A stretch of 61,220 bases of DNA from Ignavibacteriaceae bacterium (GTDB lineage Bacteria; Bacteroidota; Ignavibacteria; Ignavibacteriales; Ignavibacteriaceae): the NCBI GenBank assembly GCA_014860115.1, contig JACZKK010000170.1, positions 1 to 61,220 on the forward strand, in the 5' to 3' direction. This document shows, in pieces, positions 1 through 61,220 of the stretch. The translations under genes were made by a program, and so were the position numbers. Under the pieces are notes generated by a model. The model ran no database searches. It was not told the origin of the DNA and saw nothing but the letters and a program-made list of their open reading frames with translations. The stretch's first letter is position 1, and each line of letters starts with the position of its first letter.

Positions 1-263
1 GAATGAAATGTTCCCATCCATATCGTTTCAGCCTTTTTCCCAACTAATTCAACAATCCTTTCCTTCATTTCATTTGCTGCTTTATTGGTAAAGGTGAGAG
101 CTAGAATTGATTCAGGCTTATAGCTATGCTTTAACAAATAAGCGACTTTGTATGTAAGAACTTTCGTCTTTCCAGATCCGGCTCCTGCTACGATCATTTG
201 AGCTGCGCCAGTATATTCTACCGCTTTTTGCTGATCTGGATTTAACTTCTTTATTTCAATCAT
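1..263 (-). CDS. uvrD: UvrD/PcrA-family ATP-dependent DNA helicase, N-terminal fragment
   Basis: This is the first 87 codons of a superfamily 1A DNA helicase that unwinds DNA in repair and replication; the rest lies beyond the left edge. Visible motifs are the Q motif LNPDQQKAV (residues 7-15), Walker A GAGSGKT (27-33), motif Ia ALTFTNKAANEMKER (about 55-69) and motif Ib GTFHS at the edge. The start is the ATG at 263-261, placed so that the Q motif sits a few residues in, as is normal for the family. Rep, PcrA and UvrD cannot be told apart from this fragment. There is no neighbouring gene on the same strand within 250 bp upstream, so it probably has its own promoter in 264-510. Confidence 0.9.
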   Translation of the reverse strand, partial: MIEIKKLNPDQQKAVEYTGAAQMIVAGAGSGKTKVLTYKVAYLLKHSYKPESILALTFTNKAANEMKERIVELVGKKAETIWMGTFH

Positions 264-508
264 TTTGTCCGGGAATTTTTTGAAAAATTGGAAGCAAATA
301 TAACTAAACGAATCTCCATTGGAAAGTCAGGTTATTAGTAATTATTCCTCATTTTTCAAACGATACTAGAGAAAAGTATAAGAAAATTTTAGATTGGTTT
401 TTCAATTTGTATAGATACCACAACGTACGGAACAGGTTAACTAAATTTCAAAAGAGGAGTTATATTTTTTGAGGAGTAGTGAGACCATTTTTCTGTTGGT
501 TCAGGCAA

Positions 509-545
509 ATAAAAAACCCCTCAACTACTGAAGAGTTGCGGGGTT
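509..545 (-). terminator. Rho-independent terminator-like hairpin (minus strand)
   Basis: A 12-bp stem with one mismatch (515-526 pairs with 534-545) has a short loop and is followed on the minus strand by a run of six T. It would stop a minus-strand transcript coming from beyond 550, about 250 bp before the helicase start, so it could be an attenuator or the end of a small RNA. On the plus strand there is no T run. Confidence 0.6.
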
Positions 546-560
546 ATAAGGAGAGAACAT

Positions 561-632
561 ATGATGCGATTTGAGTTTGCCAACTTACGTGCCATTTGGA
601 GGCTTCGTTTACGGTTCAAAAACAAAGAATGA
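561..632 (+). CDS. Possible 23-residue Arg-rich micro-protein
   Basis: An ORF starting with two consecutive ATG codons (561 and 564) is preceded by TAAGGAGA at 547-554, a strong ribosome binding site at good spacing, and sits directly after the hairpin at 515-545. The predicted peptide is basic and contains ANLRAIWRLRLRFKNKE. I recognise no family. The competing reading is a 24-codon minus-strand ORF across the same DNA, which lacks an evident ribosome binding site. Whether either is translated cannot be decided from one sequence. Confidence 0.25.
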   Translation: MMRFEFANLRAIWRLRLRFKNKE

Positions 633-766
633 ACTGCTCTAAGGATTAGAAAAATGAATAATAATGAGAACTGTATTAAAATTTAGAACACTTATTAAAA
701 TATTAAAAATTCGGACTCTACTTGTTATTTAAATTTTAATTTGCTTTCTTTGCTAGAGAGGGTTTT

Positions 767-1171
767 ATGAAAGCAATTTATTTAGCATTAAAAACTTTGT
801 TAATATTTTCAATTTTATTAACTGGATGCAGACAAATTTTTGGGGATAGAGAACAGCCTGAATTAATTGTGCAGGCCCCAGTCGAAGGAAATTCTATTAG
901 CGTTTATGAGCCCGTATGGGGAACAATATATCATCCAGGCGATACAATAATAATTAAATGGTCCGCACCATTAATTAAAAGGTTAGATATTAGTCTTTAC
1001 AGAAAAAGCGAGTTCAAATTTACAATCAACACTGATATAGAAAACAAAGGAAAAATCAGTTGGATTCTGCCGAATGAAATTCTTTCATCAAATCATTACT
1101 GTATTAAGATAAATAATCACAATGATGAAGACACTTATAACTTCAGCAAACAATTTGGGATTCACAATTAA
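767..1171 (+). CDS. Small lipoprotein with a Kre9/Knh1-like beta-sandwich domain
   Basis: This 134-residue protein starts with a lipoprotein signal peptide (hydrophobic 10-18, lipobox LLTGC with Cys21), so it is probably anchored to the inner or outer membrane. Residues about 35-130 resemble the N-terminal domain of yeast Kre9/Knh1 cell-wall proteins, seen in bacteria as a small Ig-like adhesive module: PVWGTIYHPGDTIIIKWSAP and then the ISWILPNEI strand. The same module type occurs twice in the T9SS protein at 3732-5684. The function is unknown; surface binding or structural packing is an inference. The start is the ATG at 767, preceded by AGAGAGGG. The next gene begins 18 bp after the stop and is probably co-transcribed. 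Confidence 0.75.
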   Translation: MKAIYLALKTLLIFSILLTGCRQIFGDREQPELIVQAPVEGNSISVYEPVWGTIYHPGDTIIIKWSAPLIKRLDISLYRKSEFKFTINTDIENKGKISWILPNEILSSNHYCIKINNHNDEDTYNFSKQFGIHN

Positions 1172-1189
1172 AATTTTTGGTGGATACTA

Positions 1190-1480
1190 TTGTTAGACAC
1201 AGACCTTACAGAATTTGAAGATTACTTATCCGAGTTCAGGTCAGTTCCACAATTTGATGCTGAAACCTGCCGGATATGCGGAGTAAGTCTTTCGGATAGT
1301 TTATCAGTCAACAAGGTGCCACTTATCGAGCTCCAATTTGAAAATGAAACCGTGGCTGCTAAAGCAGTCAGTTTGCTTGAAGCAAAGGGAATAAAATCGA
1401 AACAATCCTCTGCCGAAAAAGAAAAAATCCTCATCCCTGAGGAGAAACTGGAATATGTAAAAACAATTCTAAAATCTTAA
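1190..1480 (+). CDS. Small protein, possibly DUF2007-like
   Basis: This 96-residue cytoplasmic protein has no signal peptide. It starts with TTG at 1190 with GGTGG just upstream; I see no in-frame ATG that would keep the N-terminus. The C-terminal half (PLIELQFENETVAAKAVSLL to the end) has the pattern of DUF2007-type putative signal-transducing proteins: a strand, a helix that spans a paired subunit, then IPEEKLEYVKTIL. A single CRIC pair at about residues 27-30 could bind metal only with a partner. It follows the lipoprotein gene by 18 bp and its TAA stop directly abuts the stop codon of the convergent gene at 1481. Function unknown. Confidence 0.6.
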   Translation: MLDTDLTEFEDYLSEFRSVPQFDAETCRICGVSLSDSLSVNKVPLIELQFENETVAAKAVSLLEAKGIKSKQSSAEKEKILIPEEKLEYVKTILKS

Positions 1481-2485
1481 TTAGAACATAAAATCAACTT
1501 GCATCATTGGAAGAATAAATGATGATGATGTTGAATCATCTAATCCATTATCAAAATAGAATCTTACCCCAAGCAATATCCTGCTTGACTGTCCAAGCCT
1601 GAAAAACAAACCTGGCGTTAAATTGAGATAACTTGCAGTAGCTTCCCCCCGTAAGTCTTCTACTATCTCACGATGACCTTCGAAATAGAAGATTCTATAT
1701 TCTCCATAATAAGTTTCATCTTTATCCTCTGGGGTAAAACCAACTAATGTTTGTTGAGTATAACCGAGATTCAGAAAAAAATTAACAAAAGCATTAGGTG
1801 AGACAGTATTAATGGTCAGATTTAGAAATGGATCCCAATGTGTTGATTTACCTAAATCGTGATAGAAAACTACATACTCGTTATTACATGTTTGAATTAT
1901 CTCCACAGTATAAGCATCATAAGCAATCTCCTGAACATGCAAGCCTGCATCTAATCTTAGACCTATAATGTTTGTATTCATAAGTACTGCCAATCCAACA
2001 TTACCTCCCCATACATTTCTATTGTTTGTTGATGAATAATTCACTCCAGCAAAAGCAGCAAAACTTTTGGTAATTCTTGCATCGAAATCAATACCGGCAG
2101 TTACAGAAGCAATATCCCAGGTCAAGTTTTTACCATTGTACTCATAAATGTTTGCTCCATTGGCCTGATTAAAAGAAATAGAACCATCTGTATAAAAGAC
2201 AGTATCTACCTGAAAAACACCTTCTGAGTTCACGGGTGTGTGACCTGACACATAAGCATTAACTTGTTGTGATTTTGTATATGAGAACCTGGGCGAAACC
2301 GTAAAAAATGGTGTATCAGTTTCTTTAGTTAAATGAATTGGTGCCTGATTTATTGGACCGCTGACCGTTGCTTCCTGTAGATGGATTGTAGTAACCGTCA
2401 CCGACTCCGTACTCACGCAGCTTGTAAGTTGAATAAATAAAATTGGAAGACTTACTTTTGTAAATATTCTAATTAATTCTTTCAT
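1481..2485 (-). CDS. Lipoprotein-anchored outer-membrane-type beta-barrel protein
   Basis: This 334-residue protein has a signal peptide ending in LTSC (Cys23), so it is likely lipid-modified. The remainder is an alternating hydrophobic/polar pattern with many aromatic strand ends (for example GLRLDAGLHVQEIAYDAY) and a C-terminus ending in Phe (MMQVDFMF), typical of outer-membrane barrels. A lipobox on a barrel is uncommon, so the domain may instead be a periplasmic beta-structure. The start is supported by GGAGG 7 bases upstream. It lies downstream of the T9SS gene 2551-3666, separated by a terminator hairpin at 2517-2544. I recognise no named family. Confidence 0.7.
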   Translation of the reverse strand: MKELIRIFTKVSLPILFIQLTSCVSTESVTVTTIHLQEATVSGPINQAPIHLTKETDTPFFTVSPRFSYTKSQQVNAYVSGHTPVNSEGVFQVDTVFYTDGSISFNQANGANIYEYNGKNLTWDIASVTAGIDFDARITKSFAAFAGVNYSSTNNRNVWGGNVGLAVLMNTNIIGLRLDAGLHVQEIAYDAYTVEIIQTCNNEYVVFYHDLGKSTHWDPFLNLTINTVSPNAFVNFFLNLGYTQQTLVGFTPEDKDETYYGEYRIFYFEGHREIVEDLRGEATASYLNLTPGLFFRLGQSSRILLGVRFYFDNGLDDSTSSSFILPMMQVDFMF

Positions 2486-2516
2486 TAATCCTCCGCTGAA
2501 TTATCTCTTAATTACG

Positions 2517-2544
2517 AAAGCCCTTCATTTTTTTGAGAGGCTTT
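2517..2544 (-). terminator. Terminator hairpin downstream of the 2551-3666 gene
   Basis: AAAGCC (2517-2522) pairs with GGCTTT (2539-2544), and the stem extends imperfectly inward around a T-rich loop. It lies 7 bases past the stop codon of the T9SS cargo gene and is a weaker relative of the hairpins at 3699, 5715 and 6999. Confidence 0.65.
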
Positions 2545-2550
2545 GTCACA

Positions 2551-3666
2551 TTATTTCACCAGCATCATTTTCTTAATTGCTATAAACTCTGTTGTTTGTA
2601 ATTTATAAATATATAATCCGCTAGGTAAGCCGACTGCATCAAATTTCACTTCATGAATCCCAGACGACTGTTCTTCTTTAATCAGATTGGCAATCTCTCT
2701 GCCCAACACATCATAGACTTTAACTTCTACATAACTAAGTTTCGGTAACTGATATTGAATTGTTGTAGTAGGATTAAATGGGTTTGGATAATTTTGATAT
2801 AAAGCAAACGATTCTATCAGTTCGGTCTTATCAACTACATCAGTAGAAAAGTCGTATCCAATAACCAGATATGGAGGCAGGTCATCCTGTGCTCCTTTAA
2901 ATACTGCATAGTAGTCTGCATCATCTTCATTACATTTAACCATATAGCCTAATCCAAACCAATCATGTGTAACTAATGCAGCTGTAAAATTTGATGCGGC
3001 GGGAGGATCTAATAAACACCACTCCCAATCCGGTGGGTTACTCACCCATTCCCCTGCCTCATAAACTGCACCATCGAATACATCTGACCAGAGTTCTAAG
3101 GGTGTTGCAGGTTCAGGATCATTATCGATCCTGCGAATGTCATAGTTTAAATAATCCCAAAATCCCTCGTGCAATTCGGTACAATAAATATGCTGTTCTA
3201 CCCAGACAACATTAGCGCTATCTGGCATTGAAGAAATATCAAACTTTACCCACGACCGGTATCCATTTTCACAGCCGTAGTTATCTGTATTCTGAATACG
3301 CAGGAAATTACTGTACTTAGTTAATGATGCACCTTGTTTAAATACTCTTCCACTCGATGGAGCAACAATAGTAGTATCTGAATTAACTTTATTTATCGTA
3401 TTTGTGATATAATTGAATGAAGCAGGATAACTGTAAATAAGGGCTATGTAGAAATTATCATCTACTTTATAATGTTGAGCAACAGGTGTAAGTAATGTAG
3501 TGATTTCATTACCTTTATTTATTTTCAATGAATACTTCCCCAGCAATGATTGTTCTTTATTTTCCTTTTGTAACTGTTCTTGCTGAGGAAAACACGGAAT
3601 AGTCAGAAGTAAGGCACTAATTAATACTATTACTTCTTTAATCTTTTTTTTGTAAGACTTTTGCAT
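2551..3666 (-). CDS. T9SS-secreted DNRLRE-domain protein
   Basis: This 371-residue secreted protein has an N-terminal signal peptide (hydrophobic run at about 10-27, cleaved near FPQQ). The middle (about 95-270) fits the DNRLRE module, a beta-sandwich found in cell-surface proteins: LRIQNTDNYGCENGYRSWVKFDISSMP is split here as an FLRIQNTDNYG strand and a SWVKFDISSMP strand, followed by a VEQHIYCTEL segment. Residues about 290-371 form a type A T9SS C-terminal sorting domain with YPNPFNPTTTIQY, KVYDVLGRE and a final KKMMLVK. It would be exported by Sec, moved across the outer membrane by T9SS and attached to the surface or released. GGAGG lies just upstream of the ATG. It is one of four T9SS genes in a row. 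Confidence 0.85.
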   Translation of the reverse strand: MQKSYKKKIKEVIVLISALLLTIPCFPQQEQLQKENKEQSLLGKYSLKINKGNEITTLLTPVAQHYKVDDNFYIALIYSYPASFNYITNTINKVNSDTTIVAPSSGRVFKQGASLTKYSNFLRIQNTDNYGCENGYRSWVKFDISSMPDSANVVWVEQHIYCTELHEGFWDYLNYDIRRIDNDPEPATPLELWSDVFDGAVYEAGEWVSNPPDWEWCLLDPPAASNFTAALVTHDWFGLGYMVKCNEDDADYYAVFKGAQDDLPPYLVIGYDFSTDVVDKTELIESFALYQNYPNPFNPTTTIQYQLPKLSYVEVKVYDVLGREIANLIKEEQSSGIHEVKFDAVGLPSGLYIYKLQTTEFIAIKKMMLVK

Positions 3667-3698
3667 AAATCCTCCATTAGATTTTTTTTCTAAATATA

Positions 3699-3723
3699 AA
3701 GCCCCTCTTTTATTGAGGGGCTT
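3699..3723 (-). terminator. Terminator hairpin downstream of the 3732-5684 gene
   Basis: A perfect 9-bp stem AAGCCCCTC / GAGGGGCTT closes a 7-base T-rich loop, 8 bases beyond the stop codon. Nearly the same hairpin follows the next two upstream genes. Confidence 0.8.
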
Positions 3724-3731
3724 AAGTAAAA

Positions 3732-5684
3732 CTATTTAAGCAATAACATTTTCTTTGTTTTCGCAAAAACACCTGCATTTATTGTGTAGAAGTAGATTCC
3801 GCTTGATAATTCCTCTGCGTTCAAATTATAGTTATAATAGCCTGGTTCTTTAAATTCTGATATGAGTGTATTAATCTCATTTCCCAAAACGTCATAAAGT
3901 TTTAGTTCAACAAAACAACTAGTGGGAACTCCAAATTGAATAGTTGTAGTTGGATTAAAAGGATTGGGAAAATTTTGAAATAACGTAAACTCCTCTGGAA
4001 TGCCTTTATCATCTAAAAGTTCAACTGATTGTGGCAGATCTATCGTAAAAACACTATCACTTTCATCATAATAATCAGGAAAAGATAAATCGCTAATTCT
4101 AACTAGACATTCGGATGAATATGCAGAACAATTTACAGTCCAGATATATAAGCCATTGCTTGCTGTGGAATCTACTATTGTATTCCAGCTAATACCATTA
4201 TCTATGCTTAACTCTATTTTAACATCGCTAACATTTTCACTTGTCCATGCAATCGGTTCATTTGTACCGATTATCCAATTTTCCCCGCCGTTCGGGATCA
4301 GAACTGCAATATTTTGTTGTGCTATATCTATCGTAAAGACGCTGTCACTCTCATCGTAATAATCAGGGAAAGATAAATCGCTAATTCTAACTATACATTC
4401 GGATGAATATGCAGGACAATTTACAGTCCAGACATACAAACCAGTGCTTGGAGTTGAATCTACTATTGCACTCCAACTCGCACCATTATCTATGCTTAAT
4501 TCTATTTTAACATCATCTAAATTTTCCCCTGACCAGGCTATGGCTTCGGTTGTCCCATTAATCCAATACTCACCACCATTGGGGTATAATAAATCTAATA
4601 CCAGCTCTGGACCTAATTTTATCAACCAAATTTGAGAAAGAATTTGTGGCAAATTAGTATACCCGGTGACTATATATCCTTCATCATTTGTTCTATTTAT
4701 TGAAAAGGCTTTATCATTACCTCCATTGTCGAGAACAATTAACCATTGCAGATTGCCCAGCGAATCAGTTCTAAGAATAGCTGCATTATTACTATAAGTA
4801 GTGTAATCACACGCAACAATGAAACCTTTATCTTCTGTTTGTAGCACTGAATATCCACGACTCTCACCGGCTCCATACTTTTTTGTCCATAAAGTATCTC
4901 CAAATTCATCTGTTTTTAATAACCATATAAAATGACCATAAATATAACTACCGTCAGCCTCGCCTGTAATTATATAACCTCCATTATCAGTTTGCTTTAC
5001 TGAATATCCTGCATCATTAGAAGCTCCTCCAAATGTTTTAGACCAAGTTACATTTCCACTTGGATCTGTTTTTATTAACCAAAGATCAGTATCTCCTGCA
5101 TTAGTACCTGTCCTTCCAGTAACTATATACCCACCATCTAAAGTTTGTTCTACTGAATAACCCCAATCGTATCCCGTGTCTCCATAAATCTTCGTCCAAA
5201 TTGTATCGCCCAAAGAATCGGTTTTTAAGAGCCATAAGTCGAAACCATTACCAATAGTCGATGTCTCACCCGTAATAATAAATCCTCCATCTGCAGTCTG
5301 TTGCAATGCACTTCCAATGTCTTGTCCATTATTATCATATAGTTTAGTCCACAAAACATTTCCGTTTTCATCTGTTTTAAGAATCATTAAATCATAATTA
5401 ATATGCCCAGTAAGAACAAATCCTCCATCAATTGTTTCTTGTACTGAATAAACAATTGAAGAAGGACCTATTATCTTTTTCCAAATAGTATCGCCAATAC
5501 TATCAGTTTTTATTAATATACCTGTGGGGTCAGTGACACCAGCAACAATGTACCCCCCATCGGCTGTCTGCTGAACCGATTGACCGGAACCACCCCCAAT
5601 GGTTTTTGTCCAGAGAGTATCTGTAACTTGGGCTAATAAGGAAATGTGTAATGATATTGTAACAATTACTACTAAGTTCTTCAT
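3732..5684 (-). CDS. T9SS-secreted beta-propeller protein with tandem Ig-like modules
   Basis: This 650-residue protein starts with a signal peptide (to about Ala18). Residues about 25-375 contain about seven repeats of some 50 residues built on the pattern QTxDGGYIVTG then LLKTDxxGDTxWTKxxG, most likely a bacterial beta-propeller. Residues about 375-565 contain two almost identical 96-residue modules beginning with PNGGE and including IELSIDNG and ISDLSFPDYYDESDSV, of the Kre9/Knh1-like type. The end is a T9SS sorting domain (FQNFPNPFNPTTTIQF, ELKLYDVLG, KKMLLLK). Likely a surface or released protein; no enzyme motif is visible. A strong ribosome binding site GGAGGAG precedes the ATG. Confidence 0.85.
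   Translation of the reverse strand: MKNLVVIVTISLHISLLAQVTDTLWTKTIGGGSGQSVQQTADGGYIVAGVTDPTGILIKTDSIGDTIWKKIIGPSSIVYSVQETIDGGFVLTGHINYDLMILKTDENGNVLWTKLYDNNGQDIGSALQQTADGGFIITGETSTIGNGFDLWLLKTDSLGDTIWTKIYGDTGYDWGYSVEQTLDGGYIVTGRTGTNAGDTDLWLIKTDPSGNVTWSKTFGGASNDAGYSVKQTDNGGYIITGEADGSYIYGHFIWLLKTDEFGDTLWTKKYGAGESRGYSVLQTEDKGFIVACDYTTYSNNAAILRTDSLGNLQWLIVLDNGGNDKAFSINRTNDEGYIVTGYTNLPQILSQIWLIKLGPELVLDLLYPNGGEYWINGTTEAIAWSGENLDDVKIELSIDNGASWSAIVDSTPSTGLYVWTVNCPAYSSECIVRISDLSFPDYYDESDSVFTIDIAQQNIAVLIPNGGENWIIGTNEPIAWTSENVSDVKIELSIDNGISWNTIVDSTASNGLYIWTVNCSAYSSECLVRISDLSFPDYYDESDSVFTIDLPQSVELLDDKGIPEEFTLFQNFPNPFNPTTTIQFGVPTSCFVELKLYDVLGNEINTLISEFKEPGYYNYNLNAEELSSGIYFYTINAGVFAKTKKMLLLK
4030..4605 (-). 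repeat. Tandem 288-bp in-gene duplication
   Basis: Two adjacent copies, offset by 288 bp, encode the paired Ig-like modules of the T9SS protein. Long stretches are almost identical in DNA, for example around 4046-4140 and 4334-4428, with mostly silent differences. The length is a multiple of three, so the frame is kept. Confidence 0.85.
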
Positions 5685-5714
5685 ATCTCCTCCATCAAGT
5701 TAAAATTAAACACA

Positions 5715-5742
5715 AAAGCCCCTCTTTTTATTTAGGGGCTTT
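5715..5742 (-). terminator. Terminator hairpin downstream of the 5749-6966 gene
   Basis: The stem AAAGCCCCT (5715-5723) / AGGGGCTTT (5734-5742) encloses a T-rich loop, 6 bases beyond the stop codon. On the minus strand it is followed by TTTGTG. Confidence 0.8.
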
Positions 5743-5748
5743 GTAAAA

Positions 5749-6966
5749 CTATTTAAGCAATATCATCTTCTTTGTTTCAACAAAATTACCTGCCTGAAGT
5801 TTGTAGAAATAAACTCCTGCGGGCAACTGTTCAGGGTACCAGGTTAATTTATATATACCTGACGCTTTTTCTTCATCAACCAATTTTTCTACTTCATTTC
5901 CAATAATGTCATATACTTTAATTGTAACTTGTGAAACAATTGGGACAGAATATTTTATTATCGTAGATGGATTAAATGGATTAGGATAGTTCTGAGATAA
6001 ACTATAGTCATTAGGAATTTCATCAATTGATTTTTCCTCAACGAAAGAGGTACCACCATTTGTAGTTTTGAATATCACACCATTCCAACCGACAATTGTT
6101 CCGAAGTTCTCATTAACAAACGTAACACCATATAAAATATTTAGTGATGCACCTGTTTGCTGTGTCCATGTTGTTCCACCGTCTGTAGTTCTGAGAATCG
6201 TTCCCAACCAACCGACAGCTGTTCCTTTACTTTCATTAATAAAACAAAGATCGTATAGAGGACGTGTTGTTCCACTATTTTCTAATATCCAGTCAATACC
6301 CCCATTTGTTGTTTTAATTATACTTCCATCGTCTCCAACTGCTAAAGCTATATTAATGTCGGAAAAATGAACTCCCTTTAAGTTAGCTGCGACATTTGCA
6401 GAATGATACATCCAGTTTGTTCCACCATTCGTACTTTTAAGAGTTGTTCCTACTTCTCCAACGACTATACCATTATTTTGATCGGTAAATGCCACATCAT
6501 ATAAAACATTAGGTAGTCCACTATTCTGGAAGTTCCATGTTAATCCTCTATCTGTGGTTTTAAAAATTTTATTTCCACCCACTACCCAACCAATATTTAG
6601 GTCAATAAATTCTACTCCATTTAGATCATCACTATATCCACTTGTTTGTATTGTCCATAAAATTCCTCCATTCGTTGTATTTAGTATTGTGCCTCCGTCA
6701 CCAACTGCAGTTCCATTATTTAAATCGATAAAAAAAACATCATTTAAATGATTTGTAGTTCCGCTTGTTTGTAATATCCAAGCTGTACCACCATCCATTG
6801 TTCTTAGAATCGTACCATTCTCTCCAACAACAGTACCCGTGCTTGTATCAACAAACGAAACGCTTAGTAAATCTTCATTTGTTCCACTTGTCTGCTGATA
6901 CCATTGAGGTATAATTGTTTGTGAAATCAATAAAAAGAAAAATAAAATTGTAATTAACTTTTTCAT
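5749..6966 (-). CDS. T9SS-secreted Ycf48-like beta-propeller protein (paralog 1)
   Basis: This 405-residue protein has a signal peptide (to about Pro20), then repeats of about 44 residues across 20-315 with the pattern VxFxDxNxGxAVGxxGTILxTTNGGxxW, characteristic of Ycf48/photosystem II assembly-factor-like beta-propellers. In non-photosynthetic bacteria these are general surface propellers, so no photosynthetic role is implied. The C-terminus is a T9SS sorting domain (SQNYPNPFNPSTIIKYSVP, TIKVYDIIGNEVE, ending KKMILLK). It is a close tandem paralog of the gene at 7031-8266; the sorting domains are nearly identical. GGAGGAG lies just before the ATG, only about 30 bases after the upstream gene's terminator. 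Confidence 0.87.
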   Translation of the reverse strand: MKKLITILFFFLLISQTIIPQWYQQTSGTNEDLLSVSFVDTSTGTVVGENGTILRTMDGGTAWILQTSGTTNHLNDVFFIDLNNGTAVGDGGTILNTTNGGILWTIQTSGYSDDLNGVEFIDLNIGWVVGGNKIFKTTDRGLTWNFQNSGLPNVLYDVAFTDQNNGIVVGEVGTTLKSTNGGTNWMYHSANVAANLKGVHFSDINIALAVGDDGSIIKTTNGGIDWILENSGTTRPLYDLCFINESKGTAVGWLGTILRTTDGGTTWTQQTGASLNILYGVTFVNENFGTIVGWNGVIFKTTNGGTSFVEEKSIDEIPNDYSLSQNYPNPFNPSTIIKYSVPIVSQVTIKVYDIIGNEVEKLVDEEKASGIYKLTWYPEQLPAGVYFYKLQAGNFVETKKMILLK

Positions 6967-6998
6967 AGCTCCTCCATCGAGTTAAAATTAAACATAAA

Positions 6999-7022
6999 AG
7001 CCCCTCTTTTTATTGAGGGGCT
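6999..7022 (-). terminator. Terminator hairpin downstream of the 7031-8266 gene
   Basis: A perfect 8-bp stem AGCCCCTC (6999-7006) / GAGGGGCT (7015-7022) is followed by TTTTA on the minus strand, 8 bases past the stop codon. Confidence 0.8.
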
Positions 7023-7030
7023 AAGTAAAA

Positions 7031-8266
7031 CTATTTAAGTAATACCATTTTCTTTGTCTCAACAAAATTACCTGCCTGAAGTTTGTAGAAATAAACTCCT
7101 GCAGGCAACTGTGCAGCGTACCAGGTTAATTTATATGTACCTGATGCTTTCTCTTCATCTACCAAAGTTTCTATTTCATTTCCAATAACATCAAATACTT
7201 TAATTGTTACTTGGGAAACTATTGGAATAGAATATTTAATTACTGTAGATGGATTATAAGGATTTGGATAATTCTGAGATAAGCTAAAATCATTCGGTGA
7301 TTTATTAACTTTCTCTTCCTCTACAAAAACAACTCCGCCGTTTGTAGTATGGAGAATTGTTCCGTCTTTCCCGACGGCCCAGCCAAAGTTTGAGTCAATA
7401 AAACATACACCATCAAACCATTTTGTGGTTCCACTTTCCTGTATTTCCCAGGCAGTTCCTCCATTTGTTGTTCTGATGATTGTTCCATTCCCACCAACAG
7501 CTGTACCTGTATTAATATCAGTAAACGAAACACAATTTAAAGTATATATTACCCCACTCGCTTGAGTTGTCCAGGTAGTCCCACCATCTGTAGTTCTAAT
7601 TATTTCACCACTTGTACCAACTGCTGTACCATTATTTTCGTCAATAAACGAAACACCAAAGAAAGGATAATTAGCGGTGCTGGTTTGTTCAAACCAAGCT
7701 GCACCACCATTTGTAGTTCTTAAAATTATTTCAGCAAAGTTAGTCCAGTCATAACCAATAGTAGTCCCAACATTAGCATTGACAAAGCACACGCAATATA
7801 AATACTCGGTTGTTCCACTTACTTGTGGGGTCCAGGTTGTTCCACCATTTGTTGTTCTGAGTATTGTTCCATTAACACCAACTACTGTACCGGTATTTGC
7901 ATCTGTGAAGTTAACTTCGTTGAGCCAACTCGTAGTTCCACTATTTTGTAATGTCCAATCAATTCCCCCGTTTGTTGTTCTGACTATCACACCATCATCT
8001 CCAACTGCGGTTCCGAAATTCTCATCAGTGAAGAACACATCCCATAATCGTTTTGTAGTTCCACTTGATTGCAAATTCCAGTTCATTCCGCCATCTGTAG
8101 TTCTTAAAATTGTACCATTTTTTCCAACTGCGGTGCCATTATTTATATCGGTAAATGAGATACTAAGTAAATCCTCAGTTGTATTACTTGTTTGTTGATA
8201 CCATTGAGGTGATATTTCTCGTATAAACAATAAAAGGAAAAACAAAATTGTAAATAAATTTTTCAT
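7031..8266 (-). CDS. T9SS-secreted Ycf48-like beta-propeller protein (paralog 2)
   Basis: This 411-residue protein is a paralog of the 5749-6966 product with the same architecture: signal peptide (to about Pro20), about seven propeller repeats (for example GTAVGKNGTILRTTDGGMNW) and a T9SS sorting domain (SQNYPNPYNPSTVIKYSIP, ending KKMVLLK). The sorting motif has Tyr for the usual Phe. One repeat near residues 165-180 carries a small insertion (TTIGYDWTNFAEIILRTTNG), so the blades are not all equal. It starts with AAGGAGGAG before the ATG and follows the 8283-9104 gene by only 16 bp with no terminator between them, so it may be read from the same transcript. Confidence 0.87.
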   Translation of the reverse strand: MKNLFTILFFLLLFIREISPQWYQQTSNTTEDLLSISFTDINNGTAVGKNGTILRTTDGGMNWNLQSSGTTKRLWDVFFTDENFGTAVGDDGVIVRTTNGGIDWTLQNSGTTSWLNEVNFTDANTGTVVGVNGTILRTTNGGTTWTPQVSGTTEYLYCVCFVNANVGTTIGYDWTNFAEIILRTTNGGAAWFEQTSTANYPFFGVSFIDENNGTAVGTSGEIIRTTDGGTTWTTQASGVIYTLNCVSFTDINTGTAVGGNGTIIRTTNGGTAWEIQESGTTKWFDGVCFIDSNFGWAVGKDGTILHTTNGGVVFVEEEKVNKSPNDFSLSQNYPNPYNPSTVIKYSIPIVSQVTIKVFDVIGNEIETLVDEEKASGTYKLTWYAAQLPAGVYFYKLQAGNFVETKKMVLLK

Positions 8267-8282
8267 AACTCCTCCTTATTTT

Positions 8283-9104
8283 TTATAATGACTCTATCGT
8301 AAAATATTTTACACCCGGCGGACTTTTATCACCGGGATTGTACCTGCATAACTCTTTAAGCTGAATTAAGCTATTGGTTGATCCAATCTCTATTGTTTCA
8401 TCGCTGTTCGATGCAAATAATCCTATCAATGCACCAATACCAGCCCCAAGAACAACAAAGAATCCTGCAACCAGCATTTTAGAATTATAATACCAAATTT
8501 CCCTTGACTCTGCTGATGCAGCAAAACCAATTCCAACCAAAAGACCGGCTAATGCACCAAAGCCCATTCCTGCAAGTGTGTATGAATCACCCGGAAGAAT
8601 AACACCCTCCACATTCGATACCGGTATCTTAACCCTCAGATGTGAAATACCACCTGTTGATATGCTTTTATCGGAATAGAGGTAGAGATATTTTTTGCTG
8701 AACATTTCAAGCTCACCTTCGTACCGGTCACCGGTTTTGGTAATAACAACAACCTCTGATTTTAAATCAGACTGTTCATCAAGGATCTCTGCTTCTCTTA
8801 TTTTTGATCTTAAACTATCAAGACTTGATAAATTCTGAACGAGAATAGCATCATACAGACTGCTCTGTCGGAAAGATTTAATTTTAGTTACAAAGTATTT
8901 ATTATCTCTTATGTAAAACTCAGCTTTATCAAAATCATCATACTCACTGAAAATTCCAAAGTACTCTTTATCCAGTTTTTCTATTGCGTCTCCGAACTCC
9001 GGATAAAGCTGAATGAGACTATCACTCTCCTGAGCATAAATGTTGTTGATAGATAACAGAGTAAATAAAAAAACGAGACAACAATATGTTATTAGATATT
9101 TCAC
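8283..9104 (-). CDS. Membrane-associated protein of unknown family (paralog A)
   Basis: This 273-residue protein has a signal peptide (to about Ala24), then DSLIQLYPEFGDAIEKLD, a motif shared with the product of 9141-9983. A beta-rich segment around 115-170 (TGDRYEGELEMFSKKYLYLY) resembles a small SH3/Sm-like fold in pattern only. Two hydrophobic Gly-rich segments follow (about 178-197 and 212-232, LAGMGFGALAGLLVGIGFA and a GAGIGALIGLF stretch), suggesting a glycine-zipper membrane hairpin. I do not recognise the family. Orientation and a 36-bp gap to the paralog upstream suggest one transcript with it. Confidence 0.7.
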   Translation of the reverse strand: MKYLITYCCLVFLFTLLSINNIYAQESDSLIQLYPEFGDAIEKLDKEYFGIFSEYDDFDKAEFYIRDNKYFVTKIKSFRQSSLYDAILVQNLSSLDSLRSKIREAEILDEQSDLKSEVVVITKTGDRYEGELEMFSKKYLYLYSDKSISTGGISHLRVKIPVSNVEGVILPGDSYTLAGMGFGALAGLLVGIGFAASAESREIWYYNSKMLVAGFFVVLGAGIGALIGLFASNSDETIEIGSTNSLIQLKELCRYNPGDKSPPGVKYFTIESL

Positions 9105-9140
9105 TTCACTTCCGGCAATGTAAAAGTAGTTTTTAATTTT

Positions 9141-9983
9141 TTATTTTATTTCCTGGTAATCCTGATTTAATTTTTCAAGATTCCTGAAGTTATAATGTGC
9201 ATAGTCTGTTAACCTTAGCACACTTCTGTCCGAAACAAACCTGATTGGCAAATCATCTTCTGCTGACAAAAGTCCAATGATATATCCAATCCCGGCACCA
9301 ATTGCTGCGCAAACAAATCCGGATACGAGTAGCTCACTGCTGAATTCAAACTCTGGTTCTGATTCAGGATCTAAAGTTTCCTGAGCCATCGCACTCAATC
9401 CAATTGGTGCAATTATACCGGTGGCTAAACCAATCCCGGTTCCCCATAAGATAGGACTTAAATAATTTGATTCACCTTTAATAACAACCTGATCTACTTC
9501 TGTGAGCGGAATTCTGAATTTATACATTGAGTTCGGATTAGCCAGGTTATTTTTTTCAGTGTAGAGATATAAATGATTTTTACTTAATCCTTCAAGCAAC
9601 CCGTTAAAATTCCTTCTATCTTTTGCCGTTATTTCAACTTCACGCAAAGACTCTATTTTCTTTTCGAACTCATTTTCTGTCTCTTTCATCTTTAATCTTG
9701 TATTTTCGAGTGCGGATAAATCATTAATCAGTATTGTATCTCTAAGGATTCCATTTTCTGAAAAAGTAATTTTTGAAATCAAATTTTTATTGTTTCTTAG
9801 ATACACTGATGAGTATTCAAATCCGTCAATTTGGTTGTACAATCCAAAATAAGTTCTATCGATGTAACTTATTGTATCATCCATCCCCGGATAAAGCTGG
9901 ATAAGGCTGTCGCGCTGCTGAGCAATACTATGTCCCCACATAATGATGAAAATAGATCCAATAATTATCACTTTTTTAATCAT
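9141..9983 (-). CDS. Membrane-associated protein of unknown family (paralog B)
   Basis: This 280-residue paralog of the 8283-9104 product has the same plan: signal peptide, RDSLIQLYPGMDDTISYID after cleavage, a YLYTEKN segment, then two Gly-rich hydrophobic segments (ILWGTGIGLATGIIAPIG and AAIGAGIGYIIGLL). I chose the ATG at 9983 because it directly precedes a normal signal peptide (MIKKVIIIGSIF) and has AAAGGA upstream; an in-frame ATG at 10031 would add 16 residues in front of it. No enzymatic motif is visible. The Gly-zipper pairs may insert into a membrane, but this is an inference. Confidence 0.7.
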   Translation of the reverse strand: MIKKVIIIGSIFIIMWGHSIAQQRDSLIQLYPGMDDTISYIDRTYFGLYNQIDGFEYSSVYLRNNKNLISKITFSENGILRDTILINDLSALENTRLKMKETENEFEKKIESLREVEITAKDRRNFNGLLEGLSKNHLYLYTEKNNLANPNSMYKFRIPLTEVDQVVIKGESNYLSPILWGTGIGLATGIIAPIGLSAMAQETLDPESEPEFEFSSELLVSGFVCAAIGAGIGYIIGLLSAEDDLPIRFVSDRSVLRLTDYAHYNFRNLEKLNQDYQEIK

Positions 9984-10050
9984 TATTAGATTTCCTTTAA
10001 CCAAATACTTGTTTTCTTCAATAGAATTCATTCGATGCCGACCAATAATA

Positions 10051-10078
10051 AAAATGGCACTAGTAGAAGTGCCATTTT
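10051..10078 (-). terminator. Terminator hairpin next to the 10080-10739 stop codon
   Basis: A perfect 10-bp stem AAAATGGCAC / GTGCCATTTT with an 8-base loop sits one base past the stop codon. The minus strand continues as TTTTTATTATT, so it ends the barrel gene transcript and separates it from the paralog pair downstream. Confidence 0.8.
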
Positions 10079-10079
10079 A

Positions 10080-10739
10080 TCAATTAAAGGTTGCTGAGAA
10101 TAAAGCACCAAAGGAGTATCCGCTAATAGTAATATCTTCAATATCCTGATCAGTTTGAGAACCGTACCTGAAATAAAGAGAAATTCCTAAACCCCACTGT
10201 TCACCAGCCCACCATTCTTTTCCAACCATAAAGTTAAATCCAAATCCAATGTTGGAATTTTGTGTTTCGTCACCCTCAATATTAACCATCGCAATAGAAG
10301 CAAGAATAGTTGCAGACAGATAGATATTACTAGGCATAAAATAATAAGTTATACCTGGACCAATTCCTCCTAGATACACCAGCACATCACCTGGATTCTC
10401 TACTTCCTCTTCATAGACTTTTACTGATGGATTCATCATAACTGCACCACCTGATTCACCATATATGATTATATTTTCTGATACTGCACCTCCAATTTGG
10501 ATTGCATTTGCAACTGTGAATCCACCTGAAAACGTCAGAATATCCTTTCCCTTGTTTTGTTCTGATAACATATCGTCCGGCACTGTCTCTGAAACATTCG
10601 AGTAACCAAATCCCGGAACCAATCTAAGAAAGAATCCATCGTGAGTTTCAACTCCGTTTGGTAATGGTACATTTTGGCAAAAAATAGCTGATGCAAACAA
10701 AAATGCACAAGTGACAAGTTTCATTAATTGCGATTTCAT
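10080..10739 (-). CDS. Outer-membrane beta-barrel protein
   Basis: This 219-residue protein has a signal peptide (to about Cys21-Gln22) and a small barrel-like sequence with Gly- and aromatic-rich strands (FLRLVPGFGYSNVSE, GIGPGITYYFMP, WGLGISLYFRYG), ending FSATFN. Its length suits an eight-stranded barrel of the OmpA/OmpW-like size class. GGAGG is present upstream of the ATG. No specific family is recognised. It probably shares a transcript with the lipoprotein gene 10799-11224, 59 bp upstream. Confidence 0.75.
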   Translation of the reverse strand: MKSQLMKLVTCAFLFASAIFCQNVPLPNGVETHDGFFLRLVPGFGYSNVSETVPDDMLSEQNKGKDILTFSGGFTVANAIQIGGAVSENIIIYGESGGAVMMNPSVKVYEEEVENPGDVLVYLGGIGPGITYYFMPSNIYLSATILASIAMVNIEGDETQNSNIGFGFNFMVGKEWWAGEQWGLGISLYFRYGSQTDQDIEDITISGYSFGALFSATFN

Positions 10740-10798
10740 TTTTCCTCCAAATTTGTTTTAGTTTTTTAAATATTTTTATTTAGGTAAAGTGCCATTGA

Positions 10799-11224
10799 TT
10801 ATTGTTTCTTTATTCCCATTGGATATGAAACTCCGGAAGCATCATCTTTAATTGTTCCACTAAGACTATCTGAGTTAACGAAAGTCCCTGTATAGGTTAA
10901 AGAATACATCCCACCCGGTGCTGGTGCTGTGGAAGTAAAGCTGACGTTTGGATAATTATTATTTCCTGATGATACTGTGCAATGCAAAGTATCATTAGCT
11001 ACAATAGTTCCGTAAATTATTGTAGAACCTGATACTGAACTACCGCTTTGTGAAAGAGTAGCATCCAAATATCCTACTGGAATACCCATCAAAGTGGCTT
11101 TCCCTTTCCAGCTTCCTGAAACCGTAGGATTATTTGAATTAACCGGATTCTCCTCATCCTCAGAACATCCAAGTACAAAGAGAATTAAAAGAAGTGCCAT
11201 TAAGAGCGATAATATTTTTTTCAT
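10799..11224 (-). CDS. Small lipoprotein
   Basis: This 141-residue lipoprotein has a lipobox FVLGC (Cys20) followed by an acidic SEDEENP linker. The rest is a compact beta-sandwich: SGSWKGKATLMG, DATLSQSGSSVSGSTI, YSLTYTGTF, DSLSGTIKDD. This pattern of a strand, SQSGSSVSG turn and later SGTI strand resembles avidin-like or lipocalin-like small barrels of secreted bacterial lipoproteins, but I cannot name the family. A strong AGGAGG site precedes the ATG. It is the first gene of the minus-strand block and is divergent from the sensor kinase. Confidence 0.75.
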   Translation of the reverse strand: MKKILSLLMALLLILFVLGCSEDEENPVNSNNPTVSGSWKGKATLMGIPVGYLDATLSQSGSSVSGSTIIYGTIVANDTLHCTVSSGNNNYPNVSFTSTAPAPGGMYSLTYTGTFVNSDSLSGTIKDDASGVSYPMGIKKQ

Positions 11225-11640
11225 TGCATCCTCCTATGATTTTTTTGGTTAATTATTTTTATGTGAATTTTTATTTCACTCTTTGAAATTGTCCTCACTG
11301 CTGAAGAGTAAATCAGAATCCATACCATTTAGTTTTGATTTAAGGAATTATATCTATGGTGTTGTACTTAGATAGAGATGTGGTATTTTTTGCAACGAAT
11401 TTTAACTTGGGATGATGCCAGACGGAAACATTTTTGATTTTGGAGGTTGAAACCTTAGTTTAAATACACTAAATTGTTATTAGAAATTTGAGTTAAATCA
11501 TTTATTGAGAGATTTTAAAGGGCAATTTGTGATTGGGCTATGCGGTTATTTATTTCAACAGAATTAGATCAATCACGGACTAAATAATTATCAAGGCATT
11601 TATTTCTAAAACAAACCAGTAACTCATAAATCGAGTATTT
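11225..11640. other. 416-bp divergent intergenic region
   Basis: This AT-rich region separates the divergent lipoprotein (minus) and sensor kinase (plus) genes and should hold both promoters. I searched for a -24/-12 sigma-54 element because the regulator downstream is of the sigma-54 type; the nearest candidate, TGGTATTTTTTGC around 11381, has GG and GC two bases too close. I see no strong hairpin or additional gene. Confidence 0.5.
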
Positions 11641-14154
11641 ATGGCGAAGAACCAAAAATCGAAGTTTTATTTCTTCAGAAATTTCGGTTGGAAGTTGCTT
11701 TTCCTTTCTCTAATTCTTGCCGGAGGGGCTGCCTACCTACTACGCGAATCATTTTATCCCAATGAATTTGAAATATTAGAAAACATTCCCGAAGAATTAG
11801 AATATCAATGTAGATATCATGATTTCGATCATGATGGATTTAGTGAGATGATGGAAATAAGAAATTATGGACCAACCAGATATAATATAAAGGTATACAA
11901 TTGGAATGGAGGAATTATTGATCAGGCGAACTATTGGGAGACTATCCGGGAGGATGGATTAAGCTATTATGACATAACTGGTGATGGATTCGATGAAATT
12001 TTAGGTTTTACTCAACAAGGTGATTCACTCTATTTTTATGCTCACAATTTAATAACTAAAAAAGCAATTATTAAAAGGCTATTTATTGATTGTGTCGAAG
12101 AGCCATTATCTACTGAATACCCTGTGGATTTTTTCCCGGTTTGCATTGCTGATACAAACATCTATCCCAATGAGGTGTTTATTTTTGCTGCCCGATCGCA
12201 TAATGCTTTAAAACCAAGAAATATTTATGCACTGGACCTGGATAATAAAAAGATAATAAAAGAGTTTGTGACTAAAGCAACTATTATAGGCGCATTTCCA
12301 TATGATTTGAATAACGATGGTGATAATGAAATAATTATGTTTAGCATCGCTTCAGGAAACGTTCAGTATCCAGCACCGTATAAAGATGACCAATGCTGGT
12401 TATTTGTTCTGGATCAAAAACTTAATCCAGTATTTCCACCACTTAGTTTTTCTCAGTATCCTTCACTCTTTTATTGTTTACCAATAGAAATTTATTCTGA
12501 AAGATATATTATGGTTGTACCGGAATATATCGGGGATAAAAATCTTGAAAATTTAATTTATATGATAGATTCAAAAGGCAAAGTTTATTTAAAAGAACAA
12601 AATCCATTTCACAAACTCGAGGTAAATTTTGTCGCTTATAATCCAATAGTCGATGAAAAAAAGAATCCCTCAATAGTATATGGCTGGAAGGAAAAGAACA
12701 AAGTCATAAAACTGAGCCATCAATTAAAAATTATAAAAAGTGTAACAACTGAATTCGAAAATCCGAGGCCACGATTTATTAAAGATGTTAATAATGATGG
12801 TAAAGAAGAAATCTTTTATATGTCAGAAAAATGTTTTCTGGCTTTTGATGAAGAATTAAGTCTTTTAGCAAAGTTTCCTGATGCAGATTTTGAAGCTTAT
12901 ATCGGATATAGACTAACTGGTCCGCATAAGCCCGTAGAAATAATCCTTCAACTACCAGATCATTATTACAGATTACAGTTAATTGAAAATAAACTCTCTT
13001 CTTATCTACCGCTAATTTTTATTGGATTTGCTGGATTGGTATTCCTATTTCTAAATGGAAGTTTTAGTCTGTCAAACAGAATTATTAATCGTTCACGAAT
13101 ACTCAAATACATTCGTTCTGATTCTTCTGAAGGTATTTTACTTGTCGACAACAATTGCTTAATTGTTTTTTTCAATAATAGATTTGCTCAAATTCTTAAT
13201 CTAAATCCACCACCCAAAAAGGGAGAAGAAGCTGTTTCCATTTTGAATCATTATCCCCAATTAGTTGAAATATTAAAAAAAAGCAGAGATACTAATGAGA
13301 TAATTAACGAGAAAGTACTTCTAAGTAATGAAGAATCAGGTTTTAAATGCGAAGTTTCAGTTCAACCGTTTAAATACCTTTTAACGAGAGAAAAAAACTA
13401 TCTTATTGCAATAAAAACTGCAAATATGCAATCGCATACAGATAAAATACATACGTGGAGCAGAGCAGTTCAGAAAATGGCTCATGACATAAAAACACCG
13501 CTTTCAACAGTTGCTTTGAATTTGAAGATTTTACAAACAAGATTAGAAAAAATTGAACTTTCGGAAAAAGAACAGAATGAACTATCAGATGATATTCAAA
13601 TGATGCGTACAGAACTTGATAATATTCAAACAATGACAAAGAATTTTTTAAAATTTTCAAATCTGGATAAGCCACATTTTCAAGCATTTGATGTAAATTC
13701 TGTCATTGAAGGAGCTAAGAGTAAATTTCAACCGTATATTAACGAAGATTTGGCTATTGAGGTAATAATTGATAAAGATGTTAAACCAATCTGGGCGGAT
13801 CCACAGCAAATTGAAATGGTTTTTACAATTTTAATTGAAAATGCCTTGGCGGCAATACAAGGAAGAGGATTAATTAATATTAATGTTTCCTCGGTACAAT
13901 ATTTGGATAATATATTCTCGGAATCGATTGAGATAGAAATCGCAGATACTGGTCCGGGAATAAAAGAAGAAGATAAAAAAAGGATCTTTGAACCTTACTA
14001 TTCTACAAAATCTGAGGGTACTGGAATGGGTTTGTCAATCGCGAAAAAAATTATAGAAGATAATGGTGGTATTATTGAAGTTTATAGTAAACCAAACTTT
14101 GGTGCAGTATTTCGTTTTTCATTGCCGATTATGAAAGAAGAAAACAATGAATGA
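11641..14154 (+). CDS. Sensor histidine kinase with a putative periplasmic FG-GAP-type sensor domain
   Basis: This 837-residue membrane kinase would sense an extracytoplasmic signal and phosphorylate the regulator encoded next to it. TM1 is at about 17-34, and a roughly 420-residue periplasmic domain follows with Asp-rich calcium-loop motifs (DFDHDGFSE at 61-69, then DITGDGFDEILG, DLNNDGDNEIIMF, DVNNDGKEEIFY), typical of FG-GAP/VCBS propeller repeats. TM2 lies at about 455-475, then a PAS-like segment (GILLVDNNCLIVFFNNRF), the HisKA domain with His615 in AHDIKTPLS, and an ATPase domain with Asn734 (N box), Asp769 in DTGPG (G1) and GTGMG at 793-797 (G2). It overlaps the regulator gene by 8 bp, indicating translational coupling. 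Confidence 0.9.
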   Translation: MAKNQKSKFYFFRNFGWKLLFLSLILAGGAAYLLRESFYPNEFEILENIPEELEYQCRYHDFDHDGFSEMMEIRNYGPTRYNIKVYNWNGGIIDQANYWETIREDGLSYYDITGDGFDEILGFTQQGDSLYFYAHNLITKKAIIKRLFIDCVEEPLSTEYPVDFFPVCIADTNIYPNEVFIFAARSHNALKPRNIYALDLDNKKIIKEFVTKATIIGAFPYDLNNDGDNEIIMFSIASGNVQYPAPYKDDQCWLFVLDQKLNPVFPPLSFSQYPSLFYCLPIEIYSERYIMVVPEYIGDKNLENLIYMIDSKGKVYLKEQNPFHKLEVNFVAYNPIVDEKKNPSIVYGWKEKNKVIKLSHQLKIIKSVTTEFENPRPRFIKDVNNDGKEEIFYMSEKCFLAFDEELSLLAKFPDADFEAYIGYRLTGPHKPVEIILQLPDHYYRLQLIENKLSSYLPLIFIGFAGLVFLFLNGSFSLSNRIINRSRILKYIRSDSSEGILLVDNNCLIVFFNNRFAQILNLNPPPKKGEEAVSILNHYPQLVEILKKSRDTNEIINEKVLLSNEESGFKCEVSVQPFKYLLTREKNYLIAIKTANMQSHTDKIHTWSRAVQKMAHDIKTPLSTVALNLKILQTRLEKIELSEKEQNELSDDIQMMRTELDNIQTMTKNFLKFSNLDKPHFQAFDVNSVIEGAKSKFQPYINEDLAIEVIIDKDVKPIWADPQQIEMVFTILIENALAAIQGRGLININVSSVQYLDNIFSESIEIEIADTGPGIKEEDKKRIFEPYYSTKSEGTGMGLSIAKKIIEDNGGIIEVYSKPNFGAVFRFSLPIMKEENNE

Positions 14155-15517
14155 AAAGATAATGGTAGTAGATGATGATGAGAATTTGCTTAAATCAATA
14201 AAAAAAATTTTAAGCCTAGAACATTATATAGTTGATACGTTTTCTAACCCGCTTAAGATTGACACTTATCTTGAATCAAAAAATTATCATTGCCTTCTGC
14301 TTGATGTAAGAATGCCAGTCATGAGTGGTATCGATGTTCTAAAAAAAACTTTATATAAAAATCCGGCATTGCCAGTTGTAATGATTTCAGGTCAAAGCGA
14401 TATTGAAACTGCAGTTCAAGCAATAAAAGAAGGTGCGTATGATTTTATTGAAAAACCTATAGACCCAGAACGTTTATTTGTTGCCGTTAAAAATGCTATT
14501 CAGCGGCATAACCTTCAGGAAATGAGTGATTCAATATATCGCGAATTGAAAGAACAATTCTCTATTATTGGACAAAGCAATGCTTTGAAAAGTATAGTGC
14601 ATCAGATCAAAGAAGTTAGTAATACTCCAGCAAAAGTTTTAATACTTGGAGATAGTGGTACGGGTAAAGAACTGGTAGCCCATGCAATTCACTTTAATAG
14701 TGGACGTAAAGGGAAACCATATGTAAAATTAAATTGCGCTGCAATACCTTCAGAATTATTGGAAAGCGAACTTTTTGGTCATCGTAAGGGTGCTTTTACT
14801 GGAGCTTTTTCGGATAGGAAAGGAAAATTTATTGAAGCAGATGGAGGCACTTTGTTTCTGGATGAAATCGGAAATATGAGTATTCAATTACAAGCTAAAC
14901 TATTGCGGGTGTTGGAGGCAAATGAAGTTGAGGTAATTGGAGAAAATATGCCAAGGAAAATTGATGTGAGAATTATCTCTGCAACAAATCAAAACCTAGA
15001 GAAATTAATTTCAAAAGGATTGTTTAGAGAGGATTTATATTATCGATTAAATGTTATAAAAATTGTAATACCTCCTTTACGTGACAGAGTTGAAGATATA
15101 CTACCATTAGCTTACCATTTTTTAAAAGAATTTAGCAACAGCTACAATAAACAAGTTCTTTCGATTAAAAGTCAAGTTGAGGCACTTTTAATTAATTATG
15201 AATGGCCCGGTAATGTTCGTCAGTTAAGAAATGCTATAGAAAAAATGGTATTGTTTAATCACTCTGGAGAGATTGGATATGAAGAAGCGATAAATGCTTT
15301 AGAATTAGACCAAAAGCAAACTGAAGCAAACCAAGATAGTGATGAGTCAGTTCAACTTAGGAATGCTGTGAATAATTTTGAGAGGAAATATATTTTATTA
15401 AACTTGCAAAAACATAGCTGGAAAATCAGTGAGACTGCAAATGCACTTGGAATAGACCGATCCAACCTATTTAAAAAAATGCGCAAGTATGGATTAAATT
15501 CGTATACTCACAATTAA
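14147..15517 (+). CDS. NtrC-family sigma-54-dependent response regulator
   Basis: This 456-residue transcription activator pairs with the kinase upstream. The receiver domain (1-120) has the acidic pocket D9-D11, phospho-acceptor Asp53 in LLLDVRMP and the conserved Lys in EKPID. The central AAA+ domain (about 140-370) has Walker A GDSGTGKE (168-175), the sigma-54 contact loop GAFTGA (215-220), Walker B LFLDE (Asp239, Glu240) and an arginine-finger region near FREDLYYRL. The C-terminus (about 410-456) is a Fis-type helix-turn-helix (ISETANALGIDRSNLFKKM). Its presence implies that sigma-54 promoters exist elsewhere; none was found next to it. Its targets are unknown; the adjacent T9SS gene is one candidate. 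Confidence 0.95.
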   Translation: MNEKIMVVDDDENLLKSIKKILSLEHYIVDTFSNPLKIDTYLESKNYHCLLLDVRMPVMSGIDVLKKTLYKNPALPVVMISGQSDIETAVQAIKEGAYDFIEKPIDPERLFVAVKNAIQRHNLQEMSDSIYRELKEQFSIIGQSNALKSIVHQIKEVSNTPAKVLILGDSGTGKELVAHAIHFNSGRKGKPYVKLNCAAIPSELLESELFGHRKGAFTGAFSDRKGKFIEADGGTLFLDEIGNMSIQLQAKLLRVLEANEVEVIGENMPRKIDVRIISATNQNLEKLISKGLFREDLYYRLNVIKIVIPPLRDRVEDILPLAYHFLKEFSNSYNKQVLSIKSQVEALLINYEWPGNVRQLRNAIEKMVLFNHSGEIGYEEAINALELDQKQTEANQDSDESVQLRNAVNNFERKYILLNLQKHSWKISETANALGIDRSNLFKKMRKYGLNSYTHN

Positions 15518-15588
15518 TAAAAAATTTTTACTCTAATAATAAACTCAATCAAGAGACCATATTGAGAATTTCTGAATTAGGATTGAAT

Positions 15589-18500
15589 TTATTTTAGTAG
15601 AATCATCTTCTTTGTCGAAACAAAATCTCCTGCCTTTAGTGAATAGAAATAAATTCCACTTGCCAGATTCCGGAATTCGCCGGAATGACTTTCGAATTTA
15701 ATTTTATATGAACCAGCTATCTGCTCTTCATTAACAAGCGTTGAGACTTCTTTTCCAAGAATATCAAATACTTTCAGAGTTACTAATCCTTTTTCTTTTA
15801 TTGAATATGAAATTATGGTATTCGGATTAAATGGATTTGGATAATTTTGTTCCAGAGCGTAATAGCCGGGAGTACTGATCTCGATTTCAATTATATCAGA
15901 ATATTCAAATGTGCCATTGAAATCAATTTGTTTCAACCGGTAGCTATAATTTCCTGATTGCACATTTTCATCAACAAAAGAATAAGTACGGAATTCGGTA
16001 GTCGTACCGGAACCAGTAACGAATCCGATTTTTTCCCATATGTCGGAAATTTTTCTCTCTACATCAAAACCCGAATTATTAGTTTCTGTAGCTGTTGTCC
16101 ACGTTAAATTGACTTTATTTCCTGAAGCATACCCGGCAAAGGATGTTAGTTCGACAGGAACAGCGACAGTGCCACCGGAAAAACAAACAACTTTGCCATC
16201 GCGTGTTCCGGCTAACATTTCATAGCTGAAGTTTCCGTCTATTGATGGAATTTTGTTTACCGAATACATCCAATCACCTGGAAAAGAATGCATATAAATT
16301 AATGAATCGCCCTTCCCGCTTATACAATAAAAATTTCCATAGCGTGCGGCTGCAAGAACCTCTTCGACTCCATCGTCATTGATATCAGGAATTGTAGCAA
16401 CACCAAATTGATAGTCCATTTGCCATGCCCATAATTGTAAACCTGTAGCACCACTTAAACAATTCAATCCATTTCCGGCGAAGGAAGCAATGAGTACATC
16501 CGGAACCTGATCACTGTTAATATCATTTATCAAAGCAATTTGAATAACACCTGCTGAAGCCCCAAGCGGATAAGTCCAGACAATACTGCCATCAGTTCCA
16601 TTTAAACGATGGATTCTGTTAAAATATTCTGCAGCGATAACATCTGAATTGCCATTCGGTAATGGTAGTTCCAGTAATTCTTTCGGCTCGTACAGCACCA
16701 TCTGTCTCGTCCATAAAGTCTGACCATTTATTCCATTTATTGCTCTGACTGCTAAATCAGTAGTTCCATTGTTGCCGTAAGCAATAACTACGTCTGGATG
16801 ATTATCTCCATTTAGATCATCAATAGATATAATCGTTTTTCCGAATGAAGGATTTGGACCAGGGATGGGATGTTCCCAAATAATATTTCCGTTCCTACCA
16901 TTAAAAAGAAATGCTCTTTGATAACCAGTTCCCTGATCATTGCCATCTGCAATAGCAAGCACATCCTCAACTCCATCACTGTTAAAATCTCTTTGAACAT
17001 CAACGGCTTCAAAATCACCCATATCCCAATTAATATCATCACCATATTGCCAGATGATTTGACCGGTCTTACCACTCAAAGCGTAAATGTGTTCATTACC
17101 ACCACCAACGGCAAGTACGACATCATTATAACCGTCACCGTCGAGATCATTGGCAATTTGTATCGCATCCTGTACTCCATATTCAAAGTTAGCTCCAATT
17201 GATCCGGCGTTACTGCTGCTCATATAAGTTGTAAAAATCCAAATCGGATAAGTTGTTCCTGAAGCAGCACCGTTAAGACACATAGTCCAATAATTTTCTG
17301 TTGAGATTATGACTTCCGGAATTCCATCTCCGGTTATATCATTAATATGTTTTAATCCTTCAATTCTCGGACTTGCGCTTGAAGAATTTGGATGAGGAGG
17401 AACCTGATAATCCCAAAACATATATCCATAGTTATAAGGATTAAAAACACCTATCCCCTGCATAGAAATTTTAGCAACAGGATTAGTAACATCGTTGTTA
17501 CTAATTTTTAAAGTATCGATATAATTTCCAACTTGTGTTGGGTAGAAGTATGCGGTTAATTCAACAGTATCAGTCGAAGGAATGGAGAACGGAAGAGCAG
17601 GTGAACTATAGGTAAATTCAGGTAAATTGAATTGTAAGTCTGGAACTTGCAAAGTCTCATCTCCAATGCTGATTATATTAAATTTCCAGAAAGCAATTCC
17701 CTCTTCACCAACCCAGACATTTCCAAAATTATGCGATGTAGCTGATAATCCAATTCTGGCACCGTTTAAAACTCCTTGCCCTTTCAGGTTAACATTGTTT
17801 ACTAACGAAACCGGATCGTTGCAATATATTTTAAGAAGTCCTTGATAATAAGCATACTGTAATGGTGTAAAATTCACGACAACGTTGTATGAACTTCCTG
17901 CAGGAATATTTATTGGAAAAGTTAGCGGATTAAAAGAATAACCGTTTCCGCTAATTGTAATTGAGTCAATTGTTAGAGTTGCGGTTCCAGTACTATAAAT
18001 TGTCAGATCGTAGTTGAATGTGTTACCAACTGTTGTATTAGGAAAATTTATTGTTGTTACAGGTAATGTGATTTCGGGTGTTCCGCTGCCTTCAAGATCA
18101 TATTTAAACAACTGTCTGCCTGAAGTTGCTCCGACAGGTTCAGCCATTAACCAGAAATAAGTTCCATCCCAGGCAAGCCCTCTTGGATTCTGTCTTACTC
18201 CCGGAGTTTCCGGAACGTGAAATGAAAATAAAATATTTTCTGTATTTAAATCGATAGCATAAATTTTTTCATCATCTCCTTGAAATCCATCCATTACATA
18301 AAATAATGTGTCGCCTTTTACAGTGATTCCTTGAGGCTGTAAACCGATTACAGATATTGTATCAACGATCGCTCTGGCTGCAACGTTTACTTTATACAGT
18401 GCAGCTCTCGCATCCGGAGAATAAACTGAAATCCAAAGTCCATCTCCATCCCAGGCTGCACCACCAAGGACTATATTTGTTACTCCAAATAATTCTGCAG

Positions 18501-18858
18501 TAGGAATTGAATCGATTACAATTCCAGTATTACTGACTTTATACAAATCACATCTGGCCGTTTTCCTTTCAACATACCAAAAATCTGTACCATCAAATGC
18601 CAACCCTTGTGAATAGCTTATCCAAGGAAGATCGAAGTTCAAGACGTCAACCTGATTTCCACTGCTGTTAACTGCATAAATAATCTTCTTCCCTGCTGTT
18701 GATGATGAAGAACTTATCCAGTACTTCCCATTATTATGGACCATTCCGTAACTATAGTCCCAAAATGTTCCGCTCGGCAGATTTACAGTTTCTAACAAAG
18801 TTTGAGAAAATGTCAGAGAGGATGTGAGAAGTAGACAAAAAAGTAATAACTTTTTCAT
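15589..18858 (-). CDS. Large T9SS-secreted protein with FG-GAP repeats
   Basis: This 1089-residue secreted protein has a signal peptide (to about Ser18); a propeller-like region (20-265) with WDGTYFWLMAEP-type repeats; two ASPM/SPD-2/Hydin-like Ig modules (about 270-470; FPNTTVGNTFNYDLTIYSTG, NFGNVWVGEEG); and a long FG-GAP/VCBS region (about 490-880) with DITGDGIPEVIIS, DLDGDGYNDVVLA, DFNSDGVEDVLAI and DINDDGVEEVLAA. An Ig-like PVELTSFAGYASGNKVNLTW module follows, and then the T9SS sorting domain (EQNYPNPFNPNTIISYSI, ending KKMILLK). The sorting domain carries a 25-bp palindromic repeat at 15665-15689 that makes it about five residues longer than the others here. It is convergent with the sigma-54 regulator gene. 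Likely a cell-surface protein; no catalytic motif is visible. Confidence 0.85.
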   Translation of the reverse strand: MKKLLLFCLLLTSSLTFSQTLLETVNLPSGTFWDYSYGMVHNNGKYWISSSSSTAGKKIIYAVNSSGNQVDVLNFDLPWISYSQGLAFDGTDFWYVERKTARCDLYKVSNTGIVIDSIPTAELFGVTNIVLGGAAWDGDGLWISVYSPDARAALYKVNVAARAIVDTISVIGLQPQGITVKGDTLFYVMDGFQGDDEKIYAIDLNTENILFSFHVPETPGVRQNPRGLAWDGTYFWLMAEPVGATSGRQLFKYDLEGSGTPEITLPVTTINFPNTTVGNTFNYDLTIYSTGTATLTIDSITISGNGYSFNPLTFPINIPAGSSYNVVVNFTPLQYAYYQGLLKIYCNDPVSLVNNVNLKGQGVLNGARIGLSATSHNFGNVWVGEEGIAFWKFNIISIGDETLQVPDLQFNLPEFTYSSPALPFSIPSTDTVELTAYFYPTQVGNYIDTLKISNNDVTNPVAKISMQGIGVFNPYNYGYMFWDYQVPPHPNSSSASPRIEGLKHINDITGDGIPEVIISTENYWTMCLNGAASGTTYPIWIFTTYMSSSNAGSIGANFEYGVQDAIQIANDLDGDGYNDVVLAVGGGNEHIYALSGKTGQIIWQYGDDINWDMGDFEAVDVQRDFNSDGVEDVLAIADGNDQGTGYQRAFLFNGRNGNIIWEHPIPGPNPSFGKTIISIDDLNGDNHPDVVIAYGNNGTTDLAVRAINGINGQTLWTRQMVLYEPKELLELPLPNGNSDVIAAEYFNRIHRLNGTDGSIVWTYPLGASAGVIQIALINDINSDQVPDVLIASFAGNGLNCLSGATGLQLWAWQMDYQFGVATIPDINDDGVEEVLAAARYGNFYCISGKGDSLIYMHSFPGDWMYSVNKIPSIDGNFSYEMLAGTRDGKVVCFSGGTVAVPVELTSFAGYASGNKVNLTWTTATETNNSGFDVERKISDIWEKIGFVTGSGTTTEFRTYSFVDENVQSGNYSYRLKQIDFNGTFEYSDIIEIEISTPGYYALEQNYPNPFNPNTIISYSIKEKGLVTLKVFDILGKEVSTLVNEEQIAGSYKIKFESHSGEFRNLASGIYFYSLKAGDFVSTKKMILLK
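15665..15689. repeat. 25-bp palindromic repeat inside a T9SS sorting domain
   Basis: The sequence contains ATTCCGG and CCGGAAT arms and ends in GAATGAC, the same family as the copies at 20785-20832. It is read in the coding strand as HSGEFRN between the KIKFES and LASGIYFY strands of the sorting domain, in the opposite orientation to the dcyD-like copies. Confidence 0.7.
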
Positions 18859-18900
18859 AAGTAACCTCGTTAAATATATTATAAGGGGTTTAAGTGGGAG

Positions 18901-19311
18901 TTAGTTTTTCCTTGGATTATTATTTCTCCACTCTTTAATGTATCCCGCAATGTTTTTAGTAGATGCGCCGGGTGTGAATAATTCGCCAACTCCAATATCT
19001 TTTAATTTTTTAATATCTTCTTCAGGGATGATACCACCACCAGTTAGCAGAACATCATCTAAACCTTTTTCATTCATTAAATTTTTTATCTTTGGTAATA
19101 TTGTCATATGTGCACCCGAAAGGATACTTATACCAATTACATCAACATCTTCCTGAATAGCAGCTTCAACTATCATTTCGGGAGTTTGTCTTAAACCAGT
19201 ATAAATTACTTCCATACCAGCATCGCGCAGAGCTGCAGCAATAACCTTTGCACCGCGGTCGTGCCCATCAAGACCAGCTTTGGCAACCAGCACTCTTATT
19301 TTTTTATCCAA
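18901..19311 (-). CDS. Stand-alone cobalamin-binding subunit, methylmalonyl-CoA mutase type
   Basis: This 136-residue protein matches the C-terminal B12-binding domain of acyl-CoA mutases. It holds the base-off signature DGHDRG (15-20), with His17 as the lower axial cobalt ligand, then GISILSGAH and LLTGGGIIP, the usual nucleotide-loop segments. Alone it would bind adenosylcobalamin and pair with a separate catalytic subunit, as in two-component mutases; no catalytic subunit is in this window. Its start overlaps the 3' end of the HIT gene by 8 bp, so both are co-translated. Confident for the fold, less so for the substrate (methylmalonyl, isobutyryl or ethylmalonyl-CoA). Confidence 0.9.
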
Positions 19312-19735
19312 TGTAGATATCCTTGTATTTACTTATTAAAGAACGAATTTGCTCACCGTATTCCCGCAAAGCTCCTGATGCGTATGCTTTCACCATTGGC
19401 TTTATTGTAAAATCATTATGGAAACGTGGAATTATATGCATATGAAAATGATAAACAGATTGCCCAGCGGTATGTCCATTATTCGAAATGATATTGAAAC
19501 CGTCCGCTTTCAGACTACGCTTAACAACACCGGCAATGAATTGGGTTGCGTGGATAAGTTTGTCAAGCTCGTCCTTGGGAACGGTTAGAAAATTGTCGTA
19601 ATGTTTTTTGGGGATAACCAGTGTATGACCGTAATTTACCGGTTGGATATCGAGGAAGGCTAAAACGTGTTCGTCTTCAAAAATAATCTCAGCCTCAGCT
19701 TTTTTATCCTTGATATTACAAAAAATGCATTCCAT
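19304..19735 (-). CDS. HIT-family nucleotide hydrolase or transferase
   Basis: This 143-residue cytoplasmic enzyme has the histidine triad HFHMHIIP (His96, His98, His100; one is the nucleophile) and an N-terminal CIFC pair (Cys4, Cys7) that in this family can bind zinc. HIT proteins hydrolyse nucleoside phosphoramidates or dinucleoside polyphosphates; the exact substrate cannot be read from sequence. Length is normal for the family. It overlaps the B12-binding gene by 8 bp and lies about 145 bp downstream of the PLP-enzyme gene, with AT-rich inverted sequence between them. Confidence 0.92.
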
Positions 19736-19881
19736 ATACTCAAAAATACTGCTTATTAAATTTTAAGACAATAATATATTGTTGAATTGTTGTACTGTTT
19801 TACTCTTAGAAGCAAAATTGGCAAACCTTCAACAACAATTTAGCAATAAAGCAATATAACAATGAACCTCACAATACATCA

Positions 19882-20889
19882 TTAAACAAATTTTAGATAG
19901 GGCTTCTGCTTAGAGAATACTCCAAAAATCCCACCTGTGTGAAGGAAAACAACGCGCTTCCCTTTACCTTTCTTCAAAATCAAATCATTATAAGCACAAA
20001 ATGCTTTACCTGTATAAGTCGGATCAAAAAGAATTCCCGTTGACCGAGAAAATTTAGTAATCAGTTTTAACTTTCCATCAGTAATATTTTTATAGCCTTC
20101 AGAAGAATATCCATCAATTATTTCCAGATTACTTTTATCAATTTTGCAGGAAAGCTTAAAATCCAGAACTGCTCCTTCTGCAAGTTGGAGTATTTTTTTT
20201 CTTATAAATTCTTTCTGATGAAGTACATTCACAGCATAGACTTTGACTTTGGTTTTATTCAATGCTGCCCCGACTAAAAGTCCTGCCGCCGTTCCGCCAG
20301 ATCCGCAAGCAGAAAAAATTCCATCAATATTTTTAAGATCAATTTGTTTTTTCAATTCATTCATAAAAGAGATATAACCCCAGATTCCTAATGTTGAAGA
20401 ACCACCAGCCGGAATAACGTAAACTCTTTTTCCTTTTTTAATTAACTTAGTTCTTTCATCAGTCATTATCTCGTCAACATTTTCGAATTCATCTCTATCC
20501 AGATAAGTTATATCAGCACCATACATTTTATTTAGAAATAGATTTCCGTCTGCTTGCTTTTTATCTTTTCCCCACAAGAATAATTTTGTTTTAATTCCAA
20601 GTTTAGCTGCAGCAGATGCAGTTGCACGAGCATGGTTAGATTGATCTCCACCGCAAGTAAAAATAATATCTGCTTTTTCTCTTTTAGCTTCATAAAGCAA
20701 GTACTCAAGTTTTCTTATTTTGTTTCCGAGAAAATCTGAACCTGTATAATCATCTCTCTTGATTAAGAACTCCTTAGCACTTGAGTCATTCCGGCTGTTC
20801 CGGAACCTGTCATTCCGACTTGTTCGGAATCTGACTACCTCTAATGGCGTTGGTAAATGAGCTAGATTAATTTTTTGAGGAATTTTCAT
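19882..20889 (-). CDS. PLP-dependent D-cysteine desulfhydrase / ACC deaminase family protein
   Basis: This fold-type II PLP enzyme has about 335 residues. Family hallmarks are LAHLPTPLE at the start, IKRDDYTG, the PLP-lysine segment GNKIRKLEYLL, the substrate-binding CGGDQSNHARATA loop and the phosphate-binding SACGSGGTAAGL. Likely reactions are D-cysteine to pyruvate, sulfide and ammonia, or ACC deamination; they cannot be separated here. I chose the ATG at 20889 because it overlaps the kdsB stop as ATGA; an upstream ATG at 20916 would add nine basic residues. A tandem 24-bp palindromic repeat (20785-20832) adds RFRTSRND and RFRNSRND between the first strand and IKRDD, making this region longer than expected. 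The gene still looks intact. Confidence 0.85.
   Translation of the reverse strand: MKIPQKINLAHLPTPLEVVRFRTSRNDRFRNSRNDSSAKEFLIKRDDYTGSDFLGNKIRKLEYLLYEAKREKADIIFTCGGDQSNHARATASAAAKLGIKTKLFLWGKDKKQADGNLFLNKMYGADITYLDRDEFENVDEIMTDERTKLIKKGKRVYVIPAGGSSTLGIWGYISFMNELKKQIDLKNIDGIFSACGSGGTAAGLLVGAALNKTKVKVYAVNVLHQKEFIRKKILQLAEGAVLDFKLSCKIDKSNLEIIDGYSSEGYKNITDGKLKLITKFSRSTGILFDPTYTGKAFCAYNDLILKKGKGKRVVFLHTGGIFGVFSKQKPYLKFV
20785..20832. repeat. Two tandem 24-bp palindromic repeats inside a coding sequence
   Basis: Each unit begins GTCATTCCG on the plus strand and forms a short hairpin (TTCCGG/CCGGAA in one, ATTCCGA/TCGGAAT in the other). At 24 bp the units keep the reading frame and encode the paired octapeptides RFRTSRND and RFRNSRND. 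Confidence 0.85.
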
Positions 20890-21653
20890 TTTTCTTTTTC
20901 TCTTTTCTGAAGCCATTTGTAAAAAGTTCTCGCACGTTTCAGATCTTCCTGAGTATCCACACTAATGCTTTCATATTCCGTTTCAACTACTTTGATCCTG
21001 ATATCGTTTTCAAGCATTCTTAGTTGCTCTAACATTTCAGTTTTTTCAAGATCTGTTTGCTTGAGGCTTGTAAATTTTAATAATGCTTTTCTGCGAAAAA
21101 CATAAAGACCAATATGTTTGTAATAATCTGTTATCTCCAATGCTGCTGAATCTGAAATTGCACTCCTTGTGAATGGAATTGGAGAACGTGAGAAGTAAAG
21201 TGCATAATTATTATAATCGAAAACAACTTTAACAACATCAGGCGAACGGAGTTCTTTTAGAGTCTGAATTTGTTTAATTAAAGTGGTTACTTCTATTGAT
21301 TTGTCAAAAAGCAATGGTTCAATAGCCTGGTCAATCATTTCACCATGTATGAACGGTTCATCTCCCTGAATATTGGCAATGATATCGGCTTCTTTATAAA
21401 TTTTGGAAACGTAAGCAATCCTATCAGAACCACTTGCAATTTCTTTGGGAGTTTCAATTACATCCGCACCAAAACCTCTTGCCACTGATGCAACTTTAGC
21501 ATCATCAACAGCTAAAATTAACTTTTCAATCAGTTTTGATTTCTTTGCACTTTCATAGGTATGCTGAATCATTGGTTTATCACCAATCATAGCGAGCGGC
21601 TTACCCATCAAACGAGTCGATGCAAAACGGGCTGGGATAATTCCAATAATCAT
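20886..21653 (-). CDS. kdsB: 3-deoxy-manno-octulosonate cytidylyltransferase (CMP-KDO synthetase)
   Basis: This 255-residue cytoplasmic enzyme activates KDO with CTP to give CMP-KDO for lipopolysaccharide core synthesis. The N-terminus IIGIIPARFASTRLMGKPLA is the nucleotide-binding signature; further family segments are FGADVIETPKEIASGSDRI, NIQGDEPFI and YFSRSPIPF, with KHIGLYVFRRKAL later. Length is normal. It is followed by the PLP-enzyme gene with an ATGA overlap, so the two are coupled despite unrelated roles. Its presence shows an LPS-type Gram-negative envelope. Confidence 0.96.
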   Translation of the reverse strand: MIIGIIPARFASTRLMGKPLAMIGDKPMIQHTYESAKKSKLIEKLILAVDDAKVASVARGFGADVIETPKEIASGSDRIAYVSKIYKEADIIANIQGDEPFIHGEMIDQAIEPLLFDKSIEVTTLIKQIQTLKELRSPDVVKVVFDYNNYALYFSRSPIPFTRSAISDSAALEITDYYKHIGLYVFRRKALLKFTSLKQTDLEKTEMLEQLRMLENDIRIKVVETEYESISVDTQEDLKRARTFYKWLQKREKEK

Positions 21654-21681
21654 AAGAATATTGTTTGATGTAAGACGTTAG

Positions 21682-21745
21682 ATGGAAGATGGAGGACTTG
21701 CTTAATTTGTTTTACATATTCCATTTTCCATCAACCATCTTCCAT
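21682..21745. repeat. Inverted repeat of a GATGGAAGATGG type
   Basis: ATGGAAGATGG (21682-21692) has a perfect inverted copy CCATCTTCCAT (21735-21745) in the gap between plsC and kdsB. Similar purine-rich/pyrimidine-rich blocks recur at about 22500-22566, at the end of the M48 gene. They could form hairpins in the transcript; the role is unknown. Confidence 0.55.
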
Positions 21746-21756
21746 TTATAAATTAG

Positions 21757-22461
21757 TTATTGGACATGATTTTGAACAATGATTTCTCTAACTCTGTTCA
21801 TCAAATCAATCTCCTGCTGACGTGTAACGTTTCCATCTGATTGAATCGGTTTATCAAAATGAACTTTAATCGTTCCTCTTCTTAATCTGTATGTTCCTTT
21901 AGGCATGATTTTATTTGAACCAATAATAGTAGTCGGAATAATTGGATAACCAACTTGTGTCGCCAGTCTGAAAGCACCTCTTTTAAATGGCTGGATTTCA
22001 CCAGTTTTGCTTCGAGTACCTTCAGCAAAAACTACAATTGAAATGTTTTGCTTTTGCATTTTCACTTTTGCTTCATCGATGCTTTTTAATGCTTTCTCAT
22101 AATTTGCTCTGTCGATCATGACATAAGGACCCATAGCAAGTTGCCAGCCAAAGAAAGGAATTTTAGCTAGTTCTTTTTTGAATATCATCGCCATTCTGTT
22201 TGGAATAGTTTTCTGTAGTACAACGATGTCATACTGGCTGGAATGGTTTGAAACAAAAACATAGGTTTTATTTTTGTCTAAATTTTCTAAACCTGTTATC
22301 TCGAGCTTAATTCCACTTAACCAAAGAACACCACCTGAAAAATATTTTGATAACTTAAAATAGAGATTATGACTCCGATCGACGATAGCAAATATCATTG
22401 CAAAAATTGAGCAGATGAAAGTATGAAGAGCGATTAAGAATAGTTTAACTAATGTAATCAT
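21757..22461 (-). CDS. plsC: 1-acyl-sn-glycerol-3-phosphate acyltransferase
   Basis: This 234-residue membrane enzyme acylates lysophosphatidic acid to phosphatidic acid in phospholipid synthesis. The catalytic motif NHSSQYD gives His73 and Asp78, and the acceptor motif FAEGTRSKTGE begins at about 145 (Glu147). The N-terminal hydrophobic segment (1-28) anchors it to the inner membrane. Length is typical of PlsC. It lies between the M48 protease gene and kdsB on the minus strand with gaps of about 100 bp that contain repeat blocks. Confidence 0.92.
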   Translation of the reverse strand: MITLVKLFLIALHTFICSIFAMIFAIVDRSHNLYFKLSKYFSGGVLWLSGIKLEITGLENLDKNKTYVFVSNHSSQYDIVVLQKTIPNRMAMIFKKELAKIPFFGWQLAMGPYVMIDRANYEKALKSIDEAKVKMQKQNISIVVFAEGTRSKTGEIQPFKRGAFRLATQVGYPIIPTTIIGSNKIMPKGTYRLRRGTIKVHFDKPIQSDGNVTRQQEIDLMNRVREIIVQNHVQ

Positions 22462-22562
22462 CGTTTAGGTATAGGGTTTCTTAAATTTATTAATTTTTCG
22501 TTTATATCTTCAGCCATCCGACTTCTAACCACCAATTTCCATCTTTCATCAACCTTCTTCCA

Positions 22563-23666
22563 TCACGCATTTGCCATCTCCAATTTCTCAATCGCTTTTA
22601 ACCTGTTCTTGATAGAAGGATGACTGTAAAAAAACCACTCGACAAATGGATGAGGTTCTTTATCACCAAGATTTTGGTCAGTAAGTTTTTCTAAAGTTTT
22701 TATGAAAGCTCCAGGGTTTCTTGTTTCTTTAACTGCGTATTCATCAGCTTCATACTCAAACTTCCTGCTTAAAATATTCCCAAGTGGAGTTTGAATTATT
22801 CCGATCAACATTGACCAGAGTGCAAGTAATGGAAGTGCGGATATCTGTGAAATTGATTCAAACTCAAACCAGCTCAAAGAGGTTTGATAAAGCGATGCGA
22901 TGATAAATAATGTTAGAAAACTTGAAGCGGTTCCAATAAAAATATTTTTTATTATATGTTTCTTTTTAAAATGACCAAGCTCGTGAGCAATAACAGTTTC
23001 AATTTCCTCGGTGGTGTAATTATCGAGCAAAGTATCGCCGAGAATTATTCTTTTCGTTTTTCCCAGACCCGTAAACGCGGCATTTGCTTTCTTGGTGTTT
23101 TTGCTCATGTTGAACTTGTAAACATTTTCTACTCTTATTCGTGCATTCGTGGCTAGTGAATTTATTTTCTGTTTCAATTCATCATTATCAATAGGCGTGA
23201 GCTTGTAAAAGATTGGAAGAATCAAAATTGGAAATATTTGTGAAAGAACTACTGAAATAAAAAACATAATCACTGCAAATGGCAGCCACCAAAGCGAGTA
23301 AAAAGTATTTAGTATGTAGTAGAAAGTAAGAAGTATTGGAATTCCGATTACAAGGGAAACGAGTAAACCTTTCAATCCTTCCCAAATCCATTTCAGAAAT
23401 GTTTGGTTGGATAGATTATACTTATGTTCAAGATAAAAACCCGAATACCAGCTTACAGGAAAAGATATGATAGAACCAACTAAACCAATCACTAAAATAA
23501 ATGCGATAAAAAGAATGTATTGGTTTTCGAAAACTCCTGAGAGATAATTTTGAAGCTGAAGACTGTAACCTAACCAAACAAATAAAAGTAGGAGAATAAA
23601 TGAAACAATTCCCTCCCCAATCCCTATTGCAAGCTTAAGGTTATTGTATTTTTTAGCACTATCCAT
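22563..23666 (-). CDS. M48-family membrane zinc metalloprotease
   Basis: This 367-residue integral membrane protease resembles Ste24/HtpX-type enzymes. The zinc site is HELGH (His228, Glu229, His232) with a third ligand in EYEADEYAV (Glu304). Hydrophobic segments lie at about 13-37, 50-72, 99-120, 127-152, 242-262 and 276-293. It is shorter than the CAAX proteases of eukaryotes. Family role: quality control or processing of membrane proteins. It sits 66 bp downstream of batE. The final codons (EMANA) run into a GATGG-type repeat block, so the natural C-terminus may have been altered. Confidence 0.9.
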   Translation of the reverse strand: MDSAKKYNNLKLAIGIGEGIVSFILLLLFVWLGYSLQLQNYLSGVFENQYILFIAFILVIGLVGSIISFPVSWYSGFYLEHKYNLSNQTFLKWIWEGLKGLLVSLVIGIPILLTFYYILNTFYSLWWLPFAVIMFFISVVLSQIFPILILPIFYKLTPIDNDELKQKINSLATNARIRVENVYKFNMSKNTKKANAAFTGLGKTKRIILGDTLLDNYTTEEIETVIAHELGHFKKKHIIKNIFIGTASSFLTLFIIASLYQTSLSWFEFESISQISALPLLALWSMLIGIIQTPLGNILSRKFEYEADEYAVKETRNPGAFIKTLEKLTDQNLGDKEPHPFVEWFFYSHPSIKNRLKAIEKLEMANA

Positions 23667-23732
23667 GGGAACAAAAATAGCTAAAGGTGTTTAGGGAAGC
23701 AATTTAGGGGAGTAAAGTTTTGAATACTTATC

Positions 23733-24518
23733 TTAAATCCTCGCAACGGAACTATTCTCAACCCAGCCAACTTTTCCATCAGCTAATCTTATCTTAATCC
23801 AATTATCCAGCTTATCTTCAAGATTAACTTTTAATCCTTCGTGAATGACGAAAGCATCAGTACTTTTTTGATCGGGTGAGGTTTTCACTGTAGTAGATTG
23901 TTCAGTAACAACTCCACCAATTACTGTTTCTTCTCTATTAATTTTGACAATTAAAAGTGAAACAGCAATTAAGAATATTACCAGTATTCCCAACCCTGAA
24001 AAAAGAATTAACTTTTGTTGGAAGATAGTTTTGGCAAAAAAGTAAACGACGATCATCATCATCAAAAGGATATAGAAGAAGAATGCAATGTATGTCCAAC
24101 CATTAACTGAAAGCGAAGCAAGCACTGACTCCCACCATTCAAAAAGAAAAAATGTTGGAAGTGGTTGAATACGGTCAACTGTGCTGAGGTTTGCGAATGC
24201 AAGATTGTGTTTTACATCTTCATCCGAAGGAGAAATTTTTAATGCTCGTTCATAGTTTAGTATCGCGTATCCAAGCTTTCCTATTCTGTAATATGAATTA
24301 GCAAGATTATAATAAAGTGAAGTTCCCTCAAAGTTATCTATTCTCAACTGTTCGTATATCCCGATTGCTTTATCAAAATCACCGTTTCTATAGAATACAC
24401 CAGCCTGCTGCATTTGCTCATCAATATTTTGAGCAAACGGCAATTCCGAGAATAGTGTTAGAATAATTACAAGAAAGAAAGAAAATCTTTTTGTTAAATC
24501 GATACTGACGCTAAACAT
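23733..24518 (-). CDS. batE: BatE: TPR protein with C-terminal SH3 domain
   Basis: This 261-residue protein is the last gene of the Bat operon. It has a signal peptide (to about Ala29), TPR helices (about 35-105; AGVFYRNGDFDKAIGIYEQL, ALKISPSDEDVKHNLAFA), two membrane segments (about 142-165 and 171-192) and an SH3-like bacterial domain (about 205-260; VKTSPDQKSTDAFVIHEGLKV is split in two short strands, ending DGKVGWVENSSV). Bat proteins are linked to aerotolerance and envelope integrity; the biochemical role is unknown. It overlaps batD by 8 bp. Confidence 0.9.
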   Translation of the reverse strand: MFSVSIDLTKRFSFFLVIILTLFSELPFAQNIDEQMQQAGVFYRNGDFDKAIGIYEQLRIDNFEGTSLYYNLANSYYRIGKLGYAILNYERALKISPSDEDVKHNLAFANLSTVDRIQPLPTFFLFEWWESVLASLSVNGWTYIAFFFYILLMMMIVVYFFAKTIFQQKLILFSGLGILVIFLIAVSLLIVKINREETVIGGVVTEQSTTVKTSPDQKSTDAFVIHEGLKVNLEDKLDNWIKIRLADGKVGWVENSSVARI

Positions 24519-26421
24519 TTCTTTTTCCTAACTTCTCTCTGCGGAACGGAGTTCCGACGGAAATATTCTTTTCAAGATTGATAATTACATCAGCAATCTG
24601 ATCGTACATTTCCTGCATCGCAGTAGATTTTTCAGCACCGGGTGCAAATCGGACAAACTCGCACTTTTCCGCACCGGCTTTTAATTCAGCGATTAACTCT
24701 TCGGTGATATTACTATTCCGCAATTCTTCTGATGCCCGTTCAATAGTAAATTCCGATTTAGGTATGTGCAGCTTATCTTCAAGATAGCCGAACAATGCAC
24801 TGGAAAGTTCTGTGTAGTACTCTTTGTGATTTTGAGTATCCATTAATTTCTTTGCTGTCTTCAATCGGTTCTTTGCAACTTTCTGAGCTTTTTGATAGCG
24901 AAGAAGAACAACATTTCCGTGAAGCTTATCGTATTTTCTTTTCCATCCTATTACAACCAAACTTATTGCGAACGGAAGAATACCAGCTATTATAAATCCG
25001 GTTGAGTTGATGACATAATCCTCTTTCTTTCTTACATCATCAATGCCGGTTTTGAGAAATCTTATGTCAGTTCCGAGTTCTTTTATATCCTCTTTACCAG
25101 CAAATTCTGTTTGAGCCTGTTTATCTCCAGGCTTGATATCAATCTTAAATGGTTCTGACTTTAGAGTAACATACCTTTTATTCGATGGATCGAAATACGA
25201 AAATTCAATCGGCTGAATCTCTCTTATACCAACTACTCTGGGGACAAATAAATATTCACCTGATTTACTGCCGGAAACTCTTCCTTTTCTCATTATCTGT
25301 TCGTTCATTTTCGGTTCATATTTTTCAAACCCATTAGGAAGATTTATTTCGGGCATATCAATGAGCTTAATATTCCCAGAACCTGAAATATTAATATTTA
25401 ACGTAAGTGGTTCATTTGATTTCACTGTATTGCTATTCAACTTTGCATCAAAAGAATAATCACCTACAGCACCTTTAAAGGATTGAGGCTGACCATCCGG
25501 CAAAGGCTGGACATCAATATTAACTACATTCGATTTAGCATTGAACTCATAAATTTCTGATCTGCCAAACGGATCACCGAAGAAATCATCCCAAACACTT
25601 TTACTGTTTCTCTGTTTTTGAATTTGAATAGGAACGGCTAATTCAAAAGGAGTAACTTCCAGTGTTCCGGTTTGTGTAGGAAATAGTGCAACTCTTTTAA
25701 GCACACCAACTCTGAATTGTTTCCCTTCAATAATTTCTGTTGTAAAACTTATATTCCCCGAAGTCTCAAGCTCTTCAGCCCAAAAACCCTGATACTGAGG
25801 CAGCTTGTTCACACCCATCTGTGAAGCTATGCTCAATCTTGTATATAGTTTATATGTAACTGTTATCTGTTCACCTTTATAAGCCTTTGTTTTATCAACA
25901 ATAGCACGGATATAGAGATTCTTTGCTATGTCAACATCTGAAACTTCGTTATTATTTTTTTGCTGCTGATTTTTTGGCTGTCCTTTACGAACAGGAATTA
26001 CTAACGAATTTGATTTGTACGTATTGCCTGATTGATTAATACTCGCTGAACCAATCGTAAAAGTTCCAACAGACTTTGCCTGGAGAACATAAGTGTAAGT
26101 TATTGATGCACTCTGAGTTCCATTAATTATCTGAATGCTGGTTGATTGATTCGGACCTGAAAGGATCATAAAATTTTCAAATGCGGGAGGAGAGAAATTT
26201 GAAAGATTATTAATGCTAGAGCCTGAAAAAGTGAATGACACCTGGAATGGTTCATTAACTGCAGCATCTATTTCTGCAACTGATGCTACGAATTGCTGAG
26301 CAAAGCTTTGGTTAAATAAGCCAAGACAAAGGATGAAAGTAAAAAGTGAAAAATATTTTGTGATTCTATCTGAAATCTTCTGACTTCTCACTTCTGACTC
26401 CTGACTTCCTATTGCATTCAT
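24511..26421 (-). CDS. batD: BatD: oxygen-tolerance periplasmic protein
   Basis: This 636-residue protein has a signal peptide (cleaved near SFAQQF), a series of Ig-like beta-sandwich domains (NEPFQVSFTFSGSS, YTYVLQAKSVGTFTIGSA, VVNIDVQPLPDGQ), one transmembrane helix at about 470-490 (IIAGILPFAISLVVIG) and a cytoplasmic helical tail. This is the BatD plan. The ATG at 26421 overlaps the batC stop (TGATG); a GTG at 26424 is also possible. Two oddities: the signal-peptide n-region reads through a low-complexity GAAGTCAGGAGTCAGAAGTG-type repeat, giving GSQESEVRSQK, and the last residues (SVGTPFRRE) read through a palindrome at 24542-24556. Confidence 0.9.
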   Translation of the reverse strand: MNAIGSQESEVRSQKISDRITKYFSLFTFILCLGLFNQSFAQQFVASVAEIDAAVNEPFQVSFTFSGSSINNLSNFSPPAFENFMILSGPNQSTSIQIINGTQSASITYTYVLQAKSVGTFTIGSASINQSGNTYKSNSLVIPVRKGQPKNQQQKNNNEVSDVDIAKNLYIRAIVDKTKAYKGEQITVTYKLYTRLSIASQMGVNKLPQYQGFWAEELETSGNISFTTEIIEGKQFRVGVLKRVALFPTQTGTLEVTPFELAVPIQIQKQRNSKSVWDDFFGDPFGRSEIYEFNAKSNVVNIDVQPLPDGQPQSFKGAVGDYSFDAKLNSNTVKSNEPLTLNINISGSGNIKLIDMPEINLPNGFEKYEPKMNEQIMRKGRVSGSKSGEYLFVPRVVGIREIQPIEFSYFDPSNKRYVTLKSEPFKIDIKPGDKQAQTEFAGKEDIKELGTDIRFLKTGIDDVRKKEDYVINSTGFIIAGILPFAISLVVIGWKRKYDKLHGNVVLLRYQKAQKVAKNRLKTAKKLMDTQNHKEYYTELSSALFGYLEDKLHIPKSEFTIERASEELRNSNITEELIAELKAGAEKCEFVRFAPGAEKSTAMQEMYDQIADVIINLEKNISVGTPFRREKLGKRNV

Positions 26422-27269
26422 CACCAGTCCTTCTCAGTTTTAACTCTTTGCCCTTTAATTTTTCTCAATTGTTTTTGCAAATCCTTCTCATTATTCTTCA
26501 GTGCTTCAAGAATTTTTTCAGCTTCCTGTTTTGTTAGTTCCTGCTCTTTCTGTTCCTGAGATTTCTGCTGCTGATTTTGCTGTTGTTGATCCTGATTCTG
26601 CTGCTGCTGGTCTTGGTTCTGTTGATCCTGGTTTTGCTGCTTCTGATCCTGTTGATCTTTATTTTGATCCTGATTTTGATCTTTATTCTGGTCATCCTGC
26701 TGCTGATTCTGATCAGGGTTGTTTAGCATATTTAATGCATAGGAAAGATTGTATTTTGTTTCCTGATCATTCGGATTCAACTTTAACGCTTCCTTATATG
26801 CACCAATGCTTTCCTTAATCTTTTGAGCTTTAAGTAATGAGTTGCCAACATTATGGTATAGTTTAGATCTTTCCTCATCGCTTCTTGCATTCACAAAAGC
26901 TGATTGAAAAGATTTGATAGCTTCATCATAACGCTCCTGCTTATAATATGCATCTCCAAGATTGAACTTCGCTTCGAAACTTTCCGGATTTATTTCGACA
27001 CCTTTCTTAAAATTCACTTCAGCATCAGCAAACTTTTGCTCCTTGTACAGATCAACACCATCGTTCACCAATCCTCTTGTTGATTGAGCAGACATAATTG
27101 GATAATATAAAAAGAAAAGAGAGATTACTCCTGGCAAAATTATGCTTAGTCTGTCTTTGCGAGGAATAAAATGACGAAGCAATCTTTTGAATAATAAATT
27201 ATTTTGAGATTGCTTCTTCCGACAAGAGTCGGAATCGCAATGACAATTTGTTACTCTAAATATCTTCAT
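26421..27269 (-). CDS. batC: BatC: TPR protein with a Gln/Asn/Asp-rich tail
   Basis: This 282-residue protein has an unusual N-terminus (below), a hydrophobic signal or anchor segment (about 42-60), TPR repeats (about 68-185; AEVNFKKGVEINPESFEAKF, SIGAYKEALKLNPNDQETKY) and a long tract of Gln, Asn and Asp (about 190-245), ending in a Lys/Glu-rich helix. BatC-type proteins probably scaffold other Bat components. The ATG at 27269 overlaps the batB stop as ATGA, which supports this start. A 92-bp palindromic repeat (27153-27244) lies immediately after the first codons and encodes most of the first 40 residues, so the n-region of the signal peptide is far longer than normal. Whether export still works is unclear. 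Confidence 0.85.
   Translation of the reverse strand: MKIFRVTNCHCDSDSCRKKQSQNNLLFKRLLRHFIPRKDRLSIILPGVISLFFLYYPIMSAQSTRGLVNDGVDLYKEQKFADAEVNFKKGVEINPESFEAKFNLGDAYYKQERYDEAIKSFQSAFVNARSDEERSKLYHNVGNSLLKAQKIKESIGAYKEALKLNPNDQETKYNLSYALNMLNNPDQNQQQDDQNKDQNQDQNKDQQDQKQQNQDQQNQDQQQQNQDQQQQNQQQKSQEQKEQELTKQEAEKILEALKNNEKDLQKQLRKIKGQRVKTEKDW
27153..27244. repeat. 92-bp palindromic repeat inside batC
   Basis: On the coding strand it runs from GTCATTGCGA, through a short hairpin ATTCCGAC/GTCGGAA and GAAGCAATCT, to the inverted AGATTGCTTCGTC and CCTCGCAAAGAC. It is read in frame without a stop. A degenerate relative lies between menB and menA at 59834-59912. Confidence 0.85.
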
Positions 27270-28306
27270 TGTTCCAATCCTAATTTTTTATTGATTCTTG
27301 CGTACAGAGGTGATTTTCTTTCGGAGACAAAAAATTCCAATATCAGCAATATTAATGCCGGTATTAAAAAATAATAGAAACGATCTTCGTAATCAGTTAC
27401 TTTTTTTACGCCGAATTCTGTTTGTTCAAGTTCGGATAGTTCAGTATAAATTTTATCGAGATGATCCTCATAATTTGTCCCGCGGAAATATTTTCCGTTG
27501 CCATCGATAGCAATTCTTTTTAGAACTTCCTCATCCAGTTTGGTGAGGACTGTGTTACCATCCCTATCTTTCTTGAATCCAACCAACTGACTTCTGTTAT
27601 TATAAACTGGTATCGGGACACCTGCTTGTGATCCTAATCCAATTGCATAAACTTTTATTTCTCTTTCTTTTGCATTATCAACTGCTTTTTGCACATCACC
27701 TTCGTGATCTTCCCCATCCGTTATTGCAATTATTACTTTCTGAGTGCTCAATGTATCGAATGATGCTGTTGCAAGATTTATCGCTGATGCAATAGCTGTT
27801 CCCTGCGTCGGGACAGAATTAACATCAACTGCTGATAGAAAAAGATTTGCGGCTGAGTAGTCAGTTGTAAGTGGAATTTGAATGTATGCTTGTCCCGCAA
27901 AAATTATTAATCCTATTCTATCTCCCCGAAGTTTGTTAATAAGATTTGATATTTGATACTTCGCTTTCTCAAGTCTATTTGGCTTAATGTCCTCCGCCAT
28001 CATACTGTTTGAAACGTCAAGCAAAATAAAAACATCAATACCGGTTTGCTTAACTTCCTGCATCTTGGTTCCGACTTGAGGGTTAGCTGCAGCAAACACA
28101 AGACAAGTCAGCGCCAATAATATCAGAGCAAACTTCGTCCATCGTTTTATATTGCTATCGGTTGGGAAGAGAGCTTTATGCAGTTCCTTATCAGCAAAAT
28201 TCTGAAGCAGCTTCTTTCTGTTTCTTCCAAGATACCAAAACAACCCAACCAAAACGGGAAGCAGGTAAAGTAAATTTAGATATTCGGGGTTCGCAAATCT
28301 GAACAT
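27266..28306 (-). CDS. batB: BatB: VWA-domain membrane protein
   Basis: This 346-residue inner-membrane protein has two N-terminal membrane segments (about 8-26 and 58-76), a von Willebrand A domain (about 88-290) with a MIDAS metal site DVSNSM and later ITDGED, and a C-terminal membrane segment (about 310-330, FYYFLIPALILLILEFF). The loop between the second and third strands is LDVSNSMMAEDIKPNRLEKA, typical of Bat proteins. BatA and BatB are thought to form a complex in the inner membrane with the domain facing the periplasm. It ends overlapping batC and follows batA by 4 bp. Confidence 0.93.
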   Translation of the reverse strand: MFRFANPEYLNLLYLLPVLVGLFWYLGRNRKKLLQNFADKELHKALFPTDSNIKRWTKFALILLALTCLVFAAANPQVGTKMQEVKQTGIDVFILLDVSNSMMAEDIKPNRLEKAKYQISNLINKLRGDRIGLIIFAGQAYIQIPLTTDYSAANLFLSAVDVNSVPTQGTAIASAINLATASFDTLSTQKVIIAITDGEDHEGDVQKAVDNAKEREIKVYAIGLGSQAGVPIPVYNNRSQLVGFKKDRDGNTVLTKLDEEVLKRIAIDGNGKYFRGTNYEDHLDKIYTELSELEQTEFGVKKVTDYEDRFYYFLIPALILLILEFFVSERKSPLYARINKKLGLEQ

Positions 28307-28310
28307 CGCT

Positions 28311-29306
28311 TTATGGTAACTTTCTTAGTATGGTACGAGATAATCCTAACTCAATAAGCAAAAGGAGTAATCCTCCCCACAGCCAGCTATGATATTTTTC
28401 GCTGGCATTTTTGTAAGAGGTAATTTCAATTTTTGTTTTTTCAAGCTTATCTATTTTCTCATAAATCTCTGCCAATGCACGATTGTTAGTTGCACGGAAA
28501 TATTGCCCATCTGTCAAACCAGAAATCTTCTGAAGCATCTCTTCATCTATTTCTACAGGGACCATTTGATAGCGTGTGCCAAATGGAGTTTGAACCGGAT
28601 ACGGTGCTTCTCCTCTTGTACCAACACCAATAGTATAAATTCTAATTCCAAAAGCTTTTGCAATTTCTGCAGCACTGATCGGATCGACTTCACCTGCATT
28701 ATTCACACCATCAGTTAAAAGAATTATTATTCTGCTTTTTGCATCACTCTCTTTTAATCTATTAACACCGTTTGCAATTGCATTTCCAATTGCAGTTCCA
28801 TCCTGGATCATTCCGCTCCGAATATCAATCAGTAAATTTCTTAAAACATTATAATCAATTGTCAACGGACATTGTGTAAATGCTTCTCTTGAGAAAATAA
28901 CCAAGCCAATCCTGTCTGATGTTCTGCCTTCAACAAAATTGTCGATTACATTTTTAGCAGCTTCAAGTCTGTTAGGCTTGAAATCTTCAGCTAGCATACT
29001 TCCTGAAATATCAAGAACCATCGCAATATCAATTCCTTCTGTTGTAACATTTTCACCGGAAGTAAAACTTTGTGGCCTTGCAAGTGCAACTATTAGCAAT
29101 CCAATGGCTATCAATCTAACAGCAAAGGGTATATGTCTTAGTCTTTCACGAAATGTTGCAGGAACATCTTTAAATATATTTATGGAAGAATAGGTAACAG
29201 AAGATTGAACCTTCATTCCTCTGAAAATATACCAGGCAATCATCAGTGGAATGATCGAGAGAAAATAAAGAACCCAGGGATATGCAAAGGTGATTCCGTT
29301 AAACAT
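28311..29306 (-). CDS. batA: BatA: VWA-domain membrane protein
   Basis: This 331-residue paralog of BatB has N-terminal membrane segments (about 8-26 and 61-78), a VWA domain (about 91-290) with MIDAS DISGSM and LLTDGVNNAGE, and a C-terminal membrane helix (about 308-326). The metal-dependent adhesion site is intact (Asp-x-Ser-x-Ser and Thr-Asp-Gly). It overlaps the upstream membrane-protein gene by 8 bp. Role: aerotolerance and envelope stress, mechanism unknown. Confidence 0.93.
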   Translation of the reverse strand: MFNGITFAYPWVLYFLSIIPLMIAWYIFRGMKVQSSVTYSSINIFKDVPATFRERLRHIPFAVRLIAIGLLIVALARPQSFTSGENVTTEGIDIAMVLDISGSMLAEDFKPNRLEAAKNVIDNFVEGRTSDRIGLVIFSREAFTQCPLTIDYNVLRNLLIDIRSGMIQDGTAIGNAIANGVNRLKESDAKSRIIILLTDGVNNAGEVDPISAAEIAKAFGIRIYTIGVGTRGEAPYPVQTPFGTRYQMVPVEIDEEMLQKISGLTDGQYFRATNNRALAEIYEKIDKLEKTKIEITSYKNASEKYHSWLWGGLLLLLIELGLSRTILRKLP

Positions 29307-30249
29307 TCTGCACCTCTTCTTCGACTTGCATTGGTTCTTTTGGAATAGTGCTGTTCACAATGTCATTTGCTTGTTTCATCATTGCTTCATTTACTGATGG
29401 AAGCGGAATAAACTTAGCAAATTTTACCAGGTCAGCATTGTTCAAGAATTCATTTGTTGTATTTAAAATACTTTCTGCCGAAGGAACCCTTTTTAACTGC
29501 TGCATCTGTTCAGATGTTGTTAATTCAAGTGCAGGAAGGTTGAATCTTTCTTCAAAATAACCACGGATGATACCAGTTATGTTTGAATGATATTCTTTCA
29601 CTTTTCCCTTCTGCCATAATTGCTCGCTTTCAAGTTTATCAAGAGCTGAAAGAGCTCTGACGTGAGCTGGAATTCTGATAATCTTTTTCTTAACAGGCTG
29701 CTCAGCTTTTTTCTTCTTATATCTTCGGTATAAGTAAAAAGAAGCGGCAAGAATTAATAATACTATCAGGGCAACTAATAAAATAAATTTCCAATCCAGC
29801 GGTATCGTCAATGGATCTTTAACATCTTTAATATCGGCCTGCTGCTCAACTTGAAGAGTATGGACAGTAAATGTAACAGGATTTGAAAGTGCAATTTTTT
29901 CTTCAGTAATTCCCGATTCTTTATATCGAACAGCGATTGGTAAAATGGTTACCGAACCGGAATCATAATAAGAAATTATGTATCCGAATGTTGAAGACTT
30001 TATATTATTTTCTTCTTTTGAAACTTGTGGAAGTTCTTTGATTACTTCAACTTTCTTCAGACTATCTCTGATGATAGGAGTGGTTATCTCAATATTTTTC
30101 CCAGCTCTGATTTCCAATATGTAATTAATATAATCGCCAACCAGATAATCGCTCGAATCAACCGAAGCTAAAACTGAAATAGATTGAGCTGATAAATTAA
30201 TACTCAGCAGAAGCAACATGCCAAAATATTTTAAAAAACTATTTACCAT
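29299..30249 (-). CDS. Bat-operon membrane protein with BatD-like beta-sandwich (DUF4381-like)
   Basis: This 316-residue protein has a signal peptide (to about Ala22), a periplasmic beta-sandwich of about 100 residues that resembles the first domain of BatD (VDSSDYLVGDYINYILEIRAG, YYDSGSVTILPIAVRY), one membrane helix at about 156-174 and a cytoplasmic helical tail of about 130 residues (ALDKLESEQLWQKGKVKEYH). This gene is the usual occupant of the slot between DUF58 and batA in FCB-group operons and is often annotated as DUF4381-like. It overlaps both neighbours (7 and 8 bp), so it is translated with them. Confidence 0.8.
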   Translation of the reverse strand: MVNSFLKYFGMLLLLSINLSAQSISVLASVDSSDYLVGDYINYILEIRAGKNIEITTPIIRDSLKKVEVIKELPQVSKEENNIKSSTFGYIISYYDSGSVTILPIAVRYKESGITEEKIALSNPVTFTVHTLQVEQQADIKDVKDPLTIPLDWKFILLVALIVLLILAASFYLYRRYKKKKAEQPVKKKIIRIPAHVRALSALDKLESEQLWQKGKVKEYHSNITGIIRGYFEERFNLPALELTTSEQMQQLKRVPSAESILNTTNEFLNNADLVKFAKFIPLPSVNEAMMKQANDIVNSTIPKEPMQVEEEVQNV

Positions 30250-31118
30250 CGCCTCACACGTAATCTGAAGAAATTTATCAATGGAGTGATATAATTCGCT
30301 CCAGTCTGCACATAAACACTGTCAAGTCTGCTTGCAATAAATAGAGATCTTCTTTTGCTCTGAATCTCCTGTCTTCTTTTTCGAAGTGCTTCCTGAACAC
30401 GAGTGCTGCTTGTATCAATCCATCTTTCTTCATTTGTTTCTGCATCTGTCAATTTGATCAGCCCTATTTTAGGAATTTCAGATTCACGTCTGTCATCAAG
30501 TACTATTCCAATCAGATCGTGTTTCTTACCAACAATACGAAGAATTTTTTCATATCCTTCATCCATAAAGTCAGAAAGCAGAAAAACAATTGATCGTTTC
30601 TTAATTGCACCGTTCATAAACTCAAGTGCACTACGAAGATTTGTTTTATTTCCTTCAGGCTCAAATGAAAGTACATCACGAACAATTCTTAAAACGTGAG
30701 AATTACCTTTTCTCGGCGGGACAAATTTTTCGACTTTGTCTGTAAAAAGAATTAAGCCAACTTTGTCGTTATTCTTCAATGCAGAGAATGCCAGTATTGC
30801 ACTTAGTTCAGCGGCAACTCTTTGTTTTGTTTTTGAAAGTGAGCCAAACATTTGGGAACCGCTCAAATCAACCAGTAACATGACGGTGAGTTCTCTTTCT
30901 TCCTCAAATATTTTTACAAAGGGATGACCAAACCTTGCAGTAACATTCCAATCAATGTTTCTTATGTCATCGCCAAACTGATATTCGCGTACTTCAGAAA
31001 ATTCCATTCCTCTTCCTTTAAATACTGAATGGTATTCTCCTGAAAAAACCTGGTTGACAAGTCCTTTAGTCCGGATTTCAATTTGTCTTACTTGTTTTAA
31101 TAATTCTCTAGTGAGCAT
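30243..31118 (-). CDS. DUF58-domain protein of the Bat operon
   Basis: This 291-residue soluble protein has the DUF58 signature GEYHSVFKGRGMEFSEVREY (about 27-46), followed by GDDIRNIDWNVTARFG, then a VWA-like fold with VDLSGSQMFG. The usual metal-site DxSxS is present (DLSGS). Its partner is the MoxR ATPase encoded upstream; DUF58 proteins are thought to be the adaptor that the ATPase acts on. The gap of 187 bp to moxR holds two strong inverted repeats (31132-31293), while downstream genes overlap. Confidence 0.9.
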   Translation of the reverse strand: MLTRELLKQVRQIEIRTKGLVNQVFSGEYHSVFKGRGMEFSEVREYQFGDDIRNIDWNVTARFGHPFVKIFEEERELTVMLLVDLSGSQMFGSLSKTKQRVAAELSAILAFSALKNNDKVGLILFTDKVEKFVPPRKGNSHVLRIVRDVLSFEPEGNKTNLRSALEFMNGAIKKRSIVFLLSDFMDEGYEKILRIVGKKHDLIGIVLDDRRESEIPKIGLIKLTDAETNEERWIDTSSTRVQEALRKRRQEIQSKRRSLFIASRLDSVYVQTGANYITPLINFFRLRVRRW

Positions 31119-31131
31119 TGCCTCTCCCCGC

Positions 31132-31293
31132 CCCTCTCCAAAGGAGAGGGCTGAACTCTCTTTCTATATAATTAGTAATTACCATTTTTTATTTTAATTG
31201 AAAATTAATTTTTCTAATTACTCAATCCTCATGTTGTAAAATATTAATAATGAATTTATTAAAAGTATGTCGTCCTTCCCTTCGGGAAGGGAC
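31132..31293. repeat. Two hairpin repeats between moxR and the DUF58 gene
   Basis: CCCTCTCC-AAA-GGAGAGGG (31132-31150) and GTCCTTCCC-TTC-GGGAAGGGAC (31272-31293, one bulged base) lie in the 187-bp gap. On the transcript each would fold into a GC-rich hairpin without a clear T run, so they look more like dispersed palindromic elements than terminators. Confidence 0.7.
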
Positions 31294-31305
31294 GGGGATG
31301 GGCAT

Positions 31306-32289
31306 TTACGGCACTTCAACTTTATTTAATATTTCACTAATAATCGATTCTGACGTGATTTCCTCTGCTTCAGCTTCATAAGTAACTGCAACTCTGTGTC
31401 TCATCACATCATAACAAATCGCTCTGACATCTTCAGGAATTACGTATCCCCTTCTTTTAATAAACGCCATTGCTTTTGCACCCAGTGCGAGATTTATTGT
31501 TGCCCTTGGTGATGCACCATAACTAATCAATTGAGCTAAACTATCAAGACCGTATTCTTTTGGTTTACGTGTCGCAAAGACAATATCAAGAATATACTTT
31601 TCAATTTTTTCATCAATATAAACTTCCTGAATTAACTTTCTGCCTTTAAGGATATCGGCAGGAGAAATAACCGGATTTGGTGTTCCAATTGTATCGTTAA
31701 TGTTATGCCTCATTATCTCCAGTTCTTCCTTCCGATCAGGATAAGTGATTTTTATTTTTAACATAAACCTGTCAACCTGTGCTTCTGGTAAAGGATATGT
31801 TCCTTCCTGCTCAATTGGATTTTGTGTCGCAAGAACAAGAAATGGTTCTTCAAGTTTGAATGTTTGCTCACCAATGGTTACCTGTCTTTCCTGCATCGCT
31901 TCGAGAAGAGCACTCTGAACTTTTGCTGGTGCGCGGTTAATTTCATCAGCAAGAATAAAGTTCGAAAATAAAGGACCTTTCCTGATGAAAAAATTTCCAT
32001 CCTTCTGGTTATAGATTTGCGTTCCGACTAAATCGGCTGGTAGAAGATCAGGTGTAAACTGAATACGCTGGAATTTCGCTTTCATCGCTGCGGCGAGTGT
32101 TTTAATCGCGAGAGTTTTAGCTAATCCCGGTACACCTTCAAGCAGAATATGTCCATTACCCAACAAGCCAACCACAAGTCTTTCAACCATTTCTCTTTGC
32201 CCAACGATGACCTTTCCGATCTCAGAAAAAAGGAGATCAACAAAAGCACTTTCTTGTTTTATTTTTTCATTTAGCTGTGCAATATCCAC
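31306..32289 (-). CDS. moxR: MoxR-family AAA+ ATPase
   Basis: This 327-residue ATPase is the first gene of the Bat operon and probably a chaperone for the VWA-domain partners. Motifs are Walker A GVPGLAKT (52-59), Walker B ILADEINRAPAK and the sensor region LATQNPIEQEGTYPLPEAQ with RFMLK. The family lid domain follows (SPRATINLALGAKAMA). The start codon is GTG at 32289, with AGAGG a few bases upstream. Length is typical. Upstream is the divergent gene at 32604, so the operon promoter should lie in 32290-32603. Confidence 0.94.
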   Translation of the reverse strand: MDIAQLNEKIKQESAFVDLLFSEIGKVIVGQREMVERLVVGLLGNGHILLEGVPGLAKTLAIKTLAAAMKAKFQRIQFTPDLLPADLVGTQIYNQKDGNFFIRKGPLFSNFILADEINRAPAKVQSALLEAMQERQVTIGEQTFKLEEPFLVLATQNPIEQEGTYPLPEAQVDRFMLKIKITYPDRKEELEIMRHNINDTIGTPNPVISPADILKGRKLIQEVYIDEKIEKYILDIVFATRKPKEYGLDSLAQLISYGASPRATINLALGAKAMAFIKRRGYVIPEDVRAICYDVMRHRVAVTYEAEAEEITSESIISEILNKVEVP

Positions 32290-32603
32290 TGTGAACCTCT
32301 CAATAATTAAAATAATTTGATAAAATTAAGGAATATAGGCCTAAGGCTTATCAGCTCATAGAGTCCGGCAGACTCCAAGAAGTCTGACGACTTCTGGCTG
32401 AAAATCAGATTAGACGGGGGCAAACTTATAAATGTTGCGTTTGCGAATCAAGAAAGTAATGAAAGACCTTTTCTGATTATTGAATAATGAATTTTGAATG
32501 ATGAATTATCTCATAAAGAACATTTGCGGTTAAAGTCCAAATTTACCTATCGCAATCTTGAATAATATTAATAATTCAAATATCGAATTAATTAAAAATC
32601 ATT
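32290..32603. other. 314-bp divergent intergenic region with an inverted repeat
   Basis: This region separates moxR (minus) and the PQQ-propeller gene (plus) and should carry both promoters. At 32369-32386 it holds an inverted repeat CAGACT/AGTCTG that overlaps another, AGAAGTC/GACTTCT, around 32378-32393, which looks like another dispersed palindromic element. I could not define a promoter or a small gene. Confidence 0.5.
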
Positions 32604-34439
32604 ATGAGTAAATTTGTGATAATGAAATTTCTTTTATCAATATTATTTCTAAGTATTCAATTTGTGTCTGCTCAGGTAACTCAGATTGCGGTAATTACTA
32701 ATCCGGAAATCGGTCCACAAAGTAATGCTTTGAACCTCATCGAAGTCGTTGAAGATATTAACATGCGCCAAAATATTACCCAGGTTGTTGTCCTTGGAAA
32801 TATTACTGCAAACGGAAAGTTCGATGAATTCATCTGGGCACAGGAAATACTTGATGAGCTTACTGCCCCATACTTTGTGGTTGGAGGTGAGAAAGATTAT
32901 TTCCTGAGTGAGGGAAAAGGCTCTGAAGTAACTTTACTTTGGAGTGATGACAAACAAATGGTAGTTGATAAAAACTTTTCACTGATTGGGATCAATACTT
33001 TGCTCTCAACTTTCAATACTAAAAAATATATTGATATTGAAACATTAACCTGGCTCGATGAAAAACTAAATCGCCTTCAAGTTTCAAGAATGTTTACCTT
33101 TTCTTATCACGTGCTACAAAGTACAGAAAACAGTTTCCGGTTTTTTGAAAAGATGCTGGATAAAAAAGTCTTTTCATTTGTGGGTATAGAGGATAAGTCA
33201 TTTGCAAATAAATCAATCTTTGAAGGATTATACCTGAACAGAAAAGATGGTTGGGGTTACTTAATGGTTTCCACTAACAGGGATTCTATTCATATAAAAA
33301 AAATTCTCAGTGAAGAGATTAAGAAAAAGGTAAAACCTGAAATTGTAAGATCAATTTTTTCCAAACCACTCGTTCGCGAATTAAAAGAACCTGTTCAATT
33401 TGTCGCAGCAGGGAGTAAAATCTGGTCATTCGAGAAAAATAAGACTACAATAACTTCTTCGGTTTATAATTCTGAAAAAATATTTAGTGTTTCCAGAAAT
33501 GGTTTAGTGCTGTGTCTGGATTTGACCGGGAAAGAAAAGTGGCGGTTCGACACAAATGAAAGAATCAACAGTCCACCGATTATTGAAAATGATTTACTGG
33601 TTCTTGCTTCTGATGATGGAGATATCATTACTTTAAATTCAAACAATGGCAGCGCTAATCAGATAATCGGGATCGGAGAAGAGATTACTTCCGGAATTTC
33701 TGTTATTGATGTGCAAGATCAGGGAACAACCTCCAAAGCTGTGATTGCCGGAACAGTTTACGGAAATTTATATTGCTACGATTTATTAACGCTTGATCCT
33801 TTATGGACACAGCATCTAAGTTTAGGCAGTTCAGAATCAAGCATTGTGTCTTCAATAGTTCATTCTGATAATAAAATTTTTTTAGTAGATGATGTAGGAA
33901 CACTTTACTGTTTTAGTGCTGTAAATGGAATGCTAATTTGGAACCTGGAAGCATCAAAAGGCGGATGGAGATCAAGCGTTGAAGTCCTGTTTTCACAAAA
34001 AGCAAGTGAGAAGAATATTTATCTGATTGATACTGCAGGTAATTTATTTTGTATTGACGCTCTTCTCGGAACTGCTAAATGGAATGTTAAATATATTTCT
34101 GCCAATGGCTTGATAAGATTAAACAATAAGCAGGAATTAGTACTCCCGACTAAAAACAATAAAGTAGTTATTGTCTCGCCAAAACTTGGGAAAGTAGTCA
34201 GTGAAATTGAACTTCCTTTAGAAACCAGTGCTGAAGCCATTACCGATGTTCTGGTTATTGACGACAGAATGATTGTCGGCTTTAGCGATGGACGGGTTTA
34301 TAAAATTCAAGCAAAACAAAAAGCAGTAAAAATTTTTCGTGGTGGTCTTGCACCATTAATTTCTTTAACAAATGTTGATGGCAATTGCCTCGTAACAGAT
34401 TATGATGGAAGATTTACTCTTCTGACATTAACACCATAA
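32604..34439 (+). CDS. Secreted PQQ-like beta-propeller with degenerate metallophosphoesterase domain
   Basis: This 611-residue protein has a signal peptide (cleaved near VSAQ, residue 24), a calcineurin-like phosphoesterase fold at about 27-240 and a PQQ-like propeller (about 265-611; LVLCLDLTGKEKWRFDTNE, GNLYCYDLLTLDPLWTQH, LFCIDALLGTAKWNV). The order of strands and helices in the first domain is normal (ITNPEIGPQ, VVLGNITANG, PYFVVGGEKDYF), but ligands are replaced: the Asp/His pair by Asn33 and Glu35, the bridging Asp by Asn66, and the Asn of the GNHD motif by Glu96. It is therefore probably a non-catalytic binding protein. An ATG at 32622 is an alternative start that gives a shorter n-region. 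Divergent from moxR. Confidence 0.8.
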   Translation: MSKFVIMKFLLSILFLSIQFVSAQVTQIAVITNPEIGPQSNALNLIEVVEDINMRQNITQVVVLGNITANGKFDEFIWAQEILDELTAPYFVVGGEKDYFLSEGKGSEVTLLWSDDKQMVVDKNFSLIGINTLLSTFNTKKYIDIETLTWLDEKLNRLQVSRMFTFSYHVLQSTENSFRFFEKMLDKKVFSFVGIEDKSFANKSIFEGLYLNRKDGWGYLMVSTNRDSIHIKKILSEEIKKKVKPEIVRSIFSKPLVRELKEPVQFVAAGSKIWSFEKNKTTITSSVYNSEKIFSVSRNGLVLCLDLTGKEKWRFDTNERINSPPIIENDLLVLASDDGDIITLNSNNGSANQIIGIGEEITSGISVIDVQDQGTTSKAVIAGTVYGNLYCYDLLTLDPLWTQHLSLGSSESSIVSSIVHSDNKIFLVDDVGTLYCFSAVNGMLIWNLEASKGGWRSSVEVLFSQKASEKNIYLIDTAGNLFCIDALLGTAKWNVKYISANGLIRLNNKQELVLPTKNNKVVIVSPKLGKVVSEIELPLETSAEAITDVLVIDDRMIVGFSDGRVYKIQAKQKAVKIFRGGLAPLISLTNVDGNCLVTDYDGRFTLLTLTP

Positions 34440-34468
34440 TTTTCCTATTGGAACTTAGCGACTTAGTG

Positions 34469-34489
34469 CCTGCCTGTCCGGCAGGCAGG
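34469..34489. repeat. CCTGCCTG palindrome upstream of the HAD gene
   Basis: CCTGCCTG (34469-34476) and CAGGCAGG (34482-34489) form a perfect 8-bp hairpin with a 5-base loop, within a wider repeat-like block (TTAGTGCC and GGCACGAAGACACAAAGAC) that runs to about 34545. It precedes the HAD start at 34555. Confidence 0.65.
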
Positions 34490-34554
34490 TCTTTGTGGCA
34501 ATTTCATTTAAGGAGTTTATTGGCACGAAGACACAAAGACTCAAAAAAAAAATT

Positions 34555-35202
34555 ATGAACAAACTTTTCGATGGATTTATTTTCGATATTGATGGAACAC
34601 TTACTTCCACAAACCAGTTGATATTCGATTCTTTCAATTTCATTGCAAAGAAATATTTGGACAGGACTTTTTCCGATGACGAAATTATTTCTCTCTTCGG
34701 TCCGACGGAAGACGTGATATTAAAGCGATGGTGCGGCAACAGATATGAAGAAGCGAGAAAAGATTACTATCATTATTACAGCGATCACCACGGAATTGCC
34801 GGACTTTATGATGGCATCAAAGAAATTCTTCACTATCTAAAAAGTAAAAACTATCCGCTGGGAATATTTACAGGTAAAGGTAGAGAAGCATCTTTGATTA
34901 CACTTAACAAACTCGGAATCGATCATTACTTTGATCTGATTATTACCGGCGACGATGTTGAAAATCACAAGCCATCTCCAGAAGGAATACTAAAATTTGT
35001 AAATCATTTTGGACTGAAACCGGATAGAGTTTTAATGATTGGCGATTCTGTTAGCGATGTGATTGCATCACGCGAAGCAGGAATCAAAATCGCTTCAGTG
35101 CTGTGGGACAGTTATGGAAACGAGGAAGTTAAATTACTCGGGAGTGATTATTATTTTTACACTGTGGAGGAGTTGAGGAAGTATTTGCTTGGGACAAGCT
35201 AA
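34555..35202 (+). CDS. HAD-superfamily phosphatase
   Basis: This 215-residue cytoplasmic phosphatase has the four HAD motifs: DIDGT with nucleophile Asp11 and Asp13 (motif I), IFTGKGR with Thr (motif II), Lys in NHKPSPEG (motif III) and MIGDSVSDV (motif IV). The cap region after motif I (about 16-80) is of the type seen in phosphoglycolate phosphatase and beta-phosphoglucomutase relatives, so the substrate is not certain. I chose the ATG at 34555 over one at 34495, because the upstream 20 codons read through a dispersed repeat block and lack family similarity. Confidence 0.88.
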   Translation: MNKLFDGFIFDIDGTLTSTNQLIFDSFNFIAKKYLDRTFSDDEIISLFGPTEDVILKRWCGNRYEEARKDYYHYYSDHHGIAGLYDGIKEILHYLKSKNYPLGIFTGKGREASLITLNKLGIDHYFDLIITGDDVENHKPSPEGILKFVNHFGLKPDRVLMIGDSVSDVIASREAGIKIASVLWDSYGNEEVKLLGSDYYFYTVEELRKYLLGTS

Positions 35203-35240
35203 ATTACTTTCAGCCGCCAAAGAAGATTAATTATGATATC

Positions 35241-35311
35241 AGATTAAGGTTTAACGATATAAGAATTGAGAAGATTCATATCAGAAGTCAAAAATCGTTA
35301 ATCTTAAATCT
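35241..35311. repeat. Imperfect inverted repeat downstream of the HAD gene
   Basis: AGATTAAGGTTTAACGAT (35241-35258) has a close inverted copy ATCGTTAATCTTAAATCT (35294-35311), in the convergent gap between the HAD gene and the PorU-like gene. It could act as a two-way terminator, although it lacks a GC-rich stem. Confidence 0.5.
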
Positions 35312-35314
35312 TCT

Positions 35315-38300
35315 CTACTTAACTATCGCCAGCTTTTGAGTTACTTCTTCTGTTTTGTCACCAGCTTGCATAATTACTTTGTAAAGGTAAACACCATTGG
35401 CAAGAACATCTCCGTCTTCGTCTCTTCCATCCCAGTAAATTTTATTAAAATCATATTTCAAATCAGCAGAAGTTAGTTTTATTTCTCTTACTAAGCGACC
35501 TGCTATTGTAAAGATTTTAATTCTAATCTCTTCAGGTAATTGAGTTAGCTTAAATGTAAAATGAGTCTCACCTCGCGATGGATTCGGATAGTTATAAACG
35601 TTCAGAATCTTCGCTTCATTCGAAACAAGGAAAAACTTTTCTACACCACTTGAATCAACAATATTTCCTTCGTAGTCTTTCCACAATACTCTCAATGCGT
35701 ATTCACCATCAACAAGTTTTGGATTGAATTCAACAGTAACTTTCGGGTTAGTCTCTGAGAAAGTATAATTGATTACGGAGGTATCGGATGGAATTAATTC
35801 ATCATTCAGATAAATCATAACAGAATTCGGTTCTGCAATTGGCAGCAATGATTGGTCATTCAGCTCAATATGAATAGTTGGATTCGGTGCTACATATTCT
35901 CCATCGAGTATATCATTGCCATCAATAGTCAAAGTGATCGATGGTTTGGTTGTGTCTTCTTTTATATAAAATGGTATGCTGAAGAAATTATTATCCTCAA
36001 AAAGTTCTCTGACTTTGTTATCAGAATCAATATTTATAAAGAAAGTTTTCGCTCCGCTGCCCGAAGAAGTGTTTTGTGTTATTTCAAATAATTTTCGACC
36101 GCCTGCTATTAATGAATCAACTTTCTGGGTAAAAATCGACTGTCGTGAATTATCCTCATTAATAACTTCAACCTTTACGTTAAAACTATCAGCCATGCTT
36201 TCACCCACATTATAAATATAAAAAGACAGATCTTTATCTTCGCCAATCAACACACTATCATTAGATACAGAAACCACCTGGTAATTAATTGCAAGATCAG
36301 GAACAGGAATAAAATTCACACCAATATTTTTTAATGAGGGTGATTCAAAATTTTGATTCGTCTGGAACATTGCAACAAGCTTAATCATATTATAAACATT
36401 TGCATCGATGCTGCTTATGTCAGCAATATTTCCAGAAAATGTTAATGTACTTAGAGTATCAATCGAGTTATCACTTTTTATCCCGATTGACAGATAAGAA
36501 ATTTGGGAGCCAGTGGGCAACGAATCAGCTTTTGTAACACTCAACCATTCAGCGGAATTTTTTATTTGAGGAAATTCAATCCAGCCGTTTTGATTTGTAA
36601 CTGTATTTGAAGTTTCAATTTCTGCTCTTCCTTGGAATCTTTTTTTGAATGATTCAAGAACTGATCCCTGCGGCGCACCTTTTTTACCAATCATACACCA
36701 CGAATCTCTGTAGAAAACACTATCAATGTAAAGACTGCCGAGAGTTTCAATTGCCTGCCTCACAGGTGTTCCTGAAGTCCAACCTAAAACAGATTGAGCT
36801 CCATCTGCACAAATCGTCATTGCCAATAATGTCCCTACAGAAAGTGAGTTGATATAGCTGATTAAAGAATCAGCGGGAGCAGGATCCCAGAAAAGAAAAT
36901 ATCTAAAATCAGATGGTTCAAGAGTTACTGAATCAATGATAGCAGTTGCAATTCCCCAGTAAAAAGTATTGGGAAGTTTTTCATCGCCGTTAATTTTAAT
37001 TGAGCCGAACTCACCGTCATCGGAACCTGCAGAACCAACCTTAAGTATGTTTTCATAATCTGTTAATCTCCAATTACCAGCGGTTGAATCAAATACGAGA
37101 TTATTAAACTGGATGTCCGAATAGTTAAATGATCGATTGAAATACCAATCATAGTTAACGATTTCATTAAAGAAAGAATATGGTTCGGACCACGATGCCT
37201 GTGATGTATTCAATCTTGCGCGCCACCAATATCTTTTATCTGATTGAAGTGAATTTAGCCTGTAAATAGTTTTCACGGTATCCATTGGTGTAACGAATTC
37301 AAATGCATTCATAAAATCAGGATTATCGGCAAATGAAACTTCGATTGATGATACATTTTGATTTGCAAGCAGAACAGGATTCAAAAAACGAAAATCACTG
37401 ATAGCAGTATTATAAAAACGTTCTGCTTCAATCGGTCTTATCGAAGAAGCGTAAACAAGGAAACTGTAATTTGCTGTGTTGTCATCTTTGTAGATTTCAT
37501 CAAAAAAATTATCCTTGTCAATTGTCACCTGAAGATTATGCTCACCAACAAGTCCGAGTATTTGCACATTAACTCTCAGATATTGTTTATAAAGAGGAAC
37601 AGGAATTTTAAACTCATTCAGGAAAATTTGATTTCCAAGATAATCATCTATAATTGTTACCAGAACTGAATCCTGCAGAACTTTCCCAAAATTAATTAAT
37701 TCAATATTTACCTGGACGGAATCGTTAATATCCAGCGGAAAATTATTATCGATACTGAATGAATTATTTGTAATGCTCAAGTTTGGTTTCGGAGGAAGCT
37801 TGAATCCAATCAACGGATCGCCGAAAAGAATATTGCAATAGTTAAAGACTTTGTTAACATCGCCAGTTCCATACAGATTAAAAAGCTGCAACTTTGCCAG
37901 ATAATGAATTTCGGATACAACAGGCAGTGATTTGAGCAGAAGTTGTCCGTAAAATAACTGCGGATAATTAACAGAAGTTGATACATATCCCCAGCTTGAA
38001 TTTCCAAGGTAATAAATTGCTTGACCATCGCTAGAAGCAGAGATAAACAATTCACCGAATGCATCAACATCAGGCTCGGCGAATTTGCCGGTTGAACAAC
38101 CGAAATCTGATATCAATGAGAGTCGGTCATTAAAAGCTGGTTTTAAATCAGTCACCTCGGTTATTCCATTGTCCCAGGTTTCTGTTCCACTGTGTCCAAT
38201 GTAAGAAATGAACAATCCGCTGCTGTCAATTGCATTATCAACCTGCTCGCGGGTGTAAGGGCCAAAGTTAGTTAGAGGATTAACAGTTTTATAGAAATGA

Positions 38301-40702
38301 ATCCCCTCTCCTCCAACTGGTGCTGGCTGCACAAAATTATTCAGCACGGAACTGTTTGCAGAATTTAATAACTCAAGCTGGCTTGGATTGTTTGCATCTC
38401 CGCCGCTGAAGAAAAGATAACGTTTATTAAAATCATCAAACCTTCTGCTTAAATAAGTCTGATGTTTGTTCAGATAGAACTGCACCTCAGAATTCATGGT
38501 TGCAGGAATTCTTCCAACAAACATTTGAGGTATGTTGACGTTTGAAGAATCCCACATTGTAAACCAGACATCACTGACAGGATTGCCAAATGATGGAACT
38601 AAATTTTTTCTTAAAACGGTTGGTGGCGGAGTAATTTTATTCTTGTAGTCATAATTTGCATCACCGAGAAGCATTAGAAACGAAGGTGCGGGAGCAATCC
38701 AGTTTTTATTTGCGAAATAAAGAAAATCTTTGATTGCTTCAGGTTTTGCGCAGCCAAATGAAAATTCATCGTAAATATCATCGACATAAATTAGTTCATT
38801 TCTTGTTTCATAATTATTATTAATGAAATCAATGTATTGTTCAGCGGATGATTGAAGAATTCGGTTCGTAATAGCAATGTAATCTGCACCACGATTTGAA
38901 TCACGAAGATTTATAAAAAACTTTTTCTTCTGAAATATTGGCGTTTCGGTTAGACTTTGCTTGATAACTATATACTCATCATTTGCAGCAACAGTATCAG
39001 TAAATGTTAAAACAGAATTCGTGATGTTGAACGAAGTAATTTTCTTAAATGATGGTTTGATTTTATAAACTAGCATATCTCCAGATTGCTGTGTTACATT
39101 CGAAACTTTGACAACTCTCTCTGAAGTAGCAGTGTTTTCATCAACACGAATTAACAATGAATCATTGTCTGCAACATTGAATCTCTGATATTCGATATCA
39201 ACCCAATCGATCAAAGCCTGGTGCCATCGCAGTGAATCGTTCTGCATACCGAAAATCCTGACAAAGTTATTTCCTGTGACCAATTGATTTGAGTTGTATT
39301 CCCCGGGAAAGTTTACAGTTTGCTTGTAGCTGAAAACTATAGTATCCAATGGTGAAGCAGAGTTTAAACTTAATCCAAAGCGGTGGTTGTTTGTAAAAAG
39401 TTGATCAGTTGCGTTACTTATCATTCGTGCAACTACATTAACAGCAGCATTGGGTGCAAAATCAGTTGCAGTGAAATTAAAATCTATGCTGCCGCCATTG
39501 CCAAGAAATTGCCATGTCCAAACTTTGTTTTCTTGCCATTGTGGAAGCTGAACTCGGGGAGAAACGGCATCATAGTACCACAGCCTTACATCCTCCTCTA
39601 GGTGAGAAAACGCTTTGTGTGAGAACAAAGTATCAGTAAGTCCGGTTGCAGTTGTATTCTGAATACTAATTCTTTTACCATCAACTCCGTCCCATTTTAG
39701 CCAAACAATTGATGTATCAGAATAGCGATCAAGATAATTCAAATAATCAACACCAACTGAAACGATATTTCCATAATCATCTGACCCATAATTTTTTTGG
39801 GCCCAAAACTCAACGAAATCTCCGGGATCAAATGACAAATCACTTTCCCCAGAAACGTAAATAGGAATTTCGTCTCCTTTAGAAAATATCTTAAATGATT
39901 TTGGATTTATACTTGAAGGATTAATACCATAACTTAAAATCTCATCATAACCTATCCTGTAAATTCCATCATCAGGTATTTGAAGTTTTGCATATTCACT
40001 TGCATAATCAATCCAGTTTCCTGAAGTATCTGACACTGAATGCTCTGATTTATCTACTCGAAATTTAGATGCAACTTTATAATTTAAAATTACTTTTTTC
40101 AAAATATTATCGAACTCACCGACAGGTCTTTCGTTGAGATTGAAAGCTATATGTTCAGAAAATTCATAGTTCATTGTTGCTGAGAGTAGCTCTCTTATTT
40201 CCCTCTTCTTCCAGTTATATGAATGAGTATTTATTCTTACAATCGTACAATAATAATCTCTAAGCCAGGTGTACCCAATTACTTCAATTTCAGAATCTGG
40301 ATATTGGTCAGAAGTAAATTTTGTTAAATCAGGTTGAGATTCGTTATAAATAATTGACGAATCATTGGAAAGATTCATTTCAGGATTCAGTGCTGGCAAT
40401 GAATTTTTAATAAAAGAATATTTTTGTTCAGTTAATTGAATTCTAACTTGACTATGAGGTGGAAGAGCGATAAAATAAGTTTTGGAGGGTAATATAGGTG
40501 TTCCCGGCAGTCCTTCGTTTATGAAGTTGAAATATTCAATGACTGCTTTGCCATCTGAAAATTTCTGATTGAATGGTTCTTGTTTGAAATGCAGCCCAAT
40601 CTCCATTCCACTTTGCTTCTCCAGAAGGGATACAACTTCGCTCTGAGCAAATGAGAGCTGCGATAAAAGAAATACAAATTGAATTGTAAAAAATATTCTC
40701 AT
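35315..40702 (-). CDS. PorU-like C25 (gingipain family) protease, putative T9SS sortase
   Basis: This 1795-residue protein is exported (signal peptide to about Ala19). Residues about 20-590 include the N-terminal prodomain-like and beta-rich segments of PorU-type proteins. The C25 caspase-like domain (about 590-985) has the catalytic His837 in YIGHSGTETW and Cys869 in SDFGCSTGKF, 32 residues apart as in gingipains. Further on are Ig-like modules, including a CARDB-type segment near 1490-1580, and a FlgD-like/T9SS end with NYPNPSRGE and IYWDGRDEDGDVLANGVYLYKV. PorU cleaves T9SS sorting domains and attaches cargo to the surface. It is larger than the canonical PorU of about 1150 residues, so it may be the second PorU type seen in Ignavibacteria, or a different C25 protease. 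Confidence 0.82.
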   Translation of the reverse strand: MRIFFTIQFVFLLSQLSFAQSEVVSLLEKQSGMEIGLHFKQEPFNQKFSDGKAVIEYFNFINEGLPGTPILPSKTYFIALPPHSQVRIQLTEQKYSFIKNSLPALNPEMNLSNDSSIIYNESQPDLTKFTSDQYPDSEIEVIGYTWLRDYYCTIVRINTHSYNWKKREIRELLSATMNYEFSEHIAFNLNERPVGEFDNILKKVILNYKVASKFRVDKSEHSVSDTSGNWIDYASEYAKLQIPDDGIYRIGYDEILSYGINPSSINPKSFKIFSKGDEIPIYVSGESDLSFDPGDFVEFWAQKNYGSDDYGNIVSVGVDYLNYLDRYSDTSIVWLKWDGVDGKRISIQNTTATGLTDTLFSHKAFSHLEEDVRLWYYDAVSPRVQLPQWQENKVWTWQFLGNGGSIDFNFTATDFAPNAAVNVVARMISNATDQLFTNNHRFGLSLNSASPLDTIVFSYKQTVNFPGEYNSNQLVTGNNFVRIFGMQNDSLRWHQALIDWVDIEYQRFNVADNDSLLIRVDENTATSERVVKVSNVTQQSGDMLVYKIKPSFKKITSFNITNSVLTFTDTVAANDEYIVIKQSLTETPIFQKKKFFINLRDSNRGADYIAITNRILQSSAEQYIDFINNNYETRNELIYVDDIYDEFSFGCAKPEAIKDFLYFANKNWIAPAPSFLMLLGDANYDYKNKITPPPTVLRKNLVPSFGNPVSDVWFTMWDSSNVNIPQMFVGRIPATMNSEVQFYLNKHQTYLSRRFDDFNKRYLFFSGGDANNPSQLELLNSANSSVLNNFVQPAPVGGEGIHFYKTVNPLTNFGPYTREQVDNAIDSSGLFISYIGHSGTETWDNGITEVTDLKPAFNDRLSLISDFGCSTGKFAEPDVDAFGELFISASSDGQAIYYLGNSSWGYVSTSVNYPQLFYGQLLLKSLPVVSEIHYLAKLQLFNLYGTGDVNKVFNYCNILFGDPLIGFKLPPKPNLSITNNSFSIDNNFPLDINDSVQVNIELINFGKVLQDSVLVTIIDDYLGNQIFLNEFKIPVPLYKQYLRVNVQILGLVGEHNLQVTIDKDNFFDEIYKDDNTANYSFLVYASSIRPIEAERFYNTAISDFRFLNPVLLANQNVSSIEVSFADNPDFMNAFEFVTPMDTVKTIYRLNSLQSDKRYWWRARLNTSQASWSEPYSFFNEIVNYDWYFNRSFNYSDIQFNNLVFDSTAGNWRLTDYENILKVGSAGSDDGEFGSIKINGDEKLPNTFYWGIATAIIDSVTLEPSDFRYFLFWDPAPADSLISYINSLSVGTLLAMTICADGAQSVLGWTSGTPVRQAIETLGSLYIDSVFYRDSWCMIGKKGAPQGSVLESFKKRFQGRAEIETSNTVTNQNGWIEFPQIKNSAEWLSVTKADSLPTGSQISYLSIGIKSDNSIDTLSTLTFSGNIADISSIDANVYNMIKLVAMFQTNQNFESPSLKNIGVNFIPVPDLAINYQVVSVSNDSVLIGEDKDLSFYIYNVGESMADSFNVKVEVINEDNSRQSIFTQKVDSLIAGGRKLFEITQNTSSGSGAKTFFINIDSDNKVRELFEDNNFFSIPFYIKEDTTKPSITLTIDGNDILDGEYVAPNPTIHIELNDQSLLPIAEPNSVMIYLNDELIPSDTSVINYTFSETNPKVTVEFNPKLVDGEYALRVLWKDYEGNIVDSSGVEKFFLVSNEAKILNVYNYPNPSRGETHFTFKLTQLPEEIRIKIFTIAGRLVREIKLTSADLKYDFNKIYWDGRDEDGDVLANGVYLYKVIMQAGDKTEEVTQKLAIVK

Positions 40703-40761
40703 TCAAAATTTATTTTATTTGATAAAATATATCTGGCTTCAAGATACAATACAAGTTTTAA

Positions 40762-41478
40762 TTACGTGACTTTCTTACCTATTTTGATTTTAGCAACCCG
40801 GTATGTGAATTCAGGAATTCCAATGATGTATCTTTTCCACAATCTTCCTGGTTCAGAAAATAATCTGAACAACCATTCAAGACCAAATTTCTGAAACAAA
40901 ACAGGCGCTCTTTTCTTAGTACCAAAATAATATTCGAAAAAATTTCCAACACAGATAATAATTTTATTCGTTGAAGAATTATATAATCTCTCGGCAAATA
41001 ATTCTTGCTTAGGTACGCCCATACCAATAAAGAATACCTGAGCATCCAAATTATTTAGTTGATTGATACTTTCAACCAGAGCCGCATCATCAAAAAATCC
41101 GTTCAAGTAATAAATTAAATTTATTCCTTTTTCATTCGCTGTATTCCGGATAAATTTTTCTGAAAAATTGCCTCCAACAATAACGATTGGAATTTTATAC
41201 TTTATCAACGCATTTAAAATATTTTCATTCATTGCTGTGGACTCTATTCGCTTGGGGTCTGAGTGATTTAGAAATTTAGCGGCAAGATATACACCTAAAT
41301 CAGCTTGATATGAATGGAAATTAACATCAATTACGCGCCGGTATTTCTGATCTTCATAATAGACATTAAAGCAATGTTGATTGAAATAAGTAAGTAAAAG
41401 CGGTTCTTTCAATTTTATTGAATCGAAAACCTTTTGAGTAACTTCATCAGGATCGGATAAGAGTTTTTTAAAAATCAT
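40762..41478 (-). CDS. WecG/TagA/CpsF-family glycosyltransferase
   Basis: This 238-residue GT26-type enzyme transfers a sugar (often N-acetylmannosamine or its uronate) to a lipid-linked intermediate in surface polysaccharide synthesis. Family features: HSYQADLGVYLAAKF in the substrate region, PIVIVGGNFSEKF and the C-terminal GMGVPKQELFAERL. The N-terminal extension (MIFKKLLSDPDEVTQ) is unusual. It ends a four-gene operon: its start overlaps the GT4 gene upstream by 4 bp. The acceptor is not identifiable. Confidence 0.85.
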   Translation of the reverse strand: MIFKKLLSDPDEVTQKVFDSIKLKEPLLLTYFNQHCFNVYYEDQKYRRVIDVNFHSYQADLGVYLAAKFLNHSDPKRIESTAMNENILNALIKYKIPIVIVGGNFSEKFIRNTANEKGINLIYYLNGFFDDAALVESINQLNNLDAQVFFIGMGVPKQELFAERLYNSSTNKIIICVGNFFEYYFGTKKRAPVLFQKFGLEWLFRLFSEPGRLWKRYIIGIPEFTYRVAKIKIGKKVT

Positions 41479-42566
41479 TCCCTGTTAAGAAGTGAGTTAT
41501 AAATTTTTTCTACTTCGTTAAAATAGTTATTATAATCACAAAGACGATTCACCTTTTCATAAAGTTTTTCTCCCATTGTTCTTCCAATTTGCGGGTTATT
41601 AAGCAGGTAAATAATTTTTTCAGCAAGAACCTGCGGATTTTCGGGATCGACAAGTAATCCGTTAATACCATCTTCAATAAACTCCGCAATGCCTCCGGTA
41701 TTTCCTCCTATAAACGGTTTTTTATACGAACCCGCTTCGATCATAACGAATGGGAATGGATCAACTCTTGAAGGTAATACGACAATATCGGCTAACAAAT
41801 ACAAATAGTTATTGTCTTTCTGGGGTGGAATAAAAACAATATTATCATTATTTGAAGTTGATTTGTGGCTAAATACTTTTTCTTTAGTATGTCCATTGAT
41901 GACTAGGATTACATTCTTATTTTTTCTCGTAACGTATGCTAACGAACTAATTAATGTGTCATACCCTTTATCCTTACCAATTCTTCCAACAAATAATAAT
42001 ACTTTATTATCAGGCGAGAAACTATTTTCTAATTTAAATCTGTCAGTCGTTTCTGAATCTATTTGAGTGGGCTGCTCGATTGGATTGTATAGTGTAATTA
42101 ACTTTTCTTTATTTACGCAATATTTTATAACTAAGTAGTTGCTAAGTGATTTACTTACCGAAATTATTTTGTGAGATTTGAAGCTAGTTCGCTCGAATCC
42201 TTTTACAAAACTATGCGCTGATGTAATAGTTTTAATGTTTAATTCTGTGCCAATTTTTGTCGCTATAAATTCGGCAAATCTATGGTGAGTGTGAATAAGA
42301 CCAATTTCATTATTAAGAACATATTGCTTTAAGCTTCTGTAAAGATAGCTTTTGTATATTAAATTTCTAAACCCAGTAGAAAAATCAAATCTCTCAAAAT
42401 GCAGATTTGGTATTTCATTTAACCTGCTAAGAGCATCTCCACCGTTAGTAATAAAATGTGTTTTATAGTTATCAATGCCACCAAAATACTTTAAGTAGAG
42501 AAAAGCTAGTTTGCTTCTGCCGCAGCTATAATTAAAATTCGGCGTAATGTGAAGAATGTTTTTCAT
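41475..42566 (-). CDS. GT4-family glycosyltransferase
   Basis: This 363-residue enzyme has a GT-B fold with two Rossmann domains. The N-terminus has ITPNFNYSCGRSKLAF, a His-rich acceptor part (IHTHHRFAEF), and the C-terminal nucleotide-sugar domain begins VLLFVGRIGKDKGYD (about 195). The donor-phosphate motif includes FPFVMIEAGSYKKPFIGGN with Glu, and GGIAEFIEDGINGLLVDPEN. Donor and acceptor sugars are not predictable. It overlaps both neighbours by 4 bp (ATGA type). Confidence 0.9.
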   Translation of the reverse strand: MKNILHITPNFNYSCGRSKLAFLYLKYFGGIDNYKTHFITNGGDALSRLNEIPNLHFERFDFSTGFRNLIYKSYLYRSLKQYVLNNEIGLIHTHHRFAEFIATKIGTELNIKTITSAHSFVKGFERTSFKSHKIISVSKSLSNYLVIKYCVNKEKLITLYNPIEQPTQIDSETTDRFKLENSFSPDNKVLLFVGRIGKDKGYDTLISSLAYVTRKNKNVILVINGHTKEKVFSHKSTSNNDNIVFIPPQKDNNYLYLLADIVVLPSRVDPFPFVMIEAGSYKKPFIGGNTGGIAEFIEDGINGLLVDPENPQVLAEKIIYLLNNPQIGRTMGEKLYEKVNRLCDYNNYFNEVEKIYNSLLNRE

Positions 42567-43699
42567 TCAGCCATTAAGTTAGTGTAAACTTTTTCAATCT
42601 GCTGGATAAATTTCTTCTCGGTGTAGTTGGACTCAATTGCCACCCTTCCATTTTCACCTAATTTTTTTCTCAATTTTGCATCATTTAAGAGCTTCATTAT
42701 CTTTTCTTCAGCATCCTTCATATTTCCTGGTTTATAAACGAGTCCGCATTCATTTTCTTCAAGTATTTCTTTAAATCCGCCAACATCCGGCGCAACAACT
42801 GGAACTTCACTTGACATAGCTTCCCACATTGTTAAAGGCATTCCTTCCCAATCAGATGTGAACAAAACTAAATCAAAATATTTGTAATAGTTCTTAACTT
42901 CTTCTACATAACCAAAAATATCAATTGAGTTTTTTAACTCGTATTGTTGAACCAGCTGATCCATTTTAATCTTTAAGCTGCCATCACCGAAAATTAGAAG
43001 GTGAACATTTTTTCCCCGATCAACTAAACTTTTAATTAACATCACAGCTTGGTCAATTCGCTTGTCAATTTCAAGTCTTCCGATGACAGCGACTATTCTT
43101 TTATCTTTCCTCAAGTTTTCAATCCGTTGTGCAATGCTACTATTACCCTCAGGAAAATTCTGTTTCAGAGAATAGCCATTGTAATAGACAATAGGTTCGG
43201 GAAATAATTTAGTTTCTTCCATCAGATATTGTTTGCACATTTTTGATGGGACAAGAACAGCATCATCGTTACTAAACGAATAAATCAAAAAATGAATTGC
43301 TGAATAAATGCTTCTCTCAATAAAGTTATAATAGGGATTATTTTTCAGAAATATTCCATGATAATTAAATACAAATTTCTTTTTCAGGAATATATTGATG
43401 AGACCAGCAATCGCATATGGTTTAATTAAATGAGCATGAATTATATCTATCTGTTCAGATTTTATTACTCCGTAAATATCTGAGAAGGCTTTTAATGAAA
43501 TCTTTTTCTTTAAAGATTCAGAAGTATAAACCTTAACACCAAGCTCGCGCACTTCATTTTCAATTTTTTGGCCTCCTTGAAAAACCAGAATATGTTCAAA
43601 CTTATTTCGATCATAATTTCTAAAAATGGATTTTAGATTAGCATAAACACCATCAGCCGTACCTGTAATAAGATTAACAATATGACAAATTTTAATCAA
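42563..43699 (-). CDS. GT4-family glycosyltransferase
   Basis: This 378-residue GT-B enzyme has IVNLITGTADGVYANLKSIF at the start, IIHAHLIKPYAIAGL, and the donor domain from about 200 (IVAVIGRLEIDKRIDQAVML). The active-site stretch is SDWEGMPLTMWEAMSSEVPV, with the Glu-x7-Glu type pair of GT4, then APDVGGFKEILEENECGLVY. It is the third gene of the operon from the start at 44787, with 4-bp overlaps on both sides. Likely surface glycan synthesis; specificity unknown. Confidence 0.9.
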   Translation of the reverse strand: MIKICHIVNLITGTADGVYANLKSIFRNYDRNKFEHILVFQGGQKIENEVRELGVKVYTSESLKKKISLKAFSDIYGVIKSEQIDIIHAHLIKPYAIAGLINIFLKKKFVFNYHGIFLKNNPYYNFIERSIYSAIHFLIYSFSNDDAVLVPSKMCKQYLMEETKLFPEPIVYYNGYSLKQNFPEGNSSIAQRIENLRKDKRIVAVIGRLEIDKRIDQAVMLIKSLVDRGKNVHLLIFGDGSLKIKMDQLVQQYELKNSIDIFGYVEEVKNYYKYFDLVLFTSDWEGMPLTMWEAMSSEVPVVAPDVGGFKEILEENECGLVYKPGNMKDAEEKIMKLLNDAKLRKKLGENGRVAIESNYTEKKFIQQIEKVYTNLMAE

Positions 43700-44787
43700 G
43701 CAAGTAATTCCCTATAAGCCTGGAGGTATTGTGCAGCTATTTTATTCCAACTTAAGTCTCGAGCAGTTAAATAAGCTTCTCTACTTAGTTCCTTCAGCTT
43801 ATGTTTAGCTTCCAATATTTCAACTAAAATGTCAGTTATTTGTTCGGGTTGAGTTTCCTTATACACGAAACCATTTATCCCGTTTTTAATGAAAGATGCA
43901 ATACCTGATTGATCAGAAACAAGAATTACCATTCCTAATGCCATCGCCTCCATAGCAAAAATTGAAAAAGGCATGTATCCCAGGTTATCAATTAAAATAT
44001 GCTTATCTCTAAGAAATTCATATATTGCTTTTTCAGGCAATGGTTGAATTAGACTTATATCATCAGAACTTGTACTAATTGAATTTCCAATCACTGTAAG
44101 ATGATAGTTTTTTAACCTTTTGTCAGAAAATATTATTAATAAATCTTCGAGTCCTCGCTTGCGAGAATTTTCTAAACCATTATAAAATAAGACTTCCAAC
44201 CTGTGGTTTAAGTTGAAATTTCTTGACTCATAATTATCGTGGACCAAGACTCCGTTTGGAATAATCAGAGAATCTGAAGAATTCACTTCATAATAATTCT
44301 TGGCTAATTCTATCATCTTTTGAGACAAAAAAACAAGAACATCCGATTTTTTAAATATTAATCTCTCTAAAGTTAAATCCTTTAACTTTGAAATAAACGT
44401 AGGTTTATTGATAAATATAGTTTGTTCGAATTTATAAATGCCGTGAACTGTATATACAATTTTATACTTGAGTAGTGGTTTTAACAGAAAAACTCCTATA
44501 GTAAATCGTTCAAAAGTAACAAGATGAATAATTGAAGGCCTTATTTTATAAAGTTCAAGGATTAATCTAAACAGACCTAATCGGTAAACCCGTCGATCTG
44601 AAGATAATTTCTGAAAACCAAAAAGAAGTGTTTTAAAATTTCTCGTTTTTTCTGTTTTAAAGAAATAACTAAGGAATACAGTGTCTTTGTTTGTAAGTGA
44701 GATTTCATTGAAAAGATTCTTGGCAACCTTTTCGGGACCCGATAGTATTTTCCCTTCTCCAAATCTTCCAACTAATGCAATCTTCAC
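43696..44787 (-). CDS. GT4-family glycosyltransferase, first gene of the glycan operon
   Basis: This 363-residue GT-B enzyme begins KIALVGRFGEGKILSGPEKV (nucleotide-sugar-like N-domain), and has the IIHLVTFERFTIG acceptor part. The donor site segment is FSIFAMEAMALGMVILVSDQ followed by GIASFIKNGINGFVY. It starts 57 bp downstream of the EnvC-like gene, so it may be read from that transcript. The three genes after it overlap in a chain (44787 to 40762), showing coordinated surface glycan synthesis. Confidence 0.9.
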   Translation of the reverse strand: MKIALVGRFGEGKILSGPEKVAKNLFNEISLTNKDTVFLSYFFKTEKTRNFKTLLFGFQKLSSDRRVYRLGLFRLILELYKIRPSIIHLVTFERFTIGVFLLKPLLKYKIVYTVHGIYKFEQTIFINKPTFISKLKDLTLERLIFKKSDVLVFLSQKMIELAKNYYEVNSSDSLIIPNGVLVHDNYESRNFNLNHRLEVLFYNGLENSRKRGLEDLLIIFSDKRLKNYHLTVIGNSISTSSDDISLIQPLPEKAIYEFLRDKHILIDNLGYMPFSIFAMEAMALGMVILVSDQSGIASFIKNGINGFVYKETQPEQITDILVEILEAKHKLKELSREAYLTARDLSWNKIAAQYLQAYRELLA

Positions 44788-44844
44788 TTGCGAAAGTAAA
44801 AAGCTAAGTTTGAAAAGATTTTTTGTTGTCAGCAGTCATAACAA

Positions 44845-46080
44845 TCAGTTTTTCGCCAGCCAAAGTTCAGGATTCTGCTTATCTCTGCCCTTCCAGATCT
44901 CAAAGTGTAAAATGTACCCGTCAATACTTTCATCAACCGAGGCAAGGACAGAACCTGATTTTACTTTATCCCCTTCCGACACAAAAATCTCAGAGACGTG
45001 ACTGTAAACAGTACGATAATTATTCTTATGTGAAATGATAATCACATTTCCATATCCAGGGAGCCAGTCTATAGCTGCAACTACTCCTTCACCAACACTA
45101 CGTACATTTTTATCTTTATCGGCTTTAATATCAACACCATAGTTCAATGTAACTGTGTTGAGGGATTTATTTTTGTTCTCACCAAATTTCCTTATGACTT
45201 TACCTTTGTGTAATGGCCAGATCATTTTGCCTTTAAGCTCGGCAAAAGAAGCAAATGATGTCGTATTCAGATCATAATCGTAACCAACATTTTCATCTTT
45301 AATTTTATTTTTTTCACCTGAAGTTTTATCTCTCGAAACAAATAGATCTTTATTTGCTGCCGCCTCTCTTTCGATTAGCTGAGCAATAAGCTGCTCTGTT
45401 TTCTTCTGTGCTTCTTTTTTAGCAACAATTACTTTCTTTAATTCTTTATTGTTTTTCTTAATTGAATTAAGAGCTGTTTTTCTCTCATTTAACTTTTGAG
45501 TTAAAACTTTCTTCTCATCATCTCTTGCCATTGCAAGTAATAATTTTTCATTTCTTTCTTTCTTCAAAAGAGCTTTTGATTCATCCAGCTCACTTATTTT
45601 ATCTTCAAGCTTTGTTAAATCTTTTTTGCGTTGATTCGCAAAAACCTGCAGGTAGTACGTACGCATAACTGCTTGCTGCAGCGATGAAGCATCGAAAAGA
45701 CTTTCAAGCTCATTATACTGTCCCTTTTTATAAATTGCCTTCACATAAGTGGCATAGTTATCCTGCAATATTTTTATCTCTGATTCTGTTTGCTTGATTT
45801 TTCTTTCAACGATTTTTATTTCATTTTCCTTTCTGTTGATCTCGGTGCGCAATTGACCGAGCACTTTATTTATAAGATAGTTTTGTTTATTAAGATTCTC
45901 AACAGCTTCAAAAGATTTTTTTTCGGCTACGGATTTGGAGGCTAATTCTTTCTCAAGATTATTAATTTCTGTTTTGATAGATGAGAGTTCGGATCTTTTC
46001 TGGCTGATATCTTCAGATTGTGGATAGAATTCAATAATGAAGAAGAAGACTGGAATTAAATATTTAAGTTTGATCACCAT
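44845..46080 (-). CDS. EnvC-like M23 murein hydrolase activator
   Basis: This 411-residue periplasmic protein has a signal peptide (to about Ser21), a long coiled coil (about 25-255) and a C-terminal LytM/M23 domain (about 284-411). EnvC-type proteins use such coiled coils to activate amidases that split septal peptidoglycan. The zinc site looks incomplete: the first ligand His is Asn313 in LNYGVDIKAD, Asp317 is kept, and the HLH motif is Ile390-Leu-His392 in YILHFEI; the YSH His361 is present. This supports an activator role rather than a hydrolase, as in E. coli EnvC. It overlaps the DUF4292 gene by 7 bp. Confidence 0.87.
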   Translation of the reverse strand: MVIKLKYLIPVFFFIIEFYPQSEDISQKRSELSSIKTEINNLEKELASKSVAEKKSFEAVENLNKQNYLINKVLGQLRTEINRKENEIKIVERKIKQTESEIKILQDNYATYVKAIYKKGQYNELESLFDASSLQQAVMRTYYLQVFANQRKKDLTKLEDKISELDESKALLKKERNEKLLLAMARDDEKKVLTQKLNERKTALNSIKKNNKELKKVIVAKKEAQKKTEQLIAQLIEREAAANKDLFVSRDKTSGEKNKIKDENVGYDYDLNTTSFASFAELKGKMIWPLHKGKVIRKFGENKNKSLNTVTLNYGVDIKADKDKNVRSVGEGVVAAIDWLPGYGNVIIISHKNNYRTVYSHVSEIFVSEGDKVKSGSVLASVDESIDGYILHFEIWKGRDKQNPELWLAKN

Positions 46081-46859
46081 TCTATAATTTCGGCATCGCC
46101 TGGTAATTCAAATTTTACTTTAACGCCTTTAGAGTTCGCAAAAATATTTTTATACTTAATGGTAACTTTTTGGTTCTGCACCTTGTTCATTATCTCAATA
46201 TTAAATGGAATAGCAACGTTTTCGATTAGCTCAAATTTTGAATATTTACCCTCTAAATTAATTTGTTCATCATCCGACTTCAGGTTATAGTTAGTAATTC
46301 CAAGTTGACGAATATCTACTTTGTAAACCGAGGTCAAATCATTTTCTCGATCGACATAAGTAAGGACATATTGTTCTCCCTCAACAGAATAGCTACTCGG
46401 CTGCTTGTAAAGGTTAGGTGTCAAATTAACTGAGCCAATAAATGCATCAAGTAAATCAGTGAACGAAAGATTAACTTTAAAGATATTTTTTAGTATATCA
46501 TCATCTACTCCTCCACGGTATGCAGTGTTTTGCAGAGCATCATAAAATATATAATTGTCTTTCGTTACAAGAGCCTGAGCTAATTCAATTCCGAAAGGAC
46601 CAAGTACGGAGAAGTAGATTGAGTCTGGTTTCTGCATTATTATCTGAAACGTTGCACTGTTGTTAAACTGCGCCGATTCAATCTCAAATACACCAACTCC
46701 TTCAAAGTTTTTAATTTTCCTTCTGTTAGCTTCAAGCTTGTTGATCAATCTTTCAGATGGAAGCAATTCAACATCTTCGGTTGGCTTCGAGGGAACGCAT
46801 CCTTCAACTAAAAAAAATAAAATAAATGCAGGAAGTAAAATTCTTGTAAAGATTTTCAA
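46074..46859 (-). CDS. DUF4292-family outer-membrane lipoprotein (LolB-like fold)
   Basis: This 261-residue lipoprotein has the lipobox LVEGC (Cys21). It contains the KIKNFEGVGVFEIESAQF strand pair and PDSIYFSVLGPFGIELAQAL, the pattern of DUF4292/LolB-type lipid-binding half-barrels, with IIEW at the end. Such proteins are found in FCB-group genomes next to TPR and EnvC-type genes and may help lipoprotein or LPS traffic; this is not proven. It overlaps the TPR gene by 4 bp and the EnvC gene by 7 bp, forming one operon. Confidence 0.85.
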   Translation of the reverse strand: MKIFTRILLPAFILFFLVEGCVPSKPTEDVELLPSERLINKLEANRRKIKNFEGVGVFEIESAQFNNSATFQIIMQKPDSIYFSVLGPFGIELAQALVTKDNYIFYDALQNTAYRGGVDDDILKNIFKVNLSFTDLLDAFIGSVNLTPNLYKQPSSYSVEGEQYVLTYVDRENDLTSVYKVDIRQLGITNYNLKSDDEQINLEGKYSKFELIENVAIPFNIEIMNKVQNQKVTIKYKNIFANSKGVKVKFELPGDAEIIEW

Positions 46860-48664
46860 ATGGCACCTGTGGATACTTTATTCATTAATATCTCATTCGA
46901 TGAATCGAGATCAAGTGCTCTTTTCCATAAATCAAGTGCTTCCTCTTTTTTACCCTGCATAAAAAGAACGTCTCCTAAATGTTCAAGCAGCACGGCATTA
47001 CTTTCGCCATCAGCATCAATTGCTTTTTTAATGTAGTAGTAAGCTTTTTCATATTCACCCAGCTTAAAGAAGATCCAGCCGTAAGTATCTAAGTAAGAAG
47101 AATTAGATGAATCTGCTGCCATTGCAATTTCTATCATTCCAAGTGCCCGCTCAATTTCAAGATCTCTCTCGGAAAGTGAGTACGCATAATTATTATTTAT
47201 GAGAGCATTCTGCGGATCAATTTGAAGAGCATATTCATAAAGACTATCGCTCTCTGACATCATTTCAAGGTTGTTATATATCAATCCCAATTGACCAAGC
47301 ACATTTACATTGTTTGGATCAACACGCAGAGCACGATTAAGATATTCAACCGCTTCTTCGTTTTCTTGTAACTGGCTTAAAGTAAATCCATAAGCTGATA
47401 ATGAGTTTACATCAGAAGGATTTAGTTCAACTGCTTTCTTTAAATAATCCTTAGATTCCAGTGCTTTATTTTGCTGAGCAAGCGATAAGCCAAGTATCAG
47501 ATTAACAGCAAATTCATTGGGAAAAAGTTCTATTGCCTCTCTCATAATTGTTTCTGCATCTTCGTAATGCCGGTTGTCAAAGTATAATCCACCGAGTCTA
47601 ATCCACGATTCAACGTGCCAGCTTGCATTTTCAGTAACATATTTAAAATTTTCTATTGCAAGTGAATCATTCCCTTCATTAAGTGCAATTGCTCCCAGGT
47701 AAAGTTTTACTTGCCAATCAGTTGTGTCTTTATCAATGGATTCGAAAAATTCTTTTGCAACCGGTAATGCTGTTGAATCTGAAAATGATTTAGCAAAATA
47801 AGTTGCACCAATGCCCACCTTTGCTTCCAGCGGAACATCTGGCTTTTCGATTATATACTTAAACTCCTTTGAAGCTCCTTCCCAATCATTTTGAATTATG
47901 TAAATCTGCGCTCTTTTTTCTCTTGCTTCAAGATCATCCGGCATTGTTTCAATTAGTTCATCAAGCATTACTAAAGCTTTTTCATTGTAACCATTCCTTA
48001 CATAAAAATCTATTGCAAGTTTTTGTAGTGCTACATTGCTTGGGTCAATTTCAAGTAATCCCTCTACTGATTCAGCTGCTTTTTCTTTGTAGCCGAGCTT
48101 TTCATATAATTCTGCAACACGTAAAAGTACATTCCAATCCAATCCGATTATATTTATTAGTCTATCATAAATCTTTATCGCTTCCAAAGGTCTTGTGCTT
48201 TCATAAATTCTGGCAAGTTTATAGTAAGTATTAACATCAGTTGAATCAGCTGTTAGAATTTTTTCAAGCACTACTGCTGCGGAATCATTTTCTCTCGCCT
48301 GGATGAAGATGTCTGCAAGTAAAAGTTGATATTCAGTTTTGGTTGAATCGAGTTGAACTGATAATTTGGAATATTTTAATGCATTACCGAGCTTATTAAT
48401 TGCAAAGTAATTTTTTGCAAGTGAAAAGCAAATACCTGCACTGGTATCATAATCCAGTGCCTGATTATATTCCTTTATTGCAGAAGAGTAATCTCCTTTT
48501 GATTCTGCAATGGAGCCATTTATAAAGTGTTCAACCGCTTTTTGTTTTGCAATTTCAGGCTCGGAAATATTTCGTTCCGAAGATGAACTGCTTTGCGAAA
48601 CATCTGAAGTCGAGCAACCGATCATTAATAAAGTAAGTAATACGAACGCTAAATATTTCTTCAT
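46856..48664 (-). CDS. TPR-repeat lipoprotein
   Basis: This 602-residue lipoprotein has lipobox LMIGC (Cys17) and about fourteen TPR helix pairs (for example YSSAIKEYNQALDYDTSAGI, NEEAVEYLNRALRVDPNNVN, YEKAYYYIKKAIDADGESNA), which form a long superhelix for protein contacts. The last repeat is LGDVLFMQGKKEEALDLWKR. I chose the ATG at 48664 because it directly precedes a proper lipoprotein signal; an ATG at 48715 adds a 17-residue leader. It heads an operon with the DUF4292 lipoprotein and the EnvC-like protein; the trio is often conserved in FCB-group genomes. Confidence 0.87.
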   Translation of the reverse strand: MKKYLAFVLLTLLMIGCSTSDVSQSSSSSERNISEPEIAKQKAVEHFINGSIAESKGDYSSAIKEYNQALDYDTSAGICFSLAKNYFAINKLGNALKYSKLSVQLDSTKTEYQLLLADIFIQARENDSAAVVLEKILTADSTDVNTYYKLARIYESTRPLEAIKIYDRLINIIGLDWNVLLRVAELYEKLGYKEKAAESVEGLLEIDPSNVALQKLAIDFYVRNGYNEKALVMLDELIETMPDDLEAREKRAQIYIIQNDWEGASKEFKYIIEKPDVPLEAKVGIGATYFAKSFSDSTALPVAKEFFESIDKDTTDWQVKLYLGAIALNEGNDSLAIENFKYVTENASWHVESWIRLGGLYFDNRHYEDAETIMREAIELFPNEFAVNLILGLSLAQQNKALESKDYLKKAVELNPSDVNSLSAYGFTLSQLQENEEAVEYLNRALRVDPNNVNVLGQLGLIYNNLEMMSESDSLYEYALQIDPQNALINNNYAYSLSERDLEIERALGMIEIAMAADSSNSSYLDTYGWIFFKLGEYEKAYYYIKKAIDADGESNAVLLEHLGDVLFMQGKKEEALDLWKRALDLDSSNEILMNKVSTGAI

Positions 48665-48865
48665 AATCCTAATTATTTTAACAAAAAATATATTACTGAC
48701 TCTGCTGAATAACAAGTGAAATGGCTTTGGTTATGTCAATCTTATGATTAACCTGTGCTGAATAAAGTTAATTGTGCAATAGTAAATATCATACCCGTGT
48801 GGCGGCAAAAATATTTTTAATTCTTATCATGTGTTATTAAATTTTAACATTCAATAATAAGCACT

Positions 48866-49636
48866 ATGCAGAAACTACTTAATATATTTTTACTAATATT
48901 TCTTATTTCTTTACCTATCTACTCCCAGGGAACAGCTGGCGATCAAGCAAAATATGAATATCGATATTTGATTGACATGCCTTCTGCGGGAATTTTAGAA
49001 AAGGGAGTTGTAGGTGTAACAACTGAAATACTACCGGCAGGTGTTTTAATTGCAGTCATTGAAGCAGGTGTTTTTGAGAATGTCAGTATCGGTATTTCAT
49101 ATGGCGGCGGCAATTTAATTGGATCAGGAAAAGTAGATTGGTATAGCTGGCCGGGTGTTGCTATCAGAGCGAGGGTATTTAACGAGACTACATTGATGCC
49201 AGCGATAACATTGGGTTTTGATTCTCAAGGTAAAGGAACTTATGATGAGGAACTTAACCGCTATTCAATCAAGTCGCCAGGATTTTTTGGAGCAGTAAGT
49301 AAAAATTTTGATTTCTTAGGTTACATGAGCTTGCATGGAACAGTTAACTATTCTCTTGAAGGAAACGATGGGGATAACTTTATTGATGTTCGAGCTGGGG
49401 TTGAGAAAACTTTAGGATCAAGTTTTTCCCTCTTAGTAGAATATGACTTTGCCTTTAATGATAACAACTCTGATTTTGGAAGCGGTAAAGGTTATCTAAA
49501 TGCCGGTATCAGGTGGTCAATTGGAACTGGATTTACTTTGGGCTTTGATCTGAGAGACCTACTAAGTAATAAAACAGATACGAAAAATGCTGCCGATAGA
49601 TCCTTTAAAATTGAATATATAAAAAATATTTTCTGA
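48866..49636 (+). CDS. Outer-membrane beta-barrel-type protein of unknown family
   Basis: This 256-residue protein has a signal peptide (to about Ser20). The rest is a barrel-like series of short strands with Gly turns: GVVGVTTEILPAGVLIAVIE, FENVSIGISYGGGNLIG, YLNAGIRWSIGTGFTLGFDL, and a C-terminus ending in Phe (IEYIKNIF). The final strand is LGFDLRDLL. It resembles small YjbH-like or OmpX-sized barrels only in pattern. No gene partner overlaps it; the next gene begins 176 bp downstream. Confidence 0.7.
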   Translation: MQKLLNIFLLIFLISLPIYSQGTAGDQAKYEYRYLIDMPSAGILEKGVVGVTTEILPAGVLIAVIEAGVFENVSIGISYGGGNLIGSGKVDWYSWPGVAIRARVFNETTLMPAITLGFDSQGKGTYDEELNRYSIKSPGFFGAVSKNFDFLGYMSLHGTVNYSLEGNDGDNFIDVRAGVEKTLGSSFSLLVEYDFAFNDNNSDFGSGKGYLNAGIRWSIGTGFTLGFDLRDLLSNKTDTKNAADRSFKIEYIKNIF

Positions 49637-49812
49637 AAATATTCTCCCCAATGCCTCATCCAACTGTCTCTTAAGCAGTACACAATAGTTTATAATACAA
49701 TACAGGCCGTCAAATAAAATGATCAAAATCTCTTCTTTTTGAACTCATTTTAGCTCTTTAAGCAGGCTCGATAATTGTTTAAATTACACTAGATTAAAAA
49801 ACGAGGGATAAA

Positions 49813-51093
49813 ATGAAAACATATAAAATACTTTTACTGACCGTAACTTTTGTAGTGTTTTACTCTTTTACTGGATGTTACACACAGATAGCTACATCTG
49901 ATACCTCTTCAATTCCTGATTATGAACAATCTTCAGAAGTAGCTAATTATTATTCTGAGGATGATGTCAGCGATGAATCTAATTATTACTCTGAATCAGA
50001 TACAGATACTTTGGATGAAGAAACAATAATAATTAACAATTACTATGAAGGTTATCCTTACCGCAGCTATTATGTTGATTACTATCCCACAATCAGTATA
50101 GGAATTAGCTGGGGATGGGGCTACTGGAGCTACTACCCTTATTGGCCGTACTATTCTTCATGCTGGTGTGGTTATGGATGGTATTACCCATACCCATATT
50201 ACTATAGTTATTATCCCGGTTACTATTATTATTATGATCCATATTACTATCCATACTATGGATCCGGTGGTTATTATTCTAATTACAGTTACAAAACCAG
50301 AAGTGAATATGTTTCTGGTTTGAGAAATAACTCAGGCGGTCGTAATTATGGTGAAAGAACCAGAGATCCACTTGTATCGGTTAGCGATAGGTCACTTGAT
50401 AGATCAAGAGATAACTTAACCAGAGATAGAGATTTGACCGTTAGCAGAACAAATGTTGGAGATCGTACTTTAGGAATTGAAAATAAATCCAGAGACCTAA
50501 CAAGAGAAGTAGTTGGTTTGAATACTACCAACAGAACTATTGACACCAAAAGAAGTAATGACTCTAACAGAGAGATAAACAGAACAAGTGAAGTTAGAAA
50601 CAACAAACAGCTAGGTCTTGATAGAGAGGTTTCAACCAATAAAACTTTAGGCATCAATAAAAGAAATGATGTTTCAAGTGAAACGATAAAAAGAAATAGT
50701 AGCAACACTTCGGAAAGAATTAATAAAAATAACAGAATCAGTAATGAAACAAAGAAACTCTTTGGGAAAGATAATACCAGAACAAATACTAACACAAAGC
50801 AGCCGAATGTAAACACCAGAACAAATAATAATCAGACACCGAGGAAGGATAATAATCCAAGGACAAATACTTCGACTGATAACAGAAATAATACGCCACC
50901 AAAGCAGTATACTCCACCAAAACAAAATAATAATAATCCACCAAGATCTTATTCTCCTCCGAAATCAAATAACAATACTCCGAGGAGTTATTCACCACCA
51001 AGCGGAAATAATTCTCCACGAACTTCTACACCGCCAAGTGGTAACAGTGGAAATAGAGGTTCTAATAATTCTGGCTCCAGGAACAGGAGATAA
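49813..51093 (+). CDS. Low-complexity Tyr-rich then Arg/Asn-rich surface lipoprotein
   Basis: This 426-residue lipoprotein has lipobox FTGC (Cys22). Residues about 70-160 are dominated by Tyr, Pro, Gly and Trp (YYPYPYYYSYYPGYYYYYDP), and residues about 160-345 are basic and low in hydrophobics (RSLDRSRDNLTRDRDLTVSR, DSNREINRTSEVRNNKQLG). The end (about 350-426) is Pro/Asn/Ser-rich with repeated SYSPP and PPKQ and a final RNRR. It is likely disordered and surface-exposed; the tail could bind acidic polymers such as polysaccharide or DNA, but that is an inference. The next gene starts 4 bp after the stop and encodes a related lipoprotein with the same Gly-Cys-Tyr-Thr start. Confidence 0.75.
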   Translation: MKTYKILLLTVTFVVFYSFTGCYTQIATSDTSSIPDYEQSSEVANYYSEDDVSDESNYYSESDTDTLDEETIIINNYYEGYPYRSYYVDYYPTISIGISWGWGYWSYYPYWPYYSSCWCGYGWYYPYPYYYSYYPGYYYYYDPYYYPYYGSGGYYSNYSYKTRSEYVSGLRNNSGGRNYGERTRDPLVSVSDRSLDRSRDNLTRDRDLTVSRTNVGDRTLGIENKSRDLTREVVGLNTTNRTIDTKRSNDSNREINRTSEVRNNKQLGLDREVSTNKTLGINKRNDVSSETIKRNSSNTSERINKNNRISNETKKLFGKDNTRTNTNTKQPNVNTRTNNNQTPRKDNNPRTNTSTDNRNNTPPKQYTPPKQNNNNPPRSYSPPKSNNNTPRSYSPPSGNNSPRTSTPPSGNSGNRGSNNSGSRNRR

Positions 51094-51097
51094 TTCA

Positions 51098-51451
51098 ATG
51101 AAGGGGATATTTTTCATAATGGTATTTGGATTAGGACTTATGACTTTGAGCGGGTGTTATACTGTCCCAAGACATATAGTCTATGAAGAAGAAGTGATTT
51201 ACTATCCACCAGTTGATCCGTATATACCGGGTCCAATAATAATCATTGTTGATCCACCACCACCTACGCCACCTGTCTATCGTCCACCATCAAATGGCAC
51301 AAATCCACCAAGGGACAGGCAGCCACATAAACCGCAAGATACTTATCGTGAAAGAGATCCATTGCAAGGCGGCAGTCATAGAGGAGGTGGAGAGATCAAT
51401 ACAGTTCCTCCAGTTCGCAGTCCTGAAAGAAAAGACAAGGGACGACAATGA
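51098..51451 (+). CDS. Pro-rich lipoprotein
   Basis: This 117-residue lipoprotein has lipobox LSGC (Cys20) followed by YTVPRHIVYEEEVIYYPP, then a Pro-rich stretch (PPPPTPPVYRPP) and a basic end (PERKDKGRQ). I chose the ATG at 51098, since upstream in-frame codons to 51038 have no signal peptide. It shares the Cys-Tyr-Thr beginning with the neighbour at 49813-51093 and may bind the same envelope component. The stop overlaps the start of the barrel gene at 51448 as ATGA, giving a translationally coupled operon. Confidence 0.75.
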   Translation: MKGIFFIMVFGLGLMTLSGCYTVPRHIVYEEEVIYYPPVDPYIPGPIIIIVDPPPPTPPVYRPPSNGTNPPRDRQPHKPQDTYRERDPLQGGSHRGGGEINTVPPVRSPERKDKGRQ

Positions 51452-52905
51452 AACTAGTTTTAACAATTACATTATTAATTTTATGCGCTCAGTTTAGCTT
51501 CTCGCAAAATTATAACGATGCTCTTTTACTCAGTGAACCAGGTCTGTACAATGGTGCAAGAGCACTATCTATGGGAAATGGCTTCTCCGCTTTAAGTAAT
51601 GACTTTTCAGGAGTTCTGTTTAATCCTGCTGGAATTGGTTTAATAAAAAAAGCAGAGCTATCCACTGGAATGAGTTTTAATTCGTTTAATAATAACACGA
51701 CTTTTTTTGATGCAACGTCTAATGCGAACAAGACTTCAGTCAATTTTAATCAATTTGGTTTAGTTTATCCATTTCCAACTATTCAGGGAAGCTGGGTTGT
51801 TGCAATGGGTTACAACCGTGTAAAGGATTTCAACCGAATCATGGAATTTGATGGTTTCAATCCAGAGAATAACTCTATGATTCAGACCTTAACCGGTGAG
51901 TATAACGAAGAGATACCTATCACAAATGATTTAGGTTTAGCTTATGAAATCAGAGATCCAAACACGAATGATTATATAAGAGACACAACATTAATAAATG
52001 GTTTTCTGAATCAATCAGGCCAAATAAAAAAACAGGGCTATATAGATAAATGGTCCTTTGCAACATCTTTTGAAATAGCAAAGGGATTTTTTGTTGGCGG
52101 AACATTTAACATACTTTCGGGAAGCTATAAAAGCGAAAGTGATTATTGGGAAGATGATACCAGAAATAATTATGGTTCAAACCTCGAGCTTGTTCCGGGA
52201 GATCAAACAACTCGAGATTTTAAAACTTTTTATATGAATGATGTTATTGATTGGGACTTATCAGGCTGGGATTCACATCTTGGAATTCTATACAACTGGA
52301 ATGATAAATTCAGATTTGGCGCCTCTGTAAAATTCCCAAGCTACTACACAATCAAAGAAGATTTTCTGGTTGATGCAAACAGCTACTTTGGAACAGGCTT
52401 TGAGTATTCATTGAATCCTGCAATCAGTGACCCAATACAGTATGAAATAAAAACACCTTACGAATACACATTGGGGGCTTCAACGAGTCTATCTATTGTT
52501 ACTTTAGCCGGTGATGTTAAAATAATGGATTATACTCAAATGGAATTTACTGAAGGATTTGATTATGAGTATCGCGATGCAAGACAAAAAGAGATTGATG
52601 ATTTATTTACAACTACAATTGATTATCACCTTGGTGCCGAAGTAAAGTTACCAAATCTTCCAATTTTTGGTCGGGCTGGTGTAATGTATTTGCAATCACC
52701 GTATGCTGAGGATCCTTCAGATTTTGATAAAAAATATTTTACTCTTGGTGCAGGAATTCTTATCGACTCAGTATTTGGGATTGATGTAGCATACAGTTAC
52801 GGCTGGTGGAAAGATTTTGGCGATAACTATGGAGTTAATGTGTCGAGAACTTTTCAGGATATAAATGTTAATAATATTATCCTAAACCTTTCGGCAAGAT
52901 TTTGA
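51448..52905 (+). CDS. OmpP1/FadL-type outer-membrane barrel, PorV-like
   Basis: This 485-residue barrel protein has a signal peptide (to about Ser19). The N-terminal plug-like segment GARALSMGNGFSALSNDFSG and FNPAGIGLIKKAELSTGM are typical of the OMPP1/FadL/TodX superfamily, which includes fatty-acid channels and the T9SS shuttle protein PorV. Strands with aromatic ends follow (GLVYPFPTIQGSWVVAMGYN) to a final FQDINVNNIILNLSARF, ending in Phe. It overlaps the Pro-rich lipoprotein gene by 4 bp. Long-chain fatty acid channel, T9SS PorV-like or a generic barrel are all possible. Confidence 0.8.
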   Translation: MKLVLTITLLILCAQFSFSQNYNDALLLSEPGLYNGARALSMGNGFSALSNDFSGVLFNPAGIGLIKKAELSTGMSFNSFNNNTTFFDATSNANKTSVNFNQFGLVYPFPTIQGSWVVAMGYNRVKDFNRIMEFDGFNPENNSMIQTLTGEYNEEIPITNDLGLAYEIRDPNTNDYIRDTTLINGFLNQSGQIKKQGYIDKWSFATSFEIAKGFFVGGTFNILSGSYKSESDYWEDDTRNNYGSNLELVPGDQTTRDFKTFYMNDVIDWDLSGWDSHLGILYNWNDKFRFGASVKFPSYYTIKEDFLVDANSYFGTGFEYSLNPAISDPIQYEIKTPYEYTLGASTSLSIVTLAGDVKIMDYTQMEFTEGFDYEYRDARQKEIDDLFTTTIDYHLGAEVKLPNLPIFGRAGVMYLQSPYAEDPSDFDKKYFTLGAGILIDSVFGIDVAYSYGWWKDFGDNYGVNVSRTFQDINVNNIILNLSARF

Positions 52906-52932
52906 CTGATAGTTATTTTAGGTAAAAATTAA

Positions 52933-53685
52933 ATGAAAAATATAATATTAAATTTTTCTATAATTATTTTTATACTCATTGGTTGTTTAAATGAAGTCAT
53001 ACAATCTCAAGAGTTTCAGAAGAATTTACTTCACAAAATCTACTCCAATGAAAATAATTATACAGAATATTTTTATAACCATTCAGATAAAATCATAAAA
53101 GTTCAAATGTTTAATAATAACAAATTAGAAAGTGAAACAAACTACGAATACGAGAAGAATGGAAATATTATTAAGGAAACTACGTTTACTACATCTCTTG
53201 GTGTACCTCAATATTCTTTTTTAGCTTATGAGTATAATGAGCAGAGTTTAATTTCTAAAACCCAAACTTATCTGAAAATGGCAGATGAAAATTATGAATT
53301 AAGAAGTACAGCGAAATATGAATATGACATTAAAAATAGGTTATCAAAAACAAAAATCTATTCTCCAGATAATGTAGAAAGAAAGTTTACAGAATTATTT
53401 TATGATGTAAACGGAAATGTCATTGAGAAGAATTTTTATCAAGATGGCAAACTTTCATTTAATGATAAATATGAATATGATGATATGAATAATCCTTTAA
53501 GACAAAACACTGCCGGAATCTCTGTTTATGCAATTAGTAAAAACAATGTTATTAAGCATACTCAAATAAATTTTATGATGGGAAATGATAATTCTATCAC
53601 TGAATTTAAATATGAATACAATTCTAATGGTTATCCAACCAGTTATAGCTATGATTCTCAGATATTTTATTTTGATTATTATTAG
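52933..53685 (+). CDS. Lipoprotein with RHS/YD-like repeats
   Basis: This 250-residue protein has lipobox LIGC (Cys18) and YD-type strand repeats of about 25-30 residues: YEYEKNGNIIKETTFTT, YEYNEQSLISKTQTYL, YEYDIKNRLSKTKIYS, FYDVNGNVIEKNFYQDG and KYEYDDMNNPLRQ. YD repeats form beta-barrel-like shells in RHS and teneurin proteins, and short runs like this are common in FCB-group surface proteins. No toxin domain follows, so it is not a polymorphic toxin. It follows the barrel gene by 27 bp and is likely the last gene of the surface operon; a terminator lies at 53761-53788. Confidence 0.75.
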   Translation: MKNIILNFSIIIFILIGCLNEVIQSQEFQKNLLHKIYSNENNYTEYFYNHSDKIIKVQMFNNNKLESETNYEYEKNGNIIKETTFTTSLGVPQYSFLAYEYNEQSLISKTQTYLKMADENYELRSTAKYEYDIKNRLSKTKIYSPDNVERKFTELFYDVNGNVIEKNFYQDGKLSFNDKYEYDDMNNPLRQNTAGISVYAISKNNVIKHTQINFMMGNDNSITEFKYEYNSNGYPTSYSYDSQIFYFDYY

Positions 53686-53760
53686 GAGTGGTATAACAAG
53701 CACCTCAATCCGGCAGCTATGGGCTTCGGCCTAGTCACACCCCTAACACCCTCGTCCTTT

Positions 53761-53788
53761 GGGAAGGTGATTTCATCTTCCCTTTTTT
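53761..53788 (+). terminator. Rho-independent terminator after the surface-lipoprotein operon
   Basis: GGGAAG (53761-53766) pairs with CTTCCC (53777-53782), followed by six T. It lies 75 bp past the YD-lipoprotein stop and before rsgA, separating the two operons. The segment before it (53700-53750) is unusually GC-rich for this window and holds no recognisable gene. Confidence 0.8.
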
Positions 53789-53924
53789 ATTTCTCTCTCA
53801 AAGTTATTAAAGCCAGCCTCATTTGATATGGATGATGGAAGGTTTTATTTTTTATTGTCATTTTTAAAAAATTGAGATTGAGATAAAAGGCACCATAACC
53901 AAAATAGAAAGCAAGCATTATTAT

Positions 53925-54839
53925 TTGATTCCCGAAAATCAGGATGAAGAAATTCTTTGTTCACTAAAGGGTAAATTCAAAAAAGATTTTGAAATGAAGA
54001 AGGATAAATTATTCTTCACAGATTTTATTACAGTTGGTGACTGCGTTGAATATGATTTGAACAAAGATGGTTCCGGTGTTATCAAAAAGATTGGAAAGCG
54101 AAAAAACCACCTCTCACGGAAGCTTCCTAAAGTACGAGGAGCCAGTTACAGAGGCGAAAGACTTGAACAGGTTGTTGCTGCAAATATTGATAATGTTGTG
54201 GTTGTAACAAGTGTAACTTCTCCGGATTTTAATAACCGTGTTCTCGATAGATTTCTTGTGGCTGCAGAAAGTTCTCATCTGAATGTTACAATTGTACTGA
54301 ATAAAATTGATCTCGATCAATCGGACTTTGCTAATGATTGGAATAAACTTTATGAAGGGATTGGTTATAAATTCATTTTGACAAGCGCTGAAACCAATAC
54401 TGGAATCTTATCTCTGAAGGAAGAGTTAAAAGACGCAAAGAATTTATTCTGGGGCCATTCAGGTGTTGGGAAATCTTCATTGCTAAATAAAATGTATCCC
54501 GAGCTGAAGCTGAAAATTGGAGAAATCAGCCAGTTTTCTTCCAAGGGAACTCATACAACTGTAACATCGGTGATGATAAAAGTTGATGAGAATACTTTTA
54601 TTATAGATACTCCGGGAATTAGAGAAATTGATCCCTATGGTATTCGCAAATCAGATCTCGGACATTACTTCATCGAATTCGGCAAATACATTAATAAATG
54701 TAAATTCAATACCTGCACGCATCATCACGAACCTGGCTGTGCTGTGATCGAAGCGGTCGAAAAAAATCGAATTTCTCCCGAGAGATACGATAGTTATTTG
54801 AGAATTTTAGATACAATCGAGGATGATTTAAACTTTTAA
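53925..54839 (+). CDS. rsgA: RsgA: small ribosomal subunit biogenesis GTPase
   Basis: This circularly permuted GTPase matures the 30S subunit. Motif order: NKID (G4) in LNKIDLDQSD, SAETN (G5), then Walker A GHSGVGKSSLLN (G1), GTHTTV (G2) and DTPGIRE (G3), with a zinc cluster CKFNTCTHHHEPGC at the end. Coordinates begin at the first usual start codon (TTG at 53925, 304 residues), but the same frame continues upstream to a stop at 53865 and encodes KGTITKIESKHYYLIP, the expected first strands of the N-terminal OB domain. The true start may be an ATT at 53871 or 53877. It ends overlapping menF by 1 nt (TAATG). Confidence 0.9.
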   Translation: MIPENQDEEILCSLKGKFKKDFEMKKDKLFFTDFITVGDCVEYDLNKDGSGVIKKIGKRKNHLSRKLPKVRGASYRGERLEQVVAANIDNVVVVTSVTSPDFNNRVLDRFLVAAESSHLNVTIVLNKIDLDQSDFANDWNKLYEGIGYKFILTSAETNTGILSLKEELKDAKNLFWGHSGVGKSSLLNKMYPELKLKIGEISQFSSKGTHTTVTSVMIKVDENTFIIDTPGIREIDPYGIRKSDLGHYFIEFGKYINKCKFNTCTHHHEPGCAVIEAVEKNRISPERYDSYLRILDTIEDDLNF

Positions 54840-56251
54840 TGAAAGTAAATGTAGAAAATATTTTAAATGATTTTACTTCTTTTACAGAATCTTTAAGAAA
54901 AATTGATGAACCTAAGTTGATCAGCTTTGCTTTCGATCTTGAACAATTTGATGCACTGTCACTCATTAATAATTTAAATAAACACTTCGACGACATTTTT
55001 TTCTTCCGAACTCCAAATAACAAACTCACAGTCTATGGATTGAATACCGCTCTGGAACTAACCTCAAATAAAATCAAAAATTTTACATCACTTACAGATA
55101 ATTATGATTACTGGAAGCACAATTTTATTTCCAATTGGGATGACAAAAATAAATCAAACAGATTTATACTGTGCTGTTCCGCTAAGTTTGATAATGTAAA
55201 GTTTGCAGAAGAATGGATTGATTTTGAATCTCTTGGAGTTTACGTTCCAGAATTTCTTTTAGCATTTCGAAATGATGAAGTTTATGGCTGCTACAATTTC
55301 ATAATTAATAGCGCGAGTGACCAGGACATTATTAAGAGCAACCTGGTTTCATTTTTAGAAAAGTTATCAGCAATTACTGAGGATTTGGCTCAAACTACTT
55401 TTCCAAAAACATTTACTAAGTCAACATCTGACAGTAACGAATTAGCGCTATGGAAAAACATAGCTGCAAAGGCATTCAAGGAACTAAACGACGGTACTGT
55501 TAATAAATTAGTTTTATCGCGTGCATATACTTTTAATCTGAATACAGATATAATCTGGAGCATACTGCTGAAAGAATTATTCAAAAGATTTCCCGATTGT
55601 TATTTATTCTTCATCCAAAAAAATAATTCTATCTTCTTCGGATCATCTCCTGAAATGTTTCTTAAAGTATCTGATAATATTGCGGAGGTTGAATCTGTTG
55701 CCGGTTCTGCACCAAGAGGTGAAAAGTTGGAATCGGATTATGAACTGGAAAAAACACTAAGAACCAGCGAGAAAAATCATCAGGAGCATTTGTTTGTAAG
55801 TGATTTTATTTCTGAAATATTAATTCACTACTCAGATAAAGTTCGAATCATCGAGGAAAAGCAAATCAGAAAGCTTGACAACATTCAGCATCTCATCACA
55901 AGGATATCCGCTGAACTTAATTCTAAAGAAAATTTATTTGAGCTTATTGATTCATTATTCCCTACACCGGCTGTTTGTGGAGTTCCGAAAGAAACAGCTA
56001 AGGACCTGATACGAAAATTTGAATCACACGATCGAGGACTTTATTCAGGATTAATTGGATTGATGGATTTTGATGGTAATTGCGAATTGGCTGTATCAAT
56101 CCGTTCTGCGCTGGTAAGAGAAAGTAAAGTCACTGCATTTGCCGGTGCCGGTTTAGTGAAAAATTCCGATGCAGAAGAGGAATTCCTTGAAATTAATTTA
56201 AAACTGAATACCATTTTATCTTTGTTCACTGATGAAAACAAAAGTAAATAG
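54839..56251 (+). CDS. menF: Isochorismate synthase
   Basis: This 470-residue enzyme converts chorismate to isochorismate, the first menaquinone-specific step. The C-terminal chorismate-binding fold has the base-lysine region GTVNKLVLSRAY, GSSPEMFLKV, HLITRISAELN, then GLYSGLIGLMDFDG and AGAGLVKNSDAEEEFLEIN with metal-binding Glu residues. The N-terminal about 180 residues are divergent, as usual for the family. The start overlaps the rsgA stop by 1 nt, and its 3' end overlaps menD by 20 bp, showing coupled translation. Anthranilate or salicylate synthases are less likely given the men context. Confidence 0.93.
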   Translation: MKVNVENILNDFTSFTESLRKIDEPKLISFAFDLEQFDALSLINNLNKHFDDIFFFRTPNNKLTVYGLNTALELTSNKIKNFTSLTDNYDYWKHNFISNWDDKNKSNRFILCCSAKFDNVKFAEEWIDFESLGVYVPEFLLAFRNDEVYGCYNFIINSASDQDIIKSNLVSFLEKLSAITEDLAQTTFPKTFTKSTSDSNELALWKNIAAKAFKELNDGTVNKLVLSRAYTFNLNTDIIWSILLKELFKRFPDCYLFFIQKNNSIFFGSSPEMFLKVSDNIAEVESVAGSAPRGEKLESDYELEKTLRTSEKNHQEHLFVSDFISEILIHYSDKVRIIEEKQIRKLDNIQHLITRISAELNSKENLFELIDSLFPTPAVCGVPKETAKDLIRKFESHDRGLYSGLIGLMDFDGNCELAVSIRSALVRESKVTAFAGAGLVKNSDAEEEFLEINLKLNTILSLFTDENKSK

Positions 56252-58013
56252 AAATATTCTTTGGGCACAAATTTTTATTGATCAGCTTGCGACACTCGGA
56301 GTTCGATACGCTTGCATCTCTCCCGGTTCCAGAAGCACGCCGTTGACGTACGTTTTGTCAAAGAACAGAAAAATAAAATCTTTCATCAATATTGACGAAA
56401 GAAGCTCCGCCTTTTTTGCACTTGGATTAGCAAAAGCAACTGACCAACCGGTTATAATTGTTACAACATCGGGAACTGCTGTTGCCGAATTATATCCGGC
56501 TATCATTGAAGCGTATCAGCAACGAACACCTTTGATTATTTGCACCGCAGATCGTCCACCTGAATTAATTGGCACTGGGGCAAATCAAACAATCAATCAA
56601 TACAACATCTTTAAAAATCACATACGATGGTTCCGTGATTTGGGTTTACCTTCAATCAACGAAAATGGTTTTTACCACTTGCAAAAGATAGCAATGAAAG
56701 CTTATCAAATCAGCCTAACTGAAGATAGAGGTCCGGTTCATCTTAATTTCCCATTCAGGAAACCGTTGGAACCATTTTCTTACACGGACGAGATTTGCAG
56801 AAAATTTTTCAAATTAAAACCGCAAAAATTTGTTAATAAAAAAATAGGATTTACACAGAACGGTTCTCAAATAAAAAGAATTACAAAAAGAATTATTGAT
56901 GAATTAATTGAATATAACAGGGGCATTATCATCGCAGGACCGATGGAATCCGATCGTGAATTGATTAAATCAATTAAAAAACTTTCTGCTTTGCTTAAGT
57001 ATCCGGTTTTTGCAGATGGGCTTTCGCAAATGAGATTTGGTGCTGGTAAAAAAGCCAAAGATATAATTTCAAATTTCAATTCAATATTGAAATCAGATAG
57101 TTTTAATCATGATCACGATCCGGAAGTGATACTACAATTTGGCAGGACACCAACTTCATCATTAATTGAAAATTTTCTTGCTGAATCAAATGCAAACAGA
57201 TATCTGATAAATCATTACGGAGATGAATTTGACCCAGCAAGAAATGCAAAAGCAATTCTGAGTGTTGAGCCTGAAGTATTTTGCCGGCAGCTCATCTCTT
57301 TTCTCAAAATAAAAAAGTTCAGCAGGAAAAATTCTGAATGGCTGAAAGCTTTCAATAAAGCAGAAGTAATAAGTGAATCAATTAAAAACAGAATCATCGT
57401 GAACGCAAAATTTCCGAATGAAACTGTAATCATAACAGAAATTATAAAGCAAGTTCCTGCAGGAAGTAATATTTTTATCGGGAATAGTCTGCCTGTCAGA
57501 GACCTGGATAATTTTGTCAGCACCACATCGAAAAGATTAATTATCCATTTTAACAGAGGTGCCAGCGGTATTGATGGAATAATTTCAACAGCATTCGGTA
57601 TAGCGCTAAGCAAAAAGCCAACAGTGTTAATCACGGGAGATCTTTCTTTTCTGCATGATTTAAATGCGCTTTCAATTGCTGCTAAGTACTCAATTCCTCT
57701 TATAATAATTGTGATAAATAATAATGGTGGCGGAATTTTTGAGTCTCTTCCAATCGCGGGAAAAGTAAAACGATTCAGAGAATTCTTTATTACACCGCAC
57801 AATATTGAACTCGATTCCATAGTAAAATCGTTTGGAATTAACCATCAATTAATTGCCAACCGAAGTCAACTTCAATTACATCTGATTAAAAGTTTGAATA
57901 AAAATTCTCCTTCGGTGTTAGAAATAAAGACAAATGCGGTGAAGTCCGCTGAACTGCGTAATAAATATTTTAACGAAATAAAGAAAAAATTAAAGAAAGA
58001 GTTTTTGAAATGA
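56232..58013 (+). CDS. menD: 2-succinyl-5-enolpyruvyl-6-hydroxy-3-cyclohexene-1-carboxylate synthase
   Basis: This 593-residue ThDP-dependent enzyme joins isochorismate and 2-oxoglutarate. Features: ISPGSRSTPLTYVL at the start; the ThDP-activating Glu in TSGTAVAELYPAII; and the ThDP/Mg motif GDLSFLHDLNAL with INNNGGGIFESLP. Length is typical for MenD. The ATG at 56232 is preferred because ILWAQIFIDQLATLGV is the expected N-terminal helix; this places the start inside menF by 20 bp. It overlaps menH by 4 bp. Confidence 0.95.
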   Translation: MKTKVNRNILWAQIFIDQLATLGVRYACISPGSRSTPLTYVLSKNRKIKSFINIDERSSAFFALGLAKATDQPVIIVTTSGTAVAELYPAIIEAYQQRTPLIICTADRPPELIGTGANQTINQYNIFKNHIRWFRDLGLPSINENGFYHLQKIAMKAYQISLTEDRGPVHLNFPFRKPLEPFSYTDEICRKFFKLKPQKFVNKKIGFTQNGSQIKRITKRIIDELIEYNRGIIIAGPMESDRELIKSIKKLSALLKYPVFADGLSQMRFGAGKKAKDIISNFNSILKSDSFNHDHDPEVILQFGRTPTSSLIENFLAESNANRYLINHYGDEFDPARNAKAILSVEPEVFCRQLISFLKIKKFSRKNSEWLKAFNKAEVISESIKNRIIVNAKFPNETVIITEIIKQVPAGSNIFIGNSLPVRDLDNFVSTTSKRLIIHFNRGASGIDGIISTAFGIALSKKPTVLITGDLSFLHDLNALSIAAKYSIPLIIIVINNNGGGIFESLPIAGKVKRFREFFITPHNIELDSIVKSFGINHQLIANRSQLQLHLIKSLNKNSPSVLEIKTNAVKSAELRNKYFNEIKKKLKKEFLK

Positions 58014-58834
58014 TCATTCAGTACGAAAACATAAAACTTAATGTTGAACACCTCTCGGAATTTGATGCCTCAAAAAAAACGATCTTGTTTCTTCATGGCT
58101 TTACCGGTTCATCAAACGACTGGAAAGATGTGGCTCAAAAAATTGATAAACGTTTCAATAAATCTGCGCTTGATTTGATCGGACACGGTAAAAGCAGTTC
58201 ACCAACTTCTGTTAATTATTATACGGGTGATTCTCTGGCCAATCAGATTGAACAAGTAATTAATCACTTAAGGCTCAAAGAAGTTATACTTTGCGGATAT
58301 TCAATGGGAGGACGAGTTGCATTGAACTTTGCAATCGCAAAACCAAATTTGGTAAAGGCACTTATTTTTGAAAGTGCATCTCCAGGAATTAAAAATCAAA
58401 AGGAGAAAGAAGCAAGAAGAAAAAGTGATGAGGAACTTACGACTTACATTGAAAATAACAGCTTAGAAGATTTTGCTGCGATGTGGCTTGATCAGGAATT
58501 GTTCGGAACATTGAGAAGATTTTCAAATAATAAATTGAAAGATATTAAAGAAGAAAAAGCAAAAAATTCAAAAATCGGTTTGGCCAATTCATTGAGAGGT
58601 TTTGGAACTGGTTTAATGCCGTATCTGGCTTCCGAGCTGGTAAAAATAAAAATTCCCACCTTCTTAATTACAGGCGGACTTGATGATAAGTTCACACAAA
58701 TAAATCAAGGCTTTAAAAAGTTGTCACCGTCTGTCAAACATAAAATTATCTCAACATCTGGTCACAATACACATCTTGAGGAACCTAAAAAATTCATAGA
58801 CGCGGTTAATGGATTTTTAAGCGGTCTTAGATAA
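58010..58834 (+). CDS. menH: 2-succinyl-6-hydroxy-2,4-cyclohexadiene-1-carboxylate synthase (alpha/beta hydrolase)
   Basis: This 274-residue alpha/beta-hydrolase eliminates pyruvate from the MenD product. The oxyanion region is FLHGFTGSSNDW, the nucleophile Ser lies in GYSMGGRVAL, the acid in GGLDDKF and the His in SGHNTHLEEP. The nucleophile context and position after menD identify MenH; a generic hydrolase remains possible. The start overlaps menD by 4 bp. The next gene lies 155 bp downstream, so menB may have its own promoter. Confidence 0.88.
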   Translation: MIIQYENIKLNVEHLSEFDASKKTILFLHGFTGSSNDWKDVAQKIDKRFNKSALDLIGHGKSSSPTSVNYYTGDSLANQIEQVINHLRLKEVILCGYSMGGRVALNFAIAKPNLVKALIFESASPGIKNQKEKEARRKSDEELTTYIENNSLEDFAAMWLDQELFGTLRRFSNNKLKDIKEEKAKNSKIGLANSLRGFGTGLMPYLASELVKIKIPTFLITGGLDDKFTQINQGFKKLSPSVKHKIISTSGHNTHLEEPKKFIDAVNGFLSGLR

Positions 58835-58989
58835 AAAAGATATTAACGTAGATAGTTGATATTAGTTTATGTAAATATTCTTTTTTGATTCCAGTAAGTT
58901 GCAATCATAAAAAGTCTCCTTGAATGAATCATTCCTAACTTTAATCATTTTTCAATATTTTTGCTTTACCAATCAACGAAGGATTTACA

Positions 58990-59823
58990 ATGAGTGCGAA
59001 ATGGATTAAAGAAAAAAAATATTCTGATATCTTATATCATAAGATGGATGGCATTGCAAAGATCACTATCAACCGACCAGAAGTTCGAAACGCGTTTCGT
59101 CCTGAAACTGTGATTGAAATGTATGACGCTTTTTCTGATGCAAGAGAAGACCAGAGCATTGGTGTAATTTTATTAACAGGTGCTGGACCATCAAAAGATG
59201 GGAAGTATGCATTTTGTTCAGGCGGCGATCAACGGATCAGAGGTGATAAAGGATATGTTGGCAAAGATGGCGTTCCAAGATTAAATGTTCTCGATCTTCA
59301 AAAATTAATCAGAAGCATTCCTAAAGTAGTTATTGCTCTGGTAGCAGGCTATGCAATCGGTGGTGGGCACGTGCTTCATGTGATATGCGATTTAACTATC
59401 GCTGCTGATAATGCAATCTTCGGACAAACAGGACCGAAAGTCGGGAGCTTTGATGGCGGTTTTGGTTCAAGTTTTCTTGCAAGTATAGTTGGACAAAAGA
59501 AAGCACGGGAAATCTGGTATCTTTGCCGTCAGTACGATGCTCAGGAAGCTTTACAGATGGGATTAGTCAACGCAGTCGTTCCAGTTAAAAAACTTGAGGA
59601 AGAAGGAATTAAATGGGCGAAAGAAATTTTGCAGCACAGCCCGATTGCAATAAGAGTGTTGAAGTCAGCATTCAATGCTGACCTTGATGGGCAATCAGGT
59701 ATTCAAGAATTAGCTGGTAATGCAACACTTCTTTATTATATGAGTGAAGAAGCACAGGAAGGTAAAAAAGCTTATCTCGAAAAGCGTAAACCTGATTTTA
59801 AAAAATTTCCTAAGCTGCCTTGA
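58990..59823 (+). CDS. menB: 1,4-dihydroxy-2-naphthoyl-CoA synthase
   Basis: This 277-residue crotonase-fold enzyme closes the second ring of menaquinone from o-succinylbenzoyl-CoA. Family motifs: [55 protein letters not shown] and [14 protein letters not shown]. These match the bicarbonate-dependent MenB type as in E. coli. An AAGGA site lies upstream of the ATG. A sequence TATTTTTG at 58956-58963 fits the Bacteroidetes -7 box (TAnnTTTG), but no matching -33 box is visible, so a promoter here is only possible. Confidence 0.96.
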
Positions 59824-59833
59824 CTATTAAGAA

Positions 59834-59912
59834 TTGTCATTGCGAGGATTCTATGACGAAGCAATCTTTAATGATGGCATTGAACTGTGATTGCTCCCTT
59901 CCGCTCGCCAGG
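59834..59912. repeat. Degenerate palindromic repeat between menB and menA
   Basis: TTGTCATTGCGAGG, GACGAAGCAATC and a right arm GATTGCT with CTCGCCAGG give an imperfect inverted repeat of about 79 bp. Arms and core match the element inside batC (27153-27244), so this is a second copy of that family. Confidence 0.75.
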
Positions 59913-59934
59913 ACTATAATTTTCTGATTAAAAT

Positions 59935-60819
59935 ATGATTGATAACACAAAACTAAACTCCTGGATTTTAGCCAGCAGACCAAAAACTTTGCTCGCAGCT
60001 GTAGTTCCCGTGATGGTAGGTTCTTCGTTGGCTGTGTCGATGAATAAATTTTTTCTCCCCTACTCTGTTGTTGCATTGCTCTGTTCCGTCCTTATTCAAA
60101 TCGGAACAAACTTCACAAACGATCTCTATGATTATTTAAAGGGTTCCGATACCATCAAACGAAAAGGACCAAGAAGAGTTTTAGCTTCAGGTTTGATCTC
60201 AGTTAAAGAAATGCGGTTGGCAATCATTTTAATTTTCGGATTAACTTTTCTGCTTGGGCTTTATCTTGTTTATTCTGTTGGATTATTCATTCTCTGGATT
60301 GGAATCATTTCAATCTTTGCGGGAATAATTTACACAGCAGGTCCGTTCCCGCTTGCATATAACGGACTCGGGGATGTTTTTGTTTTTATCTTCTTCGGAA
60401 TTGTCGGAACGATGGGGACGTTCTATCTTCATACACAGGAAATTTCTTTACTTGCTTTGATGGTTTCAATTCCTGTCGGGGCATTGATAACAAACATACT
60501 TGTTGTAAATAATTACCGTGACATCGAAGAGGATCGCGAAGCAAATAAAATTACTTTAGCTGTTTTGATGGGAAAAATTTTTACTCGGTGGCAATTTATA
60601 CTGCTGGTGATTTTATCATATCTGACAACAATTCTTTTACATTTTCATTTTGATTATAGTCTATGGATTTTACTACCATTAGCTACGATACCAATTGCTT
60701 TCATTCTGATAAAAATGCTTTACACTTTAAATGGTGAGGAACTAAATAAAACGCTTGAACTCTCCGCAAAATTTGCCGGACTTTTCGGTCTGTTACTTTC
60801 TATTGGATTGATTCTTTAA
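59935..60819 (+). CDS. menA: 1,4-dihydroxy-2-naphthoate polyprenyltransferase
   Basis: This 294-residue inner-membrane enzyme attaches the isoprenoid tail to DHNA. UbiA-family motif: NDLYDYLKGSD (first Asp-rich site), with a second site NNYRDIEEDREANK. About eight membrane helices follow. It lies 111 bp after menB, with a palindromic repeat in between, and menE starts 6 bp after the stop, so the genes are one operon. Start ATG at 59935 gives the expected LNSWILASRPKTL segment. Confidence 0.93.
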   Translation: MIDNTKLNSWILASRPKTLLAAVVPVMVGSSLAVSMNKFFLPYSVVALLCSVLIQIGTNFTNDLYDYLKGSDTIKRKGPRRVLASGLISVKEMRLAIILIFGLTFLLGLYLVYSVGLFILWIGIISIFAGIIYTAGPFPLAYNGLGDVFVFIFFGIVGTMGTFYLHTQEISLLALMVSIPVGALITNILVVNNYRDIEEDREANKITLAVLMGKIFTRWQFILLVILSYLTTILLHFHFDYSLWILLPLATIPIAFILIKMLYTLNGEELNKTLELSAKFAGLFGLLLSIGLIL

Positions 60820-60825
60820 TTAAAG

Positions 60826-61220
60826 ATGAAAAATCTAAGCCCCGAAAAATTTATTTTACTCAAGCAAAACCCTTTGGACAAATCCATAATTTCTTCTTCA
60901 GTCAATTACACATACGATGAACTGAGAAAGAAAGTATTAGGCACTGCCAAATTCTTTCATAAGCAAAATATTTCAGCCGGAGATCGGGTTGGAATTATTG
61001 GTCAGAATGATATTGATTTTGTAATAAATGTTTTAGCTTTGTGGCAAATTTTTGCTGTTCCTGTTCTACTAAACAACAGATTGACAGAGATAGAAATCGA
61101 GGAACAACTCTTATTAGCAAACTGCTCGTCACTGCTGGTTCAAAAAGAATTTTATGAAAAAGTAAAGAGCTTATCGATAAAAAATATTAAATACCCGTTT
61201 ATTGCTGATCACGATAATTC
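60826..61220 (+). CDS. menE: o-Succinylbenzoate-CoA ligase, N-terminal fragment
   Basis: The first 131 codons of an acyl-adenylate-forming enzyme are visible; the rest lies beyond the right edge. The sequence has the beginning of the AMP-binding fold: VNYTYDELRKKVLG, FHKQNISAGDRVGIIGQNDID and ALWQIFAVPVLLNNRLT. The AMP-binding P-loop and hinge lie further right. Placement 6 bp after menA and within the men operon supports MenE, which activates o-succinylbenzoate with ATP and CoA. The start is the ATG at 60826, preceded by TAAAG. Confidence 0.85.
   Translation, partial: MKNLSPEKFILLKQNPLDKSIISSSVNYTYDELRKKVLGTAKFFHKQNISAGDRVGIIGQNDIDFVINVLALWQIFAVPVLLNNRLTEIEIEEQLLLANCSSLLVQKEFYEKVKSLSIKNIKYPFIADHDN

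Follow-up and report, generated by a model that had tools for sequence, protein, structure and literature searches.

The stretch of DNA analysed here (the window, 61,220 nucleotides of a contig from an Ignavibacteriaceae bacterium) contains an enzyme gene with two adjacent 24-bp palindromes inside its reading frame. The locus raises the question of how such DNA came to lie within a protein-coding gene, how it has been kept there, and whether it is an isolated case. The host gene (19882..20916, minus strand) is an ORF of 344 aa, and encodes a D-cysteine desulfhydrase / ACC deaminase-like PLP enzyme. It matched PF00291 (1.4e-36), and its best NCBIfam match was the D-cysteine desulfhydrase family TIGR01275 (5.5e-80), at 269.1 bits against a cut-off of 289.4. 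The AF2 model of the protein had a mean pLDDT of 89.7, and its top PDB matches were the D-cysteine desulfhydrases 7ysk and 7ysl, with 7ysk ranking first. An earlier note on this DNA had assigned the gene to the D-cysteine-desulfhydrase-like PLP enzymes, and the Pfam, below-cut-off TIGR01275 and 7ysk matches agree with that assignment. The same note had described an in-frame, protein-coding palindromic insert in an organism of the FCB group. This also holds, as the nearest named relatives of the enzyme come from Ignavibacteriales, Melioribacteraceae and other Ignavibacteria/Bacteroidetes MAGs.

We examined the two palindromes, which had been read as a pair of 24-bp hairpin units at 20785-20832 encoding RFRTSRND-RFRNSRND; sequence, ORF and folding all confirmed this. 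Unit A (GTCATTCCGGCTGTTCCGGAACCT; 20785..20808, plus strand) encodes RFRNSRND on the minus strand, while unit B (GTCATTCCGACTTGTTCGGAATCT; 20809..20832, plus strand) lies head to tail with it and encodes RFRTSRND on the minus strand. Each unit folds as a hairpin, and a 67-nt stretch over the units gave -21 kcal/mol (z = -2.37; 6 of 200 shuffles were as good). A search of the window for known structured RNAs returned no Rfam match at the gathering score. Both a 25-nt unit and the 48-nt stretch of the window leave five of the six frames open; with the TGAC end included, four of the six remain open. The pair had been thought to have arisen by duplication of one unit. This part of the earlier reading did not survive, since A and B are identical at 19 of 24 positions, the changes in the stem among the five differing positions are paired, and an exact 28 bp from 20809 (unit B) is found again on contig 163 (G000:C163:15021, L022). 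With one unit differing from its neighbour and identical to a distant copy, plain duplication is unlikely, and A and B are different variants of a repeat family. The closest other copy of unit A is at L016 (contig 95), and another head-to-tail pair of differing units was observed in the same genome at L014.

We then compared the enzyme with its relatives. A match was present in 49 of 59 genomes, and the comparison was made with 29 relatives, leaving out nine more matches of at least 48% identity. The protein alignment showed a 15-residue insert in the window enzyme that was absent from all 29 of these order-level relatives. In the DNA alignment, all four congeners aligned (L036-L039, among which L038 has an internal stop in the enzyme gene) had a 45-bp gap with collinear flanks; the fifth congener, G004, gave no enzyme match. 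The net insertion of 45 bp lies at 20781..20825 (minus strand), a placement that is ambiguous by a few bases, and it preserves the frame. No target-site duplication, as would mark a MITE or an IS-derived element, was visible in the congener gap alignment, where the flanks have diverged (tblastn identity 68-77%). When we searched for RFRTSRND within two substitutions in sets of 36 and 30 proteins, only the window protein contained it. The spacing from PTP to KRDD was 28 residues in the window enzyme and 13 in all 29 order-level relatives; in wider relatives (34 measurable of 35) it was 13-22, which indicates that this loop is naturally elastic, and the window value was greater than in every relative measured. 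The loop had been estimated at about nine residues longer than usual for the family. It is indeed longer, by 15 residues against close relatives and by 6-15 against the wider family. In the model, the insert (residues 31-47) is predicted to form the loop between the first two strands (25-30 and 48-53), with low model confidence over the insert (blocks at 58 and 69). Of the checks suggested in the earlier note, the alignment to relatives and the modelling therefore gave residues absent from the relatives examined and a predicted loop between two strands.

We also evaluated the unit as a repeat in the 3.93-Mb genome assembly (222 contigs, estimated contamination 3.56%). The pattern GTCATTCCGN{3,12}CGGAA gave 34 exact matches and the looser pattern GTCATTCCN{5,15}GGAAT gave 50, compared to 0 for the reversed control in both cases. 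Combining both patterns gave 55 distinct places. The stems differ among copies by paired changes (GG..CC, GA..TC, GTG..CAC), and on contigs C80, C103, C208 and C221 the unit forms inverted pairs with a spacing of about 20 bp, which resemble REPINs. The palindrome unit is thus a dispersed genomic repeat, present above chance, and the genome search that had been suggested as a check did find other copies. Neither of the two outcomes named beforehand as speaking against the reading (the same residues in repeat-free relatives, or no other copies) was seen. The looser pattern was present in 55 of the 59 genomes (this one included), with 1 to 110 copies each. The reversed control gave 0 to 3 per genome, so that low counts in relatives are at chance level; the informative higher counts were 50 in this genome, and 23, 19 and 15 in the congeners G002, G003 and G004. 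In another genome, G034, there were 110 matches, and nearly all among the matches listed were GTCATTCCCACGAAAGTGGGAAT, many of them near contig ends. This suggests that the assembly of G034 is broken by a longer repeat. Elsewhere in the window, positions 6101-8155 hold nine degenerate direct repeats with a spacing of mostly 123 bp.

The closest described class for the unit is the CGTC superfamily of REPs, which fits best; we file it there as the closest class, and not as a certified member. In the available text of Di Nocera et al. 2013 (PMC3733652), REPs are divided into GTAG and CGTC superfamilies, the CGTC repeats occur in five phyla (Chlorobi and Bacteroidetes among them), in-frame intragenic CGTC copies are listed for several species, and no transposase is given for CGTC. 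As described there, the CGTC REPs share with our unit a short palindrome with a (C/T)GTC-type tag, an AT-start stem and a small loop, many dispersed copies (55 in this genome) with some in frame inside ORFs, and the lack of an associated transposase gene, the four Y1_Tnp loci here having no GTCATTCC repeat in their flanks. There are also departures. The class has CGTC, TGTC or CCTC as an unpaired tag at one end; in unit B the GTC follows T (TGTC), in keeping with this, whereas in unit A it follows A (AGTC); in the copies shown the base before GTC is A, T or C, with A the commonest in sorting domains. The window units have stems of 6-7 bp and a loop of 5 (partly by eye), compared to 8-9 bp and 4-5 in that account, while other copies in the genome such as GTCATTCCCGCGAAAGCGGGAAT have a stem of 8 and a loop of 4 (by eye). 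Both window units continue with CTG, whereas the short unpaired tails described are mostly CCA; the three bases after GGAAT among the 50 copies in the genome were CCA in 11, CTG in 14 and CTA in 14. The units stand head to tail in the window and at L014, an arrangement that the available account reports as negligible for CGTC REPs (head-to-head pairs predominate), although some inverted pairs do occur in our genome.

The earlier note had likened the insert to Rickettsia palindromic elements. The likeness stands for in-frame insertion, since RPE-1, RPE-4 and RPE-6 (Ogata, Claverie, cited in PMC3733652) are likewise in-frame palindromic inserts in otherwise normal proteins, and here too the genes have homologs without the insert. 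It has to be narrowed to RPE-4 and RPE-6, which in that source, as far as it was available, are CGTC-4 and CGTC-1, respectively; RPE-1 is described there as a longer element, and on the same description the Rickettsia elements belong to another phylum. The available text of a Caldithrix paper that joins the terms REP and Ignavibacteria concerns an unrelated 18-nt motif. Taken alone, the enzyme insert is a further instance of the already described intragenic REP phenomenon.

REPIN/RAYT systems (GTAG REPs with a REP-associated tyrosine transposase) are also similar in having short palindromes, inverted pairs and, as in this genome, RAYT-type genes. We observed four Y1_Tnp matches in the genome. 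Three of the proteins were scanned; two were RAYT-like (79.7 and 81.9, against a cut-off of 80 for the REP-associated transposase) and one was of IS200 type. Unlike in REPIN/RAYT systems, the RAYT-like loci here lack the GTCATTCC repeat on their flanks, and we rejected RAYT as the mobiliser of this repeat; the flanks of all four Y1_Tnp loci yielded no GTCATTCC repeat, and one weak ATTCC..GGAAT match was seen at L034. One RAYT-like gene (L033:1385-1928, G000:C180) has CCTCAGGC/GCCTGAGG hairpins on both sides, and this gene with the CCTCAGGC hairpins is a possible transposase-REP pair. A divergent sorting tail with THSGEVRN (L031:377-757) lies near an IS200-type transposase gene.

When we examined where the 55 copies lie, convincing genes accounted for 21 of them. 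T9SS sorting domains hold 17, and the PLP enzyme and a family-2 glycosyltransferase on contig 185 have 2 each. Another 32 were outside any ORF or in untrusted frames, and the copies on contigs 35 and 70, tried as in-gene inserts, probably match by chance, in what seems to be ordinary coding sequence. The window itself holds one of the 17. It lies at 15667..15689 (minus strand) and encodes SHSGEFRN in a T9SS C-terminal sorting domain (15601..15843, minus strand; profile matches to TIGR04183 / PF18962) of a 1089-aa protein (15589..18858, minus strand) with ASH/Hydin-type, FG-GAP and Por_Secre_tail matches. Compared with the insert-free congener ortholog L277, the loop with this copy has 5 additional residues (15 nt), while in a second congener ortholog, L276, the loop is occupied by another, longer insert. 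The earlier note had reported a single case; that case is real, but the copy at 15667-15689 had been missed, and with it the main pattern, which is repeated landing in T9SS sorting domains. Taking 280 domains of 240 bp, 0.94 copies would be expected in sorting domains, compared to the 17 of 55 observed (P 3e-17). Of these, 15 are flanked by the strand that ends in ...EVEF on one side and by LxSGIYFY on the other, and two divergent tails (contigs 34 and 211) carry theirs at the corresponding place; the copy on contig 149, read by eye, lies at the end of its contig. Two starting frames are used (SHSGEVRN or SHSGLSGI, and SSFRLVRN), and all 17 copies are in sense orientation.

The glycosyltransferase (L025:1274-2206, G000:C185) has a frame that stays open for 311 aa, up to the end of the contig, and carries the palindrome-like in-frame stretches VIPANEVRQESTADSGLRRND, LPTGQAG, SDSGPVFTSFRQGKQARMTE and DSGSSSGMT. 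Its loop inserts differ from those of its relatives at the same loops.

A similar concentration was observed in the one-contig congener G002, where sorting domains hold 10 of 23 copies, compared to 0.4 expected. Six are in sense orientation at the same loop as in our genome and four are antisense at another loop, as in VIRFE[IPGQARND]NVLVTLK. Neighbouring paralogs form two groups of three, and we therefore also counted six events, which is still well above 0.4 (P 2e-6). Two more copies in G002 lie outside sorting domains, in a paralog pair (SHSGLTGI). The sorting-domain share was 3/15 in G004 and 1/15 sampled of 19 in G003, and in other genera it was 1/9 in G018, 1/11 sampled of 23 in G015 and 0/10 sampled of 28 in G022; the survey in other genera was sampled and demanded an ORF of 110 aa, so that these shares are lower bounds. 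The available account in PMC3733652 has no counterpart to this concentration for CGTC REPs, and a literature search (open-licence full texts) gave no publication that deals with REPs in sorting domains of the T9SS. As far as these searches reach, a repeat concentrated in a few loops of T9SS sorting domains is new.

To describe the loops, we aligned 174 sorting domains of this genome over an 80-column core. The set comprised 150 of 280 candidates, scored best first, plus the carriers found by the repeat, with 4 rows dropped, and is thus not a fair sample. Inserts of at least 3 residues were confined to three places, with 18 at site 1, 40 at site 2 and 8 at site 3. Several short length variants among the 66 insert stretches (TNNAG, NDAAG) are probably not palindromes. 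A hairpin scan caught 15 of the 66 (control 1/248); as it is weak on long imperfect palindromes, we did not use it as a census. The sense-oriented copies of our repeat described above are at site 2 (17/17 in this genome, 6/6 in G002). Site 1 holds, for example, the repeats GTCACCCTGAGCGAAGTCGAAGGGT (VTLSEVEGS) and GTCATTGTGAGCGAAGCGAAGCAATC (VIVSEAKQS), and a pattern for these gave 16 copies compared to 0 for the control, four of which coincide by coordinates with inserts in L007, L016, L017 and L124. A different palindrome, TGCCTGCCGGCAGGCA-like, encodes inserts of the LPTGRQG/LPAGRQG type (L001, L006, L018, L024, L107, L162), often directly after the GTCATTCC unit, and the core of the CCTCAGGC hairpin is present in the inserts of L122 and L128. 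In the RgpB CTD, according to the available text of PMC4804311, s1-s2 and s6-s7 are exposed hairpins and a long loop joins s5-s6. Its authors speculate on a role in sorting for the s3-s4 and s4-s5 loops, which are unusual. Going by strand order, sites 1, 2 and 3 would correspond to s1-s2, s5-s6 and s6-s7 of this domain. The AF2 model of the window sorting domain was poor (pLDDT 54.3) and was not relied on.

Taking these observations together, we consider it highly probable that two CGTC-REP-like palindrome copies entered the enzyme as a net 45-bp insertion and were kept in a tolerant loop, and that the same family repeatedly entered T9SS sorting domains. The most likely reading is one of selfish palindromic DNA that is kept where loops tolerate insertion. 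The 48-bp stretch represents two head-to-tail copies of a small, non-autonomous 24-bp palindrome scattered in this genome and its congeners, and copying probably proceeds via a single-stranded hairpin, either with the help of a transposase supplied in trans or through strand switching led by microhomology. The alignment shows entry into the enzyme gene by the net 45-bp insertion, which would have been retained because the gene lengthened by a net multiple of three and the encoded peptide falls in the loop between the first two strands; that placement is as predicted by the model, and the loop is presumably tolerant. The net changes of 45 nt in the enzyme and 15 nt in the window sorting domain are smaller than full units, indicating that the repeat ends overlap or replace ancestral bases. 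The sorting domains, on the domain alignments, would have been entered repeatedly at two loops by this repeat family, with other palindromic families in those two loops and in a third. Inserts that broke the frame or the fold would then have been lost, and the repeat-encoded peptides are probably near neutral.

One observation counts against a view based on loop tolerance, namely the 17 copies in sorting domains compared to 4 in all other convincing genes; if surface loops were simply tolerant, such a skew would not obviously follow. We tentatively entertain, as a possibility that falls short of our favoured reading, that several unrelated palindrome families truly land by preference in sorting domains, with the secretion-signal repertoire being rewritten by selfish hairpins. 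Such a preference may perhaps act through short matches of the loop DNA to the repeat ends, for which we noted, by eye, ATTCC (Ile-Pro) at site 1 and GTCA or AATCT at site 2.

The skew could also be an echo of paralogy, if duplication and gene conversion had carried a few founding inserts through the paralogous sorting domains, which number 150 or more. We built a tree from the core codons of the domains with the loops left out; the rows are short, and the tree is noisy. The 19 site-2 carriers required 14 changes (200 shuffles: mean 18.3, minimum 15), the 16 strict site-2 carriers 15, and the 18 site-1 carriers 10 (shuffle minimum 15). The carrier label thus clusters somewhat, beyond the shuffles at both sites, so that inheritance, or recombination between sorting domains, accounts for part of the spread. 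Of the 19 site-2 carriers, 7 have another carrier as their nearest paralog, and in G002 three neighbouring paralogs share one common insert, twice. However, the nearest paralog is a non-carrier for the other 12, and carriers vary in their left flanks, starting frames (SHSG and SFR types) and cores (21- and 22-bp). Inserts of other palindrome families occupy the same loops, and orthologs carry different inserts. L024 and two paralogs from its own contig carry different inserts at 90% similarity of their core DNA. We consider a spread from a few founders doubtful as the source of the hot spot. With changes inflated by the noisy tree, the sorting-domain inserts appear to reflect some inheritance plus many separate gains or losses.

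We think it unlikely that the inserts are under selection, with peptides that alter the enzyme or diversify secretion signals. The strong clustering of copies within the sorting domains of two genomes, which recurs in the samples from four of five further genomes, and the invariable sense orientation at site 2 would fit such a role. In contrast, the inserts vary in sequence, frame and length, most sorting domains have none, and the enzyme insert is in this genome alone (30 proteins compared), in a low-confidence region of the model. The available text of PMC3733652 also reads insertion in unrelated proteins as speaking against functional constraint, with repair genes excepted.

An artefact of assembly or decay, in which the gene would be a pseudogene or the repeat mis-assembled, might be suspected from the 222 contigs and the estimated contamination. 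It is very improbable, as the ORF is full length and conserved family residues are kept (79 columns identical in all 17 aligned rows, window included), units A and B differ, and inserts of like kind occur in a one-contig congener. Ordinary loop-length variation with a local tandem repeat and no mobile DNA could draw on the 13-22 residues of distant relatives, but it can practically be dismissed, given a window spacing beyond that of all relatives measured, DNA that recurs genome-wide while the reversed control has no matches, the gap in congeners, and insert residues not found in the relatives compared, which lack the repeat.

Selfish palindromic DNA retained in tolerant loops thus remains our preferred reading. 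Intragenic REPs are known but thinly documented; the present locus, with its congeners, offers a case of an enzyme gaining 15 residues from DNA hairpins. The paired orthologs with and without an insert are suited to testing the neutrality of repeat-encoded peptides. The 150 or more paralogous sorting domains, with inserts at three loops only (174 examined), amount to a natural insertion scan of the T9SS signal, and the pattern predicts loops that the secretion machinery does not read. If preferential landing is true, the sites would mark the loops that are free to vary (s1-s2, s5-s6, s6-s7) as against those that are fixed.
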